DNA of 64,000 bases from an uncultured Bacteroidota bacterium (lineage in GTDB: Bacteria > Bacteroidota > Bacteroidia > Flavobacteriales > BACL11), in assembly GCA_902587125.1 (NCBI GenBank), contig CACIJW010000006.1:26731-90730 (forward strand). Reading direction: 5' to 3'. Below, piece by piece: positions 1 to 64,000 of this stretch (position 1 is its first letter; every line of letters starts with the position of its first letter). The notes under the pieces were generated by a model. It worked only from the letters and a program-made list of their open reading frames with translations, was not told the origin of the DNA and made no database searches. Both the position numbers and the translations under genes were made by a program.

Positions 1-1
1 T

Positions 2-832
2 GCGGTTATTTACGCCAATGGAACAATTTCTAATAACAAAGGTTCAATAAATGAGATTGGTACACAAACAATTACAAAATCATTAATTCAAGCTAGAGAG
101 GACAAAAACGTCAAAGCAATTGTACTAAGAGTTAATTCACCAGGCGGAAGTGCAATGACATCAGACTTAATTTGGAGAGAAACAATAATTACAAAAAAAG
201 AAAAACCAATAATTGTTTCAATGGGAGATTATGCGGCATCAGGAGGCTACTATATTGCCTGTGCAGCTGATAGTATTTTTTCAAATAAAACAACTGTAAC
301 AGGTTCGATTGGTGTTTTTGGTATTATTCCCAATTTTAAAAAATTATATAATGAAAAATTATCTGTTTTTTTTGATACGGTTAATACTCACAAATACTCA
401 GACATGGGATCTAATAGAGGGTTAACCAACTTTGAGATTGATAAAATAAGAGAAAACATAAATCAAATTTATAGTGACTTTATAAATAAAGTTGCAGATG
501 GAAGAAATATGGATACACTATATGTAGATAGTATTGGTCAAGGAAGAGTGTGGAGTGGAACAAAAGCCAAAGAAATAGGACTTATTGACACTCATGGAGG
601 TCTTTTTGATGCTATTGATGCTGCTAAATTAATTGCTAATATTGATGACTACAGGTTAATAGAACTACCAAAGAAAAAAGACCCATTCGAAGATATCTTT
701 TCAAAAATTAATTCAAGCACAAAATTTCTAAATTTAATAGATAATTATAATTTTAAAAATCTAGAAGAATCACTAGAACTTGAAAGAGATATTTTGCAAA
801 TGCACATGGACAACTTAATTTTTTTTAATTGA
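2..832 (+). CDS. sppA: Signal peptide peptidase SppA (S49 family), 5' end outside window
   Basis: Frame is open from base 2 (AVIYANGTISNN...LRVNSPGGSAMTSDLIWRE...GDYAASGGYYIACAAD...TVTGSIGVFG); typical SppA Ser active-site region. Confidence 0.95.
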   Translation, partial: AVIYANGTISNNKGSINEIGTQTITKSLIQAREDKNVKAIVLRVNSPGGSAMTSDLIWRETIITKKEKPIIVSMGDYAASGGYYIACAADSIFSNKTTVTGSIGVFGIIPNFKKLYNEKLSVFFDTVNTHKYSDMGSNRGLTNFEIDKIRENINQIYSDFINKVADGRNMDTLYVDSIGQGRVWSGTKAKEIGLIDTHGGLFDAIDAAKLIANIDDYRLIELPKKKDPFEDIFSKINSSTKFLNLIDNYNFKNLEESLELERDILQMHMDNLIFFN

Positions 833-848
833 ACAATGTTTTAATTTT

Positions 849-1631
849 TTACTTAGAAGTATTAAAATCAACAATATATCCTTCATGTGATCTTACATTA
901 AATACCTCTCCACCATCGAAGATCAAGTATTGTCCCTTAATTCCTGACAACTTACCAGAAATTAAATTATTTTTTTCTAGCTTTAAGCTTTTAATCTTTG
1001 TAGGATATTTTTCTACTGGATAATTAATAATATTTACTGTATCATCATCATGTACATATTTTCTAAGATCATCTGACAATAGTATAGATAGTTTATTTTT
1101 CCAATCTACTAAATTAACATCATCGGGATTGCCTGAAAGCATTTTCCTCCAATTTGTTTTATCACTAATTTCAGACTTCAAGATAACCTCTATCTCACCT
1201 GACAATCTTCTGTTTGGTACTTCAGCAAAAATTATCGCCTGTGATGCTCCTTGATCCATCCATCTAGTAAAGATTTGTGATTTTCTTGTTATTCCTACTT
1301 TTATACCTGTTGAATTTGCCAAATACACATAATGGGGCACCAATTGAAATTTTTTTTCCCATTCTAAATCTCTCTCTTCAATTCCTAAATGAGCAGTGCA
1401 TAATTCAGGCTTAAAAACACTTTGTGATGCTTGAGGTAATGTCCAATAACAGTTATAACAAAAGTTTTGTCTGTAAAAACTTTTACATAATTTATCACAA
1501 AAACATTTCATTTTTCCTGTCCAAAAAATCTCAATGTCATGTCCTATTAAATCATTCATTGAAATATCACAGAGATTGTAATTAACTTGACTTAAGTTTT
1601 CGGTTTTCATTTTTTTAATTACAAATTGCAT
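849..1631 (-). CDS. DUF2797 domain-containing protein
   Basis: Cys-rich N-terminus (CFCDKLCKSFYRQNFCYNCYW), PELCTAHLG, VYLANSTGIKVGITR; start placed at MQFVIKKMKTEN by family resemblance. Confidence 0.8.
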   Translation of the reverse strand: MQFVIKKMKTENLSQVNYNLCDISMNDLIGHDIEIFWTGKMKCFCDKLCKSFYRQNFCYNCYWTLPQASQSVFKPELCTAHLGIEERDLEWEKKFQLVPHYVYLANSTGIKVGITRKSQIFTRWMDQGASQAIIFAEVPNRRLSGEIEVILKSEISDKTNWRKMLSGNPDDVNLVDWKNKLSILLSDDLRKYVHDDDTVNIINYPVEKYPTKIKSLKLEKNNLISGKLSGIKGQYLIFDGGEVFNVRSHEGYIVDFNTSK

Positions 1632-1633
1632 GC

Positions 1634-1641
1634 TATTTTTG
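1634..1641 (+). promoter_or_regulatory. Candidate Bacteroidota -7 promoter element TATTTTTG (TAnnTTTG)
   Basis: Exact match to TAnnTTTG upstream of the GH3 gene. Confidence 0.45.
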
Positions 1642-1664
1642 TATTTCAAACTAAAAATATAAAA

Positions 1665-3167
1665 TTGATTAATATTTCTATAAAAAATTCTCTTTTATCT
1701 TGGATTGTTAAAAAAAGAATTTATCAAATTGATCAATTTATTTTACATCCGAAAAAAACTCAAGAAGAAGTCTTAAGTTCTTTAATATATAAATCAAAGG
1801 GTACTTTTTTTGGAATTGAACATAATTTTAATAAAATAAAAAGTTATTCTGATTTTTCAAATCATGTTCCAATAAGAAAATATGAAGAGATATTTAATTA
1901 CATCAAACTGACCAGAAAAGGGAAAAAAGATATTCTATGGCCAGGTAAAATTAAATGGTACGCTATTTCTTCAGGTACTACAAACTCAAATAGAAAATAT
2001 ATTCCAATGACAAAAGCTTCAATAATGGACTGCCATTTGAATGCAGGCAAGGATATGCTTTCAATGTACTGTAATAACTTTTCTTCAACTAATGTGTTTA
2101 ATGGGAAAGGAATAATGCTAGGTGGTAGTCAAAATGTTAAAAATGATTTTGTGGAGGGAGATTTATCTGCAATTCTTCTTGAAAATTTACCATTTTGGGT
2201 AAGCATACATAGCTCTACTGATGTTGAAACATTATTAATTGATGATTGGGAGGACAAGCTAAAGAAAATAGCGGATAATGCAGTTCGAGAAAATATCACT
2301 AATCTTACCGGAGTGCCTTCATGGATGTTGGTATTGTTAAAAAAAATAAAGGAGATGAGTGGCGTTAATGATTTAACTGAGATTTGGCCAAATCTTGAAC
2401 TATTCATGCATGGTGGAATAAGTTTTTCACCATATAAGAAACAATTTTATGATTTATATCCATCATCTAAATTGAATTATTTGGAAATCTACAACGCATC
2501 TGAAGGATTTTTTGGAATTAAAAATGATTTTGAGAAAGAAGACTTGTTACTTATGCTTGATTATGGTATTTTCTACGAATTCATAAAGAAGTCAGATTTT
2601 ATAAATGAAATATATAATGCTATTCCGTTGTGGGAAGTTGAGAAAAATATGGAATATGCTATGATAATTTCAACAAATTCTGGTCTATGGAGATATTTAA
2701 TTGGCGACACTGTAATCTTTACTAATACGAATCCGTTCAAAATTAAAATTAGTGGGCGAATTAAATCGTACATTAATTCATTTGGAGAAGAACTAGTAGT
2801 CGATAATGCAGAAAAGGGTATAGCAGAAACATGTGAGATTCTTAATTGTAAGGTTAATAATTACACTGCAGGACCAAAATTTCTACAGAACGGAACTGGA
2901 CAACACCTCTGGCTTATTGAATTTGAAAATAAAAACACAAACACTTTAGATTTTGAAAAGGCTTTAGATACTAGGCTTAGACAGCTTAATAATGATTACA
3001 ATGCTAAAAGATTTAAAAACCTTGTACTTAAAAACCTTAAAATTATATCACTTGAAAAAGGAACTTTCTATAAATGGTTAAAAAAGAATAATAAATTAGG
3101 CGGTCAACATAAGATACCAAGACTAAGAAATGATGATAAACTAATAAAAGAACTACTAAATATTTAG
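1665..3167 (+). CDS. GH3 auxin-responsive promoter family protein (acyl-adenylate/amido synthetase-like)
   Basis: YAISSGTTNSNRKYIPMT, YNASEGFFG, LWRYLIGDTVIF, GRIKSYINSFGEELVVDNAEKGI, GQHLWLIEF, PRLRN are GH3 hallmarks. No ATG near the N-terminus; TTG at 1665 is a likely start. Confidence 0.85.
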   Translation: MINISIKNSLLSWIVKKRIYQIDQFILHPKKTQEEVLSSLIYKSKGTFFGIEHNFNKIKSYSDFSNHVPIRKYEEIFNYIKLTRKGKKDILWPGKIKWYAISSGTTNSNRKYIPMTKASIMDCHLNAGKDMLSMYCNNFSSTNVFNGKGIMLGGSQNVKNDFVEGDLSAILLENLPFWVSIHSSTDVETLLIDDWEDKLKKIADNAVRENITNLTGVPSWMLVLLKKIKEMSGVNDLTEIWPNLELFMHGGISFSPYKKQFYDLYPSSKLNYLEIYNASEGFFGIKNDFEKEDLLLMLDYGIFYEFIKKSDFINEIYNAIPLWEVEKNMEYAMIISTNSGLWRYLIGDTVIFTNTNPFKIKISGRIKSYINSFGEELVVDNAEKGIAETCEILNCKVNNYTAGPKFLQNGTGQHLWLIEFENKNTNTLDFEKALDTRLRQLNNDYNAKRFKNLVLKNLKIISLEKGTFYKWLKKNNKLGGQHKIPRLRNDDKLIKELLNI

Positions 3168-3218
3168 TCTCAACTAATAAATAATTAATTATGTTTTTTA
3201 TTTTCGAAGAAAAAAAAA

Positions 3219-3833
3219 ATGCACTTAGCAATTTCAGGAAACATAGGATCAGGTAAAACAACTTTAACAAAAAAACTTTCTGAGCATTACAAATGGATAG
3301 CAAACTATGAGGACGTAGAAAACAACCCTTACTTGAATGATTTTTACAAGGATATGCAACGCTGGTCATTCAATTTACAGGTTTATTTTCTAAATAGCAG
3401 ATTTCGTCAAGTCATAGATATAAAAAATAGTAAAAAAACGCATATACAAGACAGAACTATTTATGAAGACGCACATATATTTGCCCCTAATCTGCATACA
3501 ATGGGCTTAATGAGTACAAGAGACTTTAACAATTATCAAGAAATTTTTAATCTCATGGACGAGTTCGTTAAAGGACCTGACCTTTTAATATATTTAAGAG
3601 CATCTGTCTCAACACTTGTTGAACAAATACAAAAAAGAGGAAGAGAATATGAAAACAGTATCAGACTTGATTATCTTACAAGATTAAACGAAAGATATGA
3701 AGCATGGATTTCCGAGTACAACAAAGGAAACCTGTTAATCATAGATGTAGACGATATTAACTTTTCTGAAAACGAAGAAGACTTTGGTAACATCATTGAA
3801 AAAATTGATGCAGAAATTAATGGATTATTCTAA
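3219..3833 (+). CDS. Deoxynucleoside kinase family protein
   Basis: [63 protein letters not shown]. Confidence 0.92.
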
Positions 3834-6238
3834 TATTTAGCCTTTTCCTTAGCTCTTATATTAAGAGATTCCAATCCAGTTAAGAGTTTATTTTGTGAAT
3901 GATTTGCAACAATCAGGTGCTTAAAAGAATCATTTTCTTCATTAGAAAGCATAATGTATTTTACATCACACATATCAGATTTAGATTGATTATTAAAAAG
4001 GAGATCTGATGATACAGTTTGATGAGCATATGTCATACTCATATCGTCAACAAAAATATTGTTAAGTGGCTCAATTTCGCTATCAGATGAAATAGTTTTC
4101 ATTGAAATTGAAGGTGCTATTACAAGTGCAACAACTGACATCAACTTTAGTAAAATATTTAAAGATGGTCCGGAGGTATCCTTAAATGGATCACCAACAG
4201 TATCACCAACAACAGCTGCCTTGTGAGCTTCAGTTCCTTTTTTTCCCTGCTCTTCTATCATTTTTTTTGCATTATCCCATGCTCCACCAGCATTAGATTG
4301 AAAAATTGCCATTAGCACACCACATGTTGTAACTCCTGCTAATAAACCACCAAGCATTTCTGCTCCACCAAAAAAGCCAATTAAAACAGGAACTATTATG
4401 GCTAGTAAGCCTGGAGTGACCATTTCTTTGATTGACGCTTGAGTTGAAATTTCAACACATTTGTCATATTCAGCAACTCCAATTGCAGCATCAAAAATTT
4501 TCTTATCAGCTGCACTAGCTTTTGACATATCTGAATTATTTTTTTTCATTACTTCTAAGGCGGCTTTTAAAGCTGGTATGTCTTTAAACTGTCTTCTAAC
4601 TTCTTCAATCATTGACATAGCTGCTCTTCCAACAGCGTTCATAGAAAGAGCTGAAAAAACAAAAGGTAGCATACCTCCAACAAGTAGACCTGCCATAATA
4701 TCAGGCTTAGATACATCAATTGTTTCGACACCAGCTGTTTTCATAAACGCAGCAAAAAGAGCCAAAGCAGTCAAAGCCGCAGATGCTATCGCAAAACCTT
4801 TTCCTATTGCAGCTGTTGTATTACCTACTGCATCAAGCTTATCTGTTCTTTCTCTTACCTCGGCTGGAAGCTCAGACATTTCAGCGATTCCTCCTGCGTT
4901 ATCTGAAATTGGTCCATATGCATCAACTGCTAATTGTATTCCAGTGTTAGCTAACATACCCACGGCAGCTATAGCAATTCCATATAAGCCAGCAAAGCTA
5001 TGTGAAACAATGATAGCAGTTGCTATAATTATTATGGGTAATGCTGTAGACATCATTCCAACTCCTAAGCCTGCAATTATGTTTGTTGCTGAACCAGTTT
5101 CTGATTGTTCAACAATAGATGAGACTGGCTTTGTTCCTGTTCCAGTATAATATTCTGTTATCTTTCCAACTAGAAGACCTGCAATTAGTCCAGAAATAGT
5201 GGCCCAAAAAACTCCTATTGAGGAATAACTTTGACCTCCTTCACTCCAATTTTCAGGTAATAATCCTTGTATTAAAAAGTAGGATGCTACTAACATGAGT
5301 CCTGCAGATCCAAATTCACCAATATTCAGCGCTTTGTGTGGAGATCCTCCCTCTTTTACTTTCACAAAAAATGTACCTAAGATTGACATAATAATACCAA
5401 CCGCAGCTAAAGCCATTGGTAAATAAACTGCTCCTAGACCATTGTATGAGCTAGAAAATTCAGGTAAATTAACAAATACTGCTCCCAAAACCATTGTGCC
5501 AATAATTGAGCCAACATATGACTCAAATAAATCAGCTCCCATTCCAGCCACATCTCCTACATTATCACCTACATTATCAGCAATTGTAGCGGGGTTAAGT
5601 GGGTGATCCTCAGGAATTCCTGCTTCAACTTTACCTACAAGGTCTGCCCCTACATCAGCGGCTTTGGTATATATACCACCTCCAACTCTAGCAAAAAGTG
5701 CTATTGAGGATGCTCCTAATGAAAACCCAGATAAAACGTTTAATACCATTTCAATGTTTGTTCCCCATTGCATACTACTATATATCATAAATAAGCTACT
5801 CAAGCCAAGAACACCAAGACCTACAACTCCAAGTCCCATAACAGAGCCTCCTGCAAATGCAACCTCAAGAGCTTTCGCTAATGAGCTTCTTGCAGCATTG
5901 GTAGTTCTAACATTAGCCTTTGTAGCAACTTTCATTCCAATAAATCCAGCCAGTGCAGAACAAATTGCCCCAACTACGAAGGAGACTGCTACCATTCCAT
6001 TAGACCCTTCTTCAGAATTTCCTTTGAATACTAATAACACCGCAACGGCAATAACAAAAACTGATAAAATTTTGTATTCAGCTTTTAAAAATGACATTGC
6101 TCCCTCAGCAATGTTTTTTGCAATATTTGACATTTTTTCATCTCCGACAGGCTGCTTAGAAACCCATGAGTTTTTCCAAAAAACAAAAACAAGTGCAACC
6201 AAACCAAATGCTGGTAAAAAACTAATTATAAACTCCAT
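3830..6238 (-). CDS. hppA: Membrane-bound (sodium-translocating type) pyrophosphatase
   Basis: [99 protein letters not shown]. Start placed at ATG 6238 ([11 protein letters not shown]), not the upstream TTG. Confidence 0.96.
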
Positions 6239-6259
6239 GATATATTTTTTAAATTTTCG

Positions 6260-6267
6260 CAAAAATA
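6260..6267 (-). promoter_or_regulatory. Candidate -7 element TATTTTTG for hppA
   Basis: Reverse-strand TATTTTTG about 21 nt upstream of ATG 6238. Confidence 0.45.
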
Positions 6268-6329
6268 GAACTTTTTGATAAATAAATCATTAAGGTCAAT
6301 TTTATATTATTTTTAACGCGGTAATTTGT

Positions 6330-6337
6330 TAAATTTG
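6330..6337 (+). promoter_or_regulatory. Candidate -7 element TAAATTTG for etfBA
   Basis: TAnnTTTG match 16 nt upstream of ATG 6354. Confidence 0.4.
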
Positions 6338-6353
6338 TTAAAACTATTTAACA

Positions 6354-7097
6354 ATGAAAATAGCAGTATGCATAAGTTGTGTTCCTGACACAACATCAAA
6401 AATAAATTTTACTGAAAATAACACTGAGTTCAACAAAGAAGGTATTCAATTCATTATTAATCCCAATGATGAATTTGGGTTAACCAAGGCAATTTTTATT
6501 AAAGAAAAAAATCAAGCTGAGGTAATTGTAGTATCAGTAGGAGAGTCATCAATTGAACCAGTTCTTAGAAAAGCTCTAGCAATTGGAGCTGATTCTGCGG
6601 TTAGAATTGATAATAAAGCTAAGGACAGTATCTGTGTTGCAAAAAATCTATCTTCTTTTTTAGTAGAAAATAAGTTTGATCTCATAATTATGGGAAAAGA
6701 ATCTGCTGACTATAATGGTGGTATTGTTCATGGAATTGTAGCAGAGAATATTGGAATGCAGTTTGTAAATGCTTGTGTTGGTCTAGAAATTTCTGATAAC
6801 TCATACATCATTGATAGAGAAATGGAAGGAGGTACAGAAAAGGTTAAAATAAAATCTCCTGTTATTATCGCTGGACAGAAAGGACTTGTAGAAGAAAAAG
6901 ATCTAAAAATCCCAAACATGAGAGGTATAATGCAAGCAAGAACAAAACCACTAAATGTTTTAGAGTCCGAAAGCTTTGATTTTATTCAATCAATTGAGTT
7001 TAGTAAGCCTTCTGAGAACAAAGAATGCGTTTTTATCGATGAAGAAAATGTAGCTGAGTTAGTCAAAATTTTAAATGAAAAAGAAAAAGTGCTATAA
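6354..7097 (+). CDS. etfB: Electron transfer flavoprotein subunit beta
   Basis: MKIAVCISCVPDTTSKI, INPNDEFGLTKAI, GKESADYNGGIVHGIVAENIG, MEGGTEKVKIKSPVIIAGQKGL. Confidence 0.95.
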   Translation: MKIAVCISCVPDTTSKINFTENNTEFNKEGIQFIINPNDEFGLTKAIFIKEKNQAEVIVVSVGESSIEPVLRKALAIGADSAVRIDNKAKDSICVAKNLSSFLVENKFDLIIMGKESADYNGGIVHGIVAENIGMQFVNACVGLEISDNSYIIDREMEGGTEKVKIKSPVIIAGQKGLVEEKDLKIPNMRGIMQARTKPLNVLESESFDFIQSIEFSKPSENKECVFIDEENVAELVKILNEKEKVL

Positions 7098-8050
7098 TGA
7101 AAATGTTAGTATTCGCAGAAAATTGGGACGGAATTTTTAAAAAAAGTTCTTTTGAAGCAATATCATATTCAAGAGGATTAGCAGAACAAAACAATTATGA
7201 ACTTATTACACTTTGCTTCAATAATGTTTCTGAAGATGAACTTAATAAACTTTCTAAGTATGGTAGTTCAATGGTAATTACTACTAACCCCATTGACAAA
7301 GTAGATAGTATTTCAATGTCAAAAATGATTTCTGATTTAACAATTCAACATGATATTAAGTTATTTGTTTTTTCATCAACTTATTCCTCTAAAATGTTTG
7401 CTCCTCGTCTTTCAGCTAAGTTAAACTCATCAATTTTTACAAATGTTGTTGAATTACCCTCATCTGTAAATCCACTACAGCTAAAGAAAAAAGTATTCTC
7501 AAGTAAAGCTTTTGAAATTGCAAAGTCTAGTTCAGAGAAAAATATAATAATGTTACACCCAAACTCATATGGTGTCAAAGAATTCTCATCTGATCTGAAG
7601 TCATCTGAATTTACTGCTGAAAGTAATAGTGAAATTGAAATAATTAACATTGAAAAAAGTTCTGGTAAAGTAAATCTTTCTGAAGCTGAAATAGTTGTTT
7701 CTGCCGGAAGAGGAATGAAAGGGCCCGAAAATTGGGAGCTCATTGAAGAGTTAGCAAATTGTCTAAATGCTGCAACAGCATGTTCAAAACCTGTCTCAGA
7801 TATTGGGTGGAGACCTCACAGCGAACATGTAGGACAAACTGGTAAAACAGTTGCTCCAAATCTTTATTTTGCAATAGGAATTTCAGGTGCAATACAACAC
7901 TTAGCTGGCGTTAATTCTTCAAAAGTTATGGTCGCAATAAACACAGATCCTGAAGCCTCATTTTTTAAAGCTGCTCATTATGGAATCGTTGGAGATGCCT
8001 TTAACGTAGTCCCCAAATTGATTGAAGAAATAAAGAATATTAAAAATTAG
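7097..8050 (+). CDS. etfA: Electron transfer flavoprotein subunit alpha
   Basis: VVSAGRGMKGPENWELIEELANCLNAATACSKPVSDIGWRPHSEHVGQTGKTVAPNLYFAIGISGAIQHLAGVNSSKVMVAINTDPEA. Confidence 0.96.
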   Translation: MKMLVFAENWDGIFKKSSFEAISYSRGLAEQNNYELITLCFNNVSEDELNKLSKYGSSMVITTNPIDKVDSISMSKMISDLTIQHDIKLFVFSSTYSSKMFAPRLSAKLNSSIFTNVVELPSSVNPLQLKKKVFSSKAFEIAKSSSEKNIIMLHPNSYGVKEFSSDLKSSEFTAESNSEIEIINIEKSSGKVNLSEAEIVVSAGRGMKGPENWELIEELANCLNAATACSKPVSDIGWRPHSEHVGQTGKTVAPNLYFAIGISGAIQHLAGVNSSKVMVAINTDPEASFFKAAHYGIVGDAFNVVPKLIEEIKNIKN

Positions 8051-8052
8051 CT

Positions 8053-8649
8053 GTGGAAATCATTCAGCTTGATATAGTAGCTATAAGGGCAAGTGATACA
8101 CAAAATAACGCTTATGTTCTTCTTTTAAAAGAACTGAGAGGTTCTCGACAATTGCCAGTTGTTATTGGCTGGTGTGAGGCAAGATCAATTGCAATTGCTC
8201 TTGACGGAACTGAAGAAAATGAGCGACCTCTCACACATGATCTCTTTAAGGTCATGACAAATGAGCATGACATCACTGTCACCAAAATAATTATCCATAG
8301 TCTAAAAGATGGGGTTTTTCACTCTAGTTTTTACTGTAAAAGTCAAACTCACGGTGAAATAGAAATTGATGCAAGAACCTCAGACGCAATTGCATTAGCA
8401 TTAAGGTTTTCTTGTCCAATTTTTACTTACGAAAAAATACTTGATAAAGCTGGTGTACTTGTAAGAAAGAATAAGAAATATGAAAATCAAAAAACCACTG
8501 AAAGGACCGTTCAGAAGAAACAGGAGAAGACTTATGGAGAAATGAGACTTTCAGAACTAAAAAAATTACTTAAAAAAGCAATTGAATCTGAAAATTATGA
8601 AAAAGCGTCTAAAATAAGAGATGAAATCAATAAAAGAGGTAATAATTAA
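8053..8649 (+). CDS. Bifunctional nuclease family protein (DUF151) with C-terminal UVR-like domain
   Basis: LPVVIGWCEARSIAIALDG, RPLTHDLFKVM, ARTSDAIALALRFSCPIFTYEKILDKAG; C-terminal LKKAIESENYEKASKIRDEINKR. GTG start. Confidence 0.92.
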   Translation: MEIIQLDIVAIRASDTQNNAYVLLLKELRGSRQLPVVIGWCEARSIAIALDGTEENERPLTHDLFKVMTNEHDITVTKIIIHSLKDGVFHSSFYCKSQTHGEIEIDARTSDAIALALRFSCPIFTYEKILDKAGVLVRKNKKYENQKTTERTVQKKQEKTYGEMRLSELKKLLKKAIESENYEKASKIRDEINKRGNN

Positions 8650-8650
8650 A

Positions 8651-10306
8651 ATGAGATTCTGTTTTTTTCTTGTATTTGCTCTTAGCTTCACAAAAATTTC
8701 TGCTGATGAAAATATATTTGGCTCATGGTCATTTGAAGCCATATTTCATGAAAAATCTAATAAAAACGAAAATTTAAAACCCATTGGACCAAAAGATTTT
8801 CTAAAAATTAATTTAGATAATACGTTTGAATATAAAATTGATTCTCTGAAGCTAGAAGCAAAAGGAAACTTCACTATTGAGAATGATATTTTAGTACTAA
8901 ATTATACAAGTCCAAAAGATACCACAAGATTATATAAACTTTCTATTCAAAAAGATAGAATGACATTAATTGAAGATGACATAATATTTGAATTCAAAAA
9001 AATTCAAAAAAATTGGATAAATGATATTTTAAGGGGAATTTTAGGATTAGCTAGTCTTGTACTCTTATTATTTGCCTTTAGCAGAAACAAGGGATCTGTA
9101 AAATGGGGATTAGTTTTTAAGGGCATAATAATTCAAATACTTTTTGCTATATGTATACTGAAGGTACCAGTGATAATGAATATTTTTGAATATGTAAGCA
9201 AAACTTTTGTTGTTATCTTGAATTTTACTGAACAGGGTTCATTGTTTTTATTTGGTAGTTTAATTTCGGATACAGAATCATTTGGATATATTTTTGCATT
9301 TCAAGTATTACCTACAATCATATTTTTTTCATCACTAACAAGTGTTTTATTTTACTATGGGATTTTACAAAAAGTTGTTTTATTTTTCGCAAAATGGATG
9401 AAAAAATTTTTCAACTTGTCTGGGTCAGAAAGTTTAACTGCGGTAGGAAATATTTTTTTAGGACAAACAGAATCTCCATTACTGGTTAAACCATACATAA
9501 AGAATATGACCACATCAGAACTTTTGTGTTTAATGAGTGGAGGAATGGCAACTATTGCAGGTGGTGTGTTGGCTGCTTACATCGGATTTCTTGGTGGGTC
9601 AGACATTGATTCTCAAATATTTTTTGCAAAGCATCTAATTGCAGCCTCAGTCATGTCAGCTCCTGCAGCGATAGTCGCTTCTAAGATATTAATTCCTGAA
9701 ACTAAAGAAATAAATCAAGGATTAGAAATCAATAATGAAGATTTAGGCACAAATGTTTTAGAAGCAATAAGTATTGGAACTAAACAGGGAATTAGTCTTG
9801 CTGTGAATGTAGGTGCAATGTTGTTAGTTTTTGTTGCTTTTATAAGTATGATAAATTATTTTCTTTCTGATTTTTTTGGAAATTTAACTGGTGCTAATGA
9901 ATTAATTGAAAATATTACTAATGGAAATTACTCTAGCTTGTCAATGGAATTTATATTTGGATATTTATTTGCTCCGCTTTCTTGGCTTATTGGTGTTTGC
10001 TACGAAGATATTTTATTAGTAGGTCAATTACTTGGTGAAAAGACAATATTAAATGAATTTGTAGCATACAAAACATTGGCTGATCTCAAAGAATCTAATA
10101 TGTTTTTTGAGCAAAAATCTCTGATAATAGTAACCTATATTCTTTGTGGTTTTGCAAATTTTGCATCAATAGGCATTCAAATAGGTGGAATTGGAGCAAT
10201 TGCACCAACAAGAACCAAAGATTTATCAAAATTGGGTATCTTAGCTTTAGTTGCTGGAACTGCTGCATGTTTATTTACAGCAACTATCGTTGGAATAATA
10301 ATCTAA
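8651..10306 (+). CDS. NupC/CNT-family nucleoside transporter with N-terminal secreted lipocalin-like domain
   Basis: Signal peptide MRFCFFLVFALSFTKISA, about 115-aa beta-rich domain, then CNT core (GQTESPLLVKPYI, MATIAGGVLAAYIGFLGG, GFANFASIGIQIGGIGAIAP). ATG at 8651 preferred to 8621. Confidence 0.9.
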   Translation: MRFCFFLVFALSFTKISADENIFGSWSFEAIFHEKSNKNENLKPIGPKDFLKINLDNTFEYKIDSLKLEAKGNFTIENDILVLNYTSPKDTTRLYKLSIQKDRMTLIEDDIIFEFKKIQKNWINDILRGILGLASLVLLLFAFSRNKGSVKWGLVFKGIIIQILFAICILKVPVIMNIFEYVSKTFVVILNFTEQGSLFLFGSLISDTESFGYIFAFQVLPTIIFFSSLTSVLFYYGILQKVVLFFAKWMKKFFNLSGSESLTAVGNIFLGQTESPLLVKPYIKNMTTSELLCLMSGGMATIAGGVLAAYIGFLGGSDIDSQIFFAKHLIAASVMSAPAAIVASKILIPETKEINQGLEINNEDLGTNVLEAISIGTKQGISLAVNVGAMLLVFVAFISMINYFLSDFFGNLTGANELIENITNGNYSSLSMEFIFGYLFAPLSWLIGVCYEDILLVGQLLGEKTILNEFVAYKTLADLKESNMFFEQKSLIIVTYILCGFANFASIGIQIGGIGAIAPTRTKDLSKLGILALVAGTAACLFTATIVGIII

Positions 10307-10309
10307 ACT

Positions 10310-11104
10310 ATGAAACAATATCTTAACTTAATCGATAGGGTGATGAAAGAAGGTTCAGTGAAAAATGATCGAACAGGTACTGGCACAAAAAGTATTTTTG
10401 GACATCAAATGAGATTCGATTTATCTAAAGGATTTCCATGTGTCACAACTAAAAAGCTACATTTAAAATCAATAATACACGAACTATTATGGTTTTTAGC
10501 TGGAGATACAAACACAAAATATTTAAATGATAATGGTGTACGTATTTGGGACGAGTGGGCTGATGGTGATGGTAATTTAGGTAGCATTTACGGCTATCAG
10601 TGGAGAAGTTGGCCGTCTCCAGATGGTAATCATATTGATCAGATTTCACAAGTTATTAATGATATTAAATCAAATCCAAATAGCAGAAGATTAATTGTTA
10701 GTGCATGGAATGTCGGTGATATAAAAAATATGGCTTTGCCACCATGCCATGCTTTTTTTCAATTCTATGTGAATGAAAATAAATTATCTTGTCAGCTTTA
10801 TCAAAGAAGTGCTGATATTTTTTTAGGGGTTCCATTTAATATTGCATCGTATTCACTACTAACAATGATGATAGCTCAAGTTTGTAATTTACAATATGGT
10901 GATTTTGTTCATACATTAGGAGATGCTCACATATACAAAAATCACTTTGAACAAGTTAAAACTCAACTTACAAGAAAGCCAAAGACTTTACCAAAAATGA
11001 TGATAAACCCTAAAATTAAAAATATTTTTGATTTTAAATTTGAGGATTTTTTTCTAGTAGATTATGATCCTCATCCTCACATAAAAGGAAAAGTTGCCAT
11101 ATGA
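10310..11104 (+). CDS. thyA: Thymidylate synthase
   Basis: [80 protein letters not shown]. Confidence 0.98.
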
Positions 11105-12210
11105 AAAAGAGAGTTACTGTGCTTGGCTCTGGACTGGTTGGCAGTGTTATAGCAAATGACTTATCAACTTTTTGTGATGTTACTTGCATTGATATCTCAG
11201 AAAAAAATCTTTCAAGAACGAACGATTCTATAACCAAAAAGCAATGTGACATTAGAGATAAATCCAATATTAGAGAGGCTATAAAAGATTGTGATATAGT
11301 AGTTGGGGCAGTACCTGGTTACATGGGTTTTAATACTTTAAAAGATGTGATTGATAAAGGAAAAAATATAGTAGATATTTCTTTTTTCTCTGAAGATCCT
11401 TTTGAGCTAGATGATTTAGCAAAAAAAAATAATGTTATAGCAATCACTGATTGCGGAGTTGCACCTGGCATGGGAAATATAATTTTTGGTTTTCATGACA
11501 AGCTTATGCAAATTGATTCTTACGAATGTTATGTTGGAGGATTACCAGTGGAAAGGGAATGGCCATATGAATACAAAGCTGTTTTTTCCCCAATTGACGT
11601 TATCGAGGAGTACACAAGGCCTGCTAGATTTGTTCAAAACTCAAAAATTATTACCAAAGAAGCTCTTTCAGAAACTGAACTCATGAATTTTAAAGGTGTA
11701 GGAACTCTTGAGAGTTGGAACTCAGATGGACTTAGAACTTTAATAAAAACCATGGCTCATGTGCCAAACATGATAGAAAAAACACTTCGCTATCCTGGCT
11801 GTATTGAATATATAAAAGTTCTCAGAGAAACTGGATTTTTTTCAAAAAAAGAAATAGAAGTAAATGGCATAAAAATTAAACCCGTTGATGTAACCGCAAA
11901 GCTTTTGTTTCCAATTTGGAAAATGAATGAGGAAGATAGGGATTTTACAGTTATGAAAATTATAATTAAAGGGGCAGAAAAAAATAATATCACAAGACAT
12001 GAATATAATCTTTTTGATCAATTTCAAAATGATACACTTTCAATGGCTAGAACAACAGGATTTACATGTTCTGCAGCTGTTAAACTTATTTTAGAAAAAG
12101 AATACAAAAAAGTAGGAATATCTCCTCCTGAATTTTTAGGTGATCATATGCGTTTTTTTATGAACTACCTAAGTGCAAGAAATGTCAAATATAATTATGA
12201 AAAAAAATGA
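11101..12210 (+). CDS. Saccharopine dehydrogenase / lysine dehydrogenase-like family protein
   Basis: Rossmann N-terminus [79 protein letters not shown]. Confidence 0.9.
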
Positions 12211-12707
12211 TAGTATCAATTATTGTAGCTGCATCTGAAAATAATGTCATTGGAAACAATAATGATTTAATTTGGAGTTTTCCAAATGATATGAGCTTTT
12301 TCAAGCAGAAAACGTTAAACCATCATGTAATAATGGGAAGGAAAAATTTTGAGTCAATACCACATAAATTTAAGCCACTACCAAACAGGACTAATATTGT
12401 AATTACAAGAAACTTATCTTATGATGCTGAGGGTGCAGTAGTAGTTAATTCTCTTTCTCAAGCTATTGAATTCTCAAAAAAAGAAAAACAAAAAGAAACT
12501 TTTGTAATTGGAGGTGGACAAATCTATGATCTTTCACTTAAAGAAAATCTCATAGACAGAATTTATCTAACCAGAATTCACAAATATTATGAGGGTGATA
12601 CATTTTTCCCAATACTAGATGAAGAATGGAAAGTGAAAGAAGAAAGAAAATTTTATTCAGATGAAAAACATGAATCTAATTATACATTTTTTACCTATGA
12701 AAAATAA
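12207..12707 (+). CDS. folA: Dihydrofolate reductase
   Basis: IVAASENNVIGNNNDLIWSFPNDMSFFKQKTLNHHVIMGRKNFESIP, FVIGGGQIYDLSL. Confidence 0.95.
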   Translation: MIVSIIVAASENNVIGNNNDLIWSFPNDMSFFKQKTLNHHVIMGRKNFESIPHKFKPLPNRTNIVITRNLSYDAEGAVVVNSLSQAIEFSKKEKQKETFVIGGGQIYDLSLKENLIDRIYLTRIHKYYEGDTFFPILDEEWKVKEERKFYSDEKHESNYTFFTYEK

Positions 12708-13497
12708 TATTTTTTTTGATTTGAAATTCAACATCATTTTTTTGGGATATTTTCTTATTATTTCCTGTATTGATGATAAAGTGATTATGGTGCCAGAACA
12801 AGAAATAACTCAAACCTCATCTGATTATATTAAATGCGAAGTTTATTTCAATAGTATTGTCTATGAAATTGAGAAAGGATTCTCAACTAATGTTAGTTCT
12901 AGAGCATTTCCTATATATATTAATTACAATCTAAATCCTTTAAATGAGGATACTTTAATTATTGATTACGGCAATTCAAACACTTTAATTAATGGTAAAT
13001 TTTTTAGAGGTAGAATAATTAATATTTACTCAGCTTCAGTGAATAACACAAACTTTAATTGCTCATCTAACTTTGATAATTTTTACTTAAATAATAATTT
13101 AATTAATGGTACAATAACAATTGATAATAATGAGGGAGAGATTCAAATTATAAATGGTGAGGTTACAGATATCTCAGGAAAAATCAATTGGAACTCTATA
13201 CAAATAAGAACACAATCTCACGGACTTCAAACTGTCAATATTGAAGATGATAAATTTACTGTAAACTCCTTAACTACAGGAAATGGGAAAAACAATATAA
13301 ACTTTTCAACCAAATCAGACAGTTTAAAAATAAGATATGACTGTGTTGAAAGTTGCTTGGTTTATGATGGAATTTCTGTAATAAACGTTGAAATGGATGA
13401 TGTTTCAAAAAAAGATATAATTTTTGGTTCTCAAAGCTGTAGTTGTAATTACAACGTAATCATTAACGGAAATTCTTACCCTCTTTATTTAGATTAG
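12697..13497 (+). CDS. Hypothetical secreted/lipoprotein
   Basis: N-terminal hydrophobic stretch ending LIISCIDD (lipobox-like); C-terminal [19 protein letters not shown]. Start at ATG 12697. Confidence 0.65.
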
Positions 13498-14726
13498 GCT
13501 GCTTTTTTTGAAAATTGAATTTCTTGCAGTTGTGATTTTGCAAATGACTTTGTAATTCTCAACTTATTATTTTTAACTCTTTTCGAGGGAGAAAACATGT
13601 CATCCAAAAGAATTTTTTCACAAATTGACTTTAAGCCTCTGGCACCTAAGTTTAATTCAATTGCATTGTTAACAATTATTTCTATTACACTCTTATCTAT
13701 TATTAACTCTATATTATCAATACTAAACAATTTCTTGTATTGATTAATAATTGAGTTCTTTGGCTCAGTTAAAATCCTAGTGAGTGCTGATTTATCTAAT
13801 TTGTTCAAATGTGTTAGTACAGGAAGTCTACCAATAAGTTCTGGTATCAAGCCAAAATTCTTTAAATCGACAGGTGATATCTGCTCAATAACTGAATCTA
13901 TTTTTGAGTAATCATATGAGCTTTTCTTAAATCCTATTGTTGATGTATTTAATCTACTGGAAATTCTTTTCTCAATTCCATCAAAAGCACCTCCGCAAAT
14001 AAACAAAATATTTTTTGTATCGAGAGCTATCATTTTTTGGTCAGGATGTTTTCTTCCACCTTGTGGAGGCACATTCACAATTGTTCCCTCAAGAAGTTTC
14101 AATAAGGCTTGTTGAACTCCCTCACCACTGACATCGCGTGTTATTGATGGATTATCACTTTTTCTTGCTATTTTATCAATTTCGTCAATAAAGACAATTC
14201 CAAGAGCTGCCTTTTCTACATTATAGTCAGATGCTTGTAAAAGTCTTGTTAAAATACTTTCTACATCCTCTCCAACGTATCCAGCTTCAGTTAAAACTGT
14301 TGCATCTGCAATACAAAAAGGAACATCTAAAATCTTAGCTATTGTTTTAGCAAGTAATGTTTTTCCTATACCTGTTTCACCCACCATTATTATGTTAGAT
14401 TTTTCAATTTCAACATCTAGTGATGAATCATCTGGCTCTGCAAGAACAACTCTTTTGTAATGATTATAAACTGCAACTGATAATATTTTTTTTGCAGTAT
14501 CCTGACCAATCACATAGTCGTTTAAGTGATTAAAGATCTCTTTTGGCTTCTTAATATTTAAATTAAATTCCTTTTTTCTTTTATTTGATACATCCGCTTG
14601 AACAATCTGATGGGCTTTTTCAATACAAACTTCGCAGATATGTGCTCCATCTCCTGCGATTAATATTTCTGTTTGATTTTTATCTTTTTTACAAAAAGAA
14701 CATGAAACACTTTTGTTCGAATTCAT
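13494..14726 (-). CDS. clpX: ATP-dependent Clp protease ATP-binding subunit ClpX
   Basis: [17 protein letters not shown] zinc motif; [67 protein letters not shown]. Confidence 0.97.
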
Positions 14727-15400
14727 TATTTATTCTTCTGTAAAACTTCATCAATCATGCCATAATCTTTGGCTTCATCCGATTTCATCCAAAAATCTCT
14801 ATCTCCGTCAGCCCAAACCTTATCAAATTTTTGACCAGTATGATTTGAAATAATCTCATAAAGTTCGGTTTTTAATTTCTTGATTTCATTGGCTGTTATT
14901 TCGATATCAGATGCCTGACCGTGTGCTCCTCCTAATGGCTGATGTATCATCACTCTTGAATGTTTTAGCGCAGTACGCTTTCCTTTTTCTCCAGCACAAA
15001 GCAGAACAGCTCCCATAGAGGCAGCCATACCTGTACAGATTGTAGAAACATCACAATTTATATACTGCATGGTATCATATATACCAAGGCCAGCATAAAC
15101 ACTTCCCCCTGGAGTATTTAAATAAATTAAGATATCTTTTTTTGCATCAACTGATTCTAAGAAAAGAAGTTGTGCTTGAATAATGTTAGCTACATAATCA
15201 TTTATTGGTACTCCAAGAAAAATAATTCTATCCATCATTAGTCTCGAGAAAACATCCATGGTAGCAATATTCATTTGTCTTTCCTCAATTATAGTTGGTG
15301 AAATATAATTTGAATAAACTGAGGTGAATTTATCTAGTGTTAAACTACTAATTCCTCTGTCTAGTTTTGCAAATTTTTTAAATTCTTTATTGTAATCCAT
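14726..15400 (-). CDS. clpP: ATP-dependent Clp protease proteolytic subunit ClpP
   Basis: [91 protein letters not shown]. Confidence 0.97.
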
Positions 15401-16758
15401 TATTTATTTTTTTCAGTTGCTAATTTAACAAAATCATCATAGCTGATTTTTTTTGACTTTAAAGTGAATGATTTCTTGTAATGATCAAGGGTTTTTTTAT
15501 CATATAGCTGGTCAATTATTTTCTTTTTTTCGTCTTCATTTTTCATTATGTTCTTACAGATATCTTTTAATTCATTGTCACTAATATCACTTCTGCCATA
15601 CTGCATCATCTGATTTTTAACAAGATTTTTAGCAAATGATTTTATTTCATTTTCATCTGCTTTCAGATTATTATCTTCAATAATTTTATTCTCAATAATC
15701 TGCCACTTCAAACTTTTAGAATACATTTCATATTCTTTTTCTACATCTTCGCTTGAAATAGGATTCTTTGAGGATACTTGCAACCATCTTTTTAAAAACT
15801 CGTCAGGTAAACTAATTTTAGTTTTTTTCATTAGATAAATTACAATATCATTTTTCAGCATTCTATCACTTTCTAGTTTGTAAGAAGTTCTTGCCTCCTC
15901 TTTTATTTTGTTTAAGAAATCTTTCTTTGTTTTTACATTATCCTTCCCATATAACTTATCGAATAAATCTTTATCTATCTTCGCAGGGGTTAGTCTTTTT
16001 ATATCTTTTACCTCAAAAAGAAACAAGTCATTTTCTAATTTTTCTAATGATCCCTTATCAATATTAAGCATAGCAGAAAGGTCTGCCATATTTGTAAATA
16101 CTTTTTTCACATTTGCTTTGACTTTATCTTTTTGTTTTAGACTTATAAATTTGTTTTTTTCTTTTTCGGAATCAATATACTCGGTAGTTATTGATGCTTC
16201 ATTTGTAATTCCATTTTTTATGATCTCACCATTACCATCTATCTGATTTATTTTACAAAATAAAACATCACCCTCCTTACTTAATTTATGACTTTCCATT
16301 TTTCCATATCTTTTGGAAATATCATTTACATAATTATCAATGGTTTGCTTTTCGGGCTCAATCAAGAAAAAATCTAATTTATCTTTTTTGGAAATTACAG
16401 CCTTTATTTCTGGATATATTCCAACCTCAAAAACAAAATTAAAATCAGACCCAATTTTCCATTCTATTTTATTTTCAATATTGGGAATCGGAGAGCCTAA
16501 TGTTTTTACTTCATTTTCTTTTATATAATCATATAATTTATTTTGTACTAGTTTATTTACCTCTTCAACCATTATTGAGATACCGTATTTTTTCTCAATA
16601 ATTCCAGTTGGGACTTTTCCTTTTCTGAAACCTGGCAATAGCATATCTCTTTTATAGCTTTTTAATACTTTATGATAGCTATCAAAATAATCATCTTTTA
16701 CTACTTTCACACTTAGTTCAAGTACTTTATCTTTTTTTTCTTTTGTTGTAATTTGCAT
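15400..16758 (-). CDS. tig: Trigger factor
   Basis: SYKRDMLLPGFRKGKVPTGIIEKKYG N-domain signature; position upstream of clpPX. Confidence 0.93.
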   Translation of the reverse strand: MQITTKEKKDKVLELSVKVVKDDYFDSYHKVLKSYKRDMLLPGFRKGKVPTGIIEKKYGISIMVEEVNKLVQNKLYDYIKENEVKTLGSPIPNIENKIEWKIGSDFNFVFEVGIYPEIKAVISKKDKLDFFLIEPEKQTIDNYVNDISKRYGKMESHKLSKEGDVLFCKINQIDGNGEIIKNGITNEASITTEYIDSEKEKNKFISLKQKDKVKANVKKVFTNMADLSAMLNIDKGSLEKLENDLFLFEVKDIKRLTPAKIDKDLFDKLYGKDNVKTKKDFLNKIKEEARTSYKLESDRMLKNDIVIYLMKKTKISLPDEFLKRWLQVSSKNPISSEDVEKEYEMYSKSLKWQIIENKIIEDNNLKADENEIKSFAKNLVKNQMMQYGRSDISDNELKDICKNIMKNEDEKKKIIDQLYDKKTLDHYKKSFTLKSKKISYDDFVKLATEKNK

Positions 16759-16777
16759 GTTTATTAACTGAGGTTTG

Positions 16778-16859
16778 TGCGGGTGAAGGGAGTCGAACCC
16801 CCACGCCTTGCGGCACTAGATCCTAAATCTAGCATGTCTACCAATTCCATCACACCCGC
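16778..16859 (-). tRNA. tRNA-Leu (anticodon UAG)
   Basis: Reverse strand GCGGGTGTGATGGAATTGGTAGACATGCTAGATTTAGGATCTAGTGCCGCAAGGCGTGGGGGTTCGACTCCCTTCACCCGCA; acceptor GCGGGTG/CACCCGC, anticodon loop TTTAGGA, long variable arm, GTTCGACTC T-loop. Confidence 0.96.
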
Positions 16860-16935
16860 AAAATAGGCTGCAAAGATATTATTTTTAATTTTCATAGATT
16901 ATAATATTATCATAAGATGTATATTTACAATAAAA

Positions 16936-17289
16936 ATGAGTTTTAGTATCAAAGGAAAATTATCCCAAAAATTAAGTATTGAATCAGGAGTTGCCAAGAG
17001 TGGCAATGAGTGGAAAAAACAATCATTTGTACTTGACACAGATGCTCAATATAATCCACTTATTTGCTTCCAACTTTTTGGAGAAGAAAAAATAAATTTA
17101 TTGACTAATTTCAAAGAAGGTGAAATGATTGAAGTCTTTTTTAACCTATCATCAAAAGAATATAATGGAAGGTATTTCCACAATATAGATGCTTGGAAAA
17201 TTCAACAAATAAACAATGAAATTTATGATGATGAGCCTCCACCTGTTTTTGAAAATGATTTAGACAAAGAGGATGACCTGCCCTTCTAA
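16936..17289 (+). CDS. DUF3127 domain-containing protein
   Basis: SIKGKLSQKLSIESGVAKSGNEWKKQSFVLDT...CFQLFGEEKINLL resembles the DUF3127 family. Confidence 0.85.
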   Translation: MSFSIKGKLSQKLSIESGVAKSGNEWKKQSFVLDTDAQYNPLICFQLFGEEKINLLTNFKEGEMIEVFFNLSSKEYNGRYFHNIDAWKIQQINNEIYDDEPPPVFENDLDKEDDLPF

Positions 17290-17291
17290 TA

Positions 17292-18638
17292 ATGAATATC
17301 ATTACTTCAGTAGAAAAGTTTTTTAAAAATTTTTTACCCTCCCCTTTTTCAATAGCAATATTACTAACATTACTAACTATTCTCTTTGCTTATTTAGCTC
17401 AAAGTAATGAGAGCTCCAACAGCATACTAGAAATTGTTCAGTTTTGGGAAAGAGGTATTTGGGATAAAGCACTAATGGTTTTTGCTTTGCAAATGATGTT
17501 AATGCTTGTACTGGGCTATTCCCTTGCACTATCCAAACCCATAGAAAATTTTATAAATTATTTTTTAAAATTTTGTGGTTCTAACTCCAGAGCTGCACTA
17601 ATTATAACCTTCCTAACTATACTAATTTCACTATTAAATTGGGGACTTGGATTAATATTTGGAGCTATTTTTGTAAAAAAAGTAGGGATCTACGCTTCCA
17701 AAAATAATATTAAAATAAATTACCCTTTTCTTGGTGCTTGTGGCTACAGTGGTTTAATGGTTTGGCATGGTGGACTTTCAGGTTCAGCACCCATTAAAAT
17801 TGCTGAGAAAGGTCATTTTTTAAGTGATAAAATTGGAGTTATAAGCCTTGAAGAAACTATATTCTCAGACCTAAATATTACAGTTTCAATTTTGTTAATT
17901 TTTATTGTACCAACTTTAATGTATTTTCTTGCAAAGAAGATTAAAGTAGCTGAACATGTCATTTCTGTTGAAAATAAAACCTCTGAGAACACCAATAATA
18001 AAACACTTTCAGAAAAAATTGATAATTCATTTATTTTCTCAAAAATCATCGGCACTCTATTACTTATTTATCTTTTTATAAAACACATATATATTACTGA
18101 TGGTTCCTTCATAGCATCAATTAATCCTAATCTTATTAATCTTTGGTTATTATCATTTTGTATATTCTCACATAAAAATTTATCCAGTTTTATTAAATCT
18201 GTTAATAAAGCAATCATCAGCGCAACTGGTATCCTCATTCAATTTCCTCTTTATTTTGGAATAATGGGAATTATGAAATACTCCGGACTGATTAATGTAT
18301 TATCAGATTTTTTCATTAGTATCTCAAGTGAAAACACTTTCCCAATCTTTACTTTTCTCAGTGCTGGTTTAGTAAATATTTTTGTACCAAGTGGAGGAGG
18401 TCAATGGGCAGTTCAAGGGCCTATAATTGTTGAAGCTGCAAATTATTTAAATTTAAGTATTTCAAAGAGTGTTATGGCACTAGCTTATGGAGATCAAATA
18501 ACAAACATGCTACAGCCTTTCTGGGCTTTGCCATTATTAGGAATAACAAAGATTAATGCAAAAGATTTACTACCGTATACGCTAATTTTACTTTTAATTG
18601 GATCAGCAATTTTTATAACTTGTCTTTTGATATTTTAA
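17292..18638 (+). CDS. Short-chain fatty acid transporter family protein (AtoE-like)
   Basis: ALQMMLMLVLGYSLA, LLNWGLGLIFGAIFVKK, GLMVWHGGLSGSAPIKIAEKGH, FVPSGGGQWAVQGPIIVEAA, AYGDQITNMLQPFWALPLLGI. Confidence 0.9.
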   Translation: MNIITSVEKFFKNFLPSPFSIAILLTLLTILFAYLAQSNESSNSILEIVQFWERGIWDKALMVFALQMMLMLVLGYSLALSKPIENFINYFLKFCGSNSRAALIITFLTILISLLNWGLGLIFGAIFVKKVGIYASKNNIKINYPFLGACGYSGLMVWHGGLSGSAPIKIAEKGHFLSDKIGVISLEETIFSDLNITVSILLIFIVPTLMYFLAKKIKVAEHVISVENKTSENTNNKTLSEKIDNSFIFSKIIGTLLLIYLFIKHIYITDGSFIASINPNLINLWLLSFCIFSHKNLSSFIKSVNKAIISATGILIQFPLYFGIMGIMKYSGLINVLSDFFISISSENTFPIFTFLSAGLVNIFVPSGGGQWAVQGPIIVEAANYLNLSISKSVMALAYGDQITNMLQPFWALPLLGITKINAKDLLPYTLILLLIGSAIFITCLLIF

Positions 18639-19633
18639 CTTTTAACATCCAATAAATCTCTTAGTCCATTTCCAAGGTTTATAAATGACAGAACTAAAGT
18701 CATTATGAAAAGTCCAGGAATTATCGCAAGATAAGACTTATCCATAAATATAAAATAATAATGGTCTCTTAACATTGAACCCCATGTTGGTACCGGTGGT
18801 TGGGCTCCAAGACCTAAAAAAGACAAGCCAGACTCAAGCAATATAGCTGCTGAAAAGTTTGCTGTTGAAATTACCAAGATGGTTGAAAAAATGTTGGGTA
18901 AGATATGTTTAACTATCAATCTGCTTGATTTATATCCAAGAACTTCACCGGCTTCTACAAACTCTTTTTCTTTTAACGACATAAATTGTCCCCTTACTAT
19001 TCTCGCTACATCAACCCACATGGTTAAACCAATTGCTATAAAAACTTGATTAAACCCTTTACCAATTGCTAAGGAGATAGCTATTACAAGAAGTAATGTT
19101 GGTATAGACCATGTTACATTTATTAACCACATTATGGCCTTATCAATTTTTCCACCGTAAAAACCTGAAATTGAGCCTAAAAAAATTCCTATAGCTAATG
19201 AAATTAAAACAGACAAGAAACCAATTGTCAAAGACACTTTCATACCATAAATTATTCTACTAAAAAAATCTCTTCCAAATTTATCCGTTCCCATTAAGAA
19301 AAATTGGCTCTGAATATTCCCTAAACCTAAACTACTACTAAAAATAATTTTTTCGTTATTACCAAATTTTTCGAAACTAATCAGATCTCCGTTTTTTTTG
19401 TTTATTAAAATAGTACCTTCTTTGATATAAATTTTTTTATCATCAATTAAAATGAAATCTAATTTAGATAAAGGTTTTAATGTTGCTATTTGCAAATTCA
19501 TATCATTAGCAAACTTTGATTTATCATTAATGATTGTAAAACCAAAAATTGAAAGCAAAGCATATGCGAAAATTATTAAAAGAGATAATTTAGTTATTAA
19601 GGTTGCTCTATTTATTAGTTCAAATAATTTCAT
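18635..19633 (-). CDS. ABC transporter permease (DppC/OppC-like)
   Basis: FFLMGTDKFGRDFFSRIIYGMKVSLTIGF, GLTMWVDVARIVRGQFMSLKEKEFVEAGEVLG, LESGLSFLGLGAQPPVPTWGSML. Confidence 0.92.
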   Translation of the reverse strand: MKLFELINRATLITKLSLLIIFAYALLSIFGFTIINDKSKFANDMNLQIATLKPLSKLDFILIDDKKIYIKEGTILINKKNGDLISFEKFGNNEKIIFSSSLGLGNIQSQFFLMGTDKFGRDFFSRIIYGMKVSLTIGFLSVLISLAIGIFLGSISGFYGGKIDKAIMWLINVTWSIPTLLLVIAISLAIGKGFNQVFIAIGLTMWVDVARIVRGQFMSLKEKEFVEAGEVLGYKSSRLIVKHILPNIFSTILVISTANFSAAILLESGLSFLGLGAQPPVPTWGSMLRDHYYFIFMDKSYLAIIPGLFIMTLVLSFINLGNGLRDLLDVKS

Positions 19634-20727
19634 TTTGATAATGATCTACCCTTCCATTCAAATTTAGTGAATAATGATATTATCATAATGTAAGGAATGT
19701 AAAAACAATACAAAATCTCAACAAAAAAAAGGTACTTAATTAGTTTCTTTTTTTTAAAAAATTTCAAAATTTCATGTAGAAAAAATAAATCTATCAAAAA
19801 CTTAGAAGTAAAAATAAATATTAAGGTCAAAAACTCACTGTATAATATGTAATTAAACAAAAGAGCAACCACATTTAAATGCATTAAAAGAATAAGAAAC
19901 CCTAAAAAAATTGTGTCTTTATCTGAATAAAATATACTTTTTTTTGTCCATCTTTTTCTTTGATTAATGAATTCATTGATATTTTTTTTAGGTTGAGTAA
20001 GTACAATTGCCTCAAAAGATTTCATAAACCTAATTGATTTTTTAGAATTATTTTTAACTGAATGCATCAAGAATACATCATCACCAGATGATATCTCGTT
20101 TCTTATTTTATTTTTATTTTTTTCAAAAATAGTTTTTCTTATGGCTAGATTTGCTCCATTACAAAAGAGAGAACTATGCAATCCAATTGAAGCAGCTCCT
20201 GTGCCAATTAATGACAAAAACTCTAAATTTTGTATTTGATCTAAAATATTATTTTCAATAAACATAACTGGCCCACTTACCATATTAACAGATTTATCAT
20301 TGAAAATTGATAACATTTCGATAGCCCAATTTTTATTTAACCTACAATCTGCGTCTGTAAATAATAATATATTTCCTTTAGCATGCTTTACACCCTCTTG
20401 TATGGCTTGTTTTTTTCCTTTATTCCCACCGCTGAGTTGATATAATTTAAAATCAAATCTTGATTTATTTTCTTTCAAAATTTGTAATGTTTTATCACTA
20501 GAACCATCATCTACCAAGATTGTTTCAATATTTCTTTTGGGATAGTTTTGAGCAGAAATATCTTTGAGAATATTTAAAATGTTTTCTTCCTCATTTCTAA
20601 CAGCAATTATTATTGAAGTACTTACGTCCAATGAAGAAAAATTTTTTTTTAAATTTTTCCAAGAAAACCGCAATACAATAAAGACTACAGAATACAGCAG
20701 TAATATGATTAAAGAAAAAAATATCAT
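19630..20727 (-). CDS. Glycosyltransferase family 2 membrane protein
   Basis: TSIIIAVRNEEENILNILKDI, ILVDDGSSDKTLQIL, LLFTDADCRLNKNW, RKRWTKKSIFY. Confidence 0.92.
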   Translation of the reverse strand: MIFFSLIILLLYSVVFIVLRFSWKNLKKNFSSLDVSTSIIIAVRNEEENILNILKDISAQNYPKRNIETILVDDGSSDKTLQILKENKSRFDFKLYQLSGGNKGKKQAIQEGVKHAKGNILLFTDADCRLNKNWAIEMLSIFNDKSVNMVSGPVMFIENNILDQIQNLEFLSLIGTGAASIGLHSSLFCNGANLAIRKTIFEKNKNKIRNEISSGDDVFLMHSVKNNSKKSIRFMKSFEAIVLTQPKKNINEFINQRKRWTKKSIFYSDKDTIFLGFLILLMHLNVVALLFNYILYSEFLTLIFIFTSKFLIDLFFLHEILKFFKKKKLIKYLFFVEILYCFYIPYIMIISLFTKFEWKGRSLSK

Positions 20728-21692
20728 GCCTGGCTTTTTAATTTATTAAAAAAAAGAAGACCAATTAATGAAGGTATTACGAGGTTTACTAACCAAACTA
20801 GTATTGTAGCAGAAATTATGTTAGTTGAAATATCAACTAATGCAAAAATCGCAAGAGCTGAACTTACTCTTACACCAGCATCTGTTATTGAAACTGTTGG
20901 TATCGCTGTTACTAATAGAATAGATATTGGTTTTAGTATTACAAAATCTATTAAAGAAACACGAATATCAAACGTTAAAAAAGCAATATAATACTGAATC
21001 ATAAAAATTATATATCTAAAAATTGAATATAAATATGAAATCAAAAGCTCTTTTTTGCTATAAATTTTAAAAACTTCAATTTGACTTAAGTATTTATTTT
21101 TTTTTGAGAAAATTGATGCAAAATCATAAACTTTGTTTGTAAAAAAATATAAAATGTTTGATATAATTAATGTAAAAAAAATTATGAAGTAGTAATAATT
21201 TATATCTAAATACTCATCAATATTAAAATAGTTTGGGAAATAAAATAATGAAATTAGTCCAGTAGTAATTGTAGTCAGCAATTGACTATAATTTCCAATA
21301 AATGTTATTATTGAAGCCTTAATCCTATTTCCTTTTGAAATAAAAATAATTCTTCCTAAAAATTCTCCCGTTCTGTTTGGTGTTAAAAAAGAAACAGACA
21401 ATCCAGAAAAAATCGCTTTAATACTTTGTCCAAGTTTCAAATATTGAACTTTATATAATAAAAACCTCCACTTTTGAGCCTCTACAAACCACTGAATAAA
21501 CATAAGCATGAACAATAGAGATAAATAAAAATAATTTTTTTTGAGAAGTGGTAAATTTTGAGCTATGTTATAATCGGCAAACTTCGAATCAAATTGCCTG
21601 TACAAAACAAAAATTATAGTAAATGATATTAAAACTTTTAATATCTTCAAAATATTTGTTTTCTTTAACACTTTTAATTTGTAACTGGACAA
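20724..21692 (-). CDS. Lysylphosphatidylglycerol synthase TM region / UPF0104-type flippase-like membrane protein
   Basis: Multi-TM; QWFVEAQKWRFLL, LSVSFLTPNRTGEFLGR, PTVSITDAGVRVSSALAIF. Confidence 0.8.
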   Translation of the reverse strand: MSSYKLKVLKKTNILKILKVLISFTIIFVLYRQFDSKFADYNIAQNLPLLKKNYFYLSLLFMLMFIQWFVEAQKWRFLLYKVQYLKLGQSIKAIFSGLSVSFLTPNRTGEFLGRIIFISKGNRIKASIITFIGNYSQLLTTITTGLISLFYFPNYFNIDEYLDINYYYFIIFFTLIISNILYFFTNKVYDFASIFSKKNKYLSQIEVFKIYSKKELLISYLYSIFRYIIFMIQYYIAFLTFDIRVSLIDFVILKPISILLVTAIPTVSITDAGVRVSSALAIFALVDISTNIISATILVWLVNLVIPSLIGLLFFNKLKSQA

Positions 21693-21707
21693 TAATACAA
21701 AGAAAAT

Positions 21708-22262
21708 ATGGTTAGCGATAAAATAATTTTAGGTATTGATCCTGGGACAATTGTAATGGGCTACGGACTAGTACACATAAAAAATAAAAAAATTGAGCTA
21801 ATAAATTTTGGTATTATTAAACTTGCTCAATATCAATCTCATCAAGATAAACTGAAAAAAATTTTTGAAAGAATCACTGAGCTAATTACAGAATACAAAC
21901 CTGATGAAATTTCGATTGAAGCTCCTTTTTTTGGAAAGAATGTTCAATCAATGTTAAAACTGGGGAGGGCTCAAGGGGTTGCAATGGCTGCTGCACTTAA
22001 TAAAAATATACCAGTTTTTGAATACAGCCCAAGAAAAATAAAAAAATCTATCACTGGAAAAGGGAATTCATCTAAAGATCAAGTTGCTGGAATGATTCAA
22101 AATCTTTTAAATATGAAAAGTAAACCAGAGAACCTTGATGCAACTGATGGACTAGCTGCAGCTTTATGTCACCATTTTCAACGCGATAACACAAATAACA
22201 AAACTAACTATTCAAATTGGTCATCATTTGTTAAACAAAACAAAGATAAGATTAAACAGTAA
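21708..22262 (+). CDS. ruvC: Crossover junction endodeoxyribonuclease RuvC
   Basis: LGIDPGTIVMGYGLV, EISIEAPFFGKNVQSMLKLGRAQGVAMAAAL, YSPRKIKKSITGKGNSSKDQV, DATDGLAAALCH. Confidence 0.96.
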   Translation: MVSDKIILGIDPGTIVMGYGLVHIKNKKIELINFGIIKLAQYQSHQDKLKKIFERITELITEYKPDEISIEAPFFGKNVQSMLKLGRAQGVAMAAALNKNIPVFEYSPRKIKKSITGKGNSSKDQVAGMIQNLLNMKSKPENLDATDGLAAALCHHFQRDNTNNKTNYSNWSSFVKQNKDKIKQ

Positions 22263-22650
22263 ATTTTAACAATTGACAAATGTTAAGCATTTCTTCGTCA
22301 GTTAATTTTAAAGGAGATTTGTTGAAGTTCATATCCTCAAAAGAATTTATTGGTATTAAATGAATATGAGCATGAGGAACATCTAATCCAACAACTGACA
22401 TACCAATTTTGTCGCAAGTTATTTTTTTTTTCATATTAATAGCAACTCTTTTTGCAAAAGAAAATAAACTATTGTATGAATTTTCATTAAGACTAAAAAT
22501 GTTTTCAACTTGTAATTTTGGGACTATTAGTGTATGTCCTTTTCTTAAGGGTTTTATATCTAGAAAAGCAATGTTCTCCTTGTCCTCACAAACTATATAA
22601 GAAGGTAATTCTCTATTTATTATTCTGGTAAATATTGAATGTGAACTCAA
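22252..22650 (-). CDS. HIT family protein
   Basis: IFTRIINRELPSYIVCEDKENIAFLDIKPLRKGHTLIVPK; VPHAHIHLIPI. Confidence 0.95.
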   Translation of the reverse strand: MSSHSIFTRIINRELPSYIVCEDKENIAFLDIKPLRKGHTLIVPKLQVENIFSLNENSYNSLFSFAKRVAINMKKKITCDKIGMSVVGLDVPHAHIHLIPINSFEDMNFNKSPLKLTDEEMLNICQLLKFTV

Positions 22651-23120
22651 ATTGTAATATCTAATATCTTGAATTTGATAATTCCTGAAGGAACTGATAT
22701 ATCAACAATTTCACCAACTTTTTTTCCCATTAGTCCTTTTCCAATTGGTGAGCTTATTGAAATCTTCTTATTTTTCAAATCGGCTTCGGATTCTGAGACT
22801 AAAGTGTAAGACATCTTTTGTTTTGATTGAGTATTTTCAATTTCGACTGTAGTTAAAAGTTTGGCAGTAGATAAATCAATATTTTTTTCGTCTAATACTC
22901 TTGATTTTGACAACTCATTTTCTAGCCTGGCAATTCTTGCCTCGAGTAATCCTTGGGCTTCTTTCGCAGCATCATACTCTGCATTCTCGGACAAATCTCC
23001 TTTGTCTCTAGCTTCAGCAATTTGATTTATTATTTTTGGACGCTCAATGCTTTTAAGATTATTGAGCTCATCTTTTAATTTTTCCATTCCCTCTTTTGAG
23101 AGATAAATAAAGCTACTCAT
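22647..23120 (-). CDS. greA: Transcription elongation factor GreA
   Basis: YLSKEGMEKLKDELNNLKSIERPKIINQIAEARDKGDLSENAEYDAAKEAQGLLEARI; SPIGKGLMGKKVGEIV. Confidence 0.95.
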   Translation of the reverse strand: MSSFIYLSKEGMEKLKDELNNLKSIERPKIINQIAEARDKGDLSENAEYDAAKEAQGLLEARIARLENELSKSRVLDEKNIDLSTAKLLTTVEIENTQSKQKMSYTLVSESEADLKNKKISISSPIGKGLMGKKVGEIVDISVPSGIIKFKILDITI

Positions 23121-23124
23121 AATA

Positions 23125-24243
23125 TTATAAATTTATTCTTGCTCCTATACTATGCGATCCCTGAAAAGGATTAGTATGTCTGTAAGAATAATCTAAACCA
23201 AAAGTTGAGCCATTACCCATAGGTAGTTCAAGTGTAAATCCTGCGGAAGGACCTCTCAGAGCAGTTGTTCTATAGCTATCTAGTGAATTTTCTTCAGCAG
23301 CTTTTTTGCTATTCATAATTCCGTCCTCCGCAACATAACCACCTCTTAGCATTAAAATTTCTTTGTAAGAATACTCAACACCAAGCCTATATTGATCTTT
23401 TTGAAAAGAATTAGAAGTAAATGTTCCTGCAGTTGTTACTCTATGTAAATTTACATTGACATCGTAAGATGCTCCAATATTTAAAAGAGCAGGAAGCTCA
23501 AACTCTGATGATCTTTGCTCTACAGTCATTTCGTAATTTGGATCGACATAATTTCTGAATGATAAACCATCTCCAGAAAATGACATTCTTGGACCAACAT
23601 TCTTTAATGAAATACCAAATTTAAGATTATCCTTTTTTCCTGTCACATACTGTATTCCAGCATCTAGTGCTATGCCCTGGGCAGCTAGATTAGATATCTG
23701 CTCAGAAACCAATTTGACTGTAACACCGCCGTATATGCTATTTGAAAATATCCTTGCATAAGAAAACCCTAGGTTTAAATATTTTGGTGAAAAAGTTCCA
23801 ATTCCACCATCAGGCAACTCGACTGTTGTAATTTCAATTTCACCGAAGTCCATAGACATAACTGACATTCCTAAGACTCCTGATTCTCCTACTTTTTGAG
23901 AAAAACCAAATGAACTTATGTTACTAACGGATTCATTAGCATCAAACATTTTACTTCCGTATTGAAGCCAAGATGTCTGTGAAAAGATTAATTCAGTTTT
24001 TTCTGTAAATGCTAGACCTGCAACATTAGAATAAATACCTTCTAAACCCCTAACTCCTGCAACGTTAGCGGTTCCCCATCCTGAAGATCTTGACCATGGA
24101 TTTATTAATAACTCAGATGCACCAGCCTGTCCTGATCTTTGTTCATTACCAGCGTATATGTTAGAAGAATAGAAAATCTCAGCTAAAATTACAGTAAGAA
24201 CTATAAAGCTTTTAAGTATTATATTTTTATTTAATTTCTTCAT
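23125..24243 (-). CDS. PorV/PorQ family outer-membrane protein
   Basis: GQAGASELLINPWSRSSGWGTANVAGVRGLEGIYSNVAGLAFTEKTELIFSQTSWL...; C-terminal FGLDYSYRHTNPFQGSHSIGARINL (beta-barrel end). Confidence 0.85.
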   Translation of the reverse strand: MKKLNKNIILKSFIVLTVILAEIFYSSNIYAGNEQRSGQAGASELLINPWSRSSGWGTANVAGVRGLEGIYSNVAGLAFTEKTELIFSQTSWLQYGSKMFDANESVSNISSFGFSQKVGESGVLGMSVMSMDFGEIEITTVELPDGGIGTFSPKYLNLGFSYARIFSNSIYGGVTVKLVSEQISNLAAQGIALDAGIQYVTGKKDNLKFGISLKNVGPRMSFSGDGLSFRNYVDPNYEMTVEQRSSEFELPALLNIGASYDVNVNLHRVTTAGTFTSNSFQKDQYRLGVEYSYKEILMLRGGYVAEDGIMNSKKAAEENSLDSYRTTALRGPSAGFTLELPMGNGSTFGLDYSYRHTNPFQGSHSIGARINL

Positions 24244-24253
24244 AATCTTCTTT

Positions 24254-27200
24254 TTAGAATGTGTCTAAGTCAATTGGTCTAAGTGCACCAAACCATTTAA
24301 GTACTTTTTCTCCTTCATTTGTTTTCACATGTATTACGTATAATCCACTAGCAATTGGAATACCGTAATCATTTTTTAAATCCCAATCTATCGAGCTAAT
24401 GCTAGAATCATCTTTTTTGAGTGTTCTAACTAGTGTTCCACTTAATGTAAAAATTGAAATGGTTGCTTTTTGAGGAAGATTGGTTATTTTTATTCTATTG
24501 TCCAACTGATTTGTTTCATATTCTGAATAACCATAATATGGGTTTGGAACTACATTAATCATGTCGATTGATGATCTTGCAACAGAGTTATTACCTATTT
24601 CAGCTACTATATCATCAGTTGAAAATCTATATATTGGATTAAAATTATTTGATGATTCTCCCTCAACAACTCTAGCACGTGAATTTCCTGTAAATGAAGT
24701 TGTAGTTGCAATGAAAGACTCTCCAGGCTTATAAGTTGTTCCATTATGTGTAATATTAAATCCTCCCCATGTAGTTTGATCATTTTTAAAAGTTACAACA
24801 TAATTGGTTCCAACTATCAAATCATCATCCTTTGATAGAAATCTTGAAGGATCAACAGATTCAAATTGTTTATAAGGCTTGGATACTCTTAGCTTCACTC
24901 TTGCGTCAGTGGTGAGTAAATTTCTTCCAGGAGCTAATAAGGGAACTGATGTCCAGGTAACATGCTTAAAAACGTTAAACTGAGCAGGTAAACCCCCATC
25001 GCTTAGTTGTGCATACGCCCATGCTCCCTCATCATAGTTTGGACAATTGTCAACCTCTAAATAATCTCCACTTATATAATCTTCTGTCCCTTTTACCCAC
25101 GACTCCCCTCTTAAAATGTATATAAAGTGCTTACCGCCAAGCAAGTAATTTCCACCTGAAAATTGTTGACCTTGAGGAGCAGTAGGGTCATACTGTGGAA
25201 AATCACTAGTGACGATGTTGGATGTAGGGTTCCATATCATATCATTTCCATTTTCGTTAGTCAGCCATGAATCTTCAGCAAAAATTATATTCAATCTTTC
25301 ACCTGTTTGTACGTCAATGGCATATCCAGGGAACCAACCCATACCAACTCCAGACTCCGGATTACCGTCTTTATCAACAGAAGGACTTTGTCTAAGTCCC
25401 ATTTTAATTTGACCTCCGATTGATAATGTTGGATCATCTTGTGCTTCAACAACTGGACATCTTGTCCATAAGTCTTTATTTTGAGTAAATACAACATCAA
25501 CTGAGTTTAATTTATCAATTTTTACATACGAATTAGTGACGGTATTATTAAAGCCAGGACCATCATTAAAATTAGATGCAAACCTGTAAGGAGCCCAAGT
25601 TCCTCCAGTTACGTCAATAGAGAAATTACCAAAACCGACGGTAACAGATTTTTCGATTACAGTTTCAAAAACACCATTAGGGTCATCTGTTTGATTGTAA
25701 TCGCTCAAAGAAGCATCATTATCATTTGTGAACGAACCAGCTCTGATCCAATTAAGCCCCCACAGACTGAAGAAAGCTGACTCATCATCCCTGTCTGGAA
25801 CACCAGAAAGCCACCTGTCATTAGGGTCATCATAATCAACTGAGCCAGAGATAAGACCATTACTATTAATATTGTTAGGATCTGCACCAGGGTTACTTGA
25901 TTGTTTAATTTTAAAACTTAGACCAAGTTCATCAATGAACTGATTATCACCAATAGTGATTGACTTTTCTGAGCTAGAAATAATCTCTCCATTGTCATCC
26001 TCCAAAGTCCATCCATAATAACTTTCAACAAAGTTTTGATTTGAAACTTGTGGACTATCTAACTTTAAAACATAAGTACCTGCAACAACACTTACTGGAT
26101 CAACTACAGTAATTTCAATTGGTCCACTACCTGCTTCGTATTCAATCTCCGAGGATCTATAGTCGATTCCATTTAAGATTGCATTTTCAGAATTTTGTGT
26201 CATAATTAATTCCAAACCTCCATTTCCTTGACCCTCCACTCTTGTAATTTTTACTCCATCACCATAGCTTGAGTTTAGTTGAGTACCTCCACCATCAGGG
26301 CTAATATTGTGTGGAATGGCTGAGTAAACCTTAATATTTCTTCTGCCTCCAATGTAGGGTTGATTTCTTCCATCATAATTTGGATCATTTACATTATATG
26401 GATCAGCATTTTCTTCCGCTTGGTTGTAACCATATGCAATACTCATAAAATAATATGTTTTATGATTAACTAGCTTCGTGCTACCTAGTGCAAACTTATC
26501 ATCTAAAATCTGAAATGAGTACTCTGTACCTTCATCGACTGAACCAATAACTCCTTGACTTAAAACTGATGAGACCTCTTCAACTGGAGTAAATACTCCT
26601 AATACCGGATCTAAGTATTGATTAATTATTCCAGTAACTCCATCTTTTACATCTGATCGATAAACAAGCCTTGCTTTGTCAGGGTTATCTAAGTCAGTAA
26701 CTGAGACTGTTGCATCAACTAACTGATAAACTAAATATCCTTGAAACTCGTAATTAGGACTATTTAATAAATTATCAGGTTTTGTTATGTAAGGATCTTT
26801 TTCAGAATATGATTCTTCATAATTATTAGAAGTAACTTTATTGGACAAAGTAATTATTAATTCTTGGTCTAACTCCCTGATCTCTAGGTCTGGGGCATCT
26901 GGTCCATTTAATATGTTGAAATTATTATCGAACAAAGCTTGAGCTTCTTTATCATAAATTTTAACAAGTTGCACCGACGCAGTTTGTCCACCTGTGTTAG
27001 CTCTAGCCCATACAACACCTGTAGTAATTTCATTTACTGCTCCAGGTTGCAAAGTAAAGGGACCAGCAGATTGTAAAAATCTTCTGTCAGCAGGAGTATT
27101 ACCTGCAGTTACTTCAGTCCACTCTTGTCCTGGAAAGTCAGGATCTGATGTACCTGGGAACATAAAATTACAGAGGTCTGTTGTAGATCCTTGTCCGCTT

Positions 27201-28450
27201 CCGTGACCATCTCCACCATATGTCATTGGAACATTGTCTTTCCAAATTCCTCTTAAGTAATTATAAATATGTGTACCGGTGGAAGGATTTCCTGTAACAG
27301 TAAAGTCATTGTTATAGTAGACGAATTTTGACATTATAATTTGCTCTCCATATTCATCTACGGTACCATCTCTATCATTATCTATTCCATCATTTGGATC
27401 AGCTAATGGTCCTTGGAAAAAGTCAACTCCTATTGCTGGAGGATTAAAACCGTAGCCTGCAGCTCCTTCATCTTCAGCATCTCCGTTATAGCAAAAGCCA
27501 AGCCCTAAACCTACATCACATCCTACGTAATCATCAAGATAATATCCTAAATCTGGATCTACCCACTGACCAAAATATGTGTCTAAAAGTGGAAGAGTAG
27601 ACCTGTTAATAATTTTGTAATTGTAGAAAGTCATATCATTGACTTCATTGTCAGCAGTAAAACCAAATGCTTGAGCATGAATTTCAAGACCTAAAGCCTC
27701 AGCTTCAGATTCTGTATGTATATTTCCTTTGTCATTAAAAATCCAAAAAAGAGTTTGATCTCCATATAATTTAGAATCATCATTTGTTCCTGTCACATTG
27801 TAATCAGGATAGTCACCAGCAAGAGGATTATAGTTCCCATCGCCATTTCTGTCGTAAAAAGGTGCCAAGTAATAATCTTGACCTTGTGACACATCACCAT
27901 GAGCTGGCCATTCTAAAACTGATTCAGGAATGTCACTTTGGTTGATTGCTCCATTGGAATTATCGTAATCAGAAACGAATTGCTCTACCTCAGTTCTGTT
28001 GATTTTAAAATGCTTATCCCATTCTTCACATTCCTCAGGTGATATAGTTGCAGTATTAACATCAAGAGGACCAGGCCAAAAGTCATTACCTCCTTGCCTA
28101 TATGTCATAGCTGCCACTTTTAATTGACCCCCAGCATCAACACCACCAATCCATAAAGCACCAGCAAACATTGAATGTTTATTTCCATCTTTTGGAATTT
28201 CATATCTTGCATCATCTAAATTCCACCACATATCTCCTCCGCCCATGATAGTTGTCCTAACATTATTAACATCTAAGTCTGTTTGTGAAGTGGAGGGTGT
28301 ACATCCAGCTGCAACTCTTTCGTTTTTGACATTAGAAATACCAGGATAATTAATATTTTCTTTAGCTGAAACATAAACTGAAATGAGTAAGGCTAAAAGG
28401 GTAATTTTTATTTTCTCAATTTTAATCATATGTGTATTATTCAATTTCAT
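24254..28450 (-). CDS. Large secreted surface protein with T9SS type A-like C-terminal sorting domain
   Basis: 1398 aa; signal peptide; Asp-rich Ca-binding-like motifs (DRNGDGNYNP, DGIDNDRDGTVDEYGE); C-terminal FlgD-like/CTD VPNPYYGYSEYE...ISIFTLSGTLVRTL...GLYVIHVKTNEGEKVLKWFGALRPIDLDTF. Confidence 0.85.
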   Translation of the reverse strand: MKLNNTHMIKIEKIKITLLALLISVYVSAKENINYPGISNVKNERVAAGCTPSTSQTDLDVNNVRTTIMGGGDMWWNLDDARYEIPKDGNKHSMFAGALWIGGVDAGGQLKVAAMTYRQGGNDFWPGPLDVNTATISPEECEEWDKHFKINRTEVEQFVSDYDNSNGAINQSDIPESVLEWPAHGDVSQGQDYYLAPFYDRNGDGNYNPLAGDYPDYNVTGTNDDSKLYGDQTLFWIFNDKGNIHTESEAEALGLEIHAQAFGFTADNEVNDMTFYNYKIINRSTLPLLDTYFGQWVDPDLGYYLDDYVGCDVGLGLGFCYNGDAEDEGAAGYGFNPPAIGVDFFQGPLADPNDGIDNDRDGTVDEYGEQIIMSKFVYYNNDFTVTGNPSTGTHIYNYLRGIWKDNVPMTYGGDGHGSGQGSTTDLCNFMFPGTSDPDFPGQEWTEVTAGNTPADRRFLQSAGPFTLQPGAVNEITTGVVWARANTGGQTASVQLVKIYDKEAQALFDNNFNILNGPDAPDLEIRELDQELIITLSNKVTSNNYEESYSEKDPYITKPDNLLNSPNYEFQGYLVYQLVDATVSVTDLDNPDKARLVYRSDVKDGVTGIINQYLDPVLGVFTPVEEVSSVLSQGVIGSVDEGTEYSFQILDDKFALGSTKLVNHKTYYFMSIAYGYNQAEENADPYNVNDPNYDGRNQPYIGGRRNIKVYSAIPHNISPDGGGTQLNSSYGDGVKITRVEGQGNGGLELIMTQNSENAILNGIDYRSSEIEYEAGSGPIEITVVDPVSVVAGTYVLKLDSPQVSNQNFVESYYGWTLEDDNGEIISSSEKSITIGDNQFIDELGLSFKIKQSSNPGADPNNINSNGLISGSVDYDDPNDRWLSGVPDRDDESAFFSLWGLNWIRAGSFTNDNDASLSDYNQTDDPNGVFETVIEKSVTVGFGNFSIDVTGGTWAPYRFASNFNDGPGFNNTVTNSYVKIDKLNSVDVVFTQNKDLWTRCPVVEAQDDPTLSIGGQIKMGLRQSPSVDKDGNPESGVGMGWFPGYAIDVQTGERLNIIFAEDSWLTNENGNDMIWNPTSNIVTSDFPQYDPTAPQGQQFSGGNYLLGGKHFIYILRGESWVKGTEDYISGDYLEVDNCPNYDEGAWAYAQLSDGGLPAQFNVFKHVTWTSVPLLAPGRNLLTTDARVKLRVSKPYKQFESVDPSRFLSKDDDLIVGTNYVVTFKNDQTTWGGFNITHNGTTYKPGESFIATTTSFTGNSRARVVEGESSNNFNPIYRFSTDDIVAEIGNNSVARSSIDMINVVPNPYYGYSEYETNQLDNRIKITNLPQKATISIFTLSGTLVRTLKKDDSSISSIDWDLKNDYGIPIASGLYVIHVKTNEGEKVLKWFGALRPIDLDTF

Positions 28451-28455
28451 TTTGT

Positions 28456-31400
28456 TTAAAAATCTATACTAATTCCAGCTCTCCACATTCTTGGTAAACT
28501 ATAATTTGAAGGATTATTTACAGCCAAAGAGTAAAGATATCTGAAAGAATCAGGATCGTTTTTTGAGTTTATTGAATTTTGTGCTGCTGCATCAGTCAAA
28601 TATCCATCGTCGTCTGGGTTTCCGGTAGCTCTATATACACTGATAACATTTTTTGCATCAAGTAAATTTTGAACTTGAACATAAACATTAAGATTTGATT
28701 TCTTCTTGTCAGTCCAATTAATAACAAAGTTTTTATTTAATTTCATACTCAATCTAAACTGCCACGGTAATCTTGATCCATTTAAACTTCCTTCTAGAGT
28801 AGAGCGATCATTTATTCCGGATGCAGCTTCTTGTGTAATATTAGATTGTTTTGAATATGGTGTTCCAGAACCAGCTGTCATAATAATGTTAGCTCCTGCA
28901 TCTTGTAAAATTTTCCTGCCGAATAAAATTGGACCATTATATTTCTTGCCTGTTCCATAGCTGTAATCAACAGAAGCCATTAATGAATGTCTCTGATCAA
29001 AGCTAAGAGGAATAGTTGTTCTCAAATTTGGCTGTCCAGTATTTACTAAACTTTGCCCTGAAGTTGCAGATGATCCAGTACCATCAGCAAATTGTAATGT
29101 GTAATTTGCAGTCATACTGACGTTGCTGGTTCTTCTCAAGTCATAATTAATTGACATTCCTTTAACCGTTCCAAAATCAATATTTCCATAAGTAAGATAT
29201 TGAGCTGGATATGCTCCAAGAGTATTAATTACCTGTATCATATCTCTCATTTCTTTGTAGAAAGCTGATATTTTCAAAGCTGAACTCAGAGATAATGTCT
29301 TTGCAAAACCAAGCTCATAATCTATTGTCTTCTCAGGCTTTAAATCTGGATTATTTAGTAAAGCTCCAACCTTATCAGCCATGAACAGATAATCAACTGG
29401 CTCTAATCGATTATTACTTGGTGGTCTTTGTGTCAAAACATCGTAATGAGCAAAAAATTGAGCTTCATCAGATATTGGGAATGAGAAAGCTATTCTAGGC
29501 ATGAAAACAATCTCCGGCTCATAATCTTTGAAAGATTCACTTACACTTATATCATTATTTAATGCATTTTGATCTTGCAAATACGGTGCAATTTTACCTC
29601 CTGCTGCATCTGCTAATATTGTTGGATCTGAAATTTGTAATCCTTCGGCATTATACCAGGTTTCTCCATTTCTATATCCAACTGCAGTAGGTGAATTTGA
29701 AGAAAAGTCATCGACATAAACTACATAATCATTGCCAATTGTTGATGGTAATCCTCCTGCTCTATCGGCGGCTTCGCTCCCCTGAATAGTACCTGCTGTA
29801 TAAGTTGGATATAATACATACCTGTCTTTCAAGACTTGCTGATTAGCATCATACCGATCAACTCTTAATCCAATGTTAAATATTAAATCTTCTACAGCAA
29901 ACTTATCTTGAATATATCCAGCCATGTATACAGGCTCAAAAGGGGCTATTTCTCTAGAGTAGCGAACATCATCAAATTGGTCTGTCTCGTCTCCAGTAAA
30001 GAAATCTTGAAGTGACGGTTTATTGTCTAACTTGTTTCCATAAATATCGAAACCATAATAATACACAAGATTACTTCCATTGTTTAATAACTCGTCTTGG
30101 CTAAACATACTAATGTCAAAAGTACTTGGGTCATACGAATCTATGTCTATATACTCTAATCCGTCAATACTGATATTAAGAGCATCCCTCAAACTTTTAT
30201 CAAAGGTTGAATGAATTTCAGAGTTATAAAGTCTATTATAGTTGATTGTATCATTGAAAATACCGTTTTGATTAAATCCAGGTATTGGATTACTTAAGTC
30301 TCTTTCAAGAATGTGATTATTAGCTAACTGCCTACCCAATGTCCATAGTGATCTTGGACTTGAACCCCAATAATAATCTTGTCTTTGCTCAAACTCAAAT
30401 CCAAATGAAACTTCATGAGAGCCTATATCTGCCGATCCTGAGGCTTTGAAGGTAGTTTGAGTATTTTCTTGCTTTGCTGCACCGTTGTAGTAATATCCAT
30501 GATTACCGAACAATGAGTAAACTGATGTTGGTAATTCACCATTAAGCAGACCTTGACCTTGCAAATCAGCAGCTGTTCTAATTATACCATCATTTGAACT
30601 ACCAACATATGATGATAATCCATAGTCCCTGAACATTCTGTAGTAAGCTGATGTGTAATTAACCAGATTAGTGTTGTAGTCTCCTGCACTGAAAGTCATT
30701 AAAGTATCTTGCCATCCATTATGAACTTGAACATTATTCCACCAAACTGGATTACCATTAATTGTATCCAATACATCACCAGTATTATAAACTCTTGTTT
30801 TATACGTGTTAAATGTTCCAACATAGCCATATTTAAATAAATCAAATTGATGATCAGAATCTACAAATGTGTATTTGTTGTTGGTGTAGTCTCCTTGAAT
30901 TGTTATAAATGCATTTTTTACCGTCGAAGCACTATTTTCATCATTTGATTCTTCAGAGCCAAACTTTTGAGTTAACTTTCCAAATAATCTGAAAGTATTT
31001 TGTGATGACTCTCTGTTATTGTCCCAGGCGAACATGGATCTCCAATAAGAAAAGTCTCTACTTTTTCTATAATAGTAGCTACCTCCCAAAGTTAAAAAAG
31101 TGTTGTTTGATGGTTTGAAATCTAATTTTCCAGACACATTCAGTCTTCTTTGATTTGTGTTTAGCTTGGCTTGAACATTTTCAAAGTCTGATTCACTCAA
31201 AAAGTCAGAGGTACTCAGAAAACCGGCTGCAGCATTGGGTGCTATCACAAACGGATTGTTTCTTAGGTTGTTTAAAACATTATCTTTTACTTTCCAAACT
31301 CCAACTGCTGAGGGGTCTGTATCATCAACACTTCTAAGTTCTCCAGAGATAAAGTAACCTAGAATTGAGCTTCCTTTAGTTCCGTCTGAATTTCTTTTTT

Positions 31401-32172
31401 TTATTATCGGACCCGATAGAGCAAATCCTAAAAGATTGTAATCATATTCATCGAACAAGTCAGAGGATTCAAACTCTAATTGCCCAAAAAACTTATTGGA
31501 GGGACCTTTAGTTGTAACAGAAATAACACCACCTGTTGCATCACCATATTGTGCAGGGACACCACCAGTTACAACTTTAATTTGTTCAATTCCAGATGTT
31601 GGAACACCAAGAGCTCCCCTAACCTTAATTCCATCTATGTAATACTCTGTGGCATCGGAACGAGATCCCCTTATGTTTACAGCATCACCTTCATCTCTTT
31701 GATAAATTCCTGCAGTTGTTGCAGCTACTGAAGCCACAGACCTTGTTGGCAATGCGACAATTTCTTCGGAGGTTTTAGTTTCTCCAGATAAATTTCCTTG
31801 GTCAATTAAAGGCTTTGTCCATACGACAACCTCGGCGACTTCTAACTGTATTCCTTCTTGTAATTTAATATCAACGAATCTAATTTGATCAGCTGAAATA
31901 ACAACTCCGGTAATTTCTTTTGTTTGATAACCAACAAACGTTGCTTTTATGTTATAAGTACCAGGGTCTATTGGTTTAATAGTATATTTTCCATCAAAAT
32001 CAGTAGTTGTTCCAGCAGATTGATTTCCATTTTTTGTCAAAACGACGTTTGCAAATGGTATTGGTTCATTGGTCATGGCATCTATAATTGTACCTTGTAA
32101 CGTACCTGTTTGAGCAAAGGATAAAGTACTATATAAAACAAAAGCTAAATACAAAAGAGTCTTTCTAAGCAT
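28456..32172 (-). CDS. TonB-dependent receptor with N-terminal carboxypeptidase-regulatory-like domain
   Basis: TGTLQGTIIDAMTNEPIPFANVVLTKNGNQSAGTTTDFDGKYTIKPIDPGTYNI; plug VNIRGSRSDATEYYIDGIKVRGALGVPTSGIEQIKVVTGGVPAQYGDATGGVISVTTK; C-terminal WRAGISIDF. Confidence 0.95.
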   Translation of the reverse strand: MLRKTLLYLAFVLYSTLSFAQTGTLQGTIIDAMTNEPIPFANVVLTKNGNQSAGTTTDFDGKYTIKPIDPGTYNIKATFVGYQTKEITGVVISADQIRFVDIKLQEGIQLEVAEVVVWTKPLIDQGNLSGETKTSEEIVALPTRSVASVAATTAGIYQRDEGDAVNIRGSRSDATEYYIDGIKVRGALGVPTSGIEQIKVVTGGVPAQYGDATGGVISVTTKGPSNKFFGQLEFESSDLFDEYDYNLLGFALSGPIIKKRNSDGTKGSSILGYFISGELRSVDDTDPSAVGVWKVKDNVLNNLRNNPFVIAPNAAAGFLSTSDFLSESDFENVQAKLNTNQRRLNVSGKLDFKPSNNTFLTLGGSYYYRKSRDFSYWRSMFAWDNNRESSQNTFRLFGKLTQKFGSEESNDENSASTVKNAFITIQGDYTNNKYTFVDSDHQFDLFKYGYVGTFNTYKTRVYNTGDVLDTINGNPVWWNNVQVHNGWQDTLMTFSAGDYNTNLVNYTSAYYRMFRDYGLSSYVGSSNDGIIRTAADLQGQGLLNGELPTSVYSLFGNHGYYYNGAAKQENTQTTFKASGSADIGSHEVSFGFEFEQRQDYYWGSSPRSLWTLGRQLANNHILERDLSNPIPGFNQNGIFNDTINYNRLYNSEIHSTFDKSLRDALNISIDGLEYIDIDSYDPSTFDISMFSQDELLNNGSNLVYYYGFDIYGNKLDNKPSLQDFFTGDETDQFDDVRYSREIAPFEPVYMAGYIQDKFAVEDLIFNIGLRVDRYDANQQVLKDRYVLYPTYTAGTIQGSEAADRAGGLPSTIGNDYVVYVDDFSSNSPTAVGYRNGETWYNAEGLQISDPTILADAAGGKIAPYLQDQNALNNDISVSESFKDYEPEIVFMPRIAFSFPISDEAQFFAHYDVLTQRPPSNNRLEPVDYLFMADKVGALLNNPDLKPEKTIDYELGFAKTLSLSSALKISAFYKEMRDMIQVINTLGAYPAQYLTYGNIDFGTVKGMSINYDLRRTSNVSMTANYTLQFADGTGSSATSGQSLVNTGQPNLRTTIPLSFDQRHSLMASVDYSYGTGKKYNGPILFGRKILQDAGANIIMTAGSGTPYSKQSNITQEAASGINDRSTLEGSLNGSRLPWQFRLSMKLNKNFVINWTDKKKSNLNVYVQVQNLLDAKNVISVYRATGNPDDDGYLTDAAAQNSINSKNDPDSFRYLYSLAVNNPSNYSLPRMWRAGISIDF

Positions 32173-32265
32173 ATATTGTCATTTCTATTTGTAAATCTTT
32201 TAGAAATGTAAATATATAAATTCTTAATATAGATTTGATTAATTTTTAATTCTTTTGTAAAATAG

Positions 32266-32679
32266 ATGAGATATAGTTTACACATTATTTTTTTGATTTT
32301 TTTTATCTCATGTGGAGAAAGAAACAATTATATTCCTGACGTCTTTATAAATCATGAGATTGACTTAAATTCTCCAGAAAATATTTCTTTAAGCGCACTT
32401 GGTGGTAGTTTAATTATAGAAAATCATGGCTACAATGGCCTAATTATCTACAGATTTTCAAATTATGAATATCATGCATATGATAAAAGTTGTACATATG
32501 AGCCATTGACGTCTTGTGCAGAAATAGACTCAATAAATTCATCGCTAGCTATTTGTAGCTGTTGTAACTCAGTTTTTTTACTAGACCAAGACGGGTCTGT
32601 CGCAAATGGCCCTGCAATTTTACCTTTAAAAAAATACTCAACATTTTTAGAAGGTAATATGCTGTTTATATCAAATTAA
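32266..32679 (+). CDS. Rieske-like fold lipoprotein, atypical ligands
   Basis: Lipobox-like [30 protein letters not shown]...[42 protein letters not shown] resembles the C-terminal layout of Rieske-like proteins. Confidence 0.6.
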
Positions 32680-33971
32680 TAACGATAATACTCAGGCTTA
32701 TATGGTCCGTTAACATCAACGCCAATATAATCTGCTTGATCTTGTCTTAAAACATCTAATTCTGCTCCAATTTTCTTTAGATGAAGTCTTGCAACTTTTT
32801 CGTCTAATTGCTTTGGCAACATATAAACCTTATTTTCATAATTTTTATGATTTTTCCAAAGCTCAATCTGAGCAAGAACTTGATTTGTAAACGAATTTGA
32901 CATTACAAATGAAGGGTGACCAGTTGCACATCCAAGATTGACCAATCTACCTTCAGCTAATAATATTATATCATTTCCGTTCACATTATACAAATCGACC
33001 TGTGGTTTGATTTCTTGCTTTGTATCACCCCACTTTTTATTCAACCAACTAACGTCAATTTCGTTATCAAAATGACCAATATTACAAACAATTGTTTTGT
33101 CTTTCATGATTTCAAAGTGGTGAGATTGAATAATATCCTTGTTACCTGTTGTTGTTACAACTATATCTGACTCAGGAATTGCATCAACCATTTTCATAAC
33201 TTTGTAACCGTCCATAGCGGCTTGAAGTGCACAAATAGGATCAATTTCAGTGACAATTACTCTGGCACCAGCACCTCTTAGTGATGCAGCTGATCCTTTT
33301 CCAACATCTCCGTACCCGGCAACAACAGCAACCTTTCCTGCCATCATTGTATCTGTAGCTCTTCTAATTGCATCAACTAATGATTCTTTGCAGCCATATT
33401 TATTATCAAATTTTGATTTTGTTACTGAATCGTTAACATTTATTGCTGGAAGCGTTAAAGTTCCTTTTTCAACGCGCTCATACAATCTATGAACACCTGT
33501 AGTTGTTTCTTCTGATAATCCTTTAATGCCTTTTACTAAATTAGGATATTTGTCTAAAACCATATTAGTTAAATCTCCACCATCATCAAGAATCATATTT
33601 AACGGTTTGCTGTCTTTGAATGCAGTCAAAGTTTGTTCAATGCACCAGTCAAATTCTTCTTCATTCATTCCTTTCCAAGCAAAAACTGGAATACCTTCTT
33701 TTGCTATCGCTGCAGCGGCTTGATCTTGGGTTGAAAAAATATTGCAAGAAGACCAGGTAACTTCAGCTCCAAGTTCAACAAGTGTTTCTATTAAAACAGC
33801 TGTTTGTATGGTCATATGTAAACAACCTGCAATTCTTGCTCCGGCTAAAGGTTTTTGATTTGAATATTCTTCTCTTAGTGACATCAAACCTGGCATTTCA
33901 GCTTCAGCTAATCTTATTTCTTTTCTTCCCCATGAGGCTAATGATATGTCTTTTACTTTATAATTGTTCAT
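32676..33971 (-). CDS. ahcY: Adenosylhomocysteinase
   Basis: [107 protein letters not shown] 33971 preferred over the upstream TTG. Confidence 0.98.
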
Positions 33972-33989
33972 GTGTTTTAAAATTGGACG

Positions 33990-33997
33990 CAAAAATA
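33990..33997 (-). promoter_or_regulatory. Candidate -7 element TATTTTTG for ahcY
   Basis: Reverse-strand TATTTTTG 18 nt upstream of ATG 33971. Confidence 0.45.
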
Positions 33998-34021
33998 CTC
34001 ATATTTATTATATTAGCAACA

Positions 34022-34594
34022 ATGCCTTTTCTAAAAACAATAATTGATGATAATTCAAAAATTGGATTATGGGAAATTAATGAATCTATGCCTAAAATAA
34101 ACGAAATTGCAGAAAAATTAGATGAACAAATCCCAAAAAATTTTACAAGCTCAAAAAGAAAGAAAGAATGGGTTTGCACAAGGGCTTTACTGAAAGAAAT
34201 TTCAGAACAATCAAAGATTTTTTATGATTCATCTGGCTCTCCTAAAATTGATGAAAATTTTATTTCAATTTCGCACAGCAAAAATCTAGTGGCTATAATA
34301 TTATCTGACAAAAACTGTGCAATTGATATTGAGGAAATAAGTGTAAAATCAAAAGTTCTACTAAGTAAATTTTCAAACAAACAGAATCTAAACATGAAAG
34401 AATCGACAATAGTATGGTCTGCAAAGGAATGTATTTTTAAATTACATAAAACGAAAAAAATTAGCTTTAAAAATGATATAACTATAGAAACCAAAAATAT
34501 ACAGAAAAATAATAAAGTGTTTGCTATGTATAACAATCATAGATACACTTTAAAAATCTTTACTTTTAAAAAACACATTATAGTATATTTGTAA
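34022..34594 (+). CDS. 4'-phosphopantetheinyl transferase superfamily protein
   Basis: RKKEWVCTRALLKEI, FISISHSKNLVAIILSDKNCAIDIEEIS, IVWSAKECIFKLH. Start placed at ATG 34022. Confidence 0.88.
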   Translation: MPFLKTIIDDNSKIGLWEINESMPKINEIAEKLDEQIPKNFTSSKRKKEWVCTRALLKEISEQSKIFYDSSGSPKIDENFISISHSKNLVAIILSDKNCAIDIEEISVKSKVLLSKFSNKQNLNMKESTIVWSAKECIFKLHKTKKISFKNDITIETKNIQKNNKVFAMYNNHRYTLKIFTFKKHIIVYL

Positions 34595-34597
34595 TAT

Positions 34598-35329
34598 ATG
34601 AAAATAATTGAGCAAATAAGAAATTCCAAAAAAAACAATAAAAAAATTATATCTATACTAATTGATCCCGATAAAACCACAGAAGATAAACTTACCTCAA
34701 CAATAAAATTATGTAATTCAAATAAAATAGACTTGATTTTTTTTGGAGGAAGCTTAATTAACTCAACAACATCTGAACATTATCTTCGCCTAATCAAAAA
34801 AAATAGTAAAATACCTGTTGTTTTATTTCCCGGGACCAATACCAAAATTAGCAATATAGCTGATGGATTTCTTCTTCTTTCCCTAATCTCAGGACGAAAT
34901 CCGAATTTTTTGATTGGAAAACATGTTGAACAAGCTTTCAAACTAAAAAATTCATCTTTAGAACTAATATCTACAGGATACATACTGGTTGGAAATGAAA
35001 AAAATACTGCTGTTTCTTACATTAGTAACACTAGTCCAATTCCTTCTGAACAGCATGATATTGGAGTTGCAACTGCAATAGCAGGAGAGTTACTGGGGTT
35101 TCAATTAATTTATTTAGAAGCGGGAAGTGGATCAAAGAACTGCGTAAATGAAAATATGATTCTTAATGTTTCAAAAAATATTGATTGCCCCTTAATTGTT
35201 GGTGGCGGGTTAAATACTATTGAAAAAATAGAAATCGCATTTGAAAACGGAGCTGACATAGTAGTTATTGGAAACGCAGTTGAGAAAAATCAAAAAATTT
35301 TAAATCAAATCGGAAAAATTAAAAAATAG
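34598..35329 (+). CDS. Geranylgeranylglyceryl/heptaprenylglyceryl phosphate synthase family protein
   Basis: ISILIDPDKTTEDKL, DLIFFGGSLINS, VVLFPGTNTKIS, LLSLISGRNPNFLIGKHVEQA, IYLEAGSGSKNCV, PLIVGGGLNTIEKI. Confidence 0.93.
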   Translation: MKIIEQIRNSKKNNKKIISILIDPDKTTEDKLTSTIKLCNSNKIDLIFFGGSLINSTTSEHYLRLIKKNSKIPVVLFPGTNTKISNIADGFLLLSLISGRNPNFLIGKHVEQAFKLKNSSLELISTGYILVGNEKNTAVSYISNTSPIPSEQHDIGVATAIAGELLGFQLIYLEAGSGSKNCVNENMILNVSKNIDCPLIVGGGLNTIEKIEIAFENGADIVVIGNAVEKNQKILNQIGKIKK

Positions 35330-35916
35330 TGATAGAGCAAATTGAATTGATTGCAGTGACTCTAAGTATCATTTACGTGATACTGGCAAGTAGAGAAAAT
35401 CATAACTGTTGGTATTTTGGAATTCTAAGTGTATCTATCTACATTTACATATGTCTTGATGCATTATTATACGCTGAAACCTTATTGCAAATTGTTTATC
35501 TGTTTTTATCATTTTATGGGCTGTATAATTGGAAAAAAAAATCTATTGTCAATGAACCACTAGAAAATACTAAAGTTCTCAAATTAAAAATTTCTGAGTG
35601 GCCTTTAAAAAAACACTTCACATATATTTCAATTTTTACAATATTGAGTTTTTCAATTGGCATATTACTCAATTCTTTCACAAAATCTGAGCTTCCATTT
35701 ATTGATGCATTTACAACATCCTTTAGCTTACTAGCAACTTACATGACAGTAAAAAAGGTTTTAGAAAATTGGCTATATTGGATTATAATTGATCTAACAT
35801 CTGTATTTTTATACCATGAAAGAGATCTTCATTTGACAGCTTTTCTTTTTATTGTTTACACTGTCATTGCAACCTTCGCTTACTTCAACTGGAAGAGTAA
35901 ATCATCTAATGCCTAG
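35329..35916 (+). CDS. PnuC/PnuT-family vitamin precursor transporter
   Basis: Multi-TM; YVILASRENHNCWYFGILSVSIYIYICLDALLYAETLLQIVYLFLSFYGLYNWKKK; ENWLYWIIIDLTSVFLYHERDLHLTAFLFIVYTVIATFAYFNWKS. GTG start. Confidence 0.92.
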   Translation: MIEQIELIAVTLSIIYVILASRENHNCWYFGILSVSIYIYICLDALLYAETLLQIVYLFLSFYGLYNWKKKSIVNEPLENTKVLKLKISEWPLKKHFTYISIFTILSFSIGILLNSFTKSELPFIDAFTTSFSLLATYMTVKKVLENWLYWIIIDLTSVFLYHERDLHLTAFLFIVYTVIATFAYFNWKSKSSNA

Positions 35917-36430
35917 AAAGCTAATTTTAGTTGGTCCTGAGAGCACTGGAAAAACAACATTGTCTAACTATCTTGCAAAGCTTTATAATTTTGATTTAAT
36001 TACAGAATATTCTAGAATATACCTATCAAAAAAAAGAAACTATTACGTCTATGAAGACTTAAAAAAAATTGCTATTAAACAAAATCAAATTGAGAAAAAT
36101 AACAGCTCTGAAAAAATTATTATGGATACCGACCTTCTTACAATAAAAATATGGAGTGAGTTCAAGTATGGTTCATGCGATCCTGAAATTGAAAAAATAA
36201 TTTCAAGTTATGACAGAAACAAAAGGTATTATTTATTGCTTAAAGATGATATTAAATGGGAATACGACCAATTGAGAGAGAGCAAGAACGACAGATCTGA
36301 AATTTTTTCGCTACATAAAAATCTTCTTCAAAAAAAAGGTTTTAGTTATAGTATAATTAGTGGCATCGCTGATAATAGAATTAATAACGCAATTAAAGTA
36401 GTTGAAGAAAGATTTTTATCTAAAAATTAA
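35909..36430 (+). CDS. AAA family ATPase, NadR C-terminal-like (ribosylnicotinamide kinase-type) domain
   Basis: RKLILVGPESTGKTTLSNYLAKLYNFDLITEYSRIYL; IIMDTDLLTIKIWSEFKYG. No nucleotidyltransferase domain present. Confidence 0.85.
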   Translation: MPRKLILVGPESTGKTTLSNYLAKLYNFDLITEYSRIYLSKKRNYYVYEDLKKIAIKQNQIEKNNSSEKIIMDTDLLTIKIWSEFKYGSCDPEIEKIISSYDRNKRYYLLLKDDIKWEYDQLRESKNDRSEIFSLHKNLLQKKGFSYSIISGIADNRINNAIKVVEERFLSKN

Positions 36431-36442
36431 TTAATTTTGAAA

Positions 36443-36517
36443 TGTTATTGGGGTGCCATTGTGCTGAGATTATACCCATTGAACCTGACATGGTAATTCA
36501 TGTAAGGAAAATGACAA
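36443..36517 (+). ncRNA. TPP (THI-box) riboswitch aptamer
   Basis: TTGGGGTGCC...GTGCTGAGATTATACCCATTGAACCTGACATGGTAATTCATGTAAGGAA matches the THI-box core; P1 TGTTAT/ATGACA, P2 TGGGGT/ACCCA and P4 CATG/CATG all pair. Confidence 0.95.
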
Positions 36518-36554
36518 AATCAACTCCCCTATTTATTTTTTAAATTAGATATAC

Positions 36555-38756
36555 ATGAGAATATTTACAATTGCGGTATTGTTTTTAGTTAGTAACATAA
36601 ATTATGCCCAAATCCAAAATGATACAATTAAATTAAATCGTTTGCTGAAAGAGCTTGAAATAAATGCATCTCTAGCAGACAAAAAAACCCCTATTTCTTT
36701 TACAAACATCAAAAAAATTGAAATTGACAAAATTAATTTTGGAAAAGACATTCCATATGTAATAGAAAACACTCCCTCGATTGTAAGCTCATCAGATGCT
36801 GGTACAGGCATCGGTTATACAAATTTCAGATTAAGAGGAAGTGATCAAACAAGAATAAATGTTACCATAAACGGTATCCCAATAAATGACTCTGAAAGTC
36901 AGGGTGTTTGGTGGGTAAATATGCCTGATTTAGTTAGCTCAGTTGACGAAATACAAATTCAAAGAGGAGTAGGAACTTCAACAAACGGAGCTTCAGCCTT
37001 TGGTGGAACAATTAATTTAAAAACAAACACAATTAACCCATTACCATATTTTAACTCAAGAAATACAATTGGATCCTTTAATACTTTTAAAAGAAGTGCA
37101 AGCTTTGGAACTGGAAATATAAACGGGTTTTCTTTTGACGGTAGAATATCAAAAGTAAATTCTGACGGATATATTGATAGAGCTACAGCAGACTTGGAAT
37201 CCTATTATCTTTCTGCTAACTATGTTGGAGATGATGAAATCATTAACATTATAAACTTTAAAGGTAATGAGGTTACTTATCAAGCATGGTACGGTGTGCC
37301 AAAAAATTATTTGGAAAATGATTCTTTAAGAACATATAATTATTACACTTACAAAAATGAAATTGATAACTACACTCAAGACCATTATCAACTACACTAC
37401 AAAAAGCAGCTAAATAGCGGCAGATATTTCAATTTTTCTGTTCACCATACTTTAGGTGCAGGCTACTACGAGCAGGAAAAATTAAATGAAAGTTTATCAG
37501 ACTACGGCTTATCAGATTTATATTTTGAAAATGATACTGTTTCAACTACTAATTTGGTCAGAAGAAAGTGGCTAGACAATGATTTTACTGGTGCTATATA
37601 TTCCTTTGAGAACTCATTAGATAAAGCTAAATTAATTTTAGGTGGTAGTTATAATATTTACAGAGGAAAACATTTTGGAAATGTAATCTGGTCTCAATTT
37701 ATGTCTGATGGTTCATATCCACACAGATACTACAACAATAAATCTACAAAAACAGATAATAATGTATATGCAAAAATCAATTATGAATTTAATCAAAGTG
37801 TAAGCATGTTTGTCGACGTTCAATCAAGAAATATTTCATATGATTTTGAAGGCTATGACGAGGATAATACATCATTAACAAACCTTAATCAAAAGCTTAA
37901 TTTTTTGAATCCCAAGATTGGGATCAACTTTGATAACAATGATAAAAGAACTTATTTATATTTTGGAAAAGCAGAGAAAGAGCCTAGCAGAAATGACTAT
38001 GTTGACAGTGAATATAATAATTACCCAAAAAGTGAAAAACTTTACAATGTTGAACTTGGACATGAAATCAAAAACTCTGCTTCGATGATTTCTATCAACG
38101 GATATTTTATGTACTACGAAGATCAACTCGTTAATACTGGTAAACTGAATGATGTAGGTGCATACATAAGAACAAATGTAGATGAATCCTACAGAACTGG
38201 AGTTGAAATTTCTGCTATATCTAATTTTGGAAATGGATTTCTTTTTAATGGGTCATTATCAATCAGTGACAACAAAATTACTAGATATGATGAATATGTC
38301 GACAATTGGGATCCACCATATGAACAAACTATTGTTACTCATGAAAATGTAGATTTAGCATTTTCTCCAAACATCATATATTCTTCAACATTTGAAAAAA
38401 TATTTAATAATGGAATAGAAATCGCATTAAACTCAAAATATGTTGGTGAGCAATTTATTGACAACACCTCATCAGATGAAAGAAAATTAGATGATTATTT
38501 TGTAAACAACTTGATTTTAAGTTACAATATCAATTTTTTTAATTTTTCTAATTCAAAAATTACATTAATTGTTAACAATATTTTTGATGAACTGTATGCA
38601 AATAACGCATGGACTTACAGATACTATTCTGAGGGTTATGACCCAAGAGCTGATGACCCCTACACAAATTTAAATAGTGATAATAGTTATAGTATGAGTG
38701 CTTACTTCCCACAAGCTGGTAGAAATTACATGTTGAGTTTGAATATTGGACTTTAA
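36555..38756 (+). CDS. TonB-dependent receptor, probably thiamine-related
   Basis: Plug TNFRLRGSDQTRINVTINGIPINDSESQGVWWVNMPDLVSSVDEIQIQRGVGTSTNGASAFGGTINLKT; C-terminal AGRNYMLSLNIGL; preceded by TPP riboswitch. Confidence 0.93.
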   Translation: MRIFTIAVLFLVSNINYAQIQNDTIKLNRLLKELEINASLADKKTPISFTNIKKIEIDKINFGKDIPYVIENTPSIVSSSDAGTGIGYTNFRLRGSDQTRINVTINGIPINDSESQGVWWVNMPDLVSSVDEIQIQRGVGTSTNGASAFGGTINLKTNTINPLPYFNSRNTIGSFNTFKRSASFGTGNINGFSFDGRISKVNSDGYIDRATADLESYYLSANYVGDDEIINIINFKGNEVTYQAWYGVPKNYLENDSLRTYNYYTYKNEIDNYTQDHYQLHYKKQLNSGRYFNFSVHHTLGAGYYEQEKLNESLSDYGLSDLYFENDTVSTTNLVRRKWLDNDFTGAIYSFENSLDKAKLILGGSYNIYRGKHFGNVIWSQFMSDGSYPHRYYNNKSTKTDNNVYAKINYEFNQSVSMFVDVQSRNISYDFEGYDEDNTSLTNLNQKLNFLNPKIGINFDNNDKRTYLYFGKAEKEPSRNDYVDSEYNNYPKSEKLYNVELGHEIKNSASMISINGYFMYYEDQLVNTGKLNDVGAYIRTNVDESYRTGVEISAISNFGNGFLFNGSLSISDNKITRYDEYVDNWDPPYEQTIVTHENVDLAFSPNIIYSSTFEKIFNNGIEIALNSKYVGEQFIDNTSSDERKLDDYFVNNLILSYNINFFNFSNSKITLIVNNIFDELYANNAWTYRYYSEGYDPRADDPYTNLNSDNSYSMSAYFPQAGRNYMLSLNIGL

Positions 38757-38770
38757 TATTTCAAAATAAC

Positions 38771-38778
38771 TACATTTG
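38771..38778 (+). promoter_or_regulatory. Candidate -7 element TACATTTG
   Basis: TAnnTTTG ending 5 nt before ATG 38784. Confidence 0.4.
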
Positions 38779-38783
38779 CATTC

Positions 38784-39383
38784 ATGCAATATAACACAAC
38801 AAGAGAAAAACTCATCAAGCCTGAATACGGTAGGCATATCCAAAAAATGGTTCAACATGCAATGACACTAAGCTCAAAAGAAGAGAGAACTAAGTGTGCA
38901 AAAGCAATTGTAAGTTTTTTGGTTCAGTCGAACAATGTGTCTGCAAAGAATATTGAGGAAGCTGAAAAAAAATATTGGAACCAGATTCACATAATCTCTG
39001 ATTTCAAATTAGATGTGGATTCTAAATACCCTCTACCTGAAATGGAAAAGCTTGCTGAAAAACCAAAAAAATTATCATATCCAATAAGAAATATTCAATT
39101 TTCGTTTTATGGGCTATCTATTGAAAAGATGATAAAAAAAGCGATTGAAACAACTGATGAAAAAGAAAAACAATCAATAGTATGTATGACTGCTAACCAC
39201 ATGAAAAAGGCATACCTTTCTTTTAATAAAGATTCTGTTGATAACAAAACTATCTTGTCCCACTTAAAGATTTTGTCCAAGGGACAACTATCTGTTCCTG
39301 AGGATTTTGATTTTATTGAATCAAAATCTGTAAACAAAAACAAAAAACCGATTTACAAAAAGAAATTCAAAAAGAGAAAATGA
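38784..39383 (+). CDS. DUF4290 domain-containing protein
   Basis: MQYNTTREKLIKPEYGRHIQKMVQHAMTLSSKEERTKCAKAIVSFL; located directly before murA. Confidence 0.88.
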   Translation: MQYNTTREKLIKPEYGRHIQKMVQHAMTLSSKEERTKCAKAIVSFLVQSNNVSAKNIEEAEKKYWNQIHIISDFKLDVDSKYPLPEMEKLAEKPKKLSYPIRNIQFSFYGLSIEKMIKKAIETTDEKEKQSIVCMTANHMKKAYLSFNKDSVDNKTILSHLKILSKGQLSVPEDFDFIESKSVNKNKKPIYKKKFKKRK

Positions 39384-40690
39384 ATTCTTTTAAAATCCAA
39401 GGTGGAACAAGTCTGAGTGGTACTATAACTCCCCAAGGTGCCAAGAACGAAGCACTTCAAATAATTTGTGCTGTTCTTTTGACTGGCGAAAAAATAACTA
39501 TTAAAAATGTTCCTGATATAAGAGATATTCGTGTCTTGATTGATCTAATTAAAAAATTTGGTGTTGAGGTTAATCAACTCAGTAGAAATGATTTTGAGTT
39601 TAAATCTGAAAATGTAAATCTCAATTTCATGCAATCAGATGAGTTTTATGTACTCAGTACAAAAATTAGAGGTTCCATTATGATAATGGGGCCACTATTA
39701 GCAAGATTTCAGAAAGCATATATTCCTCGCCCTGGTGGTGATAAAATAGGAAGAAGAAGATTGGATACGCACTTCATTGGTTTCGAAAAATTAGGCGCAA
39801 AATTCTCATATGATGATGAGAAAAAATTCTACAGTGTTAAGGCTTCAAAAATAAAAGGTAATGAAATTCTTTTGGATGAGGCTTCAGTTACAGGAACAGC
39901 TAATATTTTGATGGCCTCAGTGCTTTGTGAAGGAACCACCAAAATATATAATGCAGCTTGTGAGCCATATCTACAGCAATTATGCAGGATGCTAAATAAT
40001 ATGGGAGCAAAAATCAGTGGAATAGGCTCTAATCTATTAACTATTATTGGAGTTCATAAATTGAATGGCTGTACACATAAAATTCTACCAGACATGATTG
40101 AAATAGGTTCATTTATTGGACTTGCTGCCATAACTAAATCTGAACTGAGAATTAAAGATGTTAGTGTAAAAAATCTTGGAATTATTCCTTCTGTGTTCAA
40201 AAAATTAGGAATTAATTTAGAAATCAGTGGCGATGATATTATTGTAAAAAAGCAAAACAGCTATGAAGTTGAAAATTTTATTGATGGGTCTATTCTAACA
40301 ATCTCTGATGCTCCATGGCCTGGATTTACACCTGATTTAATTAGCATCATCCTTGTTGTAGCCACTCAGGCTAAAGGATCGGTTTTAATACACCAAAAAA
40401 TGTTTGAATCTAGACTCTTTTTTGTTGATAAACTTATAGAAATGGGCGCAAAAATCATTTTATGTGATCCACATAGAGCTACAGTGATCGGACTTGAACA
40501 AAAATCTAAACTCAAAGGTACAGTAATGACATCTCCAGACATAAGAGCAGGTGTAGCGTTACTCATTGCTGCATTGTCTGCTAAAGGAACCAGTATTATT
40601 CATAACGTAGAACAAATAGACAGAGGTTATGAAGATATCGATATAAGATTAAATCAATTAGGAGCAAAAATCAGTAGAATTGATAGTTAG
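39380..40690 (+). CDS. murA: UDP-N-acetylglucosamine 1-carboxyvinyltransferase
   Basis: SFKIQGGTSLSGTITPQGAKNEALQIICA, RPGGDKIGRRRLDTH, ITKSELRIKDV, DIRAGVALLIAALSAKGTSIIHNVEQIDRGYEDI. Confidence 0.96.
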   Translation: MNSFKIQGGTSLSGTITPQGAKNEALQIICAVLLTGEKITIKNVPDIRDIRVLIDLIKKFGVEVNQLSRNDFEFKSENVNLNFMQSDEFYVLSTKIRGSIMIMGPLLARFQKAYIPRPGGDKIGRRRLDTHFIGFEKLGAKFSYDDEKKFYSVKASKIKGNEILLDEASVTGTANILMASVLCEGTTKIYNAACEPYLQQLCRMLNNMGAKISGIGSNLLTIIGVHKLNGCTHKILPDMIEIGSFIGLAAITKSELRIKDVSVKNLGIIPSVFKKLGINLEISGDDIIVKKQNSYEVENFIDGSILTISDAPWPGFTPDLISIILVVATQAKGSVLIHQKMFESRLFFVDKLIEMGAKIILCDPHRATVIGLEQKSKLKGTVMTSPDIRAGVALLIAALSAKGTSIIHNVEQIDRGYEDIDIRLNQLGAKISRIDS

Positions 40691-41203
40691 ATGAAAAAGA
40701 TAAGCCTTCTTGTTATCAGTACTTTCTTTGTAGTTCAATTATGCAACTCTCAAGTTGTTGGTACTAACATTGGCAATATTGCACCTGAGCTAAAATACAA
40801 AAACCCAGATGGAGAGATGATGAGCTTATCTACCCTTCGAGGGAAAATAGTACTAATTGATTTTTGGGCATCTTGGTGTAAACCCTGTCGAATTGAAAAC
40901 CCGAATATTGTTAGTGCTTATGAAAAATATAAAAACACCTCTTTCAAATATGGAGAAAAGTTTGAGGTATACAGTGTTTCCTTAGATAAGTCAAAAAAAA
41001 GCTGGCAAGAAGCGATACTGAAGGACAAATTAAGCTGGGAATTTCATGTTTCTGATTTAGGTGGCTGGCAGTCTAAAGGAGCTAGACTATATTCTGTTAG
41101 AAGTATTCCAACAAATCTAATAATTGACAAAGACGGTAAAATACTGGCTAAAAATTTGAAAGGAGCAAGACTACACAGATTTTTAGAGGGATTGAAAAAA
41201 TAG
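40691..41203 (+). CDS. TlpA-family thiol:disulfide oxidoreductase
   Basis: Signal peptide; LSTLRGKIVLIDFWASWCKPCRIENPNIV; RSIPTNLIIDKDGKILAKNL. Confidence 0.95.
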   Translation: MKKISLLVISTFFVVQLCNSQVVGTNIGNIAPELKYKNPDGEMMSLSTLRGKIVLIDFWASWCKPCRIENPNIVSAYEKYKNTSFKYGEKFEVYSVSLDKSKKSWQEAILKDKLSWEFHVSDLGGWQSKGARLYSVRSIPTNLIIDKDGKILAKNLKGARLHRFLEGLKK

Positions 41204-41282
41204 ATCTGATAATTAAATACTGACAAAATGACTGATTGAAGTAATGAGGCAAAGTTTTTGCACAGATTTCAATTAAAAATAA

Positions 41283-41756
41283 ATGGCAAAGAAAAAGAAT
41301 ATAAATAAAAAGGTAGCACAAAAGAAGTTAACATTAAAAGAACAATTAGCTGAGGAAAAAGACAGATACCTGAGGCTCTTCGCTGAATTTGATAATTATA
41401 GAAAAAGAACTACCAAAGAAAGAGTCGAATTATACACGACAGCAGGTCATGATATTATGACATCAATTGTATCCGTAATTGACGATCTTGAGAGATGTAT
41501 TAAATCAAACAACTATGAAGAAGATCATGGCGTTTCACTAATTTTAAAGAAAATGAAGTCAGAAATGGAAAAGAAAGGATTGGTTGAAATAGAAAATCCA
41601 ATTGGTAAAAGTTTGGACACAGATTTCCATGAAGCCATTACTAGTATACCTGCTAAAAGCAAAAAAGATTCTGGAAAAATTATTGATGTAATTGAAAAAG
41701 GTTATAAAATGGGAAATAAAGTTATCAGATTTACAAAGGTTGTTATAGGAAAGTAA
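41283..41756 (+). CDS. grpE: Nucleotide exchange factor GrpE
   Basis: [67 protein letters not shown]. Confidence 0.95.
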
Positions 41757-41757
41757 T

Positions 41758-42873
41758 ATGAGTAAAAGAGACTATTATGATGTGTTAGGTGTTTCAAAAT
41801 CTGCTAGCGCAAGTGAAATCAAAAAAGCTTACAGAAAGCTTGCAATAAAATATCATCCTGACAAAAATCCAGGAGATAAGCAAGCTGAAGAAAAGTTTAA
41901 AGAGGCTGCTGAAGCTTATGAAGTTTTAAGTAATGCTGAAAAAAAACAGAGATATGATCAATTTGGACATGCAGGAATGGGAGGAGCTGGAGGCTTTGGT
42001 GGAGGAATGAGCATGGATGATATATTTAGCCAATTTGGAGATATTTTTGGAGGAGGGTCTCCATTTGACTCGTTCTTTGGCGGAAGCTCTAGTAGAGGAA
42101 AAAGAATAATCAAAGGATCTAATCTGAGAATCAGAATAAAATTAGGTCTCAAAGAAATTAATAGTGGCGTTAAGAAAAAAATCAAAGTTGACAGACTAGT
42201 GAATGCTGAAAATGTAACCTTTAAAACATGCCCTGTTTGTAATGGCTCAGGTCAAGTAACAAGGGTCAGCAATACAATACTGGGTCAAATGCAAACCTCA
42301 ACAACTTGCAATAATTGCAATGGTATAGGCAAAGTTATAGACAATAAGCCAGCTGGAGCAGATCATAACGGCCAGGTTAAAAAAAGTGAAACTGTTGAGA
42401 TTAATATTCCTGCAGGAGTTGAAGATGGGATGCAACTAAAAGTTAGTGGTAAAGGTAATGCTGCTCCATTTGACGGAATAAATGGAGATATGCTAGTCCT
42501 GATTTCTGAGGAGGAACATGATAAATTCATCAGAGATGGGCAAAACATTCACTGTGAAGAATTTATCAGTATCAGTGAGGCCGTTTTAGGAACATCAAAA
42601 GAAATTGAAACAATAGGTGGTAAAGTAAGAATTAAGATAGATTCTGGAATTCAAAGTGGAAAAGTCTTAAGACTAAAAGGCAAAGGATTACCTAGCGTAA
42701 ATAATTATGGAAACGGTGACTTACTTGTTCATTTGAATATATGGACTCCAAAAAAATTATCAAAAGATCAAACAAAGTTTTTTGAAAAAAACCTTAAAGA
42801 CAAAAATTTTTCGCCTGCACCAAAAAAGAACGAAAAGAACTTTTTCGAAAAATTGAAGGACGTTTTTAGCTAA
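41758..42873 (+). CDS. dnaJ: Chaperone protein DnaJ
   Basis: J-domain [38 protein letters not shown]; Gly/Phe region; zinc-binding CPVCNGSG and CNNCNGIG. Confidence 0.97.
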
Positions 42874-42919
42874 CAAGCTATGGTTTCATATCAACAGGTC
42901 AAATCTTTCATTTTTCATT

Positions 42920-42946
42920 AAAAAAGCCCAAAAAACAGCTTTTTTT
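42920..42946 (+). terminator. Possible weak terminator hairpin after dnaJ
   Basis: AAAAAAGC-CCAAAAAACA-GCTTTTTTT inverted repeat; only two GC pairs. Confidence 0.35.
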
Positions 42947-43057
42947 AATACCAATTGGTAGATTTTTCATATAATTTCTTTAATAGATAATCATCTGATA
43001 ATGAGACACATAGATCTTATTTACACAAATAAATGTTAAAAAAGGTGTGTTAATATT

Positions 43058-43088
43058 TTGTTCATGTTAATTGAGAAGTTTATCTTTG
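43058..43088 (+). promoter_or_regulatory. Candidate complete Bacteroidota promoter: -33 TTG, 20-nt spacer, -7 TATCTTTG
   Basis: TTG at 43058-43060 and TATCTTTG at 43081-43088, upstream of the 43118 gene. Confidence 0.65.
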
Positions 43089-43117
43089 CGCCGTATTAAC
43101 TATTAAAAATTATAATT

Positions 43118-44155
43118 ATGACAAAAGTTTTACGTAACGTCTTAAGCATTGCTTTAGGACTTTTAACTACTGTATCTTTTGCTCAAGACATCAACGTAGA
43201 GTCTAGAACAAGAATAGATATGAGTGGTGATAATGACAGACAATTAACTAACCAAAGAGTTACAACAGGTGTAACTTTCGGTGGTTCTAATTGGGGAATC
43301 TATATGAGTAATGACTTCAACTATACTTTAGGTGTAGATGGAGACCCTACAGCTACAATTTATGAAGCTTACGGTTCTACTGATTTAATGGGTTTTGCTA
43401 ATTTAACTATCGGACGTCAAGCGCTTAACTATGGTTCTGGTGCACTTATGTCAACAAATGACTGGGGTAATGACAGAACTACATGGGACGGTATGAAGTT
43501 TGACTTTAACTTAGATGCAGTATCTGCATCATTAGGTTATGCTAACGTAAACGGTGACATGACTGGTAATGAAGATTACTCTAGGACATGGGTTAACGTA
43601 GCTGGTAACTTTAGTGGTTTTGATGTAAATGTACTTTACATGGACAAGCAATTAGGTGATGCTGATGATTCAGATGCTGCAATGGGTATCGATCTTTCAG
43701 GTGAAATCGCTGGTGCTAACATCATGGCGTCAATCAACTCAGACTATGAGGGTGACAAAATGAACATGTTCGGTCTTACTTACTCAATAAACGACGATAT
43801 GTCTATAATGGTATCGCAAACGTCTTACGACGAAGACAACGATGGTGACTTCGGTATGGCAGGTACTAATATGGACGGAAGTTGGGATGTAACAGGAAAC
43901 CTAGGTTACTTAGCCTCTGGTATGGACGATTTAACTATCGGTCTAAACTATGATATGGGTAGCGTTTCTTTAGGTGCAGCTTTACACACAATTACAGATA
44001 ACAATGATGATGACTATGAGAGATCAGCAACTGAAATAAACTTAGGTTACAGTTTCAGTGATAATGCTGCTTTAGGCATCACTATGATTTCTGATGATAT
44101 GGGTATGGATGCAGATGATACATATACTTATGTAACATTAACAATTACTCCGTAA
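43118..44155 (+). CDS. Outer-membrane porin, alginate-export-like beta-barrel
   Basis: Signal peptide ending VSFAQ; LTIGRQALNYGSGALMSTNDWGNDRTTWDGMKFDFN resembles the alginate-export porin family; alternating beta-strand pattern and C-terminal barrel strand. Confidence 0.75.
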   Translation: MTKVLRNVLSIALGLLTTVSFAQDINVESRTRIDMSGDNDRQLTNQRVTTGVTFGGSNWGIYMSNDFNYTLGVDGDPTATIYEAYGSTDLMGFANLTIGRQALNYGSGALMSTNDWGNDRTTWDGMKFDFNLDAVSASLGYANVNGDMTGNEDYSRTWVNVAGNFSGFDVNVLYMDKQLGDADDSDAAMGIDLSGEIAGANIMASINSDYEGDKMNMFGLTYSINDDMSIMVSQTSYDEDNDGDFGMAGTNMDGSWDVTGNLGYLASGMDDLTIGLNYDMGSVSLGAALHTITDNNDDDYERSATEINLGYSFSDNAALGITMISDDMGMDADDTYTYVTLTITP

Positions 44156-44180
44156 TTACATCAATAAATATTTAAAAAAA

Positions 44181-44208
44181 GGCTACTTCTAGTAGCCTTT
44201 TTTTTTGT
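44181..44208 (+). terminator. Rho-independent terminator
   Basis: GGCTACT-TCT-AGTAGCC followed by TTTTTTTTT. Confidence 0.92.
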
Positions 44209-44304
44209 GACTAACAACAATATGTTAAAAAAAACAAGAAATAATGCGCTCTTAGACAAGTATAATTACTATCTTGCGCTCGATATTAACCAATATATTT
44301 TAAA

Positions 44305-44703
44305 ATGAAAAAATTTATACTTTCAGCAATTTTTGCATTTGCGACAATATTTGCTTCAGCTCAAATAATGGTCGTTGGTACATTTGATAATGATCAAGAA
44401 GAAACTGTAGATAAATTCACTCAAAACATGGGAGTTGGATACATGATATCTGACAAATTTGTAGTAGGTGGAATTAGTAACGGTGACGATTTCGACATCA
44501 TGGGTAGATACCTAGTTAGCGATGATTTATTCGTCCAACTACAAATGCCTACTGAAAACTCTACTGATAACATGGTTTTAGGTGTAGGTTACGGATTTAA
44601 TGTATGGAATATGCTATACATAGAGCCGAACTACTCTATGAACTTAGGAGACAACAATGATGAAGATGGAGAATTTAAAATTGGATTCTCTTTGAGGTTC
44701 TAA
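44305..44703 (+). CDS. Small outer-membrane beta-barrel protein
   Basis: MKKFILSAIFAFATIFASAQ signal peptide; 132 aa; C-terminal FKIGFSLRF ends in aromatic residue typical of OM barrels. Confidence 0.75.
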   Translation: MKKFILSAIFAFATIFASAQIMVVGTFDNDQEETVDKFTQNMGVGYMISDKFVVGGISNGDDFDIMGRYLVSDDLFVQLQMPTENSTDNMVLGVGYGFNVWNMLYIEPNYSMNLGDNNDEDGEFKIGFSLRF

Positions 44704-44730
44704 TTTACGAAGTTCATATAAACTAAAAAA

Positions 44731-44757
44731 AACCACTAGGAATAGTGGTTTTTTTAT
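44731..44757. terminator. Bidirectional hairpin terminator between convergent genes
   Basis: AACCACTA-GGAA-TAGTGGTT flanked by A-run 5' and T-run 3'; lies between the 44305 gene (+) and alaS (-). Confidence 0.85.
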
Positions 44758-47333
44758 TTATTTAAGAAATCAATAATAACCTTTTCTGAAATTGCGGATA
44801 ATCCTCCTGCAAAAGCAATAGATTTATTACCCCCACCTCCACCTCCATAATTTTTTGTGAGTATTTTAACTAATAAATCAGCCTGATATTTAGTTTGATA
44901 TTTCTTTGGAACGTGTATCATTATTGAATACTTAGCTTTGTCTTTCACAAAAAATAAAATAATTTCATTGTGGAGATCTTTATTATGTAAGCTTGGACCT
45001 AACTGTTTTAAATCTTTGACATTTACAAAATCAAGCTCACTCACAACTATTAAATCATCACTGAGAGAGTCAATTATTGATTCAAACTTATGTCTAATCA
45101 AACTTGATTTCACTTCAACTAACTTTTTATGAGTTGAGCTATAATTATCAATCATTTTATCTACAGCTAGATCAAAATTTTTCTCCTGTGTAAAGTCTAT
45201 AATTTTTTTCGAGCTAAATTCAATTTGATTCAGAAAATTAAAAGCAACTTTACTAGTAATGGCTTCAATTCTTCTGATGCCAGAAGAGACAGAAGTTTCT
45301 TTAACTATTTTTAATAATCCAATCTCAGATGTTGATTTTACATGAGTGCCTCCGCAAAGCTCTACTGAATCATGAAAAGATACTACCCTTACCTTATCTT
45401 TATATTTTTCTTCAAACAACATTATAGCCCCTTTGTCTTTAGCACCTTTTAGGTCCATTTCTTCAATTTTTACTTTATAGTTTTTATAAATTATATCATT
45501 TACAGAATTCTCAATGTCTGATAAATCATCTTTTGAAATACTCTCATTATTACTAAAGTCAAAACGCAAATAATTTTCATTTAAAAAAGAGCCTTTTTGC
45601 TGTACATGAACTCCTATGTTTTTTCTTAAAACATTATGTAAAATATGTGTAGCAGTATGATTTATAGAAATTAAATGTCTTCTTTCTAAATTCACACTTG
45701 CTACAAGTTCGCTTGCAAGATCTTTAGGAAGTTGATCGACATCATGAACTACAATATTATTTTCTTTTTTTACATCTAATATTTTAATTTTATCAGTTTT
45801 ATTCTTTATTACCCCTTTGTCAGCTACTTGCCCTCCTGATTCAGCATAAAAAGGTGTTTGATCTAGAACTATTTGAAATATTTTTTTATTAGCTTTTTCT
45901 ACTTGTCTATATCTAAGAATTCTCACAGTCAATTCAAGTATATCGTAGCCAATAAAACCAGAACTTTTCATGTCAGAAACTACAGTCCAATCACCGATGA
46001 AAGTCTTTCCAGCAGATCTTGATCTATTTTTTTGAATTTCTAGTGCCTTTTTAAAGTTTTTTTCATCGGGAACTAACCCCTTTTCTATTAATATATCCTT
46101 TGTTAAATCATATGGAAATCCATAAGTATCATATAATTCAAAAATTTGATCTCCAGAAACATTTGTTTTATCAATGAAATATTTATTTAATCTTTTTAGC
46201 CCAAGAGATAAGGTTTTGAGAAACATCTTTTCCTCAGATAAGATTAGATTTTTAATCATTGCTAAATTTTCACCAATTTCATTGTAGGTTGTTGAATATA
46301 TATTTGAAATAGTGTCTACTAATTTAAAAATACAAGGTTCTTTTATTTCAAGTTCTGTATAAGCATATCTTGATGCTCTTCTTATAATTCTTCTAATAAC
46401 ATATCCTGATTTATTGTTTGAAGGAACTAATCCATCTGAGATTGAGAATACAGCAGCTCTTGCATGATCAGCTATAACTCTTAGGGCAATATCTATTTTT
46501 TTTTCGCTTCCATACTTCAGTTTGTAATCATCGGTAATTTTCTTAATAATAGATTGAAAAATATCAATATCATAGTTAGACTTTTTTTTCTGCATAATCA
46601 TTGCTAATCTCTCAAGACCCATACCAGTATCTATGTACAAAGTTGATAAATCAGAAAGTTTACCAGCCAGAGATCGATTATACTTTATAAATACAATATT
46701 CCATATTTCTATAACCTCCGGATGATTTTTATTAACTATTTCTCTGCCACTTATTTTATTAATTTCCGAAATATTTCTATTATCATAATGAATTTCAGTA
46801 CTAGGACCACAAGGACCTGTATCCCCCATTTCCCAAAAATTATCATCTTTATCAAAATATAAGATATTATCTTCAGGTAAATAACTTGTCCATAAATTAA
46901 AAGTCTCTTCGTCTTTAGAAATATTATCTTTATTGTTTCCTTTAAACACTGTAACATAAATTCTTGTCTTATCTAAGCCACATATTTTAACAAGAAACTC
47001 CCAAGCATATTCAATAGCTTTTTCTTTGCCATAGTCACCAAAAGACCAATTTCCAAGCATTTCAAAAAAGGTGTGATGATATGTATCATGTCCGACTTGA
47101 TCTAAATCATTGTGTTTACCAGAAACTCTTAAACATTTTTGAGAGTTGACAACTCTTTTAAAGTCAGGCTTCTGATAACCAAGAAAGATATCTTTAAACT
47201 GGTTCATTCCAGCATTTACAAACATCAAACTTGGGTCATCTTTACTTATGACAGATGATGATTTAGCTTGTTTATGAGATTTTTTTTCAAAAAAACTGAT
47301 AAAGCTTTCTCTTATTGAATTTGTTGTTTGCAT
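44754..47333 (-). CDS. alaS: Alanine--tRNA ligase
   Basis: IRESFISFFEKKSHKQAKSSSVISKDDPSLMFVNAGMNQFKDIFLG; MGDTGPCGPSTEIHYD; SINHTATHILHNVLRKNIGVHVQQKGSFL; FHDSVELCGGTHVKSTSEIG. Confidence 0.98.
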   Translation of the reverse strand: MQTTNSIRESFISFFEKKSHKQAKSSSVISKDDPSLMFVNAGMNQFKDIFLGYQKPDFKRVVNSQKCLRVSGKHNDLDQVGHDTYHHTFFEMLGNWSFGDYGKEKAIEYAWEFLVKICGLDKTRIYVTVFKGNNKDNISKDEETFNLWTSYLPEDNILYFDKDDNFWEMGDTGPCGPSTEIHYDNRNISEINKISGREIVNKNHPEVIEIWNIVFIKYNRSLAGKLSDLSTLYIDTGMGLERLAMIMQKKKSNYDIDIFQSIIKKITDDYKLKYGSEKKIDIALRVIADHARAAVFSISDGLVPSNNKSGYVIRRIIRRASRYAYTELEIKEPCIFKLVDTISNIYSTTYNEIGENLAMIKNLILSEEKMFLKTLSLGLKRLNKYFIDKTNVSGDQIFELYDTYGFPYDLTKDILIEKGLVPDEKNFKKALEIQKNRSRSAGKTFIGDWTVVSDMKSSGFIGYDILELTVRILRYRQVEKANKKIFQIVLDQTPFYAESGGQVADKGVIKNKTDKIKILDVKKENNIVVHDVDQLPKDLASELVASVNLERRHLISINHTATHILHNVLRKNIGVHVQQKGSFLNENYLRFDFSNNESISKDDLSDIENSVNDIIYKNYKVKIEEMDLKGAKDKGAIMLFEEKYKDKVRVVSFHDSVELCGGTHVKSTSEIGLLKIVKETSVSSGIRRIEAITSKVAFNFLNQIEFSSKKIIDFTQEKNFDLAVDKMIDNYSSTHKKLVEVKSSLIRHKFESIIDSLSDDLIVVSELDFVNVKDLKQLGPSLHNKDLHNEIILFFVKDKAKYSIMIHVPKKYQTKYQADLLVKILTKNYGGGGGGNKSIAFAGGLSAISEKVIIDFLNK

Positions 47334-47379
47334 TTAAATTTATAAAAGAAATAATATTCGTTATTATTGACCAAATTAG

Positions 47380-47387
47380 TAAATTTG
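47380..47387 (+). promoter_or_regulatory. Candidate -7 element TAAATTTG
   Basis: TAnnTTTG ending 6 nt before ATG 47394. Confidence 0.4.
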
Positions 47388-47393
47388 CTAATT

Positions 47394-48365
47394 ATGACCA
47401 AAGTAAAGTATTATTACGATAAAAAGTCACTTAGCTATAAAGAAATTAATTTGACTTTAAAGCAGAAGATTCAAAATCTTCTTGTTTATATACTTTCTGC
47501 TTTAATAATAACTTCGCTCAGCTTTTTTGTTTTTTATAGCTTCTTTGACAGTCCAAAAGAAAAAAAATTAAAATCAGAAATTAATTTCTTGACATCAAAT
47601 TATCAAAAATTTGAAAGCAAATTGTTAGAGATTGAGACTGTTCTCGATGACATTCAAAAACGAGATGATAATATTTACAGAGAAATCTTTGAAGCTAACC
47701 CTATACCAACAGAAATACGAAAAGCTGGATTTGGTGGCGTTAATAAATATAAATATCTAGAGGGTTTTTCCAATACTGAGCTCTTAAAAGAGCTTGACAA
47801 TAAATTTGATATTTTGAAAAAACAACTTTATGTTCAATCAAAGTCTTTTGATCAGATAATTGAGTTAACTAAAGACAAAAATAAAATGTTGTCATCAATA
47901 CCTGCAATTCAACCTTTATCCAATAAGGACTTAAGTAGAATGGCCAGTGGATTTGGATACAGAATTGATCCTATTTATAAAACAAGAAAATTTCACGCAG
48001 GAATGGATTTTTCAGCTAAAACAGGAACTCCCATTTATGCCACAGGTGATGGTAAAGTTTTTAAAGTTAGTAAAAGTAAGCGTGGCTATGGAAATCATAT
48101 TGTTATTGACCATGGCTTTGGATATAAAACTCTATATGCACATATGTCAAAAACTGCAGTTAAAAGAAACCAAAAGGTTAGCAGAGGTGATGTAATTGGT
48201 TTTGTTGGCAATACTGGAAAGTCCGTTGCTCCACACCTTCATTATGAGGTACACAAAGACGGAAAAAAAATAAATCCAGTTAACTTTTATTATAATGATT
48301 TAAATGCTGAAGAATACGAAAGGATGATTGAAATTTCCTCGCAATCTAACCAATCTTTTGATTAA
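47394..48365 (+). CDS. M23 family metallopeptidase
   Basis: GFGYRIDPIYKTRKFHAGMDFSAKTGTPIYATGDGKV; GYGNHIVIDHGFGYKTLYAHMSK; GNTGKSVAPHLHYEVHKDGKKINPVNFYY. Confidence 0.95.
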   Translation: MTKVKYYYDKKSLSYKEINLTLKQKIQNLLVYILSALIITSLSFFVFYSFFDSPKEKKLKSEINFLTSNYQKFESKLLEIETVLDDIQKRDDNIYREIFEANPIPTEIRKAGFGGVNKYKYLEGFSNTELLKELDNKFDILKKQLYVQSKSFDQIIELTKDKNKMLSSIPAIQPLSNKDLSRMASGFGYRIDPIYKTRKFHAGMDFSAKTGTPIYATGDGKVFKVSKSKRGYGNHIVIDHGFGYKTLYAHMSKTAVKRNQKVSRGDVIGFVGNTGKSVAPHLHYEVHKDGKKINPVNFYYNDLNAEEYERMIEISSQSNQSFD

Positions 48366-48703
48366 TGCCCCCTTATAAAGAAAGAGAAATAAAAAAACTG
48401 TTCTATACCATTGGTGAAGTTTCAAAAATATTAAACGTAAATGTATCGCTTGTAAGATTTTGGGATAATGAATTTGACATAATAAAACCAAAAAAAAATA
48501 AAAAGGGAAATCGACTATTTTCAGAAAACGATTTAAAAAATCTTAAAATTATACATCATTTATTGAAAAATAACGGATTTACTATAAAGGGAGCAAAAAA
48601 GGCACTTAAATCAAAAAAAAATGATTTTCAAAAAAATATTTTTTTAAAAGAAAGATTATTAGAGTTTAAAAAATTTTTAGTTTCATTAAGGGAGTCTTTA
48701 TGA
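48365..48703 (+). CDS. MerR family transcriptional regulator
   Basis: FYTIGEVSKILNVNVSLVRFWDNEFDIIKPKKNKKGNRLFSENDLKNLKIIHHLLKNNGFTIKGAKKAL. Confidence 0.94.
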   Translation: MPPYKEREIKKLFYTIGEVSKILNVNVSLVRFWDNEFDIIKPKKNKKGNRLFSENDLKNLKIIHHLLKNNGFTIKGAKKALKSKKNDFQKNIFLKERLLEFKKFLVSLRESL

Positions 48704-49478
48704 AGCTTAAAATATATATTTCCAGAGCTTATCTTCTCATTGTTCACATACTAAAAATTGACCTTTATATAGATTCAAAAACTTTTGAGATCAAGAAAAA
48801 ATTGTTGAAAGAAATTGCTATTGAAAAAAAAAAAAAATCTTATATTTTTCTAAATCATTAAAACAATCTAGTCAAGTAATTGAAACTGTAGACTTGGGAA
48901 AAGGTTCAACAGTCACACATCTAAAAAAAAGAAAAGTTTGTGACATTGCTAAAAACTCTTCTGTAAACAAAAAAATAGGGAAAATTATACACAACCTGTC
49001 AAAATTTAATAATGCTAAAAATATTTTAGAGATTGGGACTTCTTTAGGTATAAGTACTGTTTACTTAAGCACTGCAAATAGTTATTCAAAAGTAACTACA
49101 TTAGAAGGATGTGAAAACACATCGAATATTGCATTAAATAATTTCACTAAATTCAGTCTTGACAATATCGATTTGATAAAGGGTAATTTTAGTTTTACTT
49201 TGGATGAGGTACTTGAAAAAACAGAAAGTTTCGATCTGGTTTTTTTTGATGGTAATCACAGTAAAATAGATACTTTAAATTATTTTAATAAATGCTTAAA
49301 AAAGATAAATTCCAAAAGTATATTTGTTTTTGATGATATAAACTGGTCAGTTGAGATGAAATCAGCTTGGAATCAAATTATAAAAAATGATGTGGTAACA
49401 TTATCTTTTACATTTTTGAGAGTAGGAGTTCTTTTTTTTAAAAAAGATTTGCAAAATAAGAATTATAATTTTTTATAA
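48700..49478 (+). pseudogene. Class I SAM-dependent methyltransferase with internal frameshift at A14 tract (pseudogene, slippage-expressed gene, or sequencing error)
   Basis: Frame starting ATG 48700 (MKLKIYISRAYLLIVHILKIDL...IAIEKKKK) is open to poly-A 48824-48837; the -1 frame continues ILYFSKSLKQSSQVIETVDLGKGSTVTHLKKRKVCDIAKNSSVNKKIGKIIHNLSKFNNAKNILEIGTSLGISTVYL... The ORF track lists only 48894-49478. Confidence 0.75.
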
Positions 49479-49484
49479 TAACAT

Positions 49485-49492
49485 TAAATTTG
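49485..49492 (+). promoter_or_regulatory. Candidate -7 element TAAATTTG
   Basis: TAnnTTTG ending 4 nt before ATG 49497. Confidence 0.4.
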
Positions 49493-49496
49493 CAAA

Positions 49497-50183
49497 ATGT
49501 CAAGTCTTATCAAAATAGATAACTTATCAAAGCATTACTTCTTGTCAAGAAATACAGTTAAGGCTATAGATAATATTTCACTGAAAATTAACAAAAAAGA
49601 ATATGTTGCTTTAATGGGGACATCTGGCTCTGGAAAATCAACTCTTATGAACATAATTGGATGTCTTGACACACCATCAAAAGGTTCTTATTATTTAAAC
49701 AATAAGAATGTTGGGGAATTAAGTGATAACAAGCTTGCTGAAATAAGAAATTTAGAGGTTGGGTTTGTTTTCCAGACTTTTAATCTTCTTCCAAGAATGA
49801 ATGCGTTAGATAATGTTGCTCTTCCTCTCATATACGCTGGATATACTAAAGATGATAGAATAAAATTAGCGAAACAAGCTTTAAAAGAAGTAGGTTTATC
49901 TGATCGAGTCTATCATAAACCAAATGAGCTTTCTGGAGGTCAGAGACAAAGAGTAGCTATTGCTCGAGCATTAGTTAATAGCCCCTCAATAATTCTTGCA
50001 GATGAACCTACAGGAAACTTAGATAGCAAAAACTCTAGCGATATAATGAAAATTTTTAAAAGAATACATCAAAAAGGAAATACTATTATACTAGTGACCC
50101 ATGAAACAGAGATAGCAAAAAATGCGAATAGAATTATAAAACTAAAAGATGGTCAAATTTTAACAGATGAAATAAACCAATGA
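49497..50183 (+). CDS. ABC transporter ATP-binding protein (LolD/MacB-type)
   Basis: Walker [20 protein letters not shown]-loop [27 protein letters not shown]; signature [32 protein letters not shown]. Confidence 0.95.
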
Positions 50184-50731
50184 AAATTTACACAAAAAAT
50201 GGAGATAAGGGGAAAACAAGACTTTTTGGAGGTACAGAAAAGTTTAAAGATGATATTCGTTTAGAATGTTATGGGACAATTGACGAGTTAAATGCTCATG
50301 TAGGGCACATCTCAGATCATGAAATTAATTCCAATTTAAAAGAAGATTTAATTAAAATACAAAATCTATTGTTCAATCTTGGGTCATTACTTGCAAACGA
50401 CAACAATGATAATTTAAAATACCTTCCTAAGATAACTAAATCGCATATTGTTTTTTTAGAAAAAAGAATTGATGAAATTGAGGATGAGCTTTCTGAACTA
50501 AAAAACTTCATTTTACCCTCAGGCAATAAAATTTTTTCACTCACACAAATCACTAGAACAGTTTGCAGAAGAGCTGAAAGAAAGCTCGTAAAGCTAAGTA
50601 ATGATCAAAAAAATATCGATTTAAACTATATTAGCTTTATAAACAGATTGTCTGATTACCTTTTTGTGCTTTCTAGAAAGTTTTTAAAAGACTTTAATGT
50701 ACAAGAGAGATATTGGCAAAAAGATTCCTAA
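50180..50731 (+). CDS. Cob(I)yrinic acid a,c-diamide adenosyltransferase (PduO-type)
   Basis: [75 protein letters not shown]-like C-terminus ([19 protein letters not shown]). Confidence 0.94.
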
Positions 50732-50757
50732 AATCAAATATAATAAACTAAAAAAAC

Positions 50758-50765
50758 TACTTTTG
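50758..50765 (+). promoter_or_regulatory. Candidate -7 element TACTTTTG
   Basis: TAnnTTTG ending 14 nt before ATG 50780. Confidence 0.4.
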
Positions 50766-50779
50766 CAAAAAACAAGATT

Positions 50780-51007
50780 ATGTATTGGACATTAGAACTT
50801 GCTTCAAAACTTGAAGATGCTCCTTGGCCAGCAACCAAAGACGAGTTAATTGATTTTGCTATCAGATCTGGAGCTCCTATGGAAGTTGTCGAAAACTTAC
50901 AAGAGCTAATTGAAGAAGAGCCTGGGTTTCAATACGAAACCATCGAAGATATATGGCCTGACTATCCTTCTAAAGAAGATTTCTTTTTTAACGAAGAGGA
51001 ATACTAA
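50780..51007 (+). CDS. DUF2795 domain-containing protein
   Basis: MYWTLELASKLEDAPWPATKDELIDFAIRSGAPMEVVENLQELIEEE...YETIEDIWPDYPSKEDFFFNEEEY. Confidence 0.88.
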   Translation: MYWTLELASKLEDAPWPATKDELIDFAIRSGAPMEVVENLQELIEEEPGFQYETIEDIWPDYPSKEDFFFNEEEY

Positions 51008-51020
51008 ATAATTACTCTAA

Positions 51021-54000
51021 ATGTCTGGTGTTTTAAATTTCTTAACTAAAATTTTTGGAAACAAGTATGACAGTGATATCAACAAACTAAAGCCCATAAT
51101 AGAAAATATTAATGCAGAAGTTAAAAGTCTCTCGACTATAAGTAATGATGAACTAAGAGATACTACCCGTCAACTTAAACTTGAAATAAAAGAAAATACA
51201 TTAGAGCTCAATAAAAAAATTGATAATCTAAAAAAATCTATAGACAATACAAAAAATGAAAATGAAGCTGAAAATATTTTCAAAGAAATTGATGATATTG
51301 AAAAAGAAATAGTTAAAGAAAATGAAAAAAAATTAAAGGAAATTCTACCAAAAGCGTTTGCCGTTGTAAAAGAAACAGCTGTAAGATTTAAAAACAATAA
51401 AGAAATTATTGTTAATGCGACTGAGTTTGATATAGAGCTTTCTCAGAAAAAAGATTTAGTGAAAATTAATGGAGATAAAGCTATATACAGTAATAGTTGG
51501 AAAGCTGCAGGCAATAGGATAACATGGGATATGGTTCACTACGATGTCCAGCTAATTGGGGGTATTGTTTTACATGAAGGAAAAATAGCTGAAATGCAAA
51601 CTGGTGAAGGGAAAACACTGTCTGCTACACTACCAATTTATTTAAATGCATTAACTGGCCTTGGAGTTCATTTAGTAACTGTAAATAATTACTTAGCCAA
51701 AAGAGATGCAGAATGGATGGGGCCAATTTTTGAATTCCATGGATTAAGCGTTGATTGTATTGACAATCACTCTCCGAATTCCCAAATGAGACAAAAGGCA
51801 TATCTCGCAGACATAACCTACGGAACAAATAATGAATTTGGATTCGACTATTTAAGGGATAATATGTCTAGGAGAGTAGAAGATTTAGTTCAAAGAAAAC
51901 TTAACTTTTCTATTGTTGATGAGGTAGATTCAGTTCTAATTGATGATGCAAGAACACCTTTAATTATTTCTGGACCTACTCCTAAAGGTGATCAGCATGA
52001 GTATAACGAATTAAAGCATAAGGTAAATAGTCTTTTTTCTGAACAAAAAAAATATGTTTCCCAAATTCTTTTTGAAGCAAAGCAACTTATTAAAGATGGT
52101 GAAAGAGATAAAGGGGGATTTAATTTACTAAGAGCATTTCGTGGACTTCCAAAAAATAAAGCACTAATAAAATTTTTAAGTGAAGAAGGCGTTAGAGCGC
52201 TCTTACAAAAAACTGAAAATTTTTATATGCAGGATCAATCAAAGGAAATGCATAAGGTTGATGAAGAGCTTTTTTTCACAATAGATGAGAAAAATAATTC
52301 AATAGAGTTGACAGAAAAAGGTATTAATTTAATAACAAAGTTTACTGATGATAAGCACTTCTTTATAATGCCTGATGTTGGAGAAGAAATTTCAAAAATA
52401 CAAGCACTAAAACTAGGCGAGAAAGAAGAAATTAAAAGAAAAGATGAACTTATGAGAGATTTTTCAGTTAAAAGTGAAAGAATTCATAGTATTAATCAAC
52501 TACTAAAAGCATACACTCTTTTTGAAAAGGATACAGAATATGTTGTAATAGAAAATAAAGTCAAAATTGTAGACGAGCAAACAGGTAGAATAATGGAAGG
52601 CAGAAGATATTCTGATGGATTGCATCAAGCAATTGAGGCGAAAGAAAATGTTAAAATTGAATCAGCAAGTCAGACATATGCAACTGTAACTTTACAAAAC
52701 TACTTTAGGATGTATAATAAGCTTTCAGGCATGACTGGAACCGCTGAAACTGAGGCTGGTGAGTTTTGGGAAATATATAAGCTTGACGTAGTTGTTATCC
52801 CAACTAACAAGCCAATTCAAAGACAAGACAAAAATGATTTAGTATATAAAACAAATCGAGAAAAATACAATGCTATCATTGAAGAAATTGAAAAACTATC
52901 TAAAGCAGGAAGACCTATATTAGTTGGGACAACTTCTGTAGAAATTTCTGAACTATTAAGTAAAATTCTTACCCGAAGAAAAATTAAGCATAATGTACTG
53001 AACGCAAAGCTACACCAGAAAGAGGCAGATATTGTTGCAGAAGCTGGTAAAGAGAGTATTGTTACAATAGCAACTAATATGGCTGGTAGAGGAACAGACA
53101 TTAAACTCTCTGACAATGTAAAAAATAACGGAGGATTAGCTATCATTGGAACAGAAAGACATGACTCTAGAAGAGTTGATCGTCAGCTACGAGGTCGTTC
53201 TGGTCGTCAAGGTGATCCAGGTTCATCCCAGTTCTACGTATCTCTTGAAGATAATTTAATGCGTTTATTTGGTTCTGAAAGAATTGCAAAAATAATGGAC
53301 AGGATGGGACTGGAAGAAGGGGAAGTTATTCAGCATTCAATGGTTAATAAATCAATAGAAAGAGCACAAAAAAAAGTTGAAGAAAACAATTTTGGTATCA
53401 GAAAAAGATTATTGGAATATGATGACGTCATGAACCAACAACGTGAAGTAATTTACAAAAAAAGAAGATACGCTTTATTTGGAGATAGACTTTCTGTTGA
53501 AATTTCTAATATGTTTTTTGATACATGCGATTCAATTGTAAGTGCTCATTTTGATTCAAAAGATTTTGCAAACTTCGAATTGGACTTGATGAAATTTTTA
53601 TCTATTCAAGCTCCTATAAATGAAGAAATTTTTAAAAATATTGAAAAGAATGAATTAACGGATTTAGTTTATAAATCATGCTATGAAAATTATAAGTTAA
53701 AATCTGAAATTATTGCTCAGTCTACATTTCCAGTCATTGAAAATGTTTATAGATCACATTCTGGACATTATAAAAATATTGTAATTCCGTTCAGTGATGG
53801 AGTAAAAACAATGAATGTTGTTACTAATTTAGAAGAGGCATATGAAAGTAATGGGGAAAACATACAATTTAGCATTGAGAAAAGCATTACTCTTTCTATA
53901 ATTGATGATGTATGGAAAGAACATTTAAGAGAAATGGACGATTTAAAACAATCTGTGCAGAATGCTGTATATGAGCAGAAAGATCCTCTTCTAATTTATA

Positions 54001-54332
54001 AATTTGAATCTTTCGATCTTTTCAAAACAATGCTTGATAAAGTAAATAAAGAGATCATCTCTTTTTTAATCAAATCAAACTTACCAAATCAGTCTAATGT
54101 TCAACAAGAACAAATTCATAAACAACAAAACCTTCAAACAAGCAGACCTGAGCTCGCAGCACCAAATAAAGTTAACACATCAAATACTATACCGAAAACT
54201 CAACCTATAAGAGTAGAACAAAAAGTAGGAAGAAACGAGAAAGTTAAAATAACAAACGGTTCTGAAACGAAGGAACTAAAGTGGAAAAAAGCAAAACCAT
54301 TAGTAGATAGTGGGCAGTGGCAAAGAGTTTAA
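51021..54332 (+). CDS. secA: Preprotein translocase subunit SecA
   Basis: MQTGEGKTLSATLPIYLNALTG, VHLVTVNNYLAKRDAEWMGP, DEVDSVLIDDARTPLIISGP, NMAGRGTDIKLS, GTERHDSRRVDRQLRGRSGRQGDPGSSQFYVSLEDNLMRLFGSERI. Confidence 0.98.
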   Translation: MSGVLNFLTKIFGNKYDSDINKLKPIIENINAEVKSLSTISNDELRDTTRQLKLEIKENTLELNKKIDNLKKSIDNTKNENEAENIFKEIDDIEKEIVKENEKKLKEILPKAFAVVKETAVRFKNNKEIIVNATEFDIELSQKKDLVKINGDKAIYSNSWKAAGNRITWDMVHYDVQLIGGIVLHEGKIAEMQTGEGKTLSATLPIYLNALTGLGVHLVTVNNYLAKRDAEWMGPIFEFHGLSVDCIDNHSPNSQMRQKAYLADITYGTNNEFGFDYLRDNMSRRVEDLVQRKLNFSIVDEVDSVLIDDARTPLIISGPTPKGDQHEYNELKHKVNSLFSEQKKYVSQILFEAKQLIKDGERDKGGFNLLRAFRGLPKNKALIKFLSEEGVRALLQKTENFYMQDQSKEMHKVDEELFFTIDEKNNSIELTEKGINLITKFTDDKHFFIMPDVGEEISKIQALKLGEKEEIKRKDELMRDFSVKSERIHSINQLLKAYTLFEKDTEYVVIENKVKIVDEQTGRIMEGRRYSDGLHQAIEAKENVKIESASQTYATVTLQNYFRMYNKLSGMTGTAETEAGEFWEIYKLDVVVIPTNKPIQRQDKNDLVYKTNREKYNAIIEEIEKLSKAGRPILVGTTSVEISELLSKILTRRKIKHNVLNAKLHQKEADIVAEAGKESIVTIATNMAGRGTDIKLSDNVKNNGGLAIIGTERHDSRRVDRQLRGRSGRQGDPGSSQFYVSLEDNLMRLFGSERIAKIMDRMGLEEGEVIQHSMVNKSIERAQKKVEENNFGIRKRLLEYDDVMNQQREVIYKKRRYALFGDRLSVEISNMFFDTCDSIVSAHFDSKDFANFELDLMKFLSIQAPINEEIFKNIEKNELTDLVYKSCYENYKLKSEIIAQSTFPVIENVYRSHSGHYKNIVIPFSDGVKTMNVVTNLEEAYESNGENIQFSIEKSITLSIIDDVWKEHLREMDDLKQSVQNAVYEQKDPLLIYKFESFDLFKTMLDKVNKEIISFLIKSNLPNQSNVQQEQIHKQQNLQTSRPELAAPNKVNTSNTIPKTQPIRVEQKVGRNEKVKITNGSETKELKWKKAKPLVDSGQWQRV

Positions 54333-54341
54333 TTTTAATAT

Positions 54342-55421
54342 TTAGGACAAATATCTAAAATCCTCATTATTTTCTATTTTTTGTAGTAAAAAGTAAATGA
54401 GTTTAATCACACTTTCCACATCATTTTTACTAACAGTTTCAACAGTTGTGTGCATGTACTTTAAAGGCAGTGAAATTAATGCTGAGGCAACGCCACCTGT
54501 TGCAAAAGCAAATGCATCTGTATCAGTTCCAGTTGCTCTTGAAACCGCTCCTCTTTGAAATTTAATTTTATTTTCTTCAGCAACATTTATAACTTTATTT
54601 AGAAGATTGTTTTGGACTGCGGGACCATAAAAAACAACAGGTCCACTTCCACATTTTTGATCTCCCTGCTTAATTTTGTTCATCATTGGAGTTGTTGTAT
54701 CATGACAAACATCAGTTACGATGGCAACATTTGGCTTTATTGTTTCAACAATCATTTGAGCACCTCTCAGTCCTACCTCTTCTTGTACAGCGTTAGTAAT
54801 ATATAATCCAAATGGTAATTTTATTTTCTTTTCTTTTAAAATTCTAGCTACCTCAGCAATCATGAATCCTCCAATTCTATTATCTAATGCTCTGCCAACA
54901 TACATGCTGTCATTCAATTTTAGAAAATTATCTTCATAGGTAACAACACATCCAACGTGAACTCCAAGTTTTTCTACTTCTTCTTTTGAATTACATCCAC
55001 AGTCTAAAAAAATATTTTCTGGCTTAGGAGACTTCTCATTTGCTCTATCTCTTGTATGAATAGCTGGCCAACCAAAAACAGCTTTTACAATTCCCTTAGA
55101 TGTATGAATATTTACTCTTTTTGATGGTGCGATTTGGTGATCACTACCACCGTTTCTTCTTAAGTAAATATAACCTTCTTTTGTAATGTAGTGTACAAAC
55201 CATGAAATCTCATCTGCATGCGCTTCAATCACAACTTTATATTTTTCGTTTGGATTTATAATACCGACTACTGTTCCATATGTATCAACTATGTAATCAT
55301 CTATGTATGGTTTAATATAATCAAGCCACAGCTTTTGTCCAGAACTTTCAAAGCCTGTTGGAGAAGCTACATTTATATAATCTGATAAGAATTTCTCTGA
55401 TTTTTTATTTATTATTTTCAT
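54342..55421 (-). CDS. M42 family metallopeptidase
   Basis: ASPTGFESSGQKLWLDYI, VVIEAHADEISWFVHYI, GRALDNRIGGFMIAEV, YITNAVQEEVGLRGAQM, ATGTDTDAFAFATGGVASALISLPLKYMHTTVE. Confidence 0.95.
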   Translation of the reverse strand: MKIINKKSEKFLSDYINVASPTGFESSGQKLWLDYIKPYIDDYIVDTYGTVVGIINPNEKYKVVIEAHADEISWFVHYITKEGYIYLRRNGGSDHQIAPSKRVNIHTSKGIVKAVFGWPAIHTRDRANEKSPKPENIFLDCGCNSKEEVEKLGVHVGCVVTYEDNFLKLNDSMYVGRALDNRIGGFMIAEVARILKEKKIKLPFGLYITNAVQEEVGLRGAQMIVETIKPNVAIVTDVCHDTTTPMMNKIKQGDQKCGSGPVVFYGPAVQNNLLNKVINVAEENKIKFQRGAVSRATGTDTDAFAFATGGVASALISLPLKYMHTTVETVSKNDVESVIKLIYFLLQKIENNEDFRYLS

Positions 55422-57389
55422 TTAGATATTATTAAATTCGTTTAATCCCCTTATTAACCAATCTTTAAATTTATCAACAGTACCATAATCTTGATAGTTC
55501 GCACTTTCAATAAGTTGGTTTCCAGAATGGTCAATAAAAACGTAATATGGTTGTGAGTTTGTACCATATAAATTAGCTTGCAAAACCATCCATTTATCTC
55601 CAATTGTTCTAACTTTTTTAGGCTTACCAGCAAGAGTTGTCTCATACTGATTTTCTTCAGAAAGTTTAGTTCTTTCATCAACATAAAGAGACACTATAAC
55701 AATTTCGTTTTTTAAAATTTCTTTAACTTCATTATCAGACCAAACTTGCTCTTCCATTTTTCTACAGTTTACACATGCCCATCCTGTAAAATCAATCATA
55801 ACTGGAAGATTCTCTTTTTTAGCATGTTCTAATCCCTTTTCATAATCATGAAATACATATATCCCTTGCGGACCTAAATGAGTGCCAGATTTTAATTCAA
55901 TATTATTTTCTGTTTTATTTGTTGAGTTTGTTGAAAATCCATTTGGAGATTCACTATAATGCATAGGCGGTGGAAAAGCATTAATTAGCTTAAGAGGAGC
56001 TCCCCAAAGGCCTGGGATCATATAAATGGTAAATGCCCCTGTTATTATTGCTAAAGATAATCTTGTAACAGATAAATATTTTAAATCTGAGTCATGAGCA
56101 AATCTTATAAATCCTAGCAAATAAAATGTAAGTAACATAAAAATAACAACCCAGATTGCAATAAATAACTCTCTTTCAAGAAGGTGGAGTTGTAATACAA
56201 GATCAGCATTTGATAAAAACTTAAAAGCGAGTGCAATTTCTAAAAACCCAAGTGTTACTTTAACAGAGTTTAACCAACCTCCTGACTGTGGCAAAGAATT
56301 TAACCAGCCTGGAAATGCAGCAAAAATAGCAAACGGAATAGCAATTGCTAGCGAAAAACCTAACATTCCAATGATTGGTCCAAAATATCCTCCAGAGGCA
56401 GCTTCTACCAAAAGAGTACCAACTATTGGTCCAGTGCAAGAAAATGAAACTAAGGCTAAAGTAAATGCCATGAAAAAAATGCCAATATAACCTCCCTTGT
56501 CAGATGCTTTGTCAGATTTATTTATCCAAGATGAAGGTAATGTAAGATCAAAAGCTCCAAGAAATGAAGCACCAAATACTATCAATAATAAAAAGAAGGC
56601 TATGTTAAAATATACATTTGTAGCCATATTATTTAAAGCATCTGCTCCAAAAATATTTGAAACACCTACACCAAGAGCAACATAAATTATTATTATCGAA
56701 ATGCCGTATATTATTGCATTAAAAATTCCTTTAGATTTAGTTTTACTTGCTTTAGTAAAATATGAAACAGTCATAGGTATCATTGGGAATACACATGGAG
56801 TTAGTAACGCGGCGAAGCCACTTAAAAAAGAAATAAAAAATAAAAGCCAGAAATTTTTACTTTTTTTCGAAGCAGAATTACCTATTTTATTAACTGATTC
56901 TTCTGATAATGAGCTGCTCACAAAATTATGGGATTTATCTTCATTAAACTTAAAGTCAAACTCAATTATTTCTGGTGGCAAACATTGCTTTTCATCACAT
57001 GTCATAAAATATATATCTCCTTTAACTGAGAATGGTGATTTTTCATTAACTATTTCGATTTGTTGAACAAATACTGCTTTTTTCTTAAAAAACTTCAATA
57101 ACATCTCAAAGTTAGGGTCGTATGCTTCATTAGCATCATCCTCTTTAACTTTATCAATTAAATTAAAATTGGAACTTCCTTGAAACGTAAATTCTGTGGG
57201 TACAGGTCCATCTCCTTTAAGGTACTGAGAATATATATACCATCCATCGTCAATATTAGCAGTAAAAACTAACTCATATCTTTTATTGTCTATTTTATTT
57301 TTAGAAAACTCCCAGCTTACCGGATCATAAATCTGAGAGTTAGAGTTAAATGAAAATATGATTAATAAAAAAAATATATATCTTTTCAT
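55422..57389 (-). CDS. Thiol:disulfide interchange protein, DsbD family
   Basis: N-terminal periplasmic domain; GFAALLTPCVFPMIPMTVSYF; SCTGPIVGTLLVEAA; C-terminal thioredoxin VMIDFTGWACVNCRKMEEQVW. Confidence 0.95.
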   Translation of the reverse strand: MKRYIFFLLIIFSFNSNSQIYDPVSWEFSKNKIDNKRYELVFTANIDDGWYIYSQYLKGDGPVPTEFTFQGSSNFNLIDKVKEDDANEAYDPNFEMLLKFFKKKAVFVQQIEIVNEKSPFSVKGDIYFMTCDEKQCLPPEIIEFDFKFNEDKSHNFVSSSLSEESVNKIGNSASKKSKNFWLLFFISFLSGFAALLTPCVFPMIPMTVSYFTKASKTKSKGIFNAIIYGISIIIIYVALGVGVSNIFGADALNNMATNVYFNIAFFLLLIVFGASFLGAFDLTLPSSWINKSDKASDKGGYIGIFFMAFTLALVSFSCTGPIVGTLLVEAASGGYFGPIIGMLGFSLAIAIPFAIFAAFPGWLNSLPQSGGWLNSVKVTLGFLEIALAFKFLSNADLVLQLHLLERELFIAIWVVIFMLLTFYLLGFIRFAHDSDLKYLSVTRLSLAIITGAFTIYMIPGLWGAPLKLINAFPPPMHYSESPNGFSTNSTNKTENNIELKSGTHLGPQGIYVFHDYEKGLEHAKKENLPVMIDFTGWACVNCRKMEEQVWSDNEVKEILKNEIVIVSLYVDERTKLSEENQYETTLAGKPKKVRTIGDKWMVLQANLYGTNSQPYYVFIDHSGNQLIESANYQDYGTVDKFKDWLIRGLNEFNNI

Positions 57390-57400
57390 TAAAGTAAAAT

Positions 57401-58723
57401 TTAAATAGAATTAATACTTGCAATATACGTCTTTTTAGTTTTGCTAGTTACTTTGAATCTATCGTCAATTCTTTTGCCAATAACCCATACTAAATTAGAC
57501 TCTGAAAATAACAACCAAGTTGTATCCTTTTCAGAAATAGATATTTTTTCATCAACAAAAAAATCACTTAATTTTTTAAAATTTTTCATACCTAATGGGA
57601 TAAATTTATCTCCTTTATTCCAATTTCTTAGCAACAAAGGAAATCTAAGCTTATCAAAATCAAAAGATTCTGAAAAAGGATCATCAGTGATTAACATTTT
57701 AGTTGAAGTACTAAAGCTAATTTTTATGGGATAATCAATTTGTAAATCTTTCTTATAAATTTTTATGGTATCAAAATACTGATCTTTATTTATTTTATTG
57801 ATTATCAATTTATCTCTGTCAACAAGCAGTCTATAATGTTTAGAATAAAATAATTTCCCTGATTTTTTTTGCAAATAAGCTCTAATTATATTGCTTAGAG
57901 AATTTGTAAAACCATAATCTTTAATTGCCTCGTAGATAATTAAATTATCTTCTTTTAAATCTTTAATTTTAGAAATGTTTACATAAACTACATCAAATTT
58001 TTGAATCATTATTTTTTGAATTTCTAATTTGACAAGATTTTTATAAGTATCTGACAGATTTTTTAAGTTCTTAAAAGATTTATAAAAAATCTCTTCATAG
58101 TTTTCTGAAATACTACTAATAACTGGAATTAAATCACTTCTGATTTTATTTCTTTTATAACTTTTACTTTCATTGGATTTATCTTCTCTGTAATCAATAT
58201 CAAATTTTTTAGCGTATTCAAGAATCGAATTTTTTGAAGCAAATAAAAGAGGTCTGATAAATTTATCTCTTTTTAATGGTATTCCAGTCAGTCCTTCAAT
58301 TCCTGTTCCTCTACATATATTGATAAAAAATGTTTCAATACTATCATTTAAATGATGAGCAGTTAAAATAAAATCATATTCATATTTTTTTGAGAGTTCA
58401 TTAAACCACTTGTACCTAATTTGTCTACACTTCATTTGAACTGATTGAGATTTTTTAAAATTCATTTTTGAAATATCAAATTCCTTTGTGTGATATTTAA
58501 CTTTATTTTTTTTTGCTTTTTCTATTATAAATCTTTCATCATAATCTGAATGTTGGCCTCTTAACTTATAGTTACAGTGAGCAACGCTAAACTTATATTT
58601 ACAACTTAAAAGTAAGTTAAATAAAACAGAGCTATCAACACCTGCACTGTAAGCTAGAAGTAAATTATGAGAATTATCAAATAATTTATTTTTTTTAATA
58701 TGGTCGACAAATTGAACTTCCAT
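57401..58723 (-). CDS. tilS: tRNA(Ile)-lysidine synthetase
   Basis: NLLLAYSAGVDSSVLFNLLL PP-loop; VAHCNYKLRG; LTAHHLNDSIETFFINICRGTGIEGLTGIP; DKSNESKSYKRNKIRSDLIP; PLGMKNFKKLSDFFVDEKI. Confidence 0.95.
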   Translation of the reverse strand: MEVQFVDHIKKNKLFDNSHNLLLAYSAGVDSSVLFNLLLSCKYKFSVAHCNYKLRGQHSDYDERFIIEKAKKNKVKYHTKEFDISKMNFKKSQSVQMKCRQIRYKWFNELSKKYEYDFILTAHHLNDSIETFFINICRGTGIEGLTGIPLKRDKFIRPLLFASKNSILEYAKKFDIDYREDKSNESKSYKRNKIRSDLIPVISSISENYEEIFYKSFKNLKNLSDTYKNLVKLEIQKIMIQKFDVVYVNISKIKDLKEDNLIIYEAIKDYGFTNSLSNIIRAYLQKKSGKLFYSKHYRLLVDRDKLIINKINKDQYFDTIKIYKKDLQIDYPIKISFSTSTKMLITDDPFSESFDFDKLRFPLLLRNWNKGDKFIPLGMKNFKKLSDFFVDEKISISEKDTTWLLFSESNLVWVIGKRIDDRFKVTSKTKKTYIASINSI

Positions 58724-58724
58724 T

Positions 58725-60011
58725 TCAAAAAACAAAAACTGATTTTAATTTTTCAATACATTCATCATATTCTCTTGAAGGATCTGATTCAGATGTTATC
58801 GCACTTCCTACAGAAAATGAAAGATTAAAATCTTTTTGATCATATATAATTGTTCTAATAACTACATTAAAATCAAAATTATTTACTGAATCTATATATC
58901 CAATTGTGCCTGAGTAAATACCTCTATTAAAATCTTCAAACTTATCAATTAGTTGCATGGATCTAATTTTAGGTGCTCCAGTCATTGAGCCCATTGGAAA
59001 TGTCGAAGAAATAATTTTATCAAATGATAAACTCTGACAGACTTCACTTGTTACGGTAGATATCATTTGATTAATATTATTAAACGTAAAAACTTTACAT
59101 AGTTCTTCAACTTTGACACTATTTTTTTTTGCTGTTAATGATAAGTCATTTCTAACCAAATCGACTATCATTATGTTTTCAGAGATATCTTTTTCTGATT
59201 TTTCTAGTTTATTAATAAGATTCAAATTTTGATAAAGACTATTTGATTTTTTTATTGTCCCTTTTATTGGCTGTGAAATGAGTTTATTATTAGTTTTTTT
59301 TAAAAACCTTTCAGGACTAAAGGATAAAATTTTTAAATTTTTAAATTTAAACAAGCAAGAGAAAGGTGCCATGCATTTCTTGTTTGTCAATAGAAAAAAA
59401 TCTTCTGCACAAATTTCTTGTTTTGTTTTAAATTCGATACAATAATTTAGTTCATATACTTCTCCTCTTAGTATACAATCTTGAATTTGTTTAATTTTAT
59501 TTAGATAAGTAGATTTTTTTTGAGAACATGAAAAATTTAAATTAATCTTTTTTGAATTTTTTATGTGTATAGAGTTAATTTCTTCAATCACTTTATTACA
59601 ATCGGTGCAAGAGCTTTCTGACTCAAAAAAAATCTGATCATTTTTTTTGTAAATAATAAATTCAGGAACAAAAAAAAACATATTAGGAATGTTGAAAGTA
59701 TTGTGGTTTTTGGAATTAAGATTTTCAACTTCATTTTTAAGATTGTATGATAAAAACCCAAATTTCCAAAATGGGTTTTCTGCTATAAATTTATTAAGCA
59801 TAGTTATGGAATTATGAGAGGATTTTATTGACTTTGAAGCACTAAAAGCAAAGATAAAATCATATTCATAATAATACTTGGGTAACTTGTTTTTTTTAAT
59901 TTTATTTGAAAAAAAAAGTGCACTTTCTTCAAATGAATTCGAAAAATAAACAGCCTTTTTTATAAATTCTTTTTCATTATTTACATTAATTTGAACTGGT
60001 TTTAATCTCAT
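58725..60011 (-). CDS. pabB: Anthranilate synthase component I family protein, probable aminodeoxychorismate synthase component I
   Basis: SQPIKGTIKK (PIKGT), ENIMIVDLVRNDLSLTAK, FPMGSMTGAPKIRSMQLID, GIYSGTIGYID, GSAITSESDPSREYDECIEKL. Confidence 0.88.
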   Translation of the reverse strand: MRLKPVQINVNNEKEFIKKAVYFSNSFEESALFFSNKIKKNKLPKYYYEYDFIFAFSASKSIKSSHNSITMLNKFIAENPFWKFGFLSYNLKNEVENLNSKNHNTFNIPNMFFFVPEFIIYKKNDQIFFESESSCTDCNKVIEEINSIHIKNSKKINLNFSCSQKKSTYLNKIKQIQDCILRGEVYELNYCIEFKTKQEICAEDFFLLTNKKCMAPFSCLFKFKNLKILSFSPERFLKKTNNKLISQPIKGTIKKSNSLYQNLNLINKLEKSEKDISENIMIVDLVRNDLSLTAKKNSVKVEELCKVFTFNNINQMISTVTSEVCQSLSFDKIISSTFPMGSMTGAPKIRSMQLIDKFEDFNRGIYSGTIGYIDSVNNFDFNVVIRTIIYDQKDFNLSFSVGSAITSESDPSREYDECIEKLKSVFVF

Positions 60012-60033
60012 TCTTAAAATTACTCTTTTTTAC

Positions 60034-60041
60034 TATTTTTG
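60034..60041 (+). promoter_or_regulatory. Candidate -7 element TATTTTTG
   Basis: TAnnTTTG ending 4 nt before ATG 60046. Confidence 0.4.
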
Positions 60042-60045
60042 ATTA

Positions 60046-60432
60046 ATGAAAATAATAATTTTAATATTAATTTTTTTTTCTCTTGAAACTCTTGGGCAAG
60101 ACAAATTGATAAACTACAAATACGATAAGGAAATTGATAGTTTATTTCTAAAATTTAAAAAAATCAATCTTTCACAAAGCGGAATTCAAGCATACAGATT
60201 ACAAATTGCGTTTGCAAGTACAAAAAATGAAATTAATATTATGAAATTAAAATTTATTAAAAAATTTCCTAACATTCCAATCTATCTAAGCTACTCTGCC
60301 CCATACTATAAGTTGAGAGTAGGTAATTTTAGAACAAAATTAGAAGCAGAAAAAATCAAGAGTAAATTAATAAAAAATTACCCAGGTAGTTACATTGTGT
60401 CGGAATACATTAAGTTAAACTTACTTAATTGA
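60046..60432 (+). CDS. SPOR domain-containing protein
   Basis: Signal peptide; [63 protein letters not shown]. Confidence 0.85.
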
Positions 60433-62890
60433 TTTTTCTCTCAATTTCAACTTCATCAAAAGCCTCTATAATATCACCAACTTTTATATCATTAAAGTTT
60501 TCAATAGACATTCCACATTCGAATCCTTGTCTAACTTCAGAAACATCCTCTTTGAATCTTTTCAATGATGAAAGATTTCCAGAATAGGTTACAACACCAT
60601 CTCTTATTAATCTAACCTTATTTTTTCTATTTATTTTACCATCCAACACCATACAACCAGCTATCGTTCCAATTTTTGAAATCTTAAATGTTTCTCTAAT
60701 TTCAACATTAGCAACTACTTTCTCCTCAATATCTGGTGATAATAGTCCCTGCATAGCTAATTTTACTTCATCAATTGCTTTGTAAATGACAGAATATAAT
60801 CTTATATCAATTTGCTCTGTCTCAGCAATTTTTCTTGCCTTCATGGAGGGTCTAACTTGAAATCCGATAATAATTGCATCAGATGCTTTAGCAAGCATTA
60901 CATCAGATTCAGAAATTTGACCGACGGCTTTTTGAATAATATTAATTTTAATTTCCTCAGTTGATAATCTCTCCATTGAATCAGAAAGAGCTTCTATCGA
61001 ACCATCAACATCTCCTTTAACGATGATATTAAGCTCTTGAAATTCTCCAACAGCTATTCTTCTTCCAATTTCATCAAGAGTTATATGCTTTTGTGTCCTT
61101 GTATTTTGCTCTCTTTGTAGTTGCATTCTTTTTGAAGCAATTTTTTTTGCTTCTTGTTCACTATCTAAAACGTTGAATTCATCTCCAGCAGTAGGAGCAC
61201 CGTCTAAGCCAAGAACTAAGACAGGTGTTGATGGACCTGCTTGTGTTACAGATTCACCTCTTTCATTCATCATAGCTTTAATTTTACCAGAACAGCTTCC
61301 AGCTAATGTATAATCTCCAATCTTTAAAGTACCTTTTTGTACTAGAACAGTTGAAATATATCCCTTTCCTTTGTCTAAAGATGCTTCAATTACAGTTCCT
61401 TTGGCATTTCTTTGTTTATTAGCTTTTAGCTCAAGCATCTCCGATTCAAGTAATATTTTTTCAAGCAGCTCCTTGACTCCTTTTCCAGTTTTTGCTGATA
61501 AGTCTTGAGATTGAAATTTACCTCCCCAGTCTTCAACAAGCATATTCATCTCAGCTAACTGTCCTTTAATTTTCTCAGGGTCAGCTGTATCAATATCAAT
61601 TTTATTAAAAGCAAAAATTATAGGAACTCCAGCAGCTTTTGCATGACTAATTGCCTCATTAGTTTGAGGCATAATTTTATCATCTGATGCTATAACAATA
61701 ACTACAATATCTGTAACTTTTGCACCTCTAGCTCTCATCGCTGTAAACGCCTCATGCCCCGGAGTATCTAAAAAAGTGATTTTTTTATTTTTTTCTGTTG
61801 TAACCTCGTATGCACCAATATGTTGTGTAATTCCTCCTGATTCTCCGGCAATGACATTAGTCTTTCTTATGAAGTCCATTAATGATGTTTTACCGTGGTC
61901 AACATGTCCCATAATTGTTACAATAGGAGATCTTTCTTCTAAATTCTCATCAATATCATCATCATCATTAAAAGCTTCTTGAACGTCTACATCAACAAAC
62001 TCAGCAGCATATCCAAAATCCTCTGTTACAATTTGAATAGTATCTTTATCAAGTCTTTGGTTCATGCTAATCATTAATCCTAGCGTCATACAACTCTTTA
62101 TGATTTCATTAATATCAACATCCATCATACTGGCTAGCTCTGTGGCTGTTGCAAACTCTGCAATTTTTATTATTTTTTCAGTTTCTTTTTTCTTTTGACT
62201 TTCAATTTCATGAGCTTCTTTGTGAGCTTGTCTTTTTTCTTTTCTATTTTTTACAGAACTTTTTTTTCCACTAGCTTGTAATTTTGCTAATGTTTCTCTA
62301 ACTTTTTTTTGTGCTTCTTCAGGATTAATATCTGAATTATCTTTCTTTTGTTTATTTAATTTATATGTATGTTTTGTATCAGGTTTTATAATCCTTTTTC
62401 TTTTTTTCTTTTTATCAGAACTTTCACTTGTAGAGCTGGCAATAGGTTTATTTCTTGTAATTAAATTCAAATCAATCTTTTCACCTGTAACTCTAATTCC
62501 TCTTAATTTTGGAGCATTTGCTTTGATAATTTGAGAAGGCTCAGTTTTAGCTCCTTCATTTTTTTCATCTAACTCTTTTTTTTCTAATTTTTTTTCTTCA
62601 ACTTGCCTTTCCTTGCTAATTTCAATCTGCTTTTCAATTTTTTCATTTTCATTGATTATTTGCTCAGCTCTTTTTATCTCCTTTTCCTTTGCAAGCATTT
62701 GAGCAGACATCTTAGCTTTTTTTTCAGGCTCAAACTTTTCTAATAGTTGCTCATAAATATCAATAGATATTTTTGAATTGGGATTAATATCATTGTATCC
62801 TTTTTCATGCAAAAAGCTTAGAATTCTATCGATACTAACGTTGAATTCTTTGACTAGTTTAGTTAACCTTATTTTTTTTTGTGAATCCAT
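60425..62890 (-). CDS. infB: Translation initiation factor IF-2
   Basis: [104 protein letters not shown]. Confidence 0.98.
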
Positions 62891-62896
62891 ATATTT

Positions 62897-64000
62897 TTAT
62901 TCAAACTCTTTTTTAAGTATTTCAATTACTTCTTTAATGGTTTCAATTTCTAAATCTGTTCTTTTTACTAATTCCTCTGCTTCAATTGATAATACACTTT
63001 TCGCTGTATCACAACCAATAGATTTTAGTGCATCAATTATCCATTCTTCTATCTCATCAGAAAACTCTTTGATATCTACATCATCTTCAAATCCTTCTTC
63101 ATCCCTATAAACATCAATTTCGTAACCTGTCAATCTACTTGCAAGTCCAATATTATAACCTCCTTTACCTATTGCAAGAGATACTTGATCAGCGTTCATA
63201 TAAACATCCACTTTTTTATTATCATTATCTATTTTTACAGACGAAATTTTGGCTGGACTTAAAGATCTGTTAATTAGCAGTTGAGTATTCTCTGTAAAGT
63301 TAATTACGTCTATATTTTCATTTCTTAATTCTCTAACTATTCCATGAATTCTTGACCCCTTCATACCAACGCACGCTCCAACTGGGTCGATTCTATCATC
63401 ATATGACTCAACAGCTACTTTAGCTCTTTCTCCAGGTACTCTTACTACTTTTTTTATTGTTATAATTCCATCAAAAACTTCTGGAACCTCTAACTCAAAT
63501 AATCTTTCCACAAATTCTGGTGCTGTCCTTGATAAAATAATGTTTGCCTTACTTCCTCTTTCCTCAACTGCAGTAACAACAGCCCTTACAGTGTCACCTT
63601 TTTTAAAAAAATCTTTAGGAATTTGCTGAGATTTTGGTATTACAAGATCATTTCCTTCATCATCATGAAGTAACAGTTCATTTCTCCATATTTGATATAC
63701 TTCTCCTGTAACTATTTCTCCAATTCTATCAGAATATCTTTTGATTAACTCATCTCTGTGTAATTCATTTATTTTAATAAGAAGGTGTTGCCTTATAGAT
63801 AAAATTTGCCTTCTCCCAAATTCTTTATCAAAATCTATTTGCTCTGAAACATCTTCGCCAACTTCATAGTCATCCTCAATTTTAAGTGCATCTGAAAGTT
63901 TTATTTCAGTATTGGAGTTTTCATATTTTGCGTCAGTAACAACAACTCTATTTCTCCAAATCTCTAAATCTCCTTTATCAATGTTTATTATTATATCAAA
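62897..64000 (-). CDS. nusA: Transcription termination/antitermination factor NusA, 5' end outside window
   Basis: Frame stays open to the window end (FDIIINIDKGDLEIWRNRVVV...DEFGRRQ-like, IPKSQQIPKDFFKKGDTVRAVV...GSKANIILSRTAPEFVERLFELEVPEVFDGIITIKKVVRVPGERAKVAVESYDDRIDPVGACVGMKGSRI). Confidence 0.96.
   Translation of the reverse strand, partial: FDIIINIDKGDLEIWRNRVVVTDAKYENSNTEIKLSDALKIEDDYEVGEDVSEQIDFDKEFGRRQILSIRQHLLIKINELHRDELIKRYSDRIGEIVTGEVYQIWRNELLLHDDEGNDLVIPKSQQIPKDFFKKGDTVRAVVTAVEERGSKANIILSRTAPEFVERLFELEVPEVFDGIITIKKVVRVPGERAKVAVESYDDRIDPVGACVGMKGSRIHGIVRELRNENIDVINFTENTQLLINRSLSPAKISSVKIDNDNKKVDVYMNADQVSLAIGKGGYNIGLASRLTGYEIDVYRDEEGFEDDVDIKEFSDEIEEWIIDALKSIGCDTAKSVLSIEAEELVKRTDLEIETIKEVIEILKKEFE

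Follow-up and report, generated by a model that had tools for sequence, protein, structure and literature searches.

Is a gene whose reading frame breaks at a run of fourteen A's a working gene, a ruin or an accident of assembly? The question is raised by a methyltransferase gene in the window analysed here, a stretch of 64 kb from a host genome of 1.54 Mb that is available as a 36-contig draft. Taken as a whole the gene comprises 259 codons (48700-49478), and its ATG overlaps the stop codon of a merR gene (ATGA). The original prediction placed that ATG at 48700, the run at 48824-48837, a TGA at 48822 and the body of the enzyme in the -1 frame, all of which is right (Table 1).

Table 1. Features of the methyltransferase locus, in window coordinates
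Feature	Position	Strand	Remark
MerR-type regulator, 112 aa	48365..48703	+	Pfam MerR_1, E 1e-21
53-codon ORF, 5' part of the methyltransferase, then out of frame	48700..48861	+	ATG 48700 to TAA 48859-48861
A14 run, slippery site	48824..48837	+	sister genome at this place: A-T-A10-T-A-A, 15 letters
Body of the class I SAM O-methyltransferase, 213 codons	48837..49478	+	-1 frame relative to ATG 48700
TTG, sole canonical start codon early in the body frame	48894..48896	+	TTA in sister
ABC transporter ATP-binding protein, intact downstream neighbour	49497..50183	+	95% identical in sister

A methyltransferase gene in two frames

The zero frame meets its TAA 21 nt past the run. The frame of the body is closed upstream by TGA (48822-48824) and stays open from the run as far as TAA 49476-49478; the peptides on the two sides of the run are LLKEIAIEK and ILYFSK, SLKQSSQVIETVDLGK. 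Two Pfam profiles match the body, Methyltransf_24 (PF13578; E 8e-15, 56 bits against a cut-off of 26.3) and Methyltransf_3 (PF01596; E 1e-14, 54 bits against a cut-off of 22). By these matches the catalytic domain belongs to the class I SAM O-methyltransferases of PF01596/PF13578, the class of the COMT, SafC and TrmR folds, with which it shares the Pfam match, the conserved D and DD, and the SAM motif residues. As a structure model we used that of a relative of 259 aa (L047), which stands in for the window protein, being 44% identical to it by tblastn. Its AlphaFold model (mean pLDDT 88) matches PaMTH1, COMT, SafC and TrmR in the PDB at E 1e-10; as predicted for this relative, the fold is of the Rossmann type found in the class and resembles that of COMT and CCoAOMT.

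The nearest genome that has the gene, hereafter the sister (G003, MAG SP47, Flavobacteriales, record PBAP01000020.1; about 95% nucleotide identity), carries it as an intact single ORF of 259 aa that starts at the same ATG. This bears out the view that one methyltransferase gene has been broken by one base at the run. The original prediction had proposed just such a comparison with relatives, and separate genes for the two halves are ruled out by the sister's single ORF. The methyltransferase was not found in the incomplete assemblies of three congeners: in G001 the contig stops inside merR, and G002 and G004 are incomplete assemblies without the locus and its neighbours. No relatives were found in the viral contigs that we searched. 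Across the family the gene order is M23 peptidase, MerR, methyltransferase, sometimes an ABC ATPase, CobO-type adenosyltransferase, a small DUF protein and SecA. Another genus of the family has a small zinc-finger gene (L009:942-1277, DksA/TraR-like by eye) between merR and the methyltransferase gene; it is missing from the window's genus, where these two genes overlap.

Automatic gene calling starts the protein at TTG 48894, which yields 194 aa. As had been noted originally, this is the sole start listed in that frame. It aligns with the conserved F/L of a D-F/L-G-x-G-S motif. Lying within a conserved motif and replaced by TTA in the sister, it is ruled out as the true start, so that the 194-aa ORF is best seen as a product of the gene caller; expression from inside the gene is unlikely because this start is not conserved.

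Long runs of A in the genome, the genus and the family

The A14 run is the longest homopolymer of the window, followed by A10 and T10, and it ties for the longest of the whole genome with one other A14, at C3:67191. The latter (L036, G000:C3:67191) stands directly before the probable TTG start of a UvrD/PcrA-like helicase gene (MNDYLNHLNPEQKQAV). Where the window reads G-A14-TC the sister reads G-A-T-A10-T-A-A-TC: the window is one base shorter and lacks the two T's that break up the sister's run. Losing the first T and changing one T to A would suffice to create the pure run. Over nearly the whole length of the window, which could be aligned, thirteen 1-base indels separate the two genomes. 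Ten lie outside genes, two at gene edges (8652, just ahead of a start, and 44704, just behind a stop), and the only one inside a gene is that of A14. Because a single in-gene indel was found in 64 kb at 95% identity, the assembly is not generally indel-rich, and an explanation of that kind is ruled out.

Eight runs of at least 12 bases occur in the window's genome. When we examined these together with those of four congeners, nearly all turned out to be intergenic or to lie ahead of a start codon. Among those that lie within genes, the frame is kept at two A12 runs (L039, and rpiB in G002) and broken at two others, the A14 of the window's methyltransferase and an A15 in the sister's rnpA. We further surveyed runs of at least 14 A's in 52 genomes of the family, with at least 48 sites (L128-L174 and others). 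Among the family sites listed, two of the three runs well inside genes break the frame, and an A16 (L137), also well inside a gene, keeps it. Directly before a start codon stand 23 of the 48 listed runs. Start regions in Bacteroidota are rich in A (PMC6847099), and these runs are extreme instances of this. Orthologous long runs, non-coding ones included, are one or two bases apart between species. In one genome infC, which codes for IF3, apparently begins with AUC right after an A15 (L143, G016:C1:27355; IAQKRQFRGR...), with no ATG nearby.

The sister's rnpA, the gene of the RNase P protein, deserves particular attention. A pure A15 (L103:1564-1578; G003:C2:51063-51077) breaks its frame, so that the final portion of the RNase P domain falls into a different one. 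In the window's genome, in G001 and in G004 the same gene is intact, a frame of 151 codons in which A9-A10 is flanked by C's. Compared at the level of sequence, the sister's rnpA looks like the mirror image of the window's methyltransferase and would be a second case in the genus. RnpA is essential in bacteria generally; therefore, such runs are either miscounted in assemblies, or cells live with them by way of slippage.

A miscount would mean that the cell has A15 (or A12) and an intact gene, the assembly being one base short. We give this a substantial chance, though clearly not an even one. Both frame-broken genomes are metagenome assemblies, that of the window a draft in 36 contigs, and both breaks fall on runs, A14 and A15, whose length is easily miscounted; indeed, when short reads are PCR-amplified, many of their false indels arise at long A runs (PMC4240813). 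The sole in-gene indel of the 64 kb falls on the longest run, the sister's break also lies on its longest in-gene run, in a gene whose loss should kill, and the methyltransferase body is under selection (see below). Yet none of the window's other runs of 9-10 differs in a way that breaks a frame, and a miscount would require that two assemblies, made independently, each went wrong at just such a run. In the methyltransferase and in rnpA alike, the run has also become pure by losing the two bases that interrupted it, which is a real change of sequence.

The original prediction had also allowed for phase variation, the length of the run switching the gene on and off within the population as an adaptive contingency locus. 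This idea fared badly, and we consider it very unlikely because such runs do not form a repertoire in this genome and the sister's run, being interrupted, is not a switch that has been kept. An A14 is long enough to mutate frequently, and the variation by one or two bases of orthologous non-coding runs among species agrees with this. By contrast, the several in-gene homopolymers that go with phase-variable loci were not found in the window's genome, where the other runs of at least 12 are intergenic, precede starts or, in L039, keep the frame, so that no other in-gene run breaks it. G/C runs form no repertoire either, with just four G8/C8 sites genome-wide, and the gene's product is an O-methyltransferase of cytoplasmic type, not a surface structure.

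Selection ahead of the run and behind it

Compared with the sister and read in its own frame, the body has a dN/dS of 0.21 (205 codons), a pairwise value that averages over the time before the frame break; for codons 60-213 the value is 0.19, and for neighbouring genes 0.05-0.16. No further lesion was found in 254 codons of the methyltransferase gene. The body is thus under purifying selection, and the gene is therefore not an old pseudogene. In the 41 codons ahead of the run we counted six nonsynonymous differences and one synonymous, small numbers that come from one genome pair. This ratio differs from that of the neighbours (Fisher p = 0.003), and its difference from that of the body is not significant (p = 0.09).

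The N-terminus had been said to fit the layout of the family. In length it does so, but its sequence tells otherwise. The N-terminal part in the window's genus departs from the subfamily to which the gene belongs in Bacteroidota, which has two helices there and the motif HxxHSPF: this motif has been lost in the window and in the sister, and relatives from Fluviicola and Pricia lack it as well. A profile of the family N-terminus, run against all three frames of the 5' part, gave 0.5-1.4 bits, when shuffled sequences reached up to 8.1. Since no frame exceeds the shuffles, we rule out that the family N-terminus survives out of frame. These comparisons suggest that the gene is one functional unit, that its N-terminus evolves fast and that the frame break is recent on the scale of the divergence between window and sister.

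A recent break might nevertheless be a loss of function, the A14 being real, slippage too rare to matter and the gene a fresh pseudogene. This would suit the six-to-one ratio of the N-terminal 41 codons, the weaker constraint on the whole gene than on its neighbours, and its absence from the three incomplete congener assemblies, although their contigs lack the locus as well. We find it improbable: 254 codons have no other lesion, the dN/dS of the body is about 0.2, and the order M23-MerR-(..)-MT-(ABC)-CobO-DUF-SecA is maintained across the family.

AUC starts are known mainly from infC. One may still imagine that the body is translated alone from the AUC right after A14, the run acting as an A-rich leader typical of the phylum and the upstream ORF as a coupled leader peptide. 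Family runs do often stand directly before a start codon, the infC gene of G016 offers an example of AUC after a long run, the body appears, from the model, to retain a well-predicted fold core, and no constraint is visible in the evolution of the 41 codons upstream. We nonetheless regard this reading as hardly credible, for AUC would be used outside its usual gene, and the sister has no A run followed by AUC of such form, its gene being read straight through from ATG.

Slippage as a possible source of the full-length enzyme

What we favour, tentatively and with confidence that stops a little short of even, is that the locus is a functional single gene, and that some full-length enzyme is still made by slippage of RNA polymerase on A14. 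The run would then be real in the cell, and slippage would supply the protein. In the window's lineage an interrupted run would have turned into a pure A14 with the loss of one base. The genomic frame would break after codon 45 or so, and translation would end in a 53-aa peptide; RNA polymerase slipping on the run would add one A to some transcripts (or drop two), which puts ATG 48700 in frame with the body. The identical protein would result if the ribosome slipped by -1 on AAA-AAA. A programmed -1 ribosomal frameshift was considered and rejected: the heptamer A AAA AAA is present, but the sister does not share the site, and the RNA downstream shows no stimulatory structure (z = 0.11), which makes such an event unlikely.

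On sequence, the locus has what characterizes rescue by poly(A) slippage, namely a long run at the break, an intact orthologue and purifying selection downstream. Further points in favour of this reading are the single in-gene indel of the 64 kb, the unconserved TTG and the apparent second case in the sister's rnpA. The phenomenon is already known from AT-rich endosymbionts. To our knowledge, measurements of slippage come mainly from enterobacteria and Buchnera, and none from Bacteroidota. In E. coli and Buchnera, insertions during transcription rise exponentially with the length of A/T runs (PMC5574713), though the E. coli enzyme proved little prone to slip on short runs of A in a reporter study (PMC6260861). 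In Blochmannia vafer eight genes have such frameshifts; dnaX, one of them, is intact where its run contains two T's (PMC3017870). The window resembles these Buchnera and Blochmannia cases in being AT-rich, in its one-base indel within a long A run of an otherwise intact gene, in having a relative that is intact with a T-interrupted run, and in the selection still acting on the body. It differs in the length of the run, 14 against their 9-12, and in its setting, since the sister is the MAG of a Flavobacteriales genome of about 1.5 Mb and not an insect endosymbiont.

Also close to our case is tssM of Citrobacter, where transcriptional slippage of about 20-25% at an A11 restores the frame, the stop standing 28 nt on (PMC4256274). 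The zero-frame stop of our gene, 21 nt past the run, is at a similar distance, which counts in favour of slippage rescue. As in the methyltransferase, the zero-frame stop in tssM1 of C. rodentium (A11, PMC4256274) comes within about ten codons of the run, and one extra A leads to the full-length protein. There, by contrast, slippage was shown by mass spectrometry and both forms of the protein are needed, whereas the break in the window lies near the N-terminus and is absent in the sister.

Finally, whichever explanation holds, the protein given by automatic gene calling is the wrong one. If the runs have been miscounted, false pseudogenes and truncated annotations have a specific origin in the long A runs of metagenome assemblies. 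It is also conceivable, although we think it doubtful, that a Bacteroidota lineage outside the insect endosymbionts regularly lives with genes put out of frame by long A runs, a methyltransferase and even the essential rnpA among them, by virtue of an efficient slippage of its RNA polymerase, so that rescue of this kind would not be confined to endosymbionts. If both the A14 of the window and the A15 of the sister's rnpA are real, genes that look broken in AT-rich drafts of this group may well be functional, and rescue by slippage would extend beyond endosymbionts and enterobacteria.
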